A stretch of DNA of 37,813 bases from Candidatus Obscuribacter sp. (GTDB lineage Bacteria > Cyanobacteriota > Vampirovibrionia > Obscuribacterales > Obscuribacteraceae): positions 1 to 37,813 of the forward strand of contig JADYXS010000556.1 of NCBI GenBank assembly GCA_021772155.1, written 5' to 3'. The translations under genes and the position numbers were made by a program. The notes beneath the pieces are model-generated. The model was not told the DNA's origin. It did not search any database and worked only from the letters and a program-made list of their open reading frames with translations. Below are positions 1 through 37,813 of this stretch, in pieces. Positions within the stretch are counted from its first letter, which is position 1; each line of letters starts with the position of its first letter.

Positions 1-361
1 AGAGCCCATTGCGCTCATCTCCGAAGACGAAGGCGATTTTATTGCTTGTTGCTTTTCCTGCCACTTCCAGCGACACATCGTCCAAACAAACTGGCTCAAT
101 ATCTCGTTGGTGCCCGGAGGTGGTGCCCAAGGCGAAGGAGATATCTTTAAGGGCATCATCCAAAGATTCGAATATCTCAGCTTGTTTCAAAATATCGAAT
201 GCGCCGACTGCCATTTTTCGCGCCTCGGCATCTTTGTATGTACGTGGCGGATCAACAAGCCGCAAGTTAAGGAAGCCGAAATTTTTTAGAACACGCGCTG
301 TGGAACCTATGTTGCCTAGATAAACCGGCCGCACCAGCACAAAAAATACATTGTCTCGCAC
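1..361 (-). CDS. TrmH/SpoU-family RNA methyltransferase, 3' part missing
   Basis: The frame is open from a GTG at 361 to the window edge, giving about 120 N-terminal residues; the C-terminal half lies outside. A GGAGG at 366-370 on the minus strand, 4 nt before the GTG, fixes the start. The protein begins VRDNVFFVLVRPVYLGNIGS, which matches the first SpoU motif (GNIG-x-x-ARV-x-K-N-F-G), and ends at the window edge with FGDERNGL, the second motif (FG-x-E-x-x-GL). SPOUT enzymes of this family 2'-O-methylate tRNA or rRNA with S-adenosylmethionine. An N-terminus without an extra RNA-binding domain resembles TrmJ-type enzymes, but the target cannot be read from this fragment. It is transcribed divergently from the TPR gene at 397 with only 35 bp between them. 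Confidence 0.9.
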   Translation of the reverse strand, partial: MRDNVFFVLVRPVYLGNIGSTARVLKNFGFLNLRLVDPPRTYKDAEARKMAVGAFDILKQAEIFESLDDALKDISFALGTTSGHQRDIEPVCLDDVSLEVAGKATSNKIAFVFGDERNGL

Positions 362-396
362 GAAACCTCCCAGCGATAAATCACGACTGCACAGCC

Positions 397-1185
397 ATGA
401 GATTCCAGAAGAAGTTAGCACATATCCTTAGCTTCGTTTGCTCCATGTTACTGAGCACAATGCCGGCTTTGTCTGCCGATAAGGGCATTGTGAAGATTCT
501 GCGCAGCAAGGGTGATAACTGCGCTATTGAACAGATATGGCTTTCGGAGTTAAAGGATTTGCAGACTTCGGAAGTTGGAGATGCCAAACAGAAAGCTGTC
601 AATCAATCCAAACTCTTTGAGGTTCTCCGGGAGTTAATCCGAGTGGAAGTAGTGTTGAATAAGCTGCCCGAGGCGGAAGCATATGCCAGACGTGCGTTGG
701 AGCTGACGCACCAACCGGGTTTTCATGTCGTTGATACGTTGTGGATGCAACATGAGCTGGCTCAACTTGAGGAAGTGCAAATGCGCGCCTGCGAAGCAGG
801 ACAAAACTATTCAGCAGAGCTGGCTTTAAGGCTGAAAACCCATGGCGAATTGAACCCGCTTAGTCTTCATAGTTGGCGTGATCTTGCGCTCAACCTGGAA
901 TCCCAAGAAAACTACTGCGGGGCCTATTTGGCATTACTGCAGGAATTGACAATCCTACAGAAGGTGGAGGGACCGAGTCATTTCGGGCTGGCAGGAATCT
1001 ATATGGATCTGGGTCGCCTTTCCTACAAGCTTAATAACCTAGAGCGATCGGTAATTCTCTACAAGAAAGCGTTATCCCTTCTATGCTGTGATCCCGTCGG
1101 CAACAAGTTGATGATTAACCAAGCGCAGCGTGAACTTCGTCGTTCTAACACCAGGCTGGCATCCGGAAACTGTCCTATGAATTGA
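397..1185 (+). CDS. Secreted TPR-repeat protein
   Basis: A 262-residue protein with an N-terminal signal peptide (MRFQKKLAHILSFVCSMLLS, cleavage probably after LSA near residue 27). The mature part is alpha-helical with TPR-like units: residues about 70-105 (LRVE..LNKLPEAEAYARRALEL) and about 205-235 (MDLGRLSYKLNNLERSVILYKKALSL) carry the usual small/aromatic spacing, with weaker helices between. TPRs are protein-interaction scaffolds, so it is probably a periplasmic adaptor; no enzyme motif is visible. No good Shine-Dalgarno precedes the ATG. Its 3' end overlaps the 3' end of the convergent VirB6-like gene by 11 bp. The specific role is unknown. Confidence 0.72.
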   Translation: MRFQKKLAHILSFVCSMLLSTMPALSADKGIVKILRSKGDNCAIEQIWLSELKDLQTSEVGDAKQKAVNQSKLFEVLRELIRVEVVLNKLPEAEAYARRALELTHQPGFHVVDTLWMQHELAQLEEVQMRACEAGQNYSAELALRLKTHGELNPLSLHSWRDLALNLESQENYCGAYLALLQELTILQKVEGPSHFGLAGIYMDLGRLSYKLNNLERSVILYKKALSLLCCDPVGNKLMINQAQRELRRSNTRLASGNCPMN

Positions 1186-4100
1186 GCCAGGAGCCTGCAC
1201 CTTGTTGAATCGCTTCCATATCCTCAGGCGTTAATCCTTGAGTTTTTCGGTATCTGTTTCTTGTGGTACCGGCAGCAATGCTCATTGTGTCCAGCCGTGA
1301 AACGCTCTCTGTTCGCGGAACATCCTCAAAGGAGGATGGGACTTCCGTTTGTTTAGGCGGTGCCGAAAGGGTCTGTCCTCTGTCCATTCCCGAAAGCGGA
1401 CAGCCTGCTCCGCGTAGTGCACTAGATATACGGCTTTGCGGTTGTTGCGCGATCGCCGGAGCTTCAGCTCTGGACGGTTCTTGTGTAGCGGGCGAGGGCT
1501 GGGTATGGGTGTCCGAAGAACTGCGGGACGTTGCAGCGTGCTGTTCAAGCACTAGAGGCTGCTGAGCGATCGAATTGGGCGATGAACGGGCCATTCCAGC
1601 ATGAGGCGTCTGCTCCTGGTATGTGGTAGCGGGAGCCGGAGCTGGAGCCGAGCTGTAGTTCGATGAGTAGTTCATCGGGATAATCGCCATTGGCGGACCA
1701 CTATGGTAATCAGCTGGGCTTGATTGGGCAGTGTAGGCGGGCGAGGAATATTGTTGGTGCGGGGCAGCTGACTGTTGTATTGCGTCGGGAGCACTTTGTT
1801 GGAGGACGTGCCCAACTGTTTGACTAATTGAAGATGCGGAATACTGGGCGAATTGAGTCGTTGATTGGGCCGCTTGCGTGACCACAGCCTGCACTTCCGA
1901 CGGTACAAAGTGACTGGCTGAAGGTTGCGCATATTGTGCAAATGATGCCGGCTGCTGCTGGACCGATGTAGAAGATCCGTAAGAAGGACTCGGAGCCTCC
2001 GGGAGTTGGATAGCTGATGCTATTGGTTGGCTGATCGAAGACTGCGCAGAGGAACCTGCGGACTGGCTAATCGATGGGGCCACAGGCTGCATTCCCGGTA
2101 CTGGAGCCTGGTTGACTGAGGCGTATTGTGCAGATGAAGTTGTCGACTGGTCTATCGATGTGACGTAAGGTTGGATCGCTGATGCTGACGCTTGTGCGTA
2201 GGACGTAGATGTTCCTGCTGACTGATCAACTGAAGTGCCGTAAGATTGCATTCCCGGTATTGGCGCCTGGTTGACTGAGGCGTATTGTGCAGATGAAGCT
2301 GACGACTGGTCTGCCGATGTCACGTACGGTTGGATCGCCGATGCTGACGCTTGTGCGTAGGACGTAGATGTACCTGCCGACTGATCAACTGAAGTGCCGT
2401 AAGATTGCATTCCCGGTATTGGTGCCTGGTTGGCTGAGGCGTATTGTGCAGATGAAGCTGACGACTGATCTGCCGATGTCACAGTGGATTGGATTGCTGA
2501 AGCTGCTGCCTGGTTAACTGACTGGAGTGCATAGGAGCCAGATGATGACGCGGATTGATCAATCGATCCACCGACAGACTGGATGGCTGATGATGCAGAC
2601 TGACTGATTGAAGACGACGTGGCCTGCGCAACTGAACCGGGGTCAATCGAGCCACCAACAGACTGGATGGCTGATGCTGCAGACTGACTGATTGATGAAG
2701 ACGCATCTCGCGCGAATGAAACTGGGTCGGCCGATCCACCCAGTGACTGGATGGCTGACGCTACAGGCTGACTGATTGATGAAGACGCGGACTGTGCAAA
2801 TGAATTAGTGTCAATCGGTCCGCCCAGAGATTGGATCGCTGATGCTACGGGCTGACTGATTGACGAAGACGCGGACTGTGCAAATGAATTAGTGTCAATC
2901 GGTCCGCCCAGAGATTGGATCGCTGATGCTACGGGCTGGCCAAATGATGAAGGTGCGGATTGTGAGACTGAAACTGCCGACTGGTCAATTGATGCACCAA
3001 AAGGTTGAATGGCAGATGCAATTGCCTGGCTAATCGGAGGGGCATTTTGAGCGATCGACGCAGCCGACTGGTCGACTGATGCACCAACAGATTGAAGGGC
3101 TGAAACCACCGGTCCATTAATGGACGAGGCAGTGTCTTGGGCAATCGACGCGGCCTGGTCGATCATGCTGAGAGGAGGTTGACCCGCCGCATTTATCGCT
3201 TGTTCGGCGATACTCACAGGCGCCTGAATCAACGATCCTGCTAATTGATTTATAGCGCCTCCGGCTGAAATTGAACCGATATTTTGTTCGACAGATAGCG
3301 GCGATCCTGCCGTCGTTGCCGTGTTCAACAGTCCGGCTCCAATCATCGGCGGACCGCCGGCTGCTTCCAGTGCGGCACCCAATTGACTCAGCGGTGTGCC
3401 TTGACCAGTCGCATCAGAAAGAGCGGTCAGCGGTGAGCCTAGCCCTGATGTCGTGGCGCCTAGAGGTTGTGACATGCCTGGTAATCCGGCGATGCTTTCC
3501 AGTGTTGACAAAGCTCCATTTGGAAGAGCACTGAGTCCCTGACCGCTACGTTCTGATTGTTCGGTCAAGGCGGCTTGCGATGATTGCAGTGCTAAATTAG
3601 TAACCGAGCCAAGTCCCTCTTTTGAATTTTGAAGAGAGCTTCCGAGCATACCTGGTATCACATTTGGCTGATTCAGCCCCTGCGCAGCGGCAAATAGCGC
3701 AACCCCAAAATCGACATTCGAGAGCGGTGGCGCTGTGGTTGCCAGTTGCCCTAGCTCGGAGCCCATTCGACTAACTAGAGGTTCAGCAAAAGATGTTCCC
3801 CCTGCCACCGATGATGGTGGCTTAGAAACGTCGGTAAAATCAAGGGGTACCGCGCTGTTAAGCTGCGCTACTTGCATGGTTGCCATGTCTGATGATGCAC
3901 CGCCAATTCCCGCGCTGCGATCCATTCCAGCAAGTGCAATTCCGCCTCCGCTTTCGCCGCCACCAACGGCTCCGGCTGATCCGCTACCACCACTTAGCAC
4001 CGTGCCTGAATCGATTCCACTCGGGCCGCCGCCAGATTGCGCTCCTGGAGCACTTGCAGGCGCACCTTGGCTTCCGCCGCCGGATTTGCCAGCAGCCGCC

Positions 4101-5719
4101 TTGCTCCCTCCGCCCTGAGCGGAGTTTGCCTTCATACTGCCGCTCAACGCTGCACCAACTGCATTGGCTTGAGCACCGGCTGCGGCAACGGCTCCAGAGA
4201 AATCGAATGCGCACTTAACAGACACAGTAGCAAGTGTATTGAGCGCGGTCATCATCACCGTGCCTGTCTCATCGTATCCACGGAAGCAAGCCATAAGTAG
4301 AATTGTGGTATTCCACATCAAGCTCCAGAAGCACAAGGTAACGCAACCTTCTATCCAGCTTGGAAGCGCATCGCGAAGCACCTTCATCGGCCATACCCAA
4401 AGGGCAGCAACAATTGGCCCCATGAACCAAAGGTAGTAGAGATAAACGGTCTGGAATGCGCAGAGTCCGTTCCACGCGCATGTCAGCGCAGCGTTCATGC
4501 CGTTAAAGGCCAATCGAGCGGCGACCACAGAAATCGGTAGAGCCTCGTCAACGCGATCCGCAGGTGCGATGTACAGTGGAACGCATGGATCCTCTATCTT
4601 TGTTGAAAACAGTTGCCCTTCGACTTTTGCAAACACAGTCTTGGACTGAGGAAGCAATTGACCCATTTTAGCGGTCGGCACGTCGTAGGTACCGCGGTTC
4701 TCGCTTTCCTGGCGCACTGGAAATGCACGCACTTCGGCGCAGATGGCCGATTTGTACATGTCATCGTTGAAGATCGCCTTGTACTCGTTTTGAATCGTTA
4801 AAGTCAGGCTATTCGAAACGTCGATACCATAATTCAGCACCAGGCACGTTGCTGGAATAAGAAAGATCGCGATGATTGACCGGAGGATGCCTTCGAACGG
4901 TTCCGTCTGCTCAACAACCGGATTTCCGGCAGCGACGATCGCTTTAACCTGGGCAAGCATTGCTCCTGGTAAAAGCAATAACAGTGCAATTGGGATAAAG
5001 AGCCTATCGCGAACGTTGATCCATTGGGTTGCAGTAGTAAAGTTTGTGAGGTAATTAGAACAAAAATCAATAGCGCTATTTGCCTGGGTCCGAGTTAGCT
5101 CTGCTAGAGCATTTCCCATCTGTGTATTTTGTGCTTGCTGAGTGGCTTTGCTGACTCCGATCCAACGCTCGGGGTCGCTTACCTTGCCGAGCAATATGTC
5201 GTTGGCGATGGAAGTGTTGATGTAATCCGCGGAGTCTGTCAGATGATAACCTGTTAGCGGTGGACAGTGAGCGTACATCTCCTGTTCCTGAGCGCGACTT
5301 GCAACTGGGAACATGACTGTCGCAAGCGGTAGCATCGGAACTTCGGAATAGAGCATGCCATTTAGGTTGGCGCCCATGATCATTCCGGGCATCGCTGATC
5401 CCTTTTCGTCGCGGATGTCAGTGCCGCCAAACCCGTAACTTGGCTGCGTCGAGGCTCTGGCGCCGGCGCCTTCTGCGCTCATCAAATAGCTGTATCGGCG
5501 TTCTTGCATCCCTTCGACGCTGTCATTTTTATTTGCGCCACCGGCACCACCGCCAGCGCCACCCTTACCTTTACCGGCACCACCGGCACCAATTCCGGTA
5601 CCGACACCGGCACCACCACCCGAGGAACCGCCTGGGAGCGACGGCGCGGAAAATGTGGCTGGTGCCACCAGAAAAGAAACACCAAGAACAACTAGTAAGA
5701 GCAACTGTTTTGGTAACAT
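1175..5719 (-). CDS. Giant VirB6/TrbL-like polytopic membrane protein with Ser/Ala/Gln repeat tail
   Basis: The open frame extends to 5893, but I start it at ATG 5719 (1514 residues) because a signal peptide begins there (MLPKQLLLLVVLGVSFLVAP) and the predicted promoter lies at 5757-5810, inside the longer frame. Order: signal peptide 1-25; Gly-rich linker 29-62; domain shared with the upstream paralog (LTDSADYIN at 160-168); membrane segments about 239-258, 280-300, 425-443 and 458-478; tail from about 520 to the end. The block MGPIVAALWVWP followed by SWIEG (GP 434-435, W455) resembles the Gly-Pro plus Trp core of VirB6/TrbL channel proteins of type IV secretion systems. The tail is Ser/Ala/Gln-rich with 53- and 28-residue tandem repeats and is probably disordered. 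Paralog of the gene at 5937-8078. No other core secretion-system gene is certain nearby, so function is inferred. Confidence 0.72.
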   Translation of the reverse strand: MLPKQLLLLVVLGVSFLVAPATFSAPSLPGGSSGGGAGVGTGIGAGGAGKGKGGAGGGAGGANKNDSVEGMQERRYSYLMSAEGAGARASTQPSYGFGGTDIRDEKGSAMPGMIMGANLNGMLYSEVPMLPLATVMFPVASRAQEQEMYAHCPPLTGYHLTDSADYINTSIANDILLGKVSDPERWIGVSKATQQAQNTQMGNALAELTRTQANSAIDFCSNYLTNFTTATQWINVRDRLFIPIALLLLLPGAMLAQVKAIVAAGNPVVEQTEPFEGILRSIIAIFLIPATCLVLNYGIDVSNSLTLTIQNEYKAIFNDDMYKSAICAEVRAFPVRQESENRGTYDVPTAKMGQLLPQSKTVFAKVEGQLFSTKIEDPCVPLYIAPADRVDEALPISVVAARLAFNGMNAALTCAWNGLCAFQTVYLYYLWFMGPIVAALWVWPMKVLRDALPSWIEGCVTLCFWSLMWNTTILLMACFRGYDETGTVMMTALNTLATVSVKCAFDFSGAVAAAGAQANAVGAALSGSMKANSAQGGGSKAAAGKSGGGSQGAPASAPGAQSGGGPSGIDSGTVLSGGSGSAGAVGGGESGGGIALAGMDRSAGIGGASSDMATMQVAQLNSAVPLDFTDVSKPPSSVAGGTSFAEPLVSRMGSELGQLATTAPPLSNVDFGVALFAAAQGLNQPNVIPGMLGSSLQNSKEGLGSVTNLALQSSQAALTEQSERSGQGLSALPNGALSTLESIAGLPGMSQPLGATTSGLGSPLTALSDATGQGTPLSQLGAALEAAGGPPMIGAGLLNTATTAGSPLSVEQNIGSISAGGAINQLAGSLIQAPVSIAEQAINAAGQPPLSMIDQAASIAQDTASSINGPVVSALQSVGASVDQSAASIAQNAPPISQAIASAIQPFGASIDQSAVSVSQSAPSSFGQPVASAIQSLGGPIDTNSFAQSASSSISQPVASAIQSLGGPIDTNSFAQSASSSISQPVASAIQSLGGSADPVSFARDASSSISQSAASAIQSVGGSIDPGSVAQATSSSISQSASSAIQSVGGSIDQSASSSGSYALQSVNQAAASAIQSTVTSADQSSASSAQYASANQAPIPGMQSYGTSVDQSAGTSTSYAQASASAIQPYVTSADQSSASSAQYASVNQAPIPGMQSYGTSVDQSAGTSTSYAQASASAIQPYVTSIDQSTTSSAQYASVNQAPVPGMQPVAPSISQSAGSSAQSSISQPIASAIQLPEAPSPSYGSSTSVQQQPASFAQYAQPSASHFVPSEVQAVVTQAAQSTTQFAQYSASSISQTVGHVLQQSAPDAIQQSAAPHQQYSSPAYTAQSSPADYHSGPPMAIIPMNYSSNYSSAPAPAPATTYQEQTPHAGMARSSPNSIAQQPLVLEQHAATSRSSSDTHTQPSPATQEPSRAEAPAIAQQPQSRISSALRGAGCPLSGMDRGQTLSAPPKQTEVPSSFEDVPRTESVSRLDTMSIAAGTTRNRYRKTQGLTPEDMEAIQQGAGSWLNS
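2111..2480 (-). repeat. 159-bp in-frame tandem repeat (53 aa unit)
   Basis: The sequence GTTGACTGAGGCGTATTGTG recurs at 2111 and 2270, and with one change (GTTGGCTGAGG) at 2429, a constant 159-bp period. There are two full near-identical units and part of a third, all within the tail of the VirB6-like protein. Each unit encodes 53 residues rich in Ser, Ala, Gln and Tyr (contains NQAPIPGMQSYGTSVDQSAG). Near-identity at DNA level suggests recent duplication and a potential for copy-number change. Confidence 0.9.
2560..2945 (-). repeat. 84-bp in-frame tandem repeats (28 aa unit)
   Basis: GTGTCAATCGGTCCGCCCAG occurs at 2808 and again at 2892, exactly 84 bp apart, with the intervening sequence nearly identical. 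More diverged units extend towards 2560. Each encodes 28 residues of the type SSSISQPVASAIQSLGGPID. The period is a multiple of three, so gain or loss of units keeps the reading frame. Confidence 0.88.
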
Positions 5720-5756
5720 GCGGTACACCAATTGGTAAAATTTGCGGTTGTCAGTA

Positions 5757-5810
5757 ATTTTAATGGCCCAGTGTGTGGGAAACGTGAGAGCTTTGTGAAG
5801 GAGCTGTGAA
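5757..5810 (-). promoter_or_regulatory. PhoB-like 11-bp direct-repeat promoter of the giant VirB6-like gene
   Basis: On the plus strand GTGTG, GTGAG, GTGAA and GTGAA start at 5773, 5784, 5795 and 5806, exactly 11 bp apart. Read on the minus strand this is TTCACA-N5, TTCACA-N5, CTCACG-N5, CACACA. Ten nt after the last unit is TAAAAT (5762-5757), a plausible -10. Head-to-tail 11-bp repeats ending 10 bp before a -10 are typical of boxes bound by PhoB/OmpR-family activators. Predicted transcription begins near 5750, leaving a leader of about 30 nt to the ATG at 5719. Confidence 0.72.
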
Positions 5811-5936
5811 TTTAGCAGCCGGACCCGTGGAGCTGGCGCCATGCAAGCTTCCTGGTGACCTAGTGGAAAAGCGGATGGGAAGCACGCGCCCACTTCGGAA
5901 GGATCCCAGCGCTAACTCAACATTGATCGACCGCTA

Positions 5937-8078
5937 CTACTTTCCTGATAACGGCGGAGGTTGGCTAGATGGACGAGTCGTGGGGCCCGGTTTGGTTCCA
6001 GCTTGAGATGTGGACGGCGTTGCGCCTTGTCCTTTGTCTTCGCGAGGCGCACCATGGTTCTCATAGTTCCCTGTTTGAGGCGGTGCCTTTTGACCGTTCG
6101 ATGCTCCATCATTATTGCTGCCAGTATTGCTCGTTTGCTGTGGAGCTGCCTGAGTACTGGCCATCGACGAGCCTTTTGGCCGCTCGCCATCGGAGCCGAT
6201 GGTGGCATAGCCAGGACGGCCACCACCCTTGACCATGTTCTGGGCTTTCTGCTGCGACTCTTTCTCGGCCTTGTCCATCACTTGTTGCACGAATCGGCCT
6301 GGACGGAAGTCGAAAGGCTGAAAAGGAACGGCGCCCATGAGCATCGTGAAGGCCGAAAAGACGATCATTTCAAATGGGCTGTTGATGTGGTATTGACCGA
6401 TGTCATTTAACCAGAAGATACGCACATTCATGCACAGAAGGATCATGCACCACCAAAAGCGCCACAGCGACAGTGTAACTACGCCGTCAACCCAGCTTGC
6501 AAAGGCATTCTTGAAAGGAGCAGTTTGTGGCCACGCATAGAAGGCTGCTGCAATTGGTCCAAGCAACATCAGGTAGCACATCATCATTGTCTGAAACTGC
6601 AGCAAGATCGAAACTATTGAGCAGTCCAGCATATTGATGGTGTTGAAGGCTAACTGCATCTGCGTGCTCATTCGCGATTGTACTTCTGGCTGAGCATCAG
6701 CTCCGGGGACCGCCGCCGCTCTACCGCCGAATTGACTGGTTCCTGTACTGGACCCGGTACTTGGTTGTCCGGTTAGATTTCCGAGACTAGGGGCACCACT
6801 GGGGGCCGCCCCGTCTGCTCCACCAATGCCGAGGAACGATATGAACATTTTTGGCAGATTTCCGAAAAAGGACAGAATGCTTGACCAGAAACTGCCGGGC
6901 TCCACGACCACTTTGTCTTCTAGGGCAGGGTTGCGCCCGACCAGGTTTTCCCACTGTGGTGTCAATTGATTGGCAGAGTTTATGTCCGGCACGTCGTACA
7001 GTTGTGCATCTGTATAGGTCATGATCGCGACTGGATCTATTCCATAAGAGCAGATAACTTGGGTCATTGAGTTGCCGACATCGATTGAGTAACTGATTAT
7101 CAGCTGTGTTGCAGGAATAAGGAAAATTGCGATCATCGCGCGCAAGAGCCCCGGAATTGCTGATCCATAGTTGGTCTTTAGCCTGAAACCTTGACCGACC
7201 ATACTGTGGACTTGCGTAAGTACTGCGCCTGGTAGGACCAGCAACAAAGCCATCGGCAGAAAGAGCCTCTTATAGGCTTCTTGAACCATCCACGCTACTT
7301 CTTCGACGGTGCGTGTAGCGGATTTTATGTTTGGCTTCACAGCACCCGCTTCGTTGGCGACATTGAATAAGTTTCCGCGAATTTCGAGCACGGCTCCCGC
7401 GAACGCGACTTCAGCGGCTTGAGCTGCGGAGTTAGACATGTCTTGCTGCTGCGCCTGAGCCATAACTTCTGCCGTTTTTATCCAGCGGCTCGGACTTGTG
7501 AGCTGATCTACCAACTTCGCATTGGATGTGACCTTGTTGATGTAGTCGGCCGAATCAGTGAGCGGAATTCCGTACGTCATTGGTGCTTTGGTAAACGCTG
7601 CTTCGGCCGCAGCCTGACTGCCGAAACACTTGCCGACATCCAAACTGGTAACCATAGGTGGCATAGTATATTTAAAAAGATACGCGTATTCGTACTGCGA
7701 GGGCGGTCCGAAGTGAGACAGCAACTGCATTGGATATTTTAGTTCAGTAAGACCTGCAAGTGTGCTAGTTGGTGGATTACCAGCGTATGTCCCTGCTTGA
7801 GCTTCCACAGCCTGTTGGGGCGGTGCCTTCATCTCCACGCTACCGCGAACACCCGAGGAAGTCTTTCCGGAATGATGGTCCGGCGACAGCACCGTGCTTT
7901 CACTGGTGTTCCTTGAGCGTGGCCCCGGGTGATTTGCATCATCGAATAATTTCTGGTTTGGATAGGCCAATCCATGATGCTTTTGCAAATCTGCAACTGA
8001 GTTGGATGTACCTGCAAAGGCAGGTGTCACGCATAGCACGCAGTAAGCCGAAAAGGCAGTGAGAAGAAACTTCCACAT
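5937..8078 (-). CDS. VirB6/TrbL-like polytopic membrane protein
   Basis: A 713-residue protein starting with a signal peptide (MWKFLLTAFSAYCVLCVTPA, cleavage near AFAG). An N-terminal domain to about 260 includes LTDSADYIN (173-181), shared with the downstream paralog. Membrane segments lie at about 271-292, 311-333, 487-515, 532-556 and 570-585. The MLLGPIAAAFYAWP block (GP 507-508) followed by ASWVDG (W529) matches the core of VirB6/TrbL proteins, inner-membrane channel parts of type IV secretion or conjugation machines. The last 110 residues are Gln/Pro/Ser-rich. The two paralogs share the FIPIALLLLLPGA / FLPMALLLVLPGA and IAIFLIPAT segments, so one arose by duplication. The ribosome-binding site is weak. 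Its promoter has four 11-bp repeats and a hairpin leader. The family assignment rests on topology and short motifs, not a search. Confidence 0.72.
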   Translation of the reverse strand: MWKFLLTAFSAYCVLCVTPAFAGTSNSVADLQKHHGLAYPNQKLFDDANHPGPRSRNTSESTVLSPDHHSGKTSSGVRGSVEMKAPPQQAVEAQAGTYAGNPPTSTLAGLTELKYPMQLLSHFGPPSQYEYAYLFKYTMPPMVTSLDVGKCFGSQAAAEAAFTKAPMTYGIPLTDSADYINKVTSNAKLVDQLTSPSRWIKTAEVMAQAQQQDMSNSAAQAAEVAFAGAVLEIRGNLFNVANEAGAVKPNIKSATRTVEEVAWMVQEAYKRLFLPMALLLVLPGAVLTQVHSMVGQGFRLKTNYGSAIPGLLRAMIAIFLIPATQLIISYSIDVGNSMTQVICSYGIDPVAIMTYTDAQLYDVPDINSANQLTPQWENLVGRNPALEDKVVVEPGSFWSSILSFFGNLPKMFISFLGIGGADGAAPSGAPSLGNLTGQPSTGSSTGTSQFGGRAAAVPGADAQPEVQSRMSTQMQLAFNTINMLDCSIVSILLQFQTMMMCYLMLLGPIAAAFYAWPQTAPFKNAFASWVDGVVTLSLWRFWWCMILLCMNVRIFWLNDIGQYHINSPFEMIVFSAFTMLMGAVPFQPFDFRPGRFVQQVMDKAEKESQQKAQNMVKGGGRPGYATIGSDGERPKGSSMASTQAAPQQTSNTGSNNDGASNGQKAPPQTGNYENHGAPREDKGQGATPSTSQAGTKPGPTTRPSSQPPPLSGK

Positions 8079-8106
8079 GATGTTTTGGTTCTCGGGGAAT
8101 AGTAAA

Positions 8107-8162
8107 GAACGGCGGATTCCCTGATCATTCAGGCTGGACAGGACAAAGGATTACCGCCGTTC
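8107..8162 (-). promoter_or_regulatory. 5'-leader stem-loop of the VirB6-like gene (copy A)
   Basis: On the minus strand GAACGGCGG (8162-8154) pairs perfectly with CCGCCGTTC (8115-8107); the enclosed segment contains CCAGCCTGAA. The predicted start site is about 8163, so the hairpin would form the very 5' end of the transcript. A homologous hairpin with the same arms and the same loop decamer is at 8770-8822. It may stabilise the mRNA or control translation. Confidence 0.68.
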
Positions 8163-8169
8163 TGCAAGT

Positions 8170-8223
8170 ATTATGGTGATGCTTTGTGAGACTACCGTGA
8201 GCAATTTGTGAGTGAATAGTGAG
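8170..8223 (-). promoter_or_regulatory. PhoB-like direct-repeat promoter of the 713-aa VirB6-like gene
   Basis: GTGAG occurs on the plus strand at 8186, 8197, 8208 and 8219, four exact copies with an 11-bp period. On the minus strand they read CTCAC-N6 four times. Ten nt downstream is CATAAT (8175-8170), a -10 with one mismatch. Spacing is identical to the promoter at 5757-5810. This looks like an activator-dependent promoter with the box replacing the -35 element. Confidence 0.8.
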
Positions 8224-8334
8224 CCGCTTTACCAATCACCTTCCTTCGTGACAGCGCTGCTTTCAGATCGCTGGACAATTTTTGCGATTCTTCTTTTCGT
8301 AGAGGTTAACTGGGATAGCTTTCGAATCCCTGAT

Positions 8335-8622
8335 TCAATTGTCGTTGTTAACTAATGAAAGATGATGCAGAGTGTCCGGCATGCCGCCTGTGTGATTGGG
8401 ATTTGCGCTAGCGAGTTCATGTTTTGAATCGACAAATAGCTCTAGCGTGCCATAAACAGCTTCAACAGCCACGTCATGCACCTTCGAAGCGGCACTCCTG
8501 ATGTAAGCCAATACTGAGTAATCACGTGACTTAGCTATATCGTCAGACATGGCGGCGGTAGTACCATCCAGCTCGGGTCGAGTATCATCGGCCACTTCGC
8601 AATCGGTGATTTTGCTGCCCAT
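8335..8622 (-). CDS. Small protein of unknown function (95 aa)
   Basis: A 95-residue acidic, soluble protein beginning MGSKITDCEVADDTRPELDG. AAGGAGAGG a few nt before the ATG supports translation. No signal peptide, membrane segment or familiar motif is visible; the middle (SRDYSVLAYIRSAASKVHDVAVEAVYG) could form an amphipathic helix. It lies downstream of the duplicated repeat promoter at 8830-8861, suggesting shared control with the VirB6-like genes. A possible terminator hairpin (GGGAT-N9-ATCCC) follows near 8311-8329, without a clear T-run. I do not recognise the family. Confidence 0.55.
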   Translation of the reverse strand: MGSKITDCEVADDTRPELDGTTAAMSDDIAKSRDYSVLAYIRSAASKVHDVAVEAVYGTLELFVDSKHELASANPNHTGGMPDTLHHLSLVNNDN

Positions 8623-8743
8623 AAACCTCTCCTTGAAACGGATCGCTCCAGTAGCTGCTCCACACGATTCGTTGAACGCCGCCTCTGCAGCCAGTCGCCG
8701 ACCTGCCTGCTAAACCGTCAGGACTCACACAGTGATTCACCAT
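8585..8743 (-). CDS. Possible 52-aa leader ORF after the duplicated promoter
   Basis: The ATG at 8743 occupies the same place, relative to the duplicated promoter and leader, as the start codon of the 713-aa gene at 8078 (CATGAT context conserved in both). Downstream the reading frame is unrelated: 52 codons beginning MVNHCVSPDGLAG, ending at TGA inside the first codons of the 95-aa gene (38-nt overlap, different frame). It may be a translated leader, or an empty start left when the promoter was duplicated. No family is recognisable. Confidence 0.25.
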   Translation of the reverse strand: MVNHCVSPDGLAGRSATGCRGGVQRIVWSSYWSDPFQGEVYGQQNHRLRSGR

Positions 8744-8769
8744 GATTTTTGGTTTCGCGGGGTAGTAAT

Positions 8770-8822
8770 GAACGGCGGATTCCTTGTCTTCAGGCTGGGA
8801 AAAACAAAGGATCCCGCCGTTC
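8770..8822 (-). promoter_or_regulatory. 5'-leader stem-loop (copy B)
   Basis: Second copy of the GAACGGCGG / CCGCCGTTC hairpin (8822-8814 with 8778-8770 on the minus strand). The stem continues inward: ATCCTTTGT opposite ACAAGGAAT pairs with one mismatch and one wobble, after a one-base bulge. The loop shares CCAGCCTGAA with copy A. Predicted transcription starts near 8823, so again the hairpin is at the 5' end. Confidence 0.65.
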
Positions 8823-8829
8823 TTCAGGC

Positions 8830-8861
8830 ATTATGTTGAGGTTCTGTGAGCGAATGGTGAG
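8830..8861 (-). promoter_or_regulatory. Duplicated direct-repeat promoter, two units (copy B)
   Basis: GTGAG at 8846 and 8857 on the plus strand (11 bp apart), then 10 nt, then CATAAT at 8835-8830 on the minus strand. The region 8741-8861 aligns with 8076-8223 through start-codon context, hairpin, -10 and repeats, so it is a duplicate that kept two of the four units. It reads towards the 52-aa ORF and the 95-aa gene. Confidence 0.68.
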
Positions 8862-8871
8862 GCGCCACCAA

Positions 8872-9073
8872 TGGTCAATTCAGATTTGATGGCTCGCAGT
8901 TTGGTTTGGCTTGTGTTGGCGGCTATTGCCTACAAAAGGCCTGAAGTCGCTTGCCGATTTCATTAAACCTCGGCGATTGCGTATTAATGGGGTGACTTAA
9001 ACCGCTTTTCAACTTAAGATATCAGGGCTGCGGCTGGACCTCCCTTCTCGCCGCGGCGATCATTGGGTGGCCA
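8872..9073. other. Intergenic region, no gene found
   Basis: Separates the minus-strand promoter copy B from the plus-strand HtrA-like gene and presumably holds the promoter of the latter. A short inverted pair GCCGA/TCGGC lies near 8953-8974. I found no convincing -35/-10 pair, RNA gene or repeat here. Confidence 0.4.
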
Positions 9074-10945
9074 ATGGCTTCTGACAGTAACATGGATGCT
9101 GAACACCGCCGGGATGGAGATCCTGGGATCATTGACGCTTTTGCTTCTGGGTTGAAGGAGGCCGTGGCGCAACCGTTCAATGGTGCAAGCGAACTGTTGG
9201 GTGGACCTAAGTCGCATCAGGAGCCGCTCAATCTTGAGGGCGCTTCAAAGTTTTCGCATGACTTTGGCACGATGTTGGGAAGTGCCGCCATGTTTGTCTC
9301 AGTTACCAAATTCACGCGTCGGTTGTTTCCCGGCGCCGGAAAACTTGCCCCCATATCGGCAGGTGCCGGTCTTGGTTTTCTCGCTCCGACCGAGGACGGT
9401 AATCTGGCGGAGCGCTTCCAGCATGCAGCAATCGGCGCTGGCACTGCTACGTTCCTGGAATTGGGACCCAGCGCGTTGACGCGCGTGGGAATCCGCGGCA
9501 GTTTGGTGCAAAACACAATTTCCGGTGGAGCTGCAGGTGGCTTCCATACCCAAGCCGATTCAATCTCTCGTCACGGTGAGCTGGCAAGTCTGTCAGACAC
9601 CATGTTAGGTGCAGGAACCTGGGCAGGAACAGGTTTGACCTTTACGGCCGCTGGACGGATCTTCAGTCGGCGCGGTGAATCAGCTGTAGTTGCCGGGAAG
9701 GGGCAAGATGCCCCTCCTTCTCCTAGTGGGTCCACTAAGAGCAACGGTCTGATCGAGCTGCCGGGTTTGGAACTTGGTGTACCGATAAAGCATGGCGGCA
9801 TGCTCAGCGTTGCGCCAGGCTCTGAGATAGCAAAAATGTATGCAGGCGCTCAAGGCAGCATTGGCCGTGCCGAAGTCCTTGCTGTCTCAGCTACCGGCGC
9901 AACGGAAGGCCGTTTGGGAACAGTGTTTAGCGTTTCTAAAGATGGACGAATGTTGACGGCTAATCACGTGGTGGAAAAAGCGCTAGATGTAACTATTTTT
10001 GATCATGCGCAAAAGCCACATGGCGCGCGCGTTGTCGCAAGCAATCCACAGCTAGATATTGCGGTGCTGCAATTGAAAGATCCAGCATCGTTCGCTGCGT
10101 TTGAACCATTGCCGCTTGCAACAGGTGGTGCAGGTCTTCGGGCAAATCCGGCAAATGTAATGACTCATACAGCATTTGGACACCCCAATGGTTGGCGAGA
10201 ATTACATGCAACGCGGGGTACGCCGATAAACAATTTCCGGCATTCTGTTACCACGCGGTTTTTGATGCCGGGGCAGGAAGGACTTTCCGGCGCGCCGATG
10301 ATTGCCGATGGTGCCGTTCAATCCATTCTGATACAAGGCGCGCGCACCAATGGTGCAGAAGTGATCGGGACCCCGATACACCATGGAATAAAACTTCTCG
10401 AAGGTTTACCGAAAGAAGCCACCGTATCTGGTGCTTTATCCGCCAGCCCGAAACTTGACTTGCAATTGATTCGTAGTTTCAAAATTGGCGATCAATCTGC
10501 AGCCGCAGCTAATTTAGACAAGTTGTTTGGACCAAACTTCACCACCACTGAACTGCCTCCTTCGTTCTTTCACGCACGTGTTAAGACAGTCCCTCTAAAA
10601 GGAGCGGGCGAAGCAAGCGATGCTCTGACGATGAAAATGCAATACAACCCGGCGGAGCAACAATTGAGTGTGCAACCGATAGCATTTAATGGAAAGCCAA
10701 TCGGCGAAGTGACCTGGCCGAATAGCACTGTGCGGATTGATTCAGCTAAAATCGTCGTCAAGTTTGATGCTACCGGCAAACCGGAGGCGATGGTGAGCCA
10801 CAACGACCCCGGTGGCGTTCTTCAACAGGGCTTCAACTACCGCGGTGAAAACAACTATTTAGCAGACCTCAAGCCCGCCAAACCTCGGGATTGGATGGAC
10901 CTGTTCCCGCCAGCGCTGCGATTTAGACGGACGGCGAAAAACTGA
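9074..10945 (+). CDS. HtrA/Deg-like trypsin-fold serine protease with hydrophobic N-terminal region
   Basis: A 623-residue protein. Residues 1-50 are polar; about 60-215 form a Gly/Ala-rich, partly hydrophobic region (TMLGSAAMFVSVTKF, SAGAGLGFLAP, ISGGAAGGF) that might insert in membranes. About 285-430 is a trypsin-like domain: GTVFSVSKDGRMLTANHVV with H298, NPQLDIAVLQL with D328, and GLSGAP with S405. All three catalytic residues are present, so the enzyme is probably active. The C-terminal 190 residues are unassigned and no PDZ domain is evident. There is no classical signal peptide, so localisation is unclear. The ribosome-binding site before ATG 9074 is weak (GGGTGG). Convergent with the response-regulator gene at 11073. 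Confidence 0.8.
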   Translation: MASDSNMDAEHRRDGDPGIIDAFASGLKEAVAQPFNGASELLGGPKSHQEPLNLEGASKFSHDFGTMLGSAAMFVSVTKFTRRLFPGAGKLAPISAGAGLGFLAPTEDGNLAERFQHAAIGAGTATFLELGPSALTRVGIRGSLVQNTISGGAAGGFHTQADSISRHGELASLSDTMLGAGTWAGTGLTFTAAGRIFSRRGESAVVAGKGQDAPPSPSGSTKSNGLIELPGLELGVPIKHGGMLSVAPGSEIAKMYAGAQGSIGRAEVLAVSATGATEGRLGTVFSVSKDGRMLTANHVVEKALDVTIFDHAQKPHGARVVASNPQLDIAVLQLKDPASFAAFEPLPLATGGAGLRANPANVMTHTAFGHPNGWRELHATRGTPINNFRHSVTTRFLMPGQEGLSGAPMIADGAVQSILIQGARTNGAEVIGTPIHHGIKLLEGLPKEATVSGALSASPKLDLQLIRSFKIGDQSAAAANLDKLFGPNFTTTELPPSFFHARVKTVPLKGAGEASDALTMKMQYNPAEQQLSVQPIAFNGKPIGEVTWPNSTVRIDSAKIVVKFDATGKPEAMVSHNDPGGVLQQGFNYRGENNYLADLKPAKPRDWMDLFPPALRFRRTAKN

Positions 10946-11020
10946 CACATTTTGGCGAACTGAATCCTCTGGCGGTGGCCGTTCTGAGCGATCTTAAGAG
11001 CGCCGGCGTTCCCGGGGTTT

Positions 11021-11047
11021 ATAGGGAAAGACAAGCCTTTCCCCTAT
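11021..11047. terminator. Possible bidirectional terminator hairpin
   Basis: ATAGGGAAAG (11021-11030) pairs with CTTTCCCCTAT (11037-11047) with one bulged base and a 6-nt loop. It lies between the convergent protease and receiver genes, the expected place for a shared terminator. No strong T-run follows on either strand. Confidence 0.45.
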
Positions 11048-11072
11048 CAGAACACCAAGTACGCCCTACCAG

Positions 11073-11483
11073 CTAGCCTGAAGACGAGCGGATCAACGTG
11101 CTCTCGAGTTGAAGCCAATGTTGAACCGTCTCTGCGAACGATTGAATCGAGAATGGCTTGGCAATGTAATCGTCCATGCCAGCGTCTAGACAAATTTCAC
11201 GGTCACCGTTCAATGCGCAGGCAGTCACAGCGATTATCGGTACTCGTTTGTTGTAATTGCCTTCCACGCGACGAAGTTTTTTGGTACACACCAGCCCATC
11301 GTCGCCTTCACCCAATTTCCAGTCCATAAGAACTAAATCGAAATGATTGGTTTCAAATGCACTTACAGCCGCGGCACAGTTAGCAGCGACTTTTAGATCA
11401 AGACCGTTTCTGGCGCAAAGCAGTCTGATCAGGAACTGCTGAGTGGGGTCATCTTCGACAAGCAGGATCAATGGTTTGTGCAT
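11073..11483 (-). CDS. Single-domain CheY-like response regulator receiver
   Basis: 136 residues forming one receiver domain and nothing else. Key residues are in place: acidic pair D11/D12 (LLVEDD), phosphoacceptor D54 (LVLMDW), T87 (IIAVTA) and K109 (DYIAKPF). No output domain follows, so it would act by protein contact or in a phosphorelay; it is not a candidate binder of the 11-bp repeats. The spacing and AKPF-type C-terminus resemble receivers that partner with hybrid histidine kinases; no kinase of that type is in the window. Divergent from the TetR gene, with two palindromes in the shared 93-bp region, so it may be co-regulated. Confidence 0.92.
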   Translation of the reverse strand: MHKPLILLVEDDPTQQFLIRLLCARNGLDLKVAANCAAAVSAFETNHFDLVLMDWKLGEGDDGLVCTKKLRRVEGNYNKRVPIIAVTACALNGDREICLDAGMDDYIAKPFSIQSFAETVQHWLQLESTLIRSSSG

Positions 11484-11496
11484 GCGATGCCTAGTA

Positions 11497-11516
11497 ATTC
11501 AATCAATTGATTGAAT
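11497..11516. promoter_or_regulatory. 20-bp perfect palindrome, candidate operator 1
   Basis: ATTCAATCAATTGATTGAAT is a perfect 20-bp palindrome between the divergent receiver and TetR genes. TetR-family dimers bind such palindromes and are often encoded next to them. It sits 14 bp upstream of the receiver start codon, where binding could block that gene. Confidence 0.68.
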
Positions 11517-11523
11517 CATACAG

Positions 11524-11552
11524 TTGACAGGTTGATCCTGTCAAGCTATTCT
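11524..11552 (+). promoter_or_regulatory. TetR-gene promoter overlapped by a perfect inverted repeat (operator 2)
   Basis: TTGACAGG-TTGAT-CCTGTCAA (11524-11544) is a perfect inverted repeat with 8-bp arms and a 5-bp spacer. Its left arm contains a consensus -35 TTGACA (11524-11529). Seventeen bp later is TATTCT (11547-11552), a reasonable -10. A repressor on this site would cover the promoter, the usual autorepression layout of TetR-family genes. Confidence 0.75.
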
Positions 11553-11576
11553 TCCTTTTAGATAAGGGCAGATGAT

Positions 11577-12203
11577 TTGAAAGCTTCAGTTGGAAACGAT
11601 ACTAAGAAAAACATTCTCGACATTGCTGAAAGGCATTTCGCAATTTTTGGCTTTTCCGGTACGTCGTTGCGAGGCATTATTAAAGAAGCCAAAGTCAATG
11701 TCGCTTCGGTGGCATATCACTTTGGTTCAAAAGAAGAGCTGTTCCTGGCAGTTATTGAACGATTTGCAGCGCCAGTTGTGCAATCACAGCTGGAAGCGCT
11801 GAGCAAGTTGATGATGACGCCGGAAGTTAAGATTGAGGACGTTCTTAGGACCTTCTATGAACCGCCAATCACTCTTGTCAAAGGTTTGGGTCAGGAAGGC
11901 GAGACTTTGTCGCTGTTTTTAGGGCGTGCGCAAATGGAACCAGAGCCCGTATATTCTCTTGTCGATAAGAATTTCTCGACTTGCCGGAACGAGTATATAA
12001 AAGCCTTCCGTCAATTAATTCCCGGTTGCCAAATTGCTGATTACCAATGGGATTTTGAATTCATGCTGAGTTTGATTGTTTGCTTTTTGACCAGACGCAA
12101 TTTGATTGAACGTCGCTATAATGCAGGTGATTCATGGGATCCAGATGAAGCAGTAGAACGCCTCACCATCTGTTGTTCAGCTATGCTCAGACGGACCCGG
12201 TAA
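11577..12203 (+). CDS. TetR/AcrR-family transcriptional regulator
   Basis: 208 residues with an N-terminal TetR-type helix-turn-helix at about 8-55: KKNILDIAERHFAIFGFSGT, then SLRGIIKEAKVNVASVAYHF with the typical YHFGSKEELF ending. The rest is the helical ligand-binding and dimer domain; the ligand is unknown. Translation starts at TTG 11577, supported by AAGGG at 11564-11568, 8 nt upstream. A perfect inverted repeat overlaps its promoter, so autorepression is likely. The next gene on the same strand, 105 bp on, is a secreted metallo-beta-lactamase-fold protein; whether it belongs to the regulon is not shown, since it has its own TATAAT at 12253. Confidence 0.93.
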   Translation: MKASVGNDTKKNILDIAERHFAIFGFSGTSLRGIIKEAKVNVASVAYHFGSKEELFLAVIERFAAPVVQSQLEALSKLMMTPEVKIEDVLRTFYEPPITLVKGLGQEGETLSLFLGRAQMEPEPVYSLVDKNFSTCRNEYIKAFRQLIPGCQIADYQWDFEFMLSLIVCFLTRRNLIERRYNAGDSWDPDEAVERLTICCSAMLRRTR

Positions 12204-12308
12204 TCACCAAATCTGGTGCTCGAATTACAAGCCGATGATTGTCGATGTGGCGTATAATTTTACTGGCGAAGGACCGCAAGAGAGTCAGTGTTCGCCTAAG
12301 GTGAGCTA
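12204..12308 (+). promoter_or_regulatory. Intergenic region with TATAAT box before the MBL-fold gene
   Basis: CACCA-AATC-TGGTG (12205-12218) is a small inverted repeat just after the TetR stop. TATAAT at 12253-12258 is a consensus -10 about 50 bp before the start codon, but no good -35 is at the right distance, so an activator may be needed. Confidence 0.4.
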
Positions 12309-13292
12309 TTGAAACAGTTTCGGATGAGCCCGATGATCGCCTTAGCTGTGCTGGTTGTGTTTACCTGCACAACAGGTTTTGCGTTCAATCAGGCAACCCT
12401 TGAACGCTATGCAAGTCTTATGCTTAAGCCAGCAGAAGCTGAAGCGCGGCCCATGCGCGTCTCGTTTCTGGGCGTAAGCACTCTTCTGTTTGACGATGGA
12501 GAAACTGCAATACTGACTGACGGGTTTTTCACCAGACCGCGTAAGCTTGCAGTGCTCATGGGCAAAATTGCACCGGATCGCGAAGTGATTGAAAGGTCAT
12601 TACAGCGCGCAGGCATAAAGAAGCTTGCTGCAGTTATTGTTACTCATTCTCATTACGATCATGTCATGGACGCTCCGGAAGTTGCCAGACGTACAGGGGC
12701 AGTAGTGTTGGGTTCTGAATCGACCGCGAACGTGGCGCGTGGATGGGGACTGCCCGAGGACAAGATTCGCGTGGTGCGAGATGGGGAAAGTCTGGACTTC
12801 GGAAAATTTCACTGTACCTTTGTCCGGTCGGAGCATGCTAAGTCGCTCTTCACCGGTGGAAGAATTAGTAAACCTCTGGTGCCACCAGTCAGAGCACAGG
12901 AGTATGAAGAGGGTGGTTCTCTGTCGTTGTTGCTCAAGCATGGTACAAAAACGATCCTTGTTCATGGATCCGCCGGATTTTCCGCAGGCGCTCTACGCGG
13001 TCATCAGGCGGATGTCGTCTTTCTTGGAATAGGGCTTTTGGGTAAGAGGAACAAGACGTATAAAGATGCTTACTGGCAAGAAACAGTTAAAACTGTCAAA
13101 GCGCGTCGTGTGATACCAGTGCATTGGGATGATTTCACTCGTTCGCTCCACGTGCCTCTGGTGCCGATACCTAGCCCATTTGACGAGTTCGACAAGGCGA
13201 TGGCGTTCTTAATTGCACAGGGCGAGCCAGAGAAAATCGATGTGAAGCTGGCGCCGGCATGGACGCCTGTCGATCCTTTTGCCGGACTATGA
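12309..13292 (+). CDS. Secreted or membrane-anchored metallo-beta-lactamase-fold hydrolase
   Basis: 327 residues. An N-terminal hydrophobic segment (MIALAVLVVFTCTTGFAF, residues 9-26) is a signal peptide or anchor. The metallo-beta-lactamase domain follows: VTHSHYDHVMD gives the metal-binding H-x-H-x-D-H motif (H113, H115, D117, H118), with later HGSAG and IPVHWDDF elements that supply further ligands. Such enzymes usually hydrolyse esters, phosphodiesters or lactones with two zinc ions; the substrate cannot be read here. I accept TTG 12309 because AAGGTG lies 5 nt upstream; an ATG at codon 6 is an alternative. It follows the TetR gene on the same strand. Confidence 0.85.
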   Translation: MKQFRMSPMIALAVLVVFTCTTGFAFNQATLERYASLMLKPAEAEARPMRVSFLGVSTLLFDDGETAILTDGFFTRPRKLAVLMGKIAPDREVIERSLQRAGIKKLAAVIVTHSHYDHVMDAPEVARRTGAVVLGSESTANVARGWGLPEDKIRVVRDGESLDFGKFHCTFVRSEHAKSLFTGGRISKPLVPPVRAQEYEEGGSLSLLLKHGTKTILVHGSAGFSAGALRGHQADVVFLGIGLLGKRNKTYKDAYWQETVKTVKARRVIPVHWDDFTRSLHVPLVPIPSPFDEFDKAMAFLIAQGEPEKIDVKLAPAWTPVDPFAGL

Positions 13293-13427
13293 TTTGCAAT
13301 TGACAAAACGTCAACGTGGGAACGTCCGCCGATCTGGAGTTTCGAGGGCGGATACCAAACGTTCATAATTGGACGTTAGTCTAGTTAATAACAGCGGAAT
13401 CCCGCAGTTTTTAATTGGAGAATCCGC

Positions 13428-15653
13428 ATGCCGACACCTGAACAACTGGACACAGGCGTCCCCCGGATTGTCAAAATCGTCGATGGTGCCCAATCGGAAA
13501 CGGCTATCGATGCCGAGTCTGATGTCGAATCTGATGTGTGGACCAGGCAGTGTATTGAAGCATTCTCCAAGACTGCAACTGATAAAGTCTTCGACAGGCC
13601 AGCAATAGACAATGCGTTTCTGCAATCCTCCAGAGAGAGTGGTTCTGCCAACCAGTTGATCACTGGGCTCTCCGGTGAGCGCAAGAACCGCTGGCGTAAC
13701 TATCAAATTGAACTTGCAGACGAAAGCAAGGACCCGGAGAAGAATCGCAGCTGTCTGGATCGTCGAAACACGGAATTCCCGGATATCGCCAAACACTTAC
13801 GCAATGCTGCTGAACTGCTGGCTGATGGCGAGAAAATGGTGGCGCCTTACGAGAAAAACCAGCTCGTCAAACGCATCGAAAAACAAGATGGACCAGTGGC
13901 AGGTACTCAGGCTCGCGATTACTTCCGCTTACAAGAGTTTTCTTCGACGCAGTCTGCGATCCATGACATATTTGCCCAGCCGAAGTCGAGGGAATTGTCT
14001 GGACAGGAGCCTTCGGTGTTTAAGGGACCTGTGGAATGTCAGATTGCTGCTCGTCTCACTTCCGGTGAGTTCGCGTCCTATCAGCCCGGCTTACCGTCCA
14101 TCGAGCTTATAGCCGATCGTGGAGACCCTTCCACATTTAGCGGTACCGCCCAGACCACACTTCGTTCGCCGTTATTTGAGGCAGCCAACCAGCTGGTGCC
14201 TTTCCGCTTGCGTCTGGATAAGGGACAGAATGAACCGTTCAAAGTCGATAAATATGAAAGTCTCTGGCGAAATGTCGCCCACCGAGATTTGAGTCAAATA
14301 GACAAGCCTGGCCCGCGAGAAGCTCTGCAACTGCGTTTGGAGCGATTAACAGAACGGATGGGAATATGGCTACCACCTGCAACCCTAAAAGCAGATGTTG
14401 ATGCATTTCTTGGAAATCCTTGCTCTAGTATCGAAAGCAAAGACCGTTTCATCGCTCAGCTGGATAGGCTGTTACCAAAAGATCAAGAAGTTCATTACTA
14501 CGCCTTGGCAGGCCCGGTGGAACAATTCGTGGTCGCAGCTCAGCTTCTAAATCAAGCGGCTCACGTTAAGTCCATAGATCAAGGCGATTTCCCCACCTGC
14601 ACATTGAGCTCCATCGAGAAGCGGTTACTAGCTCGCCGTCCGGACTTGCTGGCTTCAATGATCGCCGATATAGCTATTGCTGGCACAACGACAACTGAAA
14701 CAAAAATGAAGGTGACGGTGGAGAAGGAATGGCTTTCCACCACGATAAAGGAGTCCACGGACTATCCTCCGCGCGACGGCGTGAGATCTCTGGCGAGTCA
14801 ATACGCGGCGCTCGCTCTCGGCAATGTCAGGTTTCAACTCTTCAATGAAGAATTTGGTACCAACCTGCGTTTCGCACACATAAATGGAAACGATGTGGTT
14901 ATGGATTACTCAAAGCAGCCACCCACGCCGATCTATGGTCTAAACCCCATAACAGGTGAGATTGATCGCGAGCAATATGTCCGTCTTAACAGATATGGAA
15001 CCTTGGCAGTGGGTTACGGGCTCGAGCCGATAAAAAGAACTCCATTGGGAGAACTCAAATGTAGTTTCACTGCCATGCTCGATACAGTTGAGGCTGTTAC
15101 AGGGTCATTGGATCCTGGGATACTGCTGATGCATTATGACCTAGCGCGTATACCAGCAGGCTCTTCGCTTAGCGGATTGGTGGACCGGTTATTCCAGGCA
15201 GAAAAAATCGCAGATCCACGAGTCACGGTTTATCGCAACACTTCAGAGTTGAAGAACAGGCTCGCTAAAGCTGCAGCAGCAGATAACTTCCCGGTGTTTT
15301 TTGCCCTCCCCGGACACGTTGTTACCATCCCTAAATTTGACAATAAAACAAACAAAGCTGAGTATGACAATCACTGGGGCGACAAGGAAGATCACGTTGG
15401 AGCTAACGCACTGACTCTGCAACAGCTTGAACAACTTGGACGCAGGAGCCACGTAAAGGAGGCATCAGAAATGCGTCGTGAGGATAAGCAGGCGCAGGAA
15501 TCTCTGTCGCAGCTTAAGGAGTTGAGAGCTATTTACGAGATCTGGTGTCGCGACAAAGGGATCATTCACGACTCACGCTATCCGACGAAAATCGAGCTGA
15601 AACAGTTGGTAGAACGGCTAATTGCTTCAGGGGTTCTTCGACCACGGGGATAA
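13428..15653 (+). CDS. Large protein with a papain-superfamily (calpain/C1-like) C-terminal domain
   Basis: 741 residues, no signal peptide or membrane segment. GGAG 8 nt upstream supports ATG 13428. The first 380 residues are helical, charged and unrecognised. IDQGDFPTCTLSS places a Gln (Q385, oxyanion hole) six residues before Cys391, as in papain and calpain. Later LPGHVVTIP gives H630 and YDNHWGD gives N648 followed by W650, like the Asn-x-Trp-Gly of papain. This order Q-C-H-N supports a cysteine protease or related transferase fold, but overall similarity is remote. It ends exactly where the convergent gene at 15654 ends, with no intergenic base. It could be an intracellular protease or an exported effector; neither is shown. 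Confidence 0.62.
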   Translation: MPTPEQLDTGVPRIVKIVDGAQSETAIDAESDVESDVWTRQCIEAFSKTATDKVFDRPAIDNAFLQSSRESGSANQLITGLSGERKNRWRNYQIELADESKDPEKNRSCLDRRNTEFPDIAKHLRNAAELLADGEKMVAPYEKNQLVKRIEKQDGPVAGTQARDYFRLQEFSSTQSAIHDIFAQPKSRELSGQEPSVFKGPVECQIAARLTSGEFASYQPGLPSIELIADRGDPSTFSGTAQTTLRSPLFEAANQLVPFRLRLDKGQNEPFKVDKYESLWRNVAHRDLSQIDKPGPREALQLRLERLTERMGIWLPPATLKADVDAFLGNPCSSIESKDRFIAQLDRLLPKDQEVHYYALAGPVEQFVVAAQLLNQAAHVKSIDQGDFPTCTLSSIEKRLLARRPDLLASMIADIAIAGTTTTETKMKVTVEKEWLSTTIKESTDYPPRDGVRSLASQYAALALGNVRFQLFNEEFGTNLRFAHINGNDVVMDYSKQPPTPIYGLNPITGEIDREQYVRLNRYGTLAVGYGLEPIKRTPLGELKCSFTAMLDTVEAVTGSLDPGILLMHYDLARIPAGSSLSGLVDRLFQAEKIADPRVTVYRNTSELKNRLAKAAAADNFPVFFALPGHVVTIPKFDNKTNKAEYDNHWGDKEDHVGANALTLQQLEQLGRRSHVKEASEMRREDKQAQESLSQLKELRAIYEIWCRDKGIIHDSRYPTKIELKQLVERLIASGVLRPRG

Positions 15654-18600
15654 TCAGCGACGGGCACCGGCCTCTTTTTGCAGTACTCGTTGCATGATCA
15701 CATCTGCACCGCGTCTGTACAAATACTTCAGGTTCCCGCTGTGCGGCGCTCCGTATACTTTGGCGGCTGGGTCATAAATTAGGGTCTGTCCGTCTGAAAA
15801 GGTAACTTCTGTCCACGCATGATCCAGAGAGTTGGCACCCATCTCGCCGCTTGCACCGCGAACCAGATTGACTTTTAGTCCTACGCGATCGCCGATGTAT
15901 TTCATCAAAAGAGCGCGCTCGATACAAACTCCCTCTCCAGTCGCGACGAGTTCGCCCATCGGGATTTCCTGCCCAGCCAGAGCCGCCCGTCTTTCCATAA
16001 CCCTATCGAGCAGAGACTTTGTGGACAACTCTCCACCGCTGAATAGTTCGTTGACCATGGTGGTCAATGCCGCAGCCCTTTCTCTTTCCGGTAATTCCGA
16101 AAGGTGTTTCTTGGCCATCTTAGTTAATTCAAAAAGTAGCAGGTCCGTGTTGGCATCGAGTTTCACGATGTATCGCTGTGGTTTGCTAACAATATGTCCC
16201 TCAGCATCAAACGTCTGATATTTTCCACCATCCACAAATCCATCGGCCATCGGGCGGTTTAACTGCTGGAGGTCCGTGAATTGCATTGATTGTCTTGCAT
16301 GGTCGGGCAGTTCGGAAACTTTAAGCTCGAAGTGATCACCAACCTGTTCAATGGGCAGATTCTGCTCTTTGCACGCCTGTATGAAGGCTGCAGTCCCTTC
16401 CTGACTGGTCGGTTTAAACACTAATGTTTTGCTGTTTTGGTCAAATTCAGTTTGCATGCGGCAAGCCTTTGCCATTCCGTAAGCCATCGCAAATCCGCCC
16501 GTGAGGTGGAAAAACATGGCTGTTGCTTGTGGTGCTTTCCCATCGAAGGCATATCGATTGAAATCGCGCGCCAGCAGTTCAGTTCCACGTCCGCCGACTT
16601 CGAAGGCGCCCATCACAGCAAGGTCTTTGCTCATTGCAAGAAATGAAGCTTCATGCTGTCCAACTGCTTCAACCCCAGCCAGTGCGTTTGCCATGCTCAT
16701 GGTGCCATAAAGAATGGCTGTATTCAAAGCCCATTCCTGTGCGTATGGCATGACGATGTCTGTGTAGAATGACTCCAGTCTTTCGCCGGTGCTGCGATTT
16801 GGAAACTGTCTGGCAAATTCAGCCAGCGGTGGGTTGTCCAATCGTCTGCCTACGCCTGTGTATCCGAATCTTTCGTTGATTGTATGTGTGGTCAGTCTTA
16901 CTGTTTCGCGAGCTGCCATTGACCCAGCTGTTCCGAGTGCGGCTACAGCCAGAGGAGTTGCGGCTCCGCAGCTAGCTAGAGTAACTGCTACTGCTGCAAA
17001 CGCAATCAAACCAGCGATCATTTCCGGACCATGCTCAAGCAGCCACTTACTTACACTTTCAGTTCCATAGCCTGCTCCTCGAACATAATTTAGAACCTGA
17101 CGAATCTGCCTCCCTTCTGCTGTTTCCGGAGATAGAAAAGCTAGGACTTTCTTGAGACTTTCTACCTTGTCGTGGATTACCTTATTGGCAGCAAGGTCGT
17201 CGATCTCCCCATTGCGATGATCACCATCTACCAGTGCCTCCATCTTATCGATCGCGCGCTTCAAATCTTGAGGCGAGACTCCGGGATCGTCCAGCAGTTT
17301 CTTAAGCGAGTCAGCCTGGGCTCTTGCCTGTTTGAGCAGATCTTCTGAAAAATTGCCGCTTTCATTACCTGCCCGGACGATGGTGCTAAGCTCGCTCAAA
17401 ATTGGTTGTACCTTTGATGCCATGTTGACCGCAGCCATGATTTCCGGGGCAGAATTTATCGACATGAGCGCGCGATTTCTGAGCGGTTCAATGACGGCCG
17501 AACCTTTGCACTTATATTCAGGCAGTTTTTGCAAAAGGCTCACACCTTGATCCAGGCTTTGCGGTGTTCCCAGCTCAAGCATGGGGCTGATAGGCATCCA
17601 ATTTTTTCTTTGGGTTAAAGCCTCATCTACGCTGAGAACCAGGTGGTTGTCTTTCTTGTATGCGAAGCGAATGCCATGCTCGGACCAGATATTCAGGAGC
17701 ATCTCACTTGCGCGATCATTCTGGCTGCCATCTCTGAAAGAGGTATATTCGGCCATATCACGTGCAAGATCGAGTTTCTCTTGTTGCTCTTGGAGTTTTG
17801 CATACGTCTGCATTGTGCTCAACAACGTTCTTTGCCGTTCGGACTCTGCTTCCACATATGCGGACTGCACAGCTTCCGCTTTGTCATTAGGGTGCCAAGT
17901 CGGACCTCTATGTACAGGCACTTGAATCGGCTGTTGCGTCGTCGGGTAACTCCCGGATTGCTCAGCGAAGTATTTCATCCAGGTTAAAGTGGAGGGCACC
18001 GCTTGCGCTGAGTCCTTAACCAGGGACTCCTGTGCCAATCGAATTATTTCTAACTGCTCGTCAATCTTCTTTTTTGTGTCTATTGATTGAGCTGCGATAT
18101 CGTCGACTTTGTCGGCAAGTTTTTCGACCAATTGCTCTGAGAGCGCATCAAGGTCTTTTTGAATGGATCCGTTTTTGTCTGTGAAAATTGCAGCATAGTA
18201 GTCGGCATTTGGCGATGGATCCCCAGCTAACCAGCTTGCCAGGTCTTCCTTCGATCTGGTGGCGGAATCTGACTTTCCTTGAGCAGCGCTGGTACCAGCA
18301 GGCAAAATTTTCCGCTCTTCGAATTCTTTAACCAGATCATCAGGGAGCATTGAAAGCAGGCTGTGAATCCTGTCAATGGCTCTCAGTGTGCGGTCTGGTG
18401 CATCCAGTTTGGCGACTCGGGCGTCAAGTTTGGCTGTTTTGTCTTCATCCAAATTCCAGCTTTTTGTCAGTTCTGTTGCACTGACTGGTTTCTCTGAAAC
18501 CGGTCTGGGGTCTGGAATGATTGGACCGGAGTTTATGAAAGACTGCTGTTGCTTATGGTACGTTGCTTCCATCTCAGTACGTTCAGTGAAGACAAGGTCT

Positions 18601-19199
18601 TCTGCTGCTCTTGTCCGCAACTTCAACTGGATAGACATTGGAAGCTGTTCGTAGGCCTGGGAAATTGATGGATCGTCGGCAAGCAAGCCTTCGGCCCATG
18701 TCTTCTGGCGTTCACTGAGCAGTTTTTGGGATAAATCTAGATATTCGGCGAAATCTGGCTTTAATCTGTCTACCGTGAGTTGAAATGGATGGACTGAGGG
18801 ACCTAAAAAGTCGCCTTTGCGCCTGGAAGATAGGCCCGGAAAAGAAAGATATTGGTCTTGAATGCCATCGATTCCCAAACCGGGTGACGCGATTTTGAAA
18901 GGAGGCTCTGCTTTCAAGTAGCCTAAGTCGAAACTAGTTCGCGCTGGCGTTGAGTCCCGGGTTTTGTCTCGGAGAGAAAGCCATCCGTCCTGAACCTTGA
19001 TGTCTTGCGCTGGTCCGAATTGAACTGGTCTGACTGTTTCTCCGCCCATCCCTACAATTGTGAATCGGGGAAGATTTGAATCTGCAGGGCTCTGATAAGT
19101 GCCGGTCTGTGGAATTGGTCTTTCAACAGAAAGATCAATAAGAATAGGTTGCCTATCGTTGCCGGTTTCATCATTACTTCCCCGTACTGTGTTGTCCAT
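15654..19199 (-). CDS. Very large protein with a transglutaminase-like/EDR1-type cysteine peptidase C-terminus
   Basis: 1181 residues from ATG 19199; GAGGG lies 7 nt upstream, better placed than for the TTG two codons earlier. Residues 1-750 are charged and helical with coiled-coil stretches (for example KVDDIAAQSIDTKKKIDEQL) and no known domain. A hydrophobic hairpin-like region around 745-785 (MIAGLIAFAAVAVTLASCGA) may cross a membrane. The C-terminal domain has GEGVCIERALLMKYIGDRVG (C1092), LDHAWTEVTF (H1127) and LIYDPAA (D1143), the Cys-His-Asp triad of transglutaminase-like folds; the sequence around it resembles the EDR1/CTR1-type peptidase domain. Partner in a tail-to-tail pair with the papain-like gene. 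No signal peptide; function unknown. Confidence 0.65.
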   Translation of the reverse strand: MDNTVRGSNDETGNDRQPILIDLSVERPIPQTGTYQSPADSNLPRFTIVGMGGETVRPVQFGPAQDIKVQDGWLSLRDKTRDSTPARTSFDLGYLKAEPPFKIASPGLGIDGIQDQYLSFPGLSSRRKGDFLGPSVHPFQLTVDRLKPDFAEYLDLSQKLLSERQKTWAEGLLADDPSISQAYEQLPMSIQLKLRTRAAEDLVFTERTEMEATYHKQQQSFINSGPIIPDPRPVSEKPVSATELTKSWNLDEDKTAKLDARVAKLDAPDRTLRAIDRIHSLLSMLPDDLVKEFEERKILPAGTSAAQGKSDSATRSKEDLASWLAGDPSPNADYYAAIFTDKNGSIQKDLDALSEQLVEKLADKVDDIAAQSIDTKKKIDEQLEIIRLAQESLVKDSAQAVPSTLTWMKYFAEQSGSYPTTQQPIQVPVHRGPTWHPNDKAEAVQSAYVEAESERQRTLLSTMQTYAKLQEQQEKLDLARDMAEYTSFRDGSQNDRASEMLLNIWSEHGIRFAYKKDNHLVLSVDEALTQRKNWMPISPMLELGTPQSLDQGVSLLQKLPEYKCKGSAVIEPLRNRALMSINSAPEIMAAVNMASKVQPILSELSTIVRAGNESGNFSEDLLKQARAQADSLKKLLDDPGVSPQDLKRAIDKMEALVDGDHRNGEIDDLAANKVIHDKVESLKKVLAFLSPETAEGRQIRQVLNYVRGAGYGTESVSKWLLEHGPEMIAGLIAFAAVAVTLASCGAATPLAVAALGTAGSMAARETVRLTTHTINERFGYTGVGRRLDNPPLAEFARQFPNRSTGERLESFYTDIVMPYAQEWALNTAILYGTMSMANALAGVEAVGQHEASFLAMSKDLAVMGAFEVGGRGTELLARDFNRYAFDGKAPQATAMFFHLTGGFAMAYGMAKACRMQTEFDQNSKTLVFKPTSQEGTAAFIQACKEQNLPIEQVGDHFELKVSELPDHARQSMQFTDLQQLNRPMADGFVDGGKYQTFDAEGHIVSKPQRYIVKLDANTDLLLFELTKMAKKHLSELPERERAAALTTMVNELFSGGELSTKSLLDRVMERRAALAGQEIPMGELVATGEGVCIERALLMKYIGDRVGLKVNLVRGASGEMGANSLDHAWTEVTFSDGQTLIYDPAAKVYGAPHSGNLKYLYRRGADVIMQRVLQKEAGARR

Positions 19200-19356
19200 T
19201 GCCAATCCCTCACCTTGCCCTGATGCCTACAGTAGATTGCCGGCATTAGTAATTTGTGGAAGGACACGCGACCCACCGGGCAGCGCTAAGCAAGCCGAAA
19301 GAAATGCGTAGTTCCCCCCTTGTGCCGGAGACCCGGTTTGCGTACTTTAGTGGGTT

Positions 19357-20958
19357 ATGCCGCCTACACGCTCACAATTAAAGAAACACGCGGCCCTTGA
19401 CGGTTCGCATTTGAGCGACCGGGCAAGTACCACTGTTGAGAAACAAAAGCGAGTACTTAGCTTTAACTCGGTCTGCAAACAATTCGGCCCTGTTATAGCT
19501 AACGACAATGTAAGTTTCGAAATCGAAAGTGGCAGTATCCATGCCATCGTCGGCGAAAATGGCGCTGGCAAATCCACTCTTAGCAAAATTCTGAGCGGTT
19601 ACTATCGACCCGATAAGGGAGCCATTTACTTAAATGGGACAGAAGTAGTCCTTAACTCTCCAACTCAAGCCAGACAACTCGGCATTGGCATGGTGCATCA
19701 GCAACTGGCGCTGGTACCTTCGCTTACTGGCTTTGAAAATGTATTATTGGGCGATCCAGGGCTGCCGTTTGCCTTCCACAAGAAGGAAATAGAGAAGAAG
19801 GTGATGCTCAGGGCCCGCGAGTTAGGATTCGACTTCGATTTGTCGTCTCCTGTTTCGAATCTGGGGATTGCGGAACGTCAAAAACTCGAAATATTCAAAT
19901 TGCTATGGCGCGACACGCAGATTCTCATCCTTGATGAGCCAACGTCGCAATTAACTCCGTTTGAAGCTGAGGAAGTTTTGACCATTGCGGAAAATTTAGC
20001 CGCCGCCGGTCGTATTGTAATTTTGATTACGCACCACATAAATGAAGTAATGAAATTCGCCAAGCGCGTCACGGTCCTTCGCAAAGGAAAGTGTATCAAG
20101 ACGGTTGATACGGCTAAATTCAACAGCGATGATTTGGCAAAGCTTATGGTCGATTCGAATGCCTTCATACCGACGGCAGTCCCGCAAGGATTATCCGGTG
20201 CATCACTGTTCCGTTTGGAAAATGTTTGTACCAAGGCAACTGCTAAACACAAAGCGCTCTCAAATATCAACCTGGAAGTCTGTGCAGGTGAGGTCGTTGG
20301 TGTTGCCGGAATAAGCGGGAGCGGGCAAGCAGAGTTAGGAATGCTTATAGCGGGATTGCTTGAATTGTCTTCGGGCATCATTTTCGGTGCCGCTAATGAA
20401 AGGTCGCGTTCGCTCAAAGATCTAGCCTGCTACGTCCCAGGCGAACAGAAGCTTGCATATGCGCCAGGTCTCTCGGTAGCTGCTAATAGTTTCATTAGGA
20501 GCGTCAACAGACCAGGAGCACACACGCTTGGCTTTGTTAAGTCGTCTTTGATGCGTCAGCAGGCACAACAAATTATCGAATCGTTTGTGATCACTCCATC
20601 TTTATGTGACGTTGCCGCCAATGCTCTATCTGGTGGCAACTTACAAAGATTGATCATCGGCAGGGAGCTGTCTACCTCGGCTAAAATAGTAGTGGCCGAC
20701 AACCCATGCGCTGGGCTGGATGCCGCGATGTCCATGCGAATTAGGCATGAATTGCGCCAGGCCGCAAGTGCCGGGCGCGGAGTCGTCCTCATTTCTCCGG
20801 ACTTGGAGGAGTTGATTGCGACATGCGATCGCATCGTAGTAATGTTCAACGGCTCCATAAATGGAGTACAGCAGGCAGACCAATTCAACTATCAATCGTT
20901 GGCTATGTTCATGGGCGGTAAGCCGGAGCTTTCGTTAATTAACGGAAGTAAGGCATGA
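19357..20958 (+). CDS. BMP-type ABC transporter, double ATP-binding protein
   Basis: 533 residues with two nucleotide-binding domains in tandem, as in nucleoside and sugar importers (NupA/RbsA-like). Domain 1: Walker A GENGAGKST at 66-74, signature region LGIAERQKLEI, Walker B LILDEPTS near 190-197, H-loop ITHHINE. Domain 2 is partly degenerate, as is usual: GISGSGQAELG replaces Walker A, but LSGGNLQR and VVADNPCAGLD are clear. It energises uptake through the two permeases downstream; its stop overlaps the next start by 4 nt (ATGA), implying translational coupling. The ATG at 19357 has a poor ribosome-binding site, and the first 30 residues are unlike the family, so the true start may be further in. 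Confidence 0.93.
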   Translation: MPPTRSQLKKHAALDGSHLSDRASTTVEKQKRVLSFNSVCKQFGPVIANDNVSFEIESGSIHAIVGENGAGKSTLSKILSGYYRPDKGAIYLNGTEVVLNSPTQARQLGIGMVHQQLALVPSLTGFENVLLGDPGLPFAFHKKEIEKKVMLRARELGFDFDLSSPVSNLGIAERQKLEIFKLLWRDTQILILDEPTSQLTPFEAEEVLTIAENLAAAGRIVILITHHINEVMKFAKRVTVLRKGKCIKTVDTAKFNSDDLAKLMVDSNAFIPTAVPQGLSGASLFRLENVCTKATAKHKALSNINLEVCAGEVVGVAGISGSGQAELGMLIAGLLELSSGIIFGAANERSRSLKDLACYVPGEQKLAYAPGLSVAANSFIRSVNRPGAHTLGFVKSSLMRQQAQQIIESFVITPSLCDVAANALSGGNLQRLIIGRELSTSAKIVVADNPCAGLDAAMSMRIRHELRQAASAGRGVVLISPDLEELIATCDRIVVMFNGSINGVQQADQFNYQSLAMFMGGKPELSLINGSKA

Positions 20959-22091
20959 TTGGAATCCGAATATCCAAGGCGACCATAGTTGCCTGCTTAG
21001 GTTCCCTAGGCTCAATTCTATGCGGACTGTTGGTGGTTGGGCTATTTCTCTTGCTTGCTGGCCGCAATCCAATAAATATCTATTCCGGCATTTTTGCAAG
21101 TGCATTTGGCGACAATTTTGCTATTTCTGAGACGTTAGTTGCTGCAACACCTGTCATGTTTTGCGCTCTGGCTGTTGCTGTAGCCGGTCGCGTTGGGTTG
21201 ATGAATATAGGCGTAGAAGGACAATTGCTTGCAGGAGCCATTGGAAGCACTTTTGTGGCATTGGCGATGCCTGAAACAACGCCTGCCTGGCTAATGTTGT
21301 CCCTGATGTGCATTAGCGGGTGTCTTTGTGGCGCCCTTTGGAGCGCCATTCCTGCCGTTCTTAAGGTTGGATTGAACGTCAATGAAACCATTGTCAGCCT
21401 GTTGCTCAATTACGTAGCAGTGCTCGTTCTGGAATTTCTAATTCATGGACCGTGGCAGGATCCCACCAATGTTAGCTGGCCGCAGACACAGGCATTTCCA
21501 GCATGTGCTGAATTGCTGCATATGCCTGAAAGTCGACTGCACCTGGGCTTTTTTATTGCCGTCGTTATCGGCATTGCACTTGCGATCTTACTAGCAAAAA
21601 CAGCTATCGGTTTCAGAGCCAATGTCATCGGAGCCAATCCGGAAGCGGCCAAATATGCACATTACAAGGTCAACCGCTATCTCATTGCCGCCATGTTGGT
21701 GTCTGGCGCAGTGGCGGCGCTTGCTGGTTTCAGCCAGGTCTCTGCCATCGAAGGGCGGCTACGGTCCGGTATCTCACCAGGTTACGGTTACACCGGTTTC
21801 CTCGTCTGTTGGCTAGCCCGTCAAAATCCGATCGCAATCATTTTTACCTCGGTGTTACTAGGCGGCTTTCTGTCCGGTGCGGATAATTTGCAGCTTACCG
21901 AGAAACTTCCATTTGCCACCGTCAATATCTTGGAAGGAGCGATATTTCTGTTTCTGCTAGGTTCGGAGAGTTCGTTAAAGCGCCTCGCTGAGAAAATGCA
22001 GTTGCGATTACCGAGCAAAAATGTTACTTCTCCTCCAGAGCCGACACCTACTCAGCCAGTTAACCTTGAAACGTCGGAGGCTGGTGCATGA
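20955..22091 (+). CDS. ABC transporter permease (nucleoside/BMP type), first subunit
   Basis: 378 residues with about eight to ten membrane segments, beginning with a helix at about 10-32. The segment FALAVAVAGRVGLMNIGVEG... (CALAVAVAGRVGLMNIGVEG here) and GANPEAAKYAHYKVNRYLIAAMLVSGA are hallmarks of the BPD_transp_2 permeases that partner BMP-type binding proteins (NupB/YufP-like). Start and stop overlap both neighbours by 4 nt. The C-terminal 30 residues are a Pro/Thr-rich cytoplasmic tail. Confidence 0.93.
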   Translation: MIGIRISKATIVACLGSLGSILCGLLVVGLFLLLAGRNPINIYSGIFASAFGDNFAISETLVAATPVMFCALAVAVAGRVGLMNIGVEGQLLAGAIGSTFVALAMPETTPAWLMLSLMCISGCLCGALWSAIPAVLKVGLNVNETIVSLLLNYVAVLVLEFLIHGPWQDPTNVSWPQTQAFPACAELLHMPESRLHLGFFIAVVIGIALAILLAKTAIGFRANVIGANPEAAKYAHYKVNRYLIAAMLVSGAVAALAGFSQVSAIEGRLRSGISPGYGYTGFLVCWLARQNPIAIIFTSVLLGGFLSGADNLQLTEKLPFATVNILEGAIFLFLLGSESSLKRLAEKMQLRLPSKNVTSPPEPTPTQPVNLETSEAGA

Positions 22092-23020
22092 CTGATTCTG
22101 TGCCGTTCTTCGTAGCTGTTGCTTCCGGAATGATTCGTTGTGCTACGCCGGTGTTACTGGCTTCGGTCGGCGAATGTCTAACTCAACGCTCTGGTGTAAT
22201 GAATCTCGGACTTGAAGGAATAATGCTTGCTGGCGCACTGGTTGCCGTAGTTGTTTCTTACTTCACTCAGAACGTTCTGTTGGCTATTTTAGCTGCGCTC
22301 TTAGTTGGATTAGTGATTGGATTTGTCCATGGTGTTATCTGTATAAGGTTGCAGGCCAATCAGGTCGCTGCCGGTATTGCAATGACAATTTTGCTCGGTG
22401 GTATCACAGCGTTTTTCGGAGTGAACTTCGTAGGTAAATCCATCGCAACAATTTCTGCGGTGAAAATTCCGGTGCTTGGTGACATTCCAATTGTGGGAAC
22501 CATTTTCTTTAATCAAGATCCTCTTGTGTATCTGTGTTACTTCATCGTTCCAGTAGTCTATTGGTTGATCAATCGCACCAGCTTTGGGCTTTCCCTTCGA
22601 GCCGTGGGTGAAGATCCTCGCGCCGCTGCGGCCGCCGGTATTGATGTTCAGCGTGTGAGATACCTTTGTACAATGTTAGGAGCGTCGCTTGCTGCACTTG
22701 GTGGTGCATATCTTGCTCTGGTGTACGCGCAAGGTTGGGTTGAGAATATTACTGCCGGACGAGGTTGGATAGCAGTTGGTTTGGTGATGTTCGCAGCTTG
22801 GAATCCTTGGAAGGCGCTAATTGGTGCATACTTATTCGGACTTGCGATTTCGCTTCAGTTACGATTGCAGGCCGCTGGCTCTGACGTATCTCCGTATTTG
22901 CTAGGAATGCTTCCGTATTTTCTGGTAATCACAGCCATGGCGCTGTCTTCAATAATGGCACGCAGAAAGTCGCAAAGTCACCCGGCAGCACTTGGGATTC
23001 CATATGCAGAACAAACCTAG
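22088..23020 (+). CDS. ABC transporter permease (nucleoside/BMP type), second subunit
   Basis: 310 residues, about eight to nine membrane segments. LTQRSGVMNLGLEGIMLAGA and FGLSLRAVGEDPRAAAAAGIDVQRVRY are diagnostic for the NupC/YufQ-like permease subunit of nucleoside-type importers. It starts inside the stop of the preceding permease (ATGA) and its last codons overlap the start of the binding-protein gene, so all four transporter genes form one operon. Confidence 0.94.
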   Translation: MTDSVPFFVAVASGMIRCATPVLLASVGECLTQRSGVMNLGLEGIMLAGALVAVVVSYFTQNVLLAILAALLVGLVIGFVHGVICIRLQANQVAAGIAMTILLGGITAFFGVNFVGKSIATISAVKIPVLGDIPIVGTIFFNQDPLVYLCYFIVPVVYWLINRTSFGLSLRAVGEDPRAAAAAGIDVQRVRYLCTMLGASLAALGGAYLALVYAQGWVENITAGRGWIAVGLVMFAAWNPWKALIGAYLFGLAISLQLRLQAAGSDVSPYLLGMLPYFLVITAMALSSIMARRKSQSHPAALGIPYAEQT

Positions 23021-24125
23021 AATTATGGCAGCTCGCTTTTTTCTGCGTGCGCTGTTGGTCGCGATCTATTGGGTCGCTTTTTGTAGCGCCGTACATGCTG
23101 CTGATAATAAACCTTTGAAGGTCGGTTTCATTTATACGGGTTCTGCGACTGATTGGGGATGGAACAACGCGCATGATCTAGGACGACAATACTTAGAATC
23201 GACTAAGCGTGGATCTGTGATTACAACGAGAGCTGAGAATATTCCTGAAAATTCTGATTGCGAACGAGTGATGGAGAAGATGGTTGCGCAAGGTAATAAG
23301 GTTATCTTCGCAACGTCGTACGGATTTCTTGAACCGGCACTTCGTGTGGCGAAGAGGCACCCGGATGTGCGCTTTATGCACTGCGGTCGTCTTGTGCCCG
23401 CAGGGTCGAAGAATGTGGGCAGTTATTTCTGCTCTGACTATTACGAGTATCTCTACGCCGCTGGAATAACAGCTGCAAAAATGACAAAGTCGAACAAGAT
23501 TGGATATGTCGGTGGGCATCCCATTCCAGCATTGGTGTGGTGCATCAACGCGTTCACTTTGGGAGCCCGATCGGTTAATCCAAAAGCAACCGTGCATGTT
23601 GTCTGGACAAACAGCTGGGAAGACCCAGCTCTGGAAGCCGAAGCAGCAAGAGGCCTTATCGAGCGTGGTTGTGATGTCTTGTTGTCGACTCTCAATACAA
23701 GCCTGACAGTATGCAAGGTTGCAGAGAAGGCAAAGGTGTATTCCATAGGCACTAATTTCGACTTGCATACGCTTGTGCCCAGCGGCTGGCTAACTGGTCA
23801 AAGTTGGAATTGGGGTCCGCTTTATGTCAAGGTCGTTGAATCCATTCAGAACAATACTTGGAAGCCCGATAATTTGCGCTACGGATTGGCGGATGGCTAT
23901 GTTGTGTTAGCGCCATTTGGGAAGGCCGTACCGAAGGCGGTGCAAGCTCAAGCATTAGATGCAATTGAAAAACTGAAGCAACATAAACGAGCAGTTTTTG
24001 CTCCGCCTTTAAAAGACCGAGATGGAGCGGTTCGATTGGTCAAAGGTGAACCCATTGATACCGCTTGGTTGGAGAAAATGAATTGGTTTGTTCCGGGAGT
24101 GGAAGGCAATTTGCCGAAGAAGTAA
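23004..24125 (+). CDS. BMP-family (Med/PnrA-like) substrate-binding protein
   Basis: 373 residues from ATG 23004 (GGGA 6 nt upstream; TTG 22992 and ATG 23025 are alternatives). The signal peptide MAARFFLRALLVAIYWVAFC is followed by AVHA; there is no clear lipobox. The mature protein begins KPLKVGFIYTGSATDWGWNN-AHDLGR, the BMP/PnrA opening that contacts the ligand, and carries IFATSYGFLEPALRVAKRHP and YAAGITAAKMTKSNKIGYVG, all family motifs. Known relatives bind purine nucleosides or similar small ligands; the substrate is not certain. Encoded just after the permeases. A frameshifted paralog follows. Confidence 0.9.
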   Translation: MQNKPRIMAARFFLRALLVAIYWVAFCSAVHAADNKPLKVGFIYTGSATDWGWNNAHDLGRQYLESTKRGSVITTRAENIPENSDCERVMEKMVAQGNKVIFATSYGFLEPALRVAKRHPDVRFMHCGRLVPAGSKNVGSYFCSDYYEYLYAAGITAAKMTKSNKIGYVGGHPIPALVWCINAFTLGARSVNPKATVHVVWTNSWEDPALEAEAARGLIERGCDVLLSTLNTSLTVCKVAEKAKVYSIGTNFDLHTLVPSGWLTGQSWNWGPLYVKVVESIQNNTWKPDNLRYGLADGYVVLAPFGKAVPKAVQAQALDAIEKLKQHKRAVFAPPLKDRDGAVRLVKGEPIDTAWLEKMNWFVPGVEGNLPKK

Positions 24126-24206
24126 TGGTGTTGTCCCGGGAGCGCGGGCATCCTGCTCGCTTTTGATCTTGAACCCTCAGGGAGCGAGCGTTACGCCAGC
24201 GCTCCC
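24126..24206. repeat. REP-like GC-rich hairpin between binding-protein genes
   Basis: GGGAGCG (24180-24186) pairs with CGCTCCC (24200-24206), and within it GCG-TTA-CGC forms a small inner stem; a related GGGAGCGCGGGCATCCTGCT precedes it. Similar GC hairpins lie at 25390-25408 and 29373-29456, suggesting a dispersed intergenic repeat family that may also act as a transcript 3'-end. Confidence 0.45.
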
Positions 24207-24248
24207 GTGAAAGGCATCCCTGTTAACGATCACGATGGAGAAATTATT

Positions 24249-25374
24249 GTGCGCATGCGATTCAAAGAATTGACTACGTTTCTTTTGTTATTACCACTAC
24301 TTCTCATCTGGGCGTTCTCGCTTTCAATTGGTATAGCGTCCGGTGAAGCTCAAGATAAGTCGACAACGCCGCTCAAGGTGGGTTTCTTGTGCGTTGGACC
24401 AATTACGGATAAGGGCTTCAACTATGCGCATGATCAAGGACGATTATTTCTCGAAAAACATTCCAATGGTCAGGTGCAAACGACCATCGCTGAAAAAGTT
24501 TCTGAAAGTGCAGAAGCTGAACGAGTTCTAGAAAAAATGATTGCGAAGGGGAACAACCTTATTTTTACAACCTCTTATGGATTTTTGGAACCTGCGCAGC
24601 GGGTGGCTAAGAGACATCCCAAGGTTGTCTTTATGCAGATCAATCGTTTCGATACTGCAGCGAATCTAGGCACCTATTTCTCCCATCAATATCAACCGAT
24701 GTACTTGGCTGGCATTGCCGCCGGGCGAGTGACCAAGAGCAATAAGCTAGGCTTCATCGCTGCCCATCCGGTGCCACCGCTTGTTCAAGCAATCAATGCA
24801 TTCACACTTGGTGCTAAATCTGTGAATCCCAAGGTGAGTACCAACGTCATTTTTATCAACAACTGGTCCGATGCTCCGCTGGAAGCAGAGGCAGTGAAAA
24901 GTCTTAAAGAGAATGGTTGTGACGTAATCGCTCACTCTCAGGATAGCCAAAAATACAATCATGCCCGCTTGTGAATCGCTCGGTCTCTATTCAGTTGGGT
25001 TTTATTCCGATGGTCGTCAACTGGCGCCAAAAGGGTGGCTCACTGGTGCGTCTTTGGACTGGGGGCCGTTCTACACAAAAGTTGCCGACCAAGTCAAGAG
25101 CAATACTTGGAAGCCGGTGGCATACACAGCTGGAATGGAGGGCACAGAAGGCTACATCAAGCTTTCTTCCTTCGGAAAATCTGTGCCGATAGCAGTACAA
25201 AAGGAAGTTACGGCGAAAGAAAAGCTACTTCAAAGCGGAAAGTTTGTGGTTTTTCGTGGACCCATGAAAGATCGTGATGGTAAGGAAAGAATCGCATCTG
25301 GCAAAGATCTAGACATCAAGCAATTGTCGGAGATGAATTGGTTTGTGCCGGGGGTCAAAGGCTCGCTTCATTGA
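24249..25374 (+). pseudogene. Second BMP-family substrate-binding protein, broken by a one-base frameshift
   Basis: Paralog of the preceding protein. Translation from GTG 24249 is supported by GGAG 8 nt upstream; signal peptide RFKELTTFLLLLPLLLIWAF. Frame 1 runs to a TGA at 24972-24974, ending QDSQKYNHARL; frame 2 continues from about 24961 as ACESLGLYSVGFYSDGRQ to 25374. Joining them after NHA restores a protein that aligns with the intact paralog without a gap (TSLTVCKVAEKAKVYSIGT opposite SQKYNHA-ACESLGLYSVGF). Removing one C from the CCC at 24964-24966 repairs the frame. Both halves keep family motifs (TTSYGFLEPAQRVAKRHP; WLTGASLDWG). It is either a recent pseudogene or a sequencing error; no known slippery signal is visible. 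Confidence 0.85.
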
Positions 25375-25513
25375 GCTTGAAGTGGTAGGGGACGGCGTGT
25401 GGCCGTCCTTGCCAATTCCGGGAAGAGCCGCCCTTCCGGCGTGGTTGTAGGGGCGTGTGCCACCGCCGTGCTGTAGTTATCTGACCAGTCCTCGTCTATA
25501 CTCTGAACTCACG
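25375..25513. repeat. Intergenic hairpins after the BMP operon
   Basis: GGACGGC-GTGTG-GCCGTCC (25390-25408) is a perfect 7-bp stem followed by TT, a possible operon terminator. GGAAG-N7-CTTCC follows near 25431. TATACT at 25497-25502 could be the -10 of the next gene, 11 nt before its ATG. Confidence 0.5.
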
Positions 25514-25987
25514 ATGTCAGATACTGAGCAAACCATGTCAGAAGATTTGCAGAATCGGCCCAGAAAAGAACCCTTGCTGCCGGCATGGATTTGGCGAATT
25601 TGCCTAGGTTTTCTTGTATTGATGACAATGATCGATATCGCTTCTGGGCTCTTTTGCTCTAACGCCATTAGTTATTCGCAACCATCGCCTGATGGAAAGC
25701 TTACCGCAGTGGTGTTTATGCGTCACTGTGGATCGACGTCAGGGCACTCACCGCACGTTTCGATCTTGGAGCACAGCGATGCAATTCGAGAAAGCGATAG
25801 TGGAAACGTTTTTATAGCCGGTGACAAAGAGCCGGCTCAATTGTCGTTGCGCTGGAAAGACCCTTCAACGCTCGTTGTTACGCGCGATCCTTCCGTTGTC
25901 ATTTTTAAAGAAAGCAAATGGGTTGCTATCTGGAAATTTCCGCTGCCGCAATTTGTTTCTGTCGAATATCAAGATTCGGCACTGTGA
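25514..25987 (+). CDS. Membrane-anchored protein of unknown function
   Basis: 157 residues from ATG 25514 (MSDTEQTMSEDLQNRPRKEP); the frame is open further upstream but into hairpin sequence. One membrane helix at about residues 28-50 (ICLGFLVLMTMIDIASGLFC) leaves a C-terminal domain outside the cytoplasm. The segment SPDGKLTAVVFMRHCGSTSG followed by HVSIL is a pattern I know from a family of small bacterial hypothetical proteins, so it is conserved, but its job is unknown. No Shine-Dalgarno is visible and a TATACT lies 11 nt before the ATG, so the mRNA may be nearly leaderless. Monocistronic by context. Confidence 0.65.
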   Translation: MSDTEQTMSEDLQNRPRKEPLLPAWIWRICLGFLVLMTMIDIASGLFCSNAISYSQPSPDGKLTAVVFMRHCGSTSGHSPHVSILEHSDAIRESDSGNVFIAGDKEPAQLSLRWKDPSTLVVTRDPSVVIFKESKWVAIWKFPLPQFVSVEYQDSAL

Positions 25988-26063
25988 CACTTCCTATGAA
26001 TGTTTCGGCGCCCGAAACTAACGGTTCAGACAAGGTTACAAGCTAAGATCTTGCAAAATACTT

Positions 26064-26089
26064 CGCCCATCCTCTTTCGAGAATGGGCG
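26064..26089 (-). terminator. Terminator-like hairpin after the secreted paralog gene
   Basis: CGCCCAT (26064-26070) pairs with ATGGGCG (26083-26089); inside, TCT-TTCG-AGA extends the stem with a two-base bulge. On the minus strand it is followed by AAGTATTTTGC. It lies 55 nt after the stop of the gene ending at 26145 and is probably its terminator. Confidence 0.62.
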
Positions 26090-26144
26090 GAGTGTGGTTA
26101 GGTCCATGTAGGAGATCAGGTAAATCTGATTCCGCAGTTTCCGC

Positions 26145-27134
26145 TTACATTGCTGTACCCGGGAGAACCACTGCAACTTGCGTTGGACTATCGAAGACGA
26201 TTGCCATCGGGGTGCTTGGCGCAATCACAAGGTTTGTGCCGCGACGGAGAACCAGGCGTTCGCCAGGTCCGCCACCAAGAGTACCGATGCCGACCGTGGC
26301 TGATTGGCGGCAAACTGATTCGCGCGATCCTTGGTAGACCAAACGAACGTCGTAGGGCAAATCTTCCGTTGCTACAGGATGTGGTCCTATACCGCCGCCG
26401 GACAACGGGCCTGCCAGGTTAGCTGTGATCGGCAGAAGCGTGCCGTTCGGCGTGCGCAGTGTGGTGAAGGCGACCCCGAAATTGCCAGGTGTGTCTTCGA
26501 CAACTACACCTAAGACAGACGATCCGCCAGGCATTACAAACCGGCCGATTGCCACATCTTGTATCAATCTTCCTTCGATTTTGGAGCCTGCTATCAGTGT
26601 TTCACTGTTGAGAGCCGTGGCGAAGGCTACTGGCAATACGGTGCCAGGTGGTGCATAAATGCGCCGCTCGAGAACGGCCACTTGTGCACTGATTGGATTC
26701 TTACCGGTCAATTCCGATACGTAAGCAACGGTCCGATTGCCGTCGGATAGGAATGAACGGATACCATCAGCCCATTTGTCAGCCAGAGCTTGCGGACTCA
26801 TTCCTTCCAGGCTGGCGCTGTTGGCGTCAGCGGTGGCAACAATGTGTCCGTCGAGCATCACGACCATGGCACCGTTTGCGCGAGCTGTTGTAACTGCAGA
26901 TGCGCTCTTGTTGTTAGCCAGGACAAGCGAATTGTCCAAAGCGTCTTGTGTAAGCCATGCACGGTGGTCGGGCGAATAGCCGTCAGCGCTACCGGCGATG
27001 GAAAATACCGGTTGTCCGCCCATGGTTACAGTGTTGCCCTGCGCAAAGCCGGCCCAGGCCGGGGCAGCGGAGAGCAAACCGATCGCGCTTGCCGCTACGA
27101 TGAGCTGTCTTCCAAATACCTTATTGAGTCTCAT
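26145..27134 (-). CDS. Secreted protein with cyanobacterial-type N-terminal domain and VirB10-like beta domain
   Basis: 329 residues; GAGG 9 nt upstream supports ATG 27134. Signal peptide MRLNKVFGRQLIVAASAIGL, cleaved after AWA. Residues about 85-140 (VVMLDGHIVATADANSA, LADKWADGIRSFL) resemble a domain common in cyanobacterial secreted and mechanosensitive-channel proteins. Residues about 165-260 (APPGTVLPVAFATALNSETL, MPGGSSVLGVVVE, LRTPNGTLLPITA) resemble the beta-barrel of VirB10/TrbI-type proteins and of related cell-envelope proteins. It shares both domains with the gene upstream (27210-28445), so the pair arose by duplication. Exported function is likely; the VirB10 link is tentative and would connect it to the VirB6-like genes only by inference. 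Confidence 0.68.
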   Translation of the reverse strand: MRLNKVFGRQLIVAASAIGLLSAAPAWAGFAQGNTVTMGGQPVFSIAGSADGYSPDHRAWLTQDALDNSLVLANNKSASAVTTARANGAMVVMLDGHIVATADANSASLEGMSPQALADKWADGIRSFLSDGNRTVAYVSELTGKNPISAQVAVLERRIYAPPGTVLPVAFATALNSETLIAGSKIEGRLIQDVAIGRFVMPGGSSVLGVVVEDTPGNFGVAFTTLRTPNGTLLPITANLAGPLSGGGIGPHPVATEDLPYDVRLVYQGSRESVCRQSATVGIGTLGGGPGERLVLRRGTNLVIAPSTPMAIVFDSPTQVAVVLPGTAM

Positions 27135-27170
27135 TTTCGTTTACCTCTAACTTATATAAAGCCCTTTATC

Positions 27171-27196
27171 AGGAGCGGTCATGCACGACCGCTCCT
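27171..27196 (-). terminator. Perfect 10-bp hairpin between the two secreted paralogs
   Basis: AGGAGCGGTC (27171-27180) and GACCGCTCCT (27187-27196) form a perfect 10-bp stem with a 6-nt loop, 14 nt after the stop of the upstream paralog. There is no T-run, so it may be an intercistronic processing or attenuation site rather than a full terminator. Confidence 0.55.
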
Positions 27197-27209
27197 TGCA
27201 CATCCGTAC

Positions 27210-28445
27210 CTATTTGAGAATTATCTCGCTGCTGCGAGCAATACGGCGGTACTGAGGCTTATGTTTGGCCGCTGCCACTGGACGTTTGGCTGGTTCGAAA
27301 ACGCGAGCTTCACTATGCCTGATGACAGCCGTTCCGGGTTCCATAGCTAACGGGATTGGTGCAGCAGCTATAGCATTAGTTGCGGGACCGCAGTTGTTGC
27401 ACAGTGCAATCGCTGTCGGTGCGGACATTTGAAGCATCATCGCTTCACCGCATGGTACAGTGACGCCAGCTCTTCTTGTCATCACCATCTTTTGGAACGG
27501 TACATCCAAACCTGCGCCGATGGAGTTTCCTCTCCAGCCACCACAAATGGTGCCTTTGCTAGCCGCAAGAAGGCCTGCGCTGGCAAGGCGGACAGCCGGA
27601 GCTTCAACTTTGATCGGATTTGTATTCCATGCAACCCAAGTTCCAACACCACCGAATATGTGTCCGACGATTGGAATTACGCTGCCATCTGGAGTACGCA
27701 GCTCGTTAAAGCGGATGCTGAATGCTCCTTTCCGTGTGTAGGCGTTCGAAGCTTCGACCAGATGGCCGATTGCGGTTGTGCCTGCCGGTAGATATGCTTC
27801 CCATTGGGTTGCACTTTGGCTGGTGCGCAGCGGAATATCACTGGAAAGGGTGGCTTGGACGACATCGCCCGTTACCGAAGTTTCGCTATCGATCGGGGTC
27901 ACCAGTTTTATCGGTAAGAAAGTACCGGCCGGGACGTAGGCAACCATTTCTGAACGTGGAGCAGCAGCCACTTGTGCGTAGTTCCCGGTCAACATTGACA
28001 GGTACTTGTCCATAGCCGAGGCATCAGCCAAACAAAACTTGATGCTATCAGCCCACTTTTGGGCAAGCTGCAAGGCGGTCATACGGTTTCGGGCGGCGCT
28101 GTTGCCGTCTGCTGTAGCAATGTGGAAGCCATCTAGAGTTACTACTGGGTTTCGGTTCACAACCAATACTTGCACCGCTGACGGTGCTCTATTTTTCGCA
28201 TAAACAACTGCATAGTCGAGATTCTTTTGAATTATCGCTGCGCGTTCTTGTGCGGTTAGTCCGGCTGCATTCGCATCTACCTCGAACAATTTGCCGCATG
28301 CGCCAACGATTGAGGCTGTCTCAGCCAGGTATGTCGAACCTGTAACTTGTGACATAGCCGCTGGACCGACCACAATGCTGAGCGCGGTAAACACGCCGAG
28401 CAATACCCCTTTCTTGACTGAGAACTTACCTATCTTCATTTTCAT
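27210..28445 (-). CDS. Secreted paralog with cyanobacterial-type and VirB10-like beta domains
   Basis: 411 residues from ATG 28445, preceded by GAGG 8 nt upstream (GTG 28448 is an alternative). Signal peptide GVLLGVFTALSIVVGPAAMS. Residues about 100-160 contain VVTLDGFHIATADGNSAARN and LQLAQKWADSIKFCL; residues about 175-290 contain YVPAGTFLPIKLVTPIDSET and LRTPDGSVIPIVG, each aligning with the paralog at 26145-27134. The C-terminus is longer and ends with a basic tail. Both genes are on the minus strand with 75 bp between them, and are probably one unit or a tandem duplication. Role unknown; an envelope structural or secretion-related part is plausible. Confidence 0.68.
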   Translation of the reverse strand: MKMKIGKFSVKKGVLLGVFTALSIVVGPAAMSQVTGSTYLAETASIVGACGKLFEVDANAAGLTAQERAAIIQKNLDYAVVYAKNRAPSAVQVLVVNRNPVVTLDGFHIATADGNSAARNRMTALQLAQKWADSIKFCLADASAMDKYLSMLTGNYAQVAAAPRSEMVAYVPAGTFLPIKLVTPIDSETSVTGDVVQATLSSDIPLRTSQSATQWEAYLPAGTTAIGHLVEASNAYTRKGAFSIRFNELRTPDGSVIPIVGHIFGGVGTWVAWNTNPIKVEAPAVRLASAGLLAASKGTICGGWRGNSIGAGLDVPFQKMVMTRRAGVTVPCGEAMMLQMSAPTAIALCNNCGPATNAIAAAPIPLAMEPGTAVIRHSEARVFEPAKRPVAAAKHKPQYRRIARSSEIILK

Positions 28446-28991
28446 CACCTATACCTCTGCAATTCAAAGCTTTAGCCAAAGCAAACGCCAAGGCGCTTTC
28501 CATTCAAAACATCGGGCGCACAAACGTTGCAACTATGGAAGTCTATGCAACCAACGCTGCGTGTTGTTAGATCCGAATTTGTTTGTTTTACGCAAGGCGC
28601 TTTTATCGCCTAGGGTCGGGCCTCAAATCGTTAGCTAATCTCCGACCTGACCGTCCTTACTGTTGAGTATACCGAAAGCCGTATTGGTTAACAGCAGGGA
28701 ATCCCTATATTCGTACTACGGAAACTTGCAGCTGTGGTGTTTTTAAACCCATGTCTACAATCACGTAGAGCTAGCGATGTGGCGCAATGCGCACGTAGTT
28801 GAATTTGTACAAACTAGCTACGTGCATAGCGCGTGCGAATATGGATCGCACGAGAATGCGCAGTGTGAGCAGACCTAACGCAATGTTTGTTGCGGTATAG
28901 AAGGTCTGCAACGAACTTGAGGGCACCGCGTTCGGTGCTTATCCTGCCCGTTGCTTGCGCATATTGATGATTGGCATGAACCAATTGCATG
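28446..28991. other. 545-bp intergenic region with a large inverted repeat
   Basis: No gene is supported here. GCGCAATGCGCACGTAG (28782-28798) and CTACGTGCATAGCGC (28818-28832) form an imperfect stem of about 15 bp with a 19-nt spacer. GCACCG-CGTT-CGGTGC (28923-28938) is a perfect hairpin 54 nt after the metallothionein stop and may be its terminator. AGGCG-N7-CGCCT occurs near 28591-28607. The promoter of the secreted paralog gene must be in the left part, but I could not place it. Confidence 0.5.
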
Positions 28992-29222
28992 TTAGTGTCT
29001 TGGCTCCGCCAGTCTGTCTTCAAGATCATCGTCGAACGCACCTGTTTCAGTAGGTGTGTCTTGATGCTGTGCACGTGGGTCACAACCGCTGTGCCCACAT
29101 AAACAACCGACCTCTTCCGACGGTTCGGAAAATTGCACTTGCTTGCAGTGGTCACTGCAGAATTGACTTCTATCTGCTGGCAGACAGGCGCATCCTGGAT
29201 GTCCACATTTTGCAAGAGCCAT
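28992..29222 (-). CDS. SmtA/BmtA-type bacterial metallothionein
   Basis: 76 residues beginning MALAKCGHPGCACLPADRSQ, then FCSDHCK and GCLCGHSGC. Cysteines at 6, 11, 13, 22, 26, 40, 42 and 47 and histidines at 8, 25 and 44 match the CGH-x-x-C-x-C / FCS-x-x-C / C-x-CGH-x-x-C pattern of SmtA-type metallothioneins, small cytoplasmic proteins that bind zinc, cadmium or copper. The last 28 residues are an acidic tail beyond the usual 55-60 residue length. AGGA lies 5 to 6 nt before the ATG. A longer frame (28814-29284) covers the same DNA but has no coding support. No SmtB-like repressor or operator was seen nearby. Confidence 0.88.
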   Translation of the reverse strand: MALAKCGHPGCACLPADRSQFCSDHCKQVQFSEPSEEVGCLCGHSGCDPRAQHQDTPTETGAFDDDLEDRLAEPRH

Positions 29223-29284
29223 TGTGTCCTCATTCCGGAAGGGGCGTTTGAAGGATTCCGTTGTAAATGACGCGACTCATCCAT

Positions 29285-29515
29285 AAAAGGTTCTGCTCAA
29301 GTTCCCTAGTTTTATAAAATGAAGCGAATATTTGGGGACCAGTCTCATGGGTTATCGGGTTTTCCATATTTCGGGAGAACGCGGGTGTCCCGCCCGACGT
29401 TCCTCCATTTTCTTGCACCATGTCGCATGAGGCCGCGGGCGGCTCATGAGCCGCCCCTACAAGTCCCTGTAACCATCCTATATATAAGGAACGGTGCGAA
29501 CGAAACCGGTGATGA
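29285..29515. repeat. REP-like intergenic repeat with a perfect 20-bp palindrome
   Basis: GGGCGGCTCATGAGCCGCCC (29437-29456) is a perfect palindrome. Upstream, GGAGAACG...CGTTCC encloses GCGGG-TGT-CCCGC (29373-29406). These resemble the hairpins at 24180 and 25390. No gene is supported; the 63-residue frame at 29230-29421 is mostly a translation of the repeat. Confidence 0.5.
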
Positions 29516-30592
29516 TCAAATGCACTTCAACTCAGTCCATGTGCGATCGTAAAGAAGCACTCCGTCGCCGATATCTTCAATCTCTTCACAGCGATCCATC
29601 ATCTGTTCAGAGGGGTACAAAGTCTTATCAGCCAGCAATTCCGGTTTGACCTTTGCAACTGCCGCGGAGTTGGGCGTTGGATAGTATGTGTAATTTGTCA
29701 GCGCCGCTGCGGTGTCAGGTTCAAGGATATAGTTCATCCACAAGTAGGCTGCCTCCACATGCGGTGCCGATGCTGGGATAGCCATGTTGTCGATCCACAT
29801 GGATGCACCGCTTTCAGGTATGACATACCCCACATGGGAATTCGTACGCCGAGCCTGGTGCGCATCTCCGCTAAACGCCAGCGATAGCAATGCGTCGCCA
29901 CTTGCAAGATATACGATCACCTGATCGGACGTGTAACACATCATCAGTTGCTTCTGCAGTTCTAAATCGCGGCAGGCGATTTCCAGTTGTTTGGGGTCGA
30001 CGGAGTTGTACGAAAAGTTTTTGCGCTTCAAGGCAAAGCCCAATGTCTCCCTGGCATCTTCCAGTAAGGTGATGCGTCCCTTAAAACGCGCGTCCCAGAA
30101 TGCATCCCAATTAGTTGGGGGACGGGCACCGGCTTCTTCAAACGCCGTCTTGTTGAATGCTATTCCGGTAGTGCCAAACGTATAAGGAATGGAATATCGA
30201 TTGCCAGGATCATATGCGGCCCGTCGAAAGCGTTCCATAACGTTCTTGTAGTTCGGTAATTTGGCGTGATCAATTTCCTTCAGCAGCTTTAGCTTCCGTA
30301 GTTTCGAAACTGCGTAGTTCGTCGGTACGACAATGTCATAATCGACCGGTCCAGCTTCCAGTCGCGCCATAAGCGCCTCATTTGAGGCAAAAGTATCAAA
30401 TGTCACTTGTATTCCAAAGCGCCGCTCAAATTCCGGAATGCACGTCGGAGCAAGGTAGTCTGCCCAGCTGAAAATGTTCAGTCTCTTTGCCGTCTCACCG
30501 ACGGTATTACCGCTACATGCAGAAAGGAGCGGTGTTCCCGCCAGAACCGAAGCGGCTGTTTTTAGAAATGTTCGGCGAGTAAATCTTGTCAT
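29516..30592 (-). CDS. PotD/PotF-like polyamine-binding lipoprotein
   Basis: 358 residues. The N-terminus has a twin-arginine motif (TRRTFLK, R6-R7) and a lipobox LLSAC with lipidation expected at C26, so it is an exported lipoprotein. The mature part reads RLNIFSWADYLAPTCIPEFE and VTFDTFASNEALMARLEAG, then YDIVVPTNYAVSKL, and later SIPYTFGTTGIAFN and MWIDNMAIPASAPHVEAAYLWMNYI: all typical of spermidine/putrescine-binding proteins of ABC importers. No ATPase or permease genes of a Pot system are in the window, so it is an orphan here and must use a transporter elsewhere. Polyamine specificity is inferred from the family. Confidence 0.92.
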   Translation of the reverse strand: MTRFTRRTFLKTAASVLAGTPLLSACSGNTVGETAKRLNIFSWADYLAPTCIPEFERRFGIQVTFDTFASNEALMARLEAGPVDYDIVVPTNYAVSKLRKLKLLKEIDHAKLPNYKNVMERFRRAAYDPGNRYSIPYTFGTTGIAFNKTAFEEAGARPPTNWDAFWDARFKGRITLLEDARETLGFALKRKNFSYNSVDPKQLEIACRDLELQKQLMMCYTSDQVIVYLASGDALLSLAFSGDAHQARRTNSHVGYVIPESGASMWIDNMAIPASAPHVEAAYLWMNYILEPDTAAALTNYTYYPTPNSAAVAKVKPELLADKTLYPSEQMMDRCEEIEDIGDGVLLYDRTWTELKCI

Positions 30593-30698
30593 TCGCCAAG
30601 TTTAGCAATAACGGATATGACGGAGCATTATAAGCAGACCGTCTCATGGAAACCATATGGTTGCTGGTCCGATGATGAGATGACTGAGAAGGGCAGGT

Positions 30699-31517
30699 TC
30701 AACCCAAAATGCCGTGCTGGGTATACCATTTTGCATAAAGGTCCGGACGACAGTTCTTTAGTGTCGGGGATTTTTCGCGAACAGCAGTCACCCGGTTGAA
30801 GGTGATCTCGGACTCGAGTAATCCTTCTTCCTCACCTTGATCTGCAGTTATCACCCCCATGGGATCAGCAATCTGGCTGGAGCCACAGAAAGTCGCTCCG
30901 ACTTGCACAGCGGCAGCCACATACAAGTTATTTTCAATTGCTCTGGATCGAACAAGAGTTTGCAGATGCGTCTCCTTAAGTGCACCGCTTACCCAGGCTG
31001 CCGGCACCAGTATTGCTTGCGATCCGCTAGCGGCAAGATGCCGTGCCAGTTCGGGAAATCTGAGGTCGTAACAAGTCATGATACCGAATGTAATTTCGTT
31101 GCACTTGAAAGTTAGTATTGAACCGTCGCCTGCTGTGATTCGCTCCGATTCTTTCCAGCCAAACGCATCAAACAGATGGATCTTCCGGTAGTGTCCGATC
31201 AACTCTCCAGCAGCGTTGACCACTACTATAGTGTTGAAAACATACTGATCGCCTGGGATTGACTCGAACATTCCGGCCACTATAAATATGCTATTTTCGC
31301 GGGCGATTTGCGCCAGACCGGTAACAAAAGAACCGTTTAGTGCTTCAGCATGGGGCACCAGATTGTGCATAGGTGTCCCGTAGTTGTACATGGACACCTC
31401 TGGAAACGCTACTAGCTGTGCCCCTCTGCTTGCGGCCAATGATGCCATGTCCGCGATTTTGGAAAAGTTCTGCTGCTTATCAAGTCCGACACTGATTTGT
31501 CCTAGCGCTATCTTCAT
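30699..31517 (-). CDS. Carbon-nitrogen hydrolase (nitrilase superfamily)
   Basis: 272 residues from ATG 31517 (GAGG about 11 nt upstream; GTG codons just before are possible). The Glu-Lys-Cys triad is visible: E40 in LVAFPEVS, K112 in GHYRKIHLFD and C149 in GIMTCYDLRFPE. Enzymes of this fold hydrolyse amides such as N-carbamoyl compounds or deaminated glutathione. The KIHLFDAFG-x-x-ES sequence after the lysine is like amidases of the Nit/omega-amidase group; the substrate is uncertain. It is 106 bp upstream of the PotD-like gene on the same strand, a possible functional link to nitrogen compounds. Confidence 0.92.
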   Translation of the reverse strand: MKIALGQISVGLDKQQNFSKIADMASLAASRGAQLVAFPEVSMYNYGTPMHNLVPHAEALNGSFVTGLAQIARENSIFIVAGMFESIPGDQYVFNTIVVVNAAGELIGHYRKIHLFDAFGWKESERITAGDGSILTFKCNEITFGIMTCYDLRFPELARHLAASGSQAILVPAAWVSGALKETHLQTLVRSRAIENNLYVAAAVQVGATFCGSSQIADPMGVITADQGEEEGLLESEITFNRVTAVREKSPTLKNCRPDLYAKWYTQHGILG

Positions 31518-31682
31518 TAGAGGCACCACCTCGCAACTGTTTTGATCGAACCGAGCGGCATCACCTTATCATATGAACGAACCGAATCACGCTGGCGCGC
31601 CCAAAAGGTACAGCAATAGAAAGCTATCGTGAACGTGCCGTTTGGGAACATAGGTGCTCGACCGACGATGGACCGGCGCAGC

Positions 31683-32621
31683 CTAAGAATTCTTCAAAAT
31701 AAGTTTTACCTTCAGCTGCCGACCTTGAAACCAGTCTGGGAGCGCCGCAAATTCCGTACCATGAATGGCCTCTAACAGCGTCGAGTCGATCTTACCGTTG
31801 CCAGTGCTCTTGAGAAGTTGTGTGCCGAGTACCTTACCGTCGCGACTTAAACTTACCTGCACTTCGACCTGATCGTAGGCTTCATCTGGATGCCAGGCTG
31901 CTTTGATGCGCGCCACGAGGTCTCGTTTGTACGGTCCGATGTTGCCCATGGCTGTAGGCGGGGCCTTCATTGCAATGAGTTGATTCGTCCCAAAATTGCT
32001 GCCTGTCAACGAACTGGTATCGCCATTGTCGTGACCGGTCCCACTGCCTTCTCCCGGACCGACGGCGTCGGCCTTGCCATCTAATGTTCCGCTTGCCGGC
32101 GATGAGTCAGCCACAGGTGTGGCAGCATTGGCGGCTGCTCCACCAAATGGATCTACAAGTACGTTGGCCACTGGGCGGCTTGCTGGTGCAATCCGTCCGA
32201 GGGCTATCGGGGCCTCGGGGATGCCGTTGAATTGAAGTTTGCTTGGTTCAGTTCTTTCGGAAGCTTTCTTCTCGGTTGTTTTTTCCAGTTCCGCTGTCGA
32301 TCGCTGAATCTCACGTTGTCTGTTTGCCAGCGCCGAAGGCTTTTGGCCCTCGTCGAACTTCAGAGGAATTAGCTGGTCAACTGTACGAAAACTTGGTTCG
32401 GGAGGAGCACAGGAAAGTTCGAAGGCCACATCGACGTCGTGGATAACCACCCTGTGCAGGCGCTGATTATGTCCCAGGCAGATGACGGTCATAGCGGCAA
32501 CGGAGCACATGATCCCTGCAAGCACGATGAAACGTCGCAGGTCACCCGTCTGCCCCAATGATAGAGGGCTGCGAGAATCAAAGTATCGATCGGCTATTCT
32601 GACAGCGATGAAAGAAGACAT
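31683..32621 (-). CDS. TonB/TolA C-terminal-domain protein
   Basis: 312 residues from ATG 32621, with GGGG 4 nt upstream. One membrane helix at about 32-50 (FIVLAGIMCSVAAMTVICLG) anchors the N-terminus. The middle is a periplasmic linker rich in Lys/Glu then Gly/Ser/Pro. Residues about 230-312 (YKRDLVARIKAAWHPDEAYD, VQVSLSRDGKVLGTQLLKST, ALPDWFQGRQLKVKLILKNS) form a TonB/TolA-type C-terminal fold. TonB proteins carry inner-membrane energy to outer-membrane receptors and TolA keeps the envelope together; no ExbB/ExbD or Tol partners are here. Divergent from the kinase gene. Confidence 0.82.
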   Translation of the reverse strand: MSSFIAVRIADRYFDSRSPLSLGQTGDLRRFIVLAGIMCSVAAMTVICLGHNQRLHRVVIHDVDVAFELSCAPPEPSFRTVDQLIPLKFDEGQKPSALANRQREIQRSTAELEKTTEKKASERTEPSKLQFNGIPEAPIALGRIAPASRPVANVLVDPFGGAAANAATPVADSSPASGTLDGKADAVGPGEGSGTGHDNGDTSSLTGSNFGTNQLIAMKAPPTAMGNIGPYKRDLVARIKAAWHPDEAYDQVEVQVSLSRDGKVLGTQLLKSTGNGKIDSTLLEAIHGTEFAALPDWFQGRQLKVKLILKNS

Positions 32622-32710
32622 TTGTCCCCACAACCCATGGAAATCTATACTGCCCCGTGTGCCCTATATTCCCGCCAGCGGAAATCTCAAACGCATAGGT
32701 AAAGATCTAA

Positions 32711-32773
32711 TTTCTGCTACTGCAGAAAGTAGTCCGGATTGCCGATTTTGGGAATATTTGAGCTATCCGGACT
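32711..32773 (+). promoter_or_regulatory. Two tandem hairpins in the leader of the kinase gene
   Basis: TTTCTGC-TACT-GCAGAAA (32711-32728) is a perfect 7-bp inverted repeat. Directly after it AGTCCGGAT (32731-32739) and ATCCGGACT (32765-32773) form a perfect 9-bp inverted repeat with a 25-nt spacer. They lie between the divergent TonB-like and kinase genes, 40-100 nt before the kinase start. They could be operators or a structured leader. Confidence 0.5.
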
Positions 32774-32812
32774 TTGAGACAATACCGTGCTCGAAGGGAA
32801 GTCACATAGGGC

Positions 32813-35197
32813 TTGATATTGGACGTTGCAGAACAGAGCAAAATGAAGCTAAAGGTCGGACTGACTAAGGTTTGCCTGTCTTGTCACAACCAGTTCGTTG
32901 CAGAACTGACGCATTGTCCGAAAGATAAGACGATGCTTTTGACTCCTCCGCAAAACCCGCTAATCGATAGCAATTTATCCGACCAGTACGAAATTGATGG
33001 CATCATCGGCTCGGGTGGATGGAGCTTGGTTTATCGGGCCCAGCAGAAGTCTCTCGGACGGGCAGTGGCGATCAAGATACTGCATTCACACCTCGTTCTT
33101 GATCCAGACAAAGTTATGCGCTTTCAGCGAGAAGCTGAAGCAGCTTCAAAATTCAACAATCCGGCCATTCCAGCCGTCTATGATTTTGGCTTGCTTCCGT
33201 CAGGGCAGCCATACATGGTTATGGCTTATGTCGAAGGACGAAGTCTTTCGGAAGTGATCGTCCAAGACGGTCCGTTGGACCTTTCTAAGGCCGTCGAAAT
33301 TTTCAGACAGTGTGCATCCGGGCTGGCGATGGCTCACGAGCACGGGATCATTCACCGCGATATTAAACCAAGCAACATTCTTCTGACCAAGGATAAGGGC
33401 GAGGTCAAAATTCTCGACTTTGGCCTTGCTAAATTGATCGATATGGGAGACGGCGAGGTTGGGAAGACACTGACACAAGCTGGTCATACCATTGGTACGC
33501 CTGCGTATATGAGCCCAGAGCAGTGCCTCGGGCTCACCCTCGACGCGCGTTCCGATCTTTACTCGTTGGGATGTGTGATGTATGAAACCATCACCGGCAT
33601 TCGCCCCTTTGAAGGACGTGATGCTTTTGAAGCGATGAACCTCCACATGCGAGGAAATATAACCTTCGACGAGACAGCTATCAAGGACAGCATTCCACCT
33701 GCTTTGGAAGCGTGCATCCTCAAAACACTGGCCAAGAATCCTGCTGATCGCCACCAGTCTGCTCTTGATCTTATGTCTGAGCTGGAAGGTCTGCAAACTC
33801 CTGGACCGCAACTGCGCAAAACGATTAGCCTCGTCCGTCCTTTTCAAAATATTTTGAAACAACGGGGTAGCAAGCTCGCTACCGCTGCTGCGACCCTTGC
33901 GATCACTGGTCTGGTGATACTAACATTGGTGCTAGGCGCGATGCGCTCGGTTGAATATTTCAATGCGAATCGGGTGATCAATCCGCACAATCTAGCTCAT
34001 GCATACAGTGAGTTGTTTGCCAAAGGCGAACGGTATTTGTATGCGCAAAACTATTCAAGGGCTTCTTCCTACTTCAAGCAATCCTCGGAATTGGCTGAAA
34101 ACTTTGGTGCCTCCGACGAACGTCTGCTCACCAGTTTGCAGCGCTGGCAGGATTCGCTGCGCAAAGAAAACAAAATTGAAGACGTCGAAAGAGTCTCTCA
34201 GCAATTAGAGGCTTTGAAAAACAGCACTTATGGTCTGATGTACGGCACGCTGGAACAAAACGCCAAGACTATAGTTGACCTTACGGCAAAGCGCGATAAG
34301 AACGCCAAGGATTTGCAGTTGACACGCCAACTGTGCGCTGTCCTCAACAATCAGGCCGCACTCCTTTTTACTCAGGGCAACGTTACTGACGCCAAACAAT
34401 TCCTTGACCGGGCCATTGAGCTTGAGCAAAAGTTGCTCGGAAAAACTGATCCGGAATATGCCACCAGTGTCAGTAACCTTGCTTACTATCAATCTCAGCG
34501 TGGGGACAAGGCGCAAGCGGAAGCACTCTATAGAGAAGCGCTTGACCTTCGCCGGAAGGTTCTTGGTCCGAACGACCCGAAAGTCGGACGCAGTCTTCGC
34601 AACCTGGCAGACTTTTGCTGGCAAAAAGGTGACATCCGGCAGGCTGAGGACTTGATGAAGCAGTCAATGGCCGTCTATAAGACTCAACTGCCGAAGACAA
34701 CTGCCGATTATGCATGGACTATGAACAACCTTGGACTGATAAATGCGCAGCAGCGAAACTATGTAGAGGCTCGTAAACTGTTTCAAGAAGCGCTGCTTCT
34801 GCGTAAACAGCTTTATGGCGAAGGCGGTCTCGATGTTGGTAGGACGTTGCATAATCTAGCTCAGCTTGATACGGCAGAACGCCGATTTACTGAAGCGGAG
34901 AGCGAATACACGAATGCTCAGAAAATTTATGACACCAAGTTAGGCGTCGAGCACGATGACAGTTTGAAGTGCGCCAATAACCTTGCAATCATGTATTACA
35001 ACAAGGGGAACTACGCAGATGCCGAACCGCTCTTGAGGCGTGTCGTTAGTGTACTGAGGCAGAAACGTCCAGATGATCCTTTGGGGCACGGAGCAACGAA
35101 ACTGCTGACGAAGATTTACGAGCATCAGGGGCGTAAGGATGCTGCACGCGAATTGCAACACGCCTTGCCATCACCTGAAATCCCCGACAAGACATAG
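32813..35197 (+). CDS. Membrane Ser/Thr protein kinase with N-terminal zinc ribbon and C-terminal TPR sensor
   Basis: 794 residues from TTG 32813; ATG 32843 (residue 11) is an equally likely start since neither has a good ribosome-binding site. Residues 21-36 (CLSC-x10-HCPKD) look like a short zinc ribbon. The Hanks-type kinase domain spans about 58-335: glycine loop GSGGWSLVY, K88 in VAIKIL, H181-R-D183 in HRDIKPSN, DFG 202-204, GTPAYMSPEQ. A membrane helix follows at about 355-378 (LATAAATLAITGLVILTLVL). The outer part has about six kinesin-light-chain-like TPRs, for example YATSVSNLAYYQSQRGDKAQ. All catalytic residues are present. It is probably a receptor that senses the envelope. The penicillin-binding protein gene follows 198 bp on and could be a target. 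Confidence 0.93.
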   Translation: MILDVAEQSKMKLKVGLTKVCLSCHNQFVAELTHCPKDKTMLLTPPQNPLIDSNLSDQYEIDGIIGSGGWSLVYRAQQKSLGRAVAIKILHSHLVLDPDKVMRFQREAEAASKFNNPAIPAVYDFGLLPSGQPYMVMAYVEGRSLSEVIVQDGPLDLSKAVEIFRQCASGLAMAHEHGIIHRDIKPSNILLTKDKGEVKILDFGLAKLIDMGDGEVGKTLTQAGHTIGTPAYMSPEQCLGLTLDARSDLYSLGCVMYETITGIRPFEGRDAFEAMNLHMRGNITFDETAIKDSIPPALEACILKTLAKNPADRHQSALDLMSELEGLQTPGPQLRKTISLVRPFQNILKQRGSKLATAAATLAITGLVILTLVLGAMRSVEYFNANRVINPHNLAHAYSELFAKGERYLYAQNYSRASSYFKQSSELAENFGASDERLLTSLQRWQDSLRKENKIEDVERVSQQLEALKNSTYGLMYGTLEQNAKTIVDLTAKRDKNAKDLQLTRQLCAVLNNQAALLFTQGNVTDAKQFLDRAIELEQKLLGKTDPEYATSVSNLAYYQSQRGDKAQAEALYREALDLRRKVLGPNDPKVGRSLRNLADFCWQKGDIRQAEDLMKQSMAVYKTQLPKTTADYAWTMNNLGLINAQQRNYVEARKLFQEALLLRKQLYGEGGLDVGRTLHNLAQLDTAERRFTEAESEYTNAQKIYDTKLGVEHDDSLKCANNLAIMYYNKGNYADAEPLLRRVVSVLRQKRPDDPLGHGATKLLTKIYEHQGRKDAARELQHALPSPEIPDKT

Positions 35198-35395
35198 ATG
35201 CGGACCGGAATATAACTCGGATTCGTTGTTCCGTGCCACCGTGGATAATTCTGTCCACTTGTTTTGCACGTGGATCTTGCTTGCCTGCGCGCCTGCGTTA
35301 ACGGAACAAAAAGTGGATGACCTTCGACCTGCTGGAAGTCTAGCACTTCAAGCCTGTGTGCCCAGCAACGAACGATGACGCTAAGGAGATCAATC

Positions 35396-37813
35396 ATGTC
35401 CATCGGTGACAATAACTTCGATGAAGATGAAAAACGCGATGGCGAGCAGCATTCAGGCAGTCCCAGTCAGCCGGACAAGGTTCCTGAATCGGCGAAATTG
35501 CCCGCATCAGAGTCGGATGAGGTACCAGGGATCTCCGTTCACTTGCCTGACGAAAAAAAAGGTTGTGGATTTGGTTTCTCACCGCTAAACCTAGCCAAAC
35601 GCGCTGCTGCGCTTCCTGCAAATTGGTACAACAAAATTCCGCAAGGTCGGCGTCCAAGCAATCGCGTTGTTCTAATAGGACTGGCAAGTATCGTAGGAAT
35701 CGGTTTGATAGTGCCCGGAATATGGCTAGGATACAATTCCTTGCCGAGCATCGACATGTTGGAAGACTATAAACCTGTTGAAGCGGTCAAGGTCTATGAT
35801 ATCCACAATCGTCTGGCGGCTGTTGTCTCCGGCGACGAGGACCGCCTCACAGTCAAATTGAATGCAGTATCTGCGGCGATGAAAAAGGCGATGCTTGCCG
35901 CTGAAGATCACGAGTTCTATGACCATGACGGCTTCAGTGTCGCCAGTATGGCTCGTGCTGCGTTGAAGAACTTTCAGGCCGGTCGAGTTGTTGAGGGTGC
36001 ATCCACGATTACTCAACAGTTAGTTAAGAACCTGTTTTTCCCTGGCGAAGACCGGACCATAAACCGCAAGATCAAAGAGATCGTTCTTGCCACTCAAGTT
36101 GATGCGAAGTACTCAAAAGAGCAGATTCTGGAGATGTACCTGAATCAAATCTATTTCGGCAATAAGTCTTATGGTATCGAGCGAGCAGCACAGCGATATT
36201 TCAACAAACCAGCTTCCCGGCTATCTCTTGCCGAATCGTCCTTTCTTGCAGGCGTAGTGAAAGCACCATCTGCCTTGAGCAATCCGGCAAACCGCTCCGA
36301 CGCCATTAAACGCCAGCACGTGGTGCTTGATAAGATGGTGGAGTATAAACTGGCTTCACCGGCAGAAGCTGAGAAAGCAAAGCAAGTGAAGTTGGCCTTT
36401 CGTAAATTTGTAAATCCCTACCAAAAATATCCGTTCTATATTGCTCATGTGGTAGATGAACTGCGCGCTCGCTACAGTACTGAAGAGCTTCAGCGTGGTT
36501 TGAACGTCTACACTAATTTAGATCCCGATGCGCAACTTGCCGGCGAAAAAGCCCTCTCTCACGGTATCGATAAGGCCCCTCGTGGTGTGGAGCAAGGAGC
36601 TTTGGTGTCGGTGCGCATTGATGATGGCGCTGTCCTTGCGCTAGTAGGTGGCGTTGGGCAGTATGAAAAGAATCAATGGAATCGGGCCGTTAGTCCCCAC
36701 ACGATGGGGTCGTCATTTAAGCCTTTTGTTTACCTCGCTGGTTTCCTCAAAGGCCAGAGTCCTGATGACATTGTTGTGGATGCACCAGTGTCATTCCCAA
36801 GTGGTGGACGGTCTTGGACCCCGAGAAACTTCGAAGGCGGCTTCATGGGTGCAATGACGATTAGAAAGGCCCTGGCGCAATCGCGAAACGTCTGCGCTGC
36901 CAAAGTCGCATACAAAGTCGGTATCAACAATGTAATCAATACAGCGCACCTATCAGGCCTAACCAGCAAAATTGAGCCGTACCTGCCGGTTTCCTTGGGC
37001 GCGGCAGCTGCCTCACCAATCGATATGGCTGGTGCCTATTCAACGTTTGCACGCGGCGGGGTTCACCTGAAGCCACAAATATTTCGACGGATCGAAGACA
37101 ATAACGGCAAAGTTCTGGTCACATTCGCTCTGCAGCCGCGCAAAGTCTTTGATTCTCATGCAACTGCCAAGCTCGTCGACATCATGCAAGCCGTAGTTAC
37201 AAGCGGTACTGGCATTCGAGCGCAGCTGAAAAACCGGCCCGTCGCAGGCAAGACGGGTACCTCTGATGCAGCTAAAGATATCTGGTTCGTCGGGTTCACG
37301 CCAGACACCGCATGCGCGGTGTGGGGTGGAAACGATCATAACAAAGCTATTCACAATCGCGGAGTTACCGGCGGCATGATCATGGCGACAATCTTCAAGA
37401 AGTACATGGAAGGCTACTATGCCAAACACCCCACGCCTGTGCTTGCGTTCTTGACCCCGGGTCGACAAGAATCTAAGATCGCAAGCGACGATAGCAAGCT
37501 TTCTCCTAAAGCTAAGAAAGCGGCAACGGATTCTACGGACGCTGATAAAATGGCATCCAGCGATGCCAAACCGTCAACCGGCAAAAGCAATGGCCGGATG
37601 ACGAACACAACTGCACGCAGATCTCGACTAGCGCGCAACAACGTTGAGCAAGGCGCGGAGGTTGAGCGCCAACAAGAACGGGCAGCAGTCGTCGAGGATG
37701 ATTCAACGAGGACACCGTCGGCTCCCGGCGGCGAAAGTAATGCTGCTGCCGCGAATTTCCCGAGCGAAGGGAACTCTTCTGTTCCAACTGAATCACTTAA
37801 AGATCCTTTGATG
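35396..37813 (+). CDS. Class A penicillin-binding protein (PBP1A-like), C-terminal end outside the window
   Basis: Open for 806 codons to the window edge. GGAG at 35385-35388, 7 nt before ATG 35396, fixes the start. Acidic cytoplasmic tail 1-85; membrane helix about 92-112 (VVLIGLASIVGIGLIVPGIW). Glycosyltransferase domain: AAEDHEFYDHDG with catalytic E170, then GASTITQQLVKN. Transpeptidase domain: S439-x-x-K442 in MGSSFKP, S496-R-N498, and KTGT at 619-622. The enzyme polymerises and cross-links peptidoglycan. A Lys/Ser-rich low-complexity tail follows from about 690 and continues past the edge. It lies 198 bp downstream of the kinase on the same strand with no terminator seen, so co-transcription is possible. 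Confidence 0.95.
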   Translation, partial: MSIGDNNFDEDEKRDGEQHSGSPSQPDKVPESAKLPASESDEVPGISVHLPDEKKGCGFGFSPLNLAKRAAALPANWYNKIPQGRRPSNRVVLIGLASIVGIGLIVPGIWLGYNSLPSIDMLEDYKPVEAVKVYDIHNRLAAVVSGDEDRLTVKLNAVSAAMKKAMLAAEDHEFYDHDGFSVASMARAALKNFQAGRVVEGASTITQQLVKNLFFPGEDRTINRKIKEIVLATQVDAKYSKEQILEMYLNQIYFGNKSYGIERAAQRYFNKPASRLSLAESSFLAGVVKAPSALSNPANRSDAIKRQHVVLDKMVEYKLASPAEAEKAKQVKLAFRKFVNPYQKYPFYIAHVVDELRARYSTEELQRGLNVYTNLDPDAQLAGEKALSHGIDKAPRGVEQGALVSVRIDDGAVLALVGGVGQYEKNQWNRAVSPHTMGSSFKPFVYLAGFLKGQSPDDIVVDAPVSFPSGGRSWTPRNFEGGFMGAMTIRKALAQSRNVCAAKVAYKVGINNVINTAHLSGLTSKIEPYLPVSLGAAAASPIDMAGAYSTFARGGVHLKPQIFRRIEDNNGKVLVTFALQPRKVFDSHATAKLVDIMQAVVTSGTGIRAQLKNRPVAGKTGTSDAAKDIWFVGFTPDTACAVWGGNDHNKAIHNRGVTGGMIMATIFKKYMEGYYAKHPTPVLAFLTPGRQESKIASDDSKLSPKAKKAATDSTDADKMASSDAKPSTGKSNGRMTNTTARRSRLARNNVEQGAEVERQQERAAVVEDDSTRTPSAPGGESNAAAANFPSEGNSSVPTESLKDPLM

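Follow-up and report, generated by a model that had tools for sequence, protein, structure and literature searches.

The window, i.e., the whole 37,813-nucleotide stretch of DNA analysed here, spans all of contig C302; the draft genome to which it belongs totals 7.0 Mb and is split into 730 contigs. The organism is a member of Candidatus Obscuribacter, an uncultured, non-photosynthetic relative of the cyanobacteria, and it belongs to a family with large genomes, the named representatives of which are Candidatus Obscuribacterales/Melainabacteria. On the minus strand of the window, two large genes and one small open reading frame (ORF) lie behind arrays of short direct repeats. The arrays and the putative -10 hexamers were read from the sequence, and the features are listed below by their position in the window.

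1175..5719, minus strand: gene for a 1514-aa secreted/membrane VirB6-like protein, behind promoter 1; a paralogue of the 713-aa protein (E ~1e-31)
5762-5757, minus strand: putative -10 hexamer TAAAAT, 10 nt past array 1
5773..5810, minus strand: array 1, four 11-bp units TTCAC/TTCAC/CTCAC/CACAC (5′ to 3′ on the minus strand), before the 1514-aa VirB6-like gene
5937..8078, minus strand: gene for a 713-aa VirB6-like membrane protein, behind promoter 2 (from the ORF and the context of its homologues)
8106..8163, minus strand: hairpin GAACGGCGG...CCGCCGTTC, located in the 5′ leader that precedes the 713-aa gene (z -2.2)
8175-8170, minus strand: putative -10 hexamer CATAAT, 10 nt past array 2
8186..8223, minus strand: array 2, four CTCAC units with an 11-bp period
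8335..8622, minus strand: small hydrophilic ORF of 95 aa without a family match, about 210 nt past promoter 3 and its probable target
8770..8822, minus strand: leader hairpin, a copy of that at 8106-8163 (z -3.9)
8835-8830, minus strand: putative -10 hexamer CATAAT, 10 nt past array 3
8846..8861, minus strand: array 3, two CTCAC units, duplicating the end of promoter 2

In the three arrays, (T/C)TCAC units recur on the minus strand every 11 bp and stop exactly 10 nt short of the -10 hexamer. The positions of the repeats, their period and the 10-nt gap given for these three promoters in the original prediction were exact when checked against the sequence. The description of the units as GTGAG-type, made on the plus strand, fits arrays 2 and 3, whose units at 8186/8197/8208/8219 and 8846/8857 read GTGAG throughout, and is loose for array 1, whose units at 5773/5784/5795/5806 read GTGTG/GTGAG/GTGAA/GTGAA, with the literal GTGAG in only one of the four and the register nevertheless exact. 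The 1514-aa gene begins with an ATG at 5719, on the downstream side of the -10 hexamer, and the GTG at 5893 assigned to the mechanical ORF lies upstream of array 1. Segments 8076-8232 and 8741-8850 are 80% identical across 110 bp, leader hairpin included; promoters 2 and 3 are therefore one duplicated segment, and the window holds two independent arrays. The duplicate was the only other copy of the hairpin found in the organism's own genome.

The two large genes had been taken to encode VirB6-like channel proteins of a secretion-like apparatus. Profile searches against Pfam, NCBIfam and the PDB gave no VirB6/TrbL match for either gene, those against the PDB returning chance-level matches only, and assigned the 95-aa ORF to no family. 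The VirB6 label is kept because of gene context, since homologues of the pair in Ca. Obscuribacter phosphatis (L241) adjoin a gene for a TraC/VirB4-type ATPase (PF11130, E 4.7e-11) and the window itself contains a TrbI-like gene (27210-28448). Thus, the link to secretion has partial support, from the neighbourhood of the family, and the name VirB6 is given by no profile.

The register of the repeats is not confined to these three sites. TCAC pairs occur six times in the window at a period of 11 and zero to three times at any other period between 6 and 24, apart from 22 (twice 11), at which five pairs were counted; 300 dinucleotide shuffles of the window gave a mean of 1.1 pairs and never a run of three or more units. 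Using the reversed pattern as the control in all pattern searches, we found 14 matches to CTCACN6CTCACN6CTCAC in the own genome with up to two mismatches tolerated (reversed control, 2) and 24 matches to TCACN7TCACN10TAN3T (reversed control, 2), 18 of which are followed by an ORF start at a distance of 30-240 nt. The arrays of the window are not among these 24 matches, as promoter 1 ends in CACAC and promoters 2 and 3 have CATAAT; the genome-wide matches thus lend independent support to the register.

The same frame was found across the family. We searched 97 genomes, 47 of them from other families, for the exact pattern TCACN7TCACN7TCACN10TAN3T with no mismatch, and obtained about 50 matches in 22 of the 97 genomes, every one in the family of the window, no match in the 47 genomes from outside it, and zero matches to the reversed pattern among all 97. 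Although the pattern required only three units, a fourth TCAC lies exactly 11 bp upstream in 38 of the 48 distinct instances, with no other offset reaching more than five. A second search, in which 50 family genomes were scanned for three TCAC units and no -10 was required, showed that TA after the third unit peaks only at 10 nt (27 cases) and 21 nt (45 cases), against a background of about 6. The 21-nt peak is 10 nt plus one further unit, often degenerate. The array with its 10-nt frame is real and common across the Candidatus Obscuribacterales family.

These results bear on whether the arrays of the window serve as sites for a repressor, or have no regulatory role and arose as an artefact of a repeated promoter segment. 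Two of the three promoters are indeed duplicated, and sites overlapping the -35 position can repress as well as activate. However, a fixed phase to the -10 that is enriched in both the genome and the family excludes chance, and an array that fills the -35 position favours activation, so that we regard this explanation as highly improbable.

Based on the 50 family genomes, the base preceding TCAC is consistent inside an array (TT 38, GG 36 and CC 10), which defines the array subtypes TTCAC, GTCAC and CTCAC. This coherence of letters within arrays suggests that several paralogous regulators may be involved.

In E. coli, PhoB boxes are tandem repeats that precede a TAN3T/A -10 sequence by 10 bp (PMC1906773), and PHO boxes are built of 11-nt units (PMC4415409). 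The arrays described here share with E. coli PhoB promoters the two or four head-to-tail 11-bp units, the 10 nt to a TAnnnT -10 and, probably, the replacement of the -35 element; they differ in being centred on TCAC (TTCAC(G)/GTCAC/CTCAC), in having no link to pst or phoU and in the many paralogous regulators at hand. The direct repeats GTTCACC of the Streptomyces coelicolor PhoP box have near-identical core letters and an 11-nt unit, in another phylum and with other targets, whereas the arrays show no sign of phosphate control. In the sister lineage, the cyanobacterial SphR (PhoB) box, three copies of CTTAACCT, is likewise a tandem of 8 bp plus 3 bp, i.e., 11 bp, but its core is TTAACC rather than TCAC, and it controls pst genes, which the arrays do not. 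The equality of the array frame with the published PHO-box frame points to regulators of the OmpR/PhoB type, which would bind head to tail and thereby cover the -35 position.

The distribution of regulator genes is in line with this assignment. The own genome has about 55 OmpR-type regulators, and the family genomes have from 4 to at least 59 each. Such regulators adjoin arrays in many genera (L130, L133, L068/L151, L069, L116, L124, L125, L153, L157 and L164) and at three places in the own genome (C718, C330 and C79); they are of the full receiver plus winged-helix type, often with a membrane histidine kinase. Loci fetched only for holding a regulator contained 7 array sites, against 0.7 expected from the genome-wide density. 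Moreover, TTCACG arrays track the L130-type regulator, which is present in 7 of the 8 genomes with such arrays and in 11 of 30 genomes overall (hypergeometric p ~0.001). An OmpR-type response regulator as the class behind the arrays is therefore well supported at the level of sequence, and the OmpR-family, PhoB-like geometry read from the boxes in the original prediction was borne out by published PHO boxes, the spread of the arrays in the family and their enrichment beside OmpR-type regulator genes.

As for the individual regulator, array adjacency is not clustered in one clade of the regulator tree, and this scatter rules out the array-adjacent regulators as a single clade; more than one regulator may be involved or, for some of them, the linkage may be due to chance. 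The roughly 55 candidates of the own genome include no regulator with a unique link to the window's CTCAC arrays. A CheY-like gene at 11073-11483, the receiver gene closest to these arrays, was rejected as the regulator of the window because it consists of a receiver without a DNA-binding domain.

SARP-type activators also recognise direct repeats with an 11-bp spacing close to the -10, at sites that leave 8 nt to this element. Considering the likeness in repeat geometry, the proteins on the arrays could be SARP-type activators, or others that have an OmpR-like DNA-binding domain yet belong to no two-component system. We find this very unlikely, given that the gap here is 10 nt, as for PhoB, instead of 8 nt, and that the surroundings of the arrays are enriched for receiver plus winged-helix response regulators, often with kinases.

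A further reading, tentatively put forward in the original prediction from box geometry, is that the arrays are Pho boxes of a PhoB/PhoP-type regulator and that the genes behind them respond to phosphate limitation. Besides the geometry, equal to that of PhoB boxes (PMC1906773, PMC4415409), and the resemblance of TTCAC to the GTTCACC box of S. coelicolor, this explanation can draw on the name of Ca. Obscuribacter phosphatis, given for polyphosphate accumulation (PMC4040986), on the kinase-regulator-PhoU locus of the own genome and on PhoB being among the best NCBIfam matches of the regulators. The scores of the PhoB model (207.6 and 203.3 bits), however, are all far under its equivalog cut-off of 296.2, and the phoU-linked regulator falls on another branch of the regulator tree than the array-adjacent ones. 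Nor do pstS and phoU carry the same box, an outcome that the original prediction itself had named as counting against it. The array was absent at all 16 pstS loci of the family, with 3.3-3.9 kb read at each and a single TCAC pair, inside the upstream coding region, seen near pstS, and it was absent at the kinase-regulator-phoU locus of the own genome (C125); PstS was not found in this incomplete genome. Among about 70 array-driven genes examined, there was no recognisable Pho gene, and phoA, phoD, ppk and pit were not among the array matches examined. A phosphate reading of the arrays is thus unlikely as judged from these loci, and we would give the Pho-box explanation as a whole little credence.

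The genes found behind the arrays differ with the subtype. TTCAC-type arrays precede genes for beta-helix exoproteins, Tad-type pilin-like genes, and genes for DUF2252 proteins, TPR proteins and sensor systems. Behind GTCAC and CTCAC arrays, both in the own genome and across other genera, we found mostly genes for hydrophilic proteins whose N-terminus is not hydrophobic: 26 of 33 targets lack any hydrophobic segment, compared with 117 of 247 background ORFs (p 0.0005). A few of these targets have enzyme domains (polysaccharide lyase, methyltransferase). Among the targets in the own genome are also both VirB6-like genes of the window and the regulator at C718. In relatives, arrays were absent near 29 loci with VirB6-like homologues and in a further 809 kb of homologue neighbourhoods, the sole array near such homologues (L118/L273) pointing at another gene; the targets in the window are thus not conserved.

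Taken together, we consider it probable that these are class-II activator promoters, at which OmpR/PhoB-type response regulators bind the arrays head to tail and replace the -35 element. Each array would offer head-to-tail sites for such a regulator, two units holding one tandem dimer and four units holding two. The promoter-proximal unit, ending 10 nt before the -10, would sit at the -35 position, where the phosphorylated regulator would substitute for the -35 element and recruit sigma-70 RNA polymerase, as PhoB does at class-II promoters in E. coli. Different paralogues of the expanded regulator clade probably read the variants TTCAC(G), GTCAC and CTCAC. Within the window, the two VirB6-like genes and the small ORF would be co-activated by at least one such regulator, and the same regulation may extend to about 20 genes elsewhere in the own genome, many of them coding for hydrophilic, signal-less proteins. 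Both the binding by these regulators and the activation, rather than repression, of the genes are what we infer from these data.

A parallel exists in Legionella, where the winged-helix OmpR-type regulators PmrA and CpxR act on the Icm/Dot secretion machine and on scattered effector genes (PMC6989116); it comes from an unrelated organism, and any role of the genes here in secretion or as cargo is putative. More tentatively, the expanded OmpR-type regulators of Obscuribacterales may have diversified their boxes within one rigid frame to give separate surface and secretion regulons, and the GTCAC/CTCAC regulons might link hydrophilic cargo sharing an N-terminal targeting motif with a type IV secretion-like machine not yet described, a scenario that we hold possible yet doubtful.

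The promoters are of a known mechanistic kind; new are the boxes, their subtypes, the rigid frame common to the family and the targets. A PhoB-like geometry alone does not amount to phosphate control, and equating the two is an annotation trap in polyphosphate accumulators such as Ca. Obscuribacter phosphatis. In this group, which is uncultured, lacks genetics and has dozens of two-component systems, the array provides a sequence handle on regulation: its rigid frame makes targets readable from the genome sequence alone, and variants of the box can be matched with paralogues of the regulator.

In Ca. Obscuribacter phosphatis (L241, 1-15194), VirB6-like genes of 854 aa and of a giant 1804 aa share their locus with genes for a TraC/VirB4-type ATPase, for a zinc-ribbon DUF2225 protein and, by weak similarity, for a PrgI-like protein. 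This is a type IV secretion-like gene cluster, a name given to it by none of the libraries. In genome G033, an array drives a hydrophilic protein of ~1030 aa that is divergent from two VirB6-like genes (L118, 2841-10855); this is the only array besides those of the window seen adjoining such genes. For the larger VirB6-like gene of the window, the mechanical call was as follows:

1175-5893, minus strand: ORF with a GTG start codon that lies upstream of the array.

Its true start is likely the ATG at 5719, which would provide a signal peptide.

One promoter is present twice in the window, together with its 5′ leader (8076-8232 and 8741-8862), and no third copy of this segment was found in the organism's own genome. 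Both leader copies are able to fold a stable hairpin, GAACGGCGG...CCGCCGTTC, placed between the -10 hexamer and the gene. The window also encodes, at 9074-10945, a trypsin-like domain protein lacking an evident signal peptide and, at 15654-19205, a protein of 1183 aa whose peptidase-like domain is of the EDR1 type.

OmpR-type response regulators, the putative ligands of the arrays, are hugely expanded in the organism's genome (~55 full-length members) and in its family. Arrays of the TTCACG type are repeatedly adjoined, in several genera, by Tad/Flp-type pilin-like genes (L115, L118, L129-L131, L229, L230), one of which carries a VWA domain. The GTCAC-type array genes of relatives (L057, L217, L218, L221-L223, L227) encode hydrophilic products with a common short N-terminal motif at about residues 25-31 (variants LFDEV, LYEDT, LTEEV, IFEDA and MMNEV). 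The motif, whose definition was drawn from the very proteins then scored, was present in 10 of the 12 GTCAC-array proteins versus 25 of 634 background N-termini, and it may represent a targeting signal of these hydrophilic proteins.
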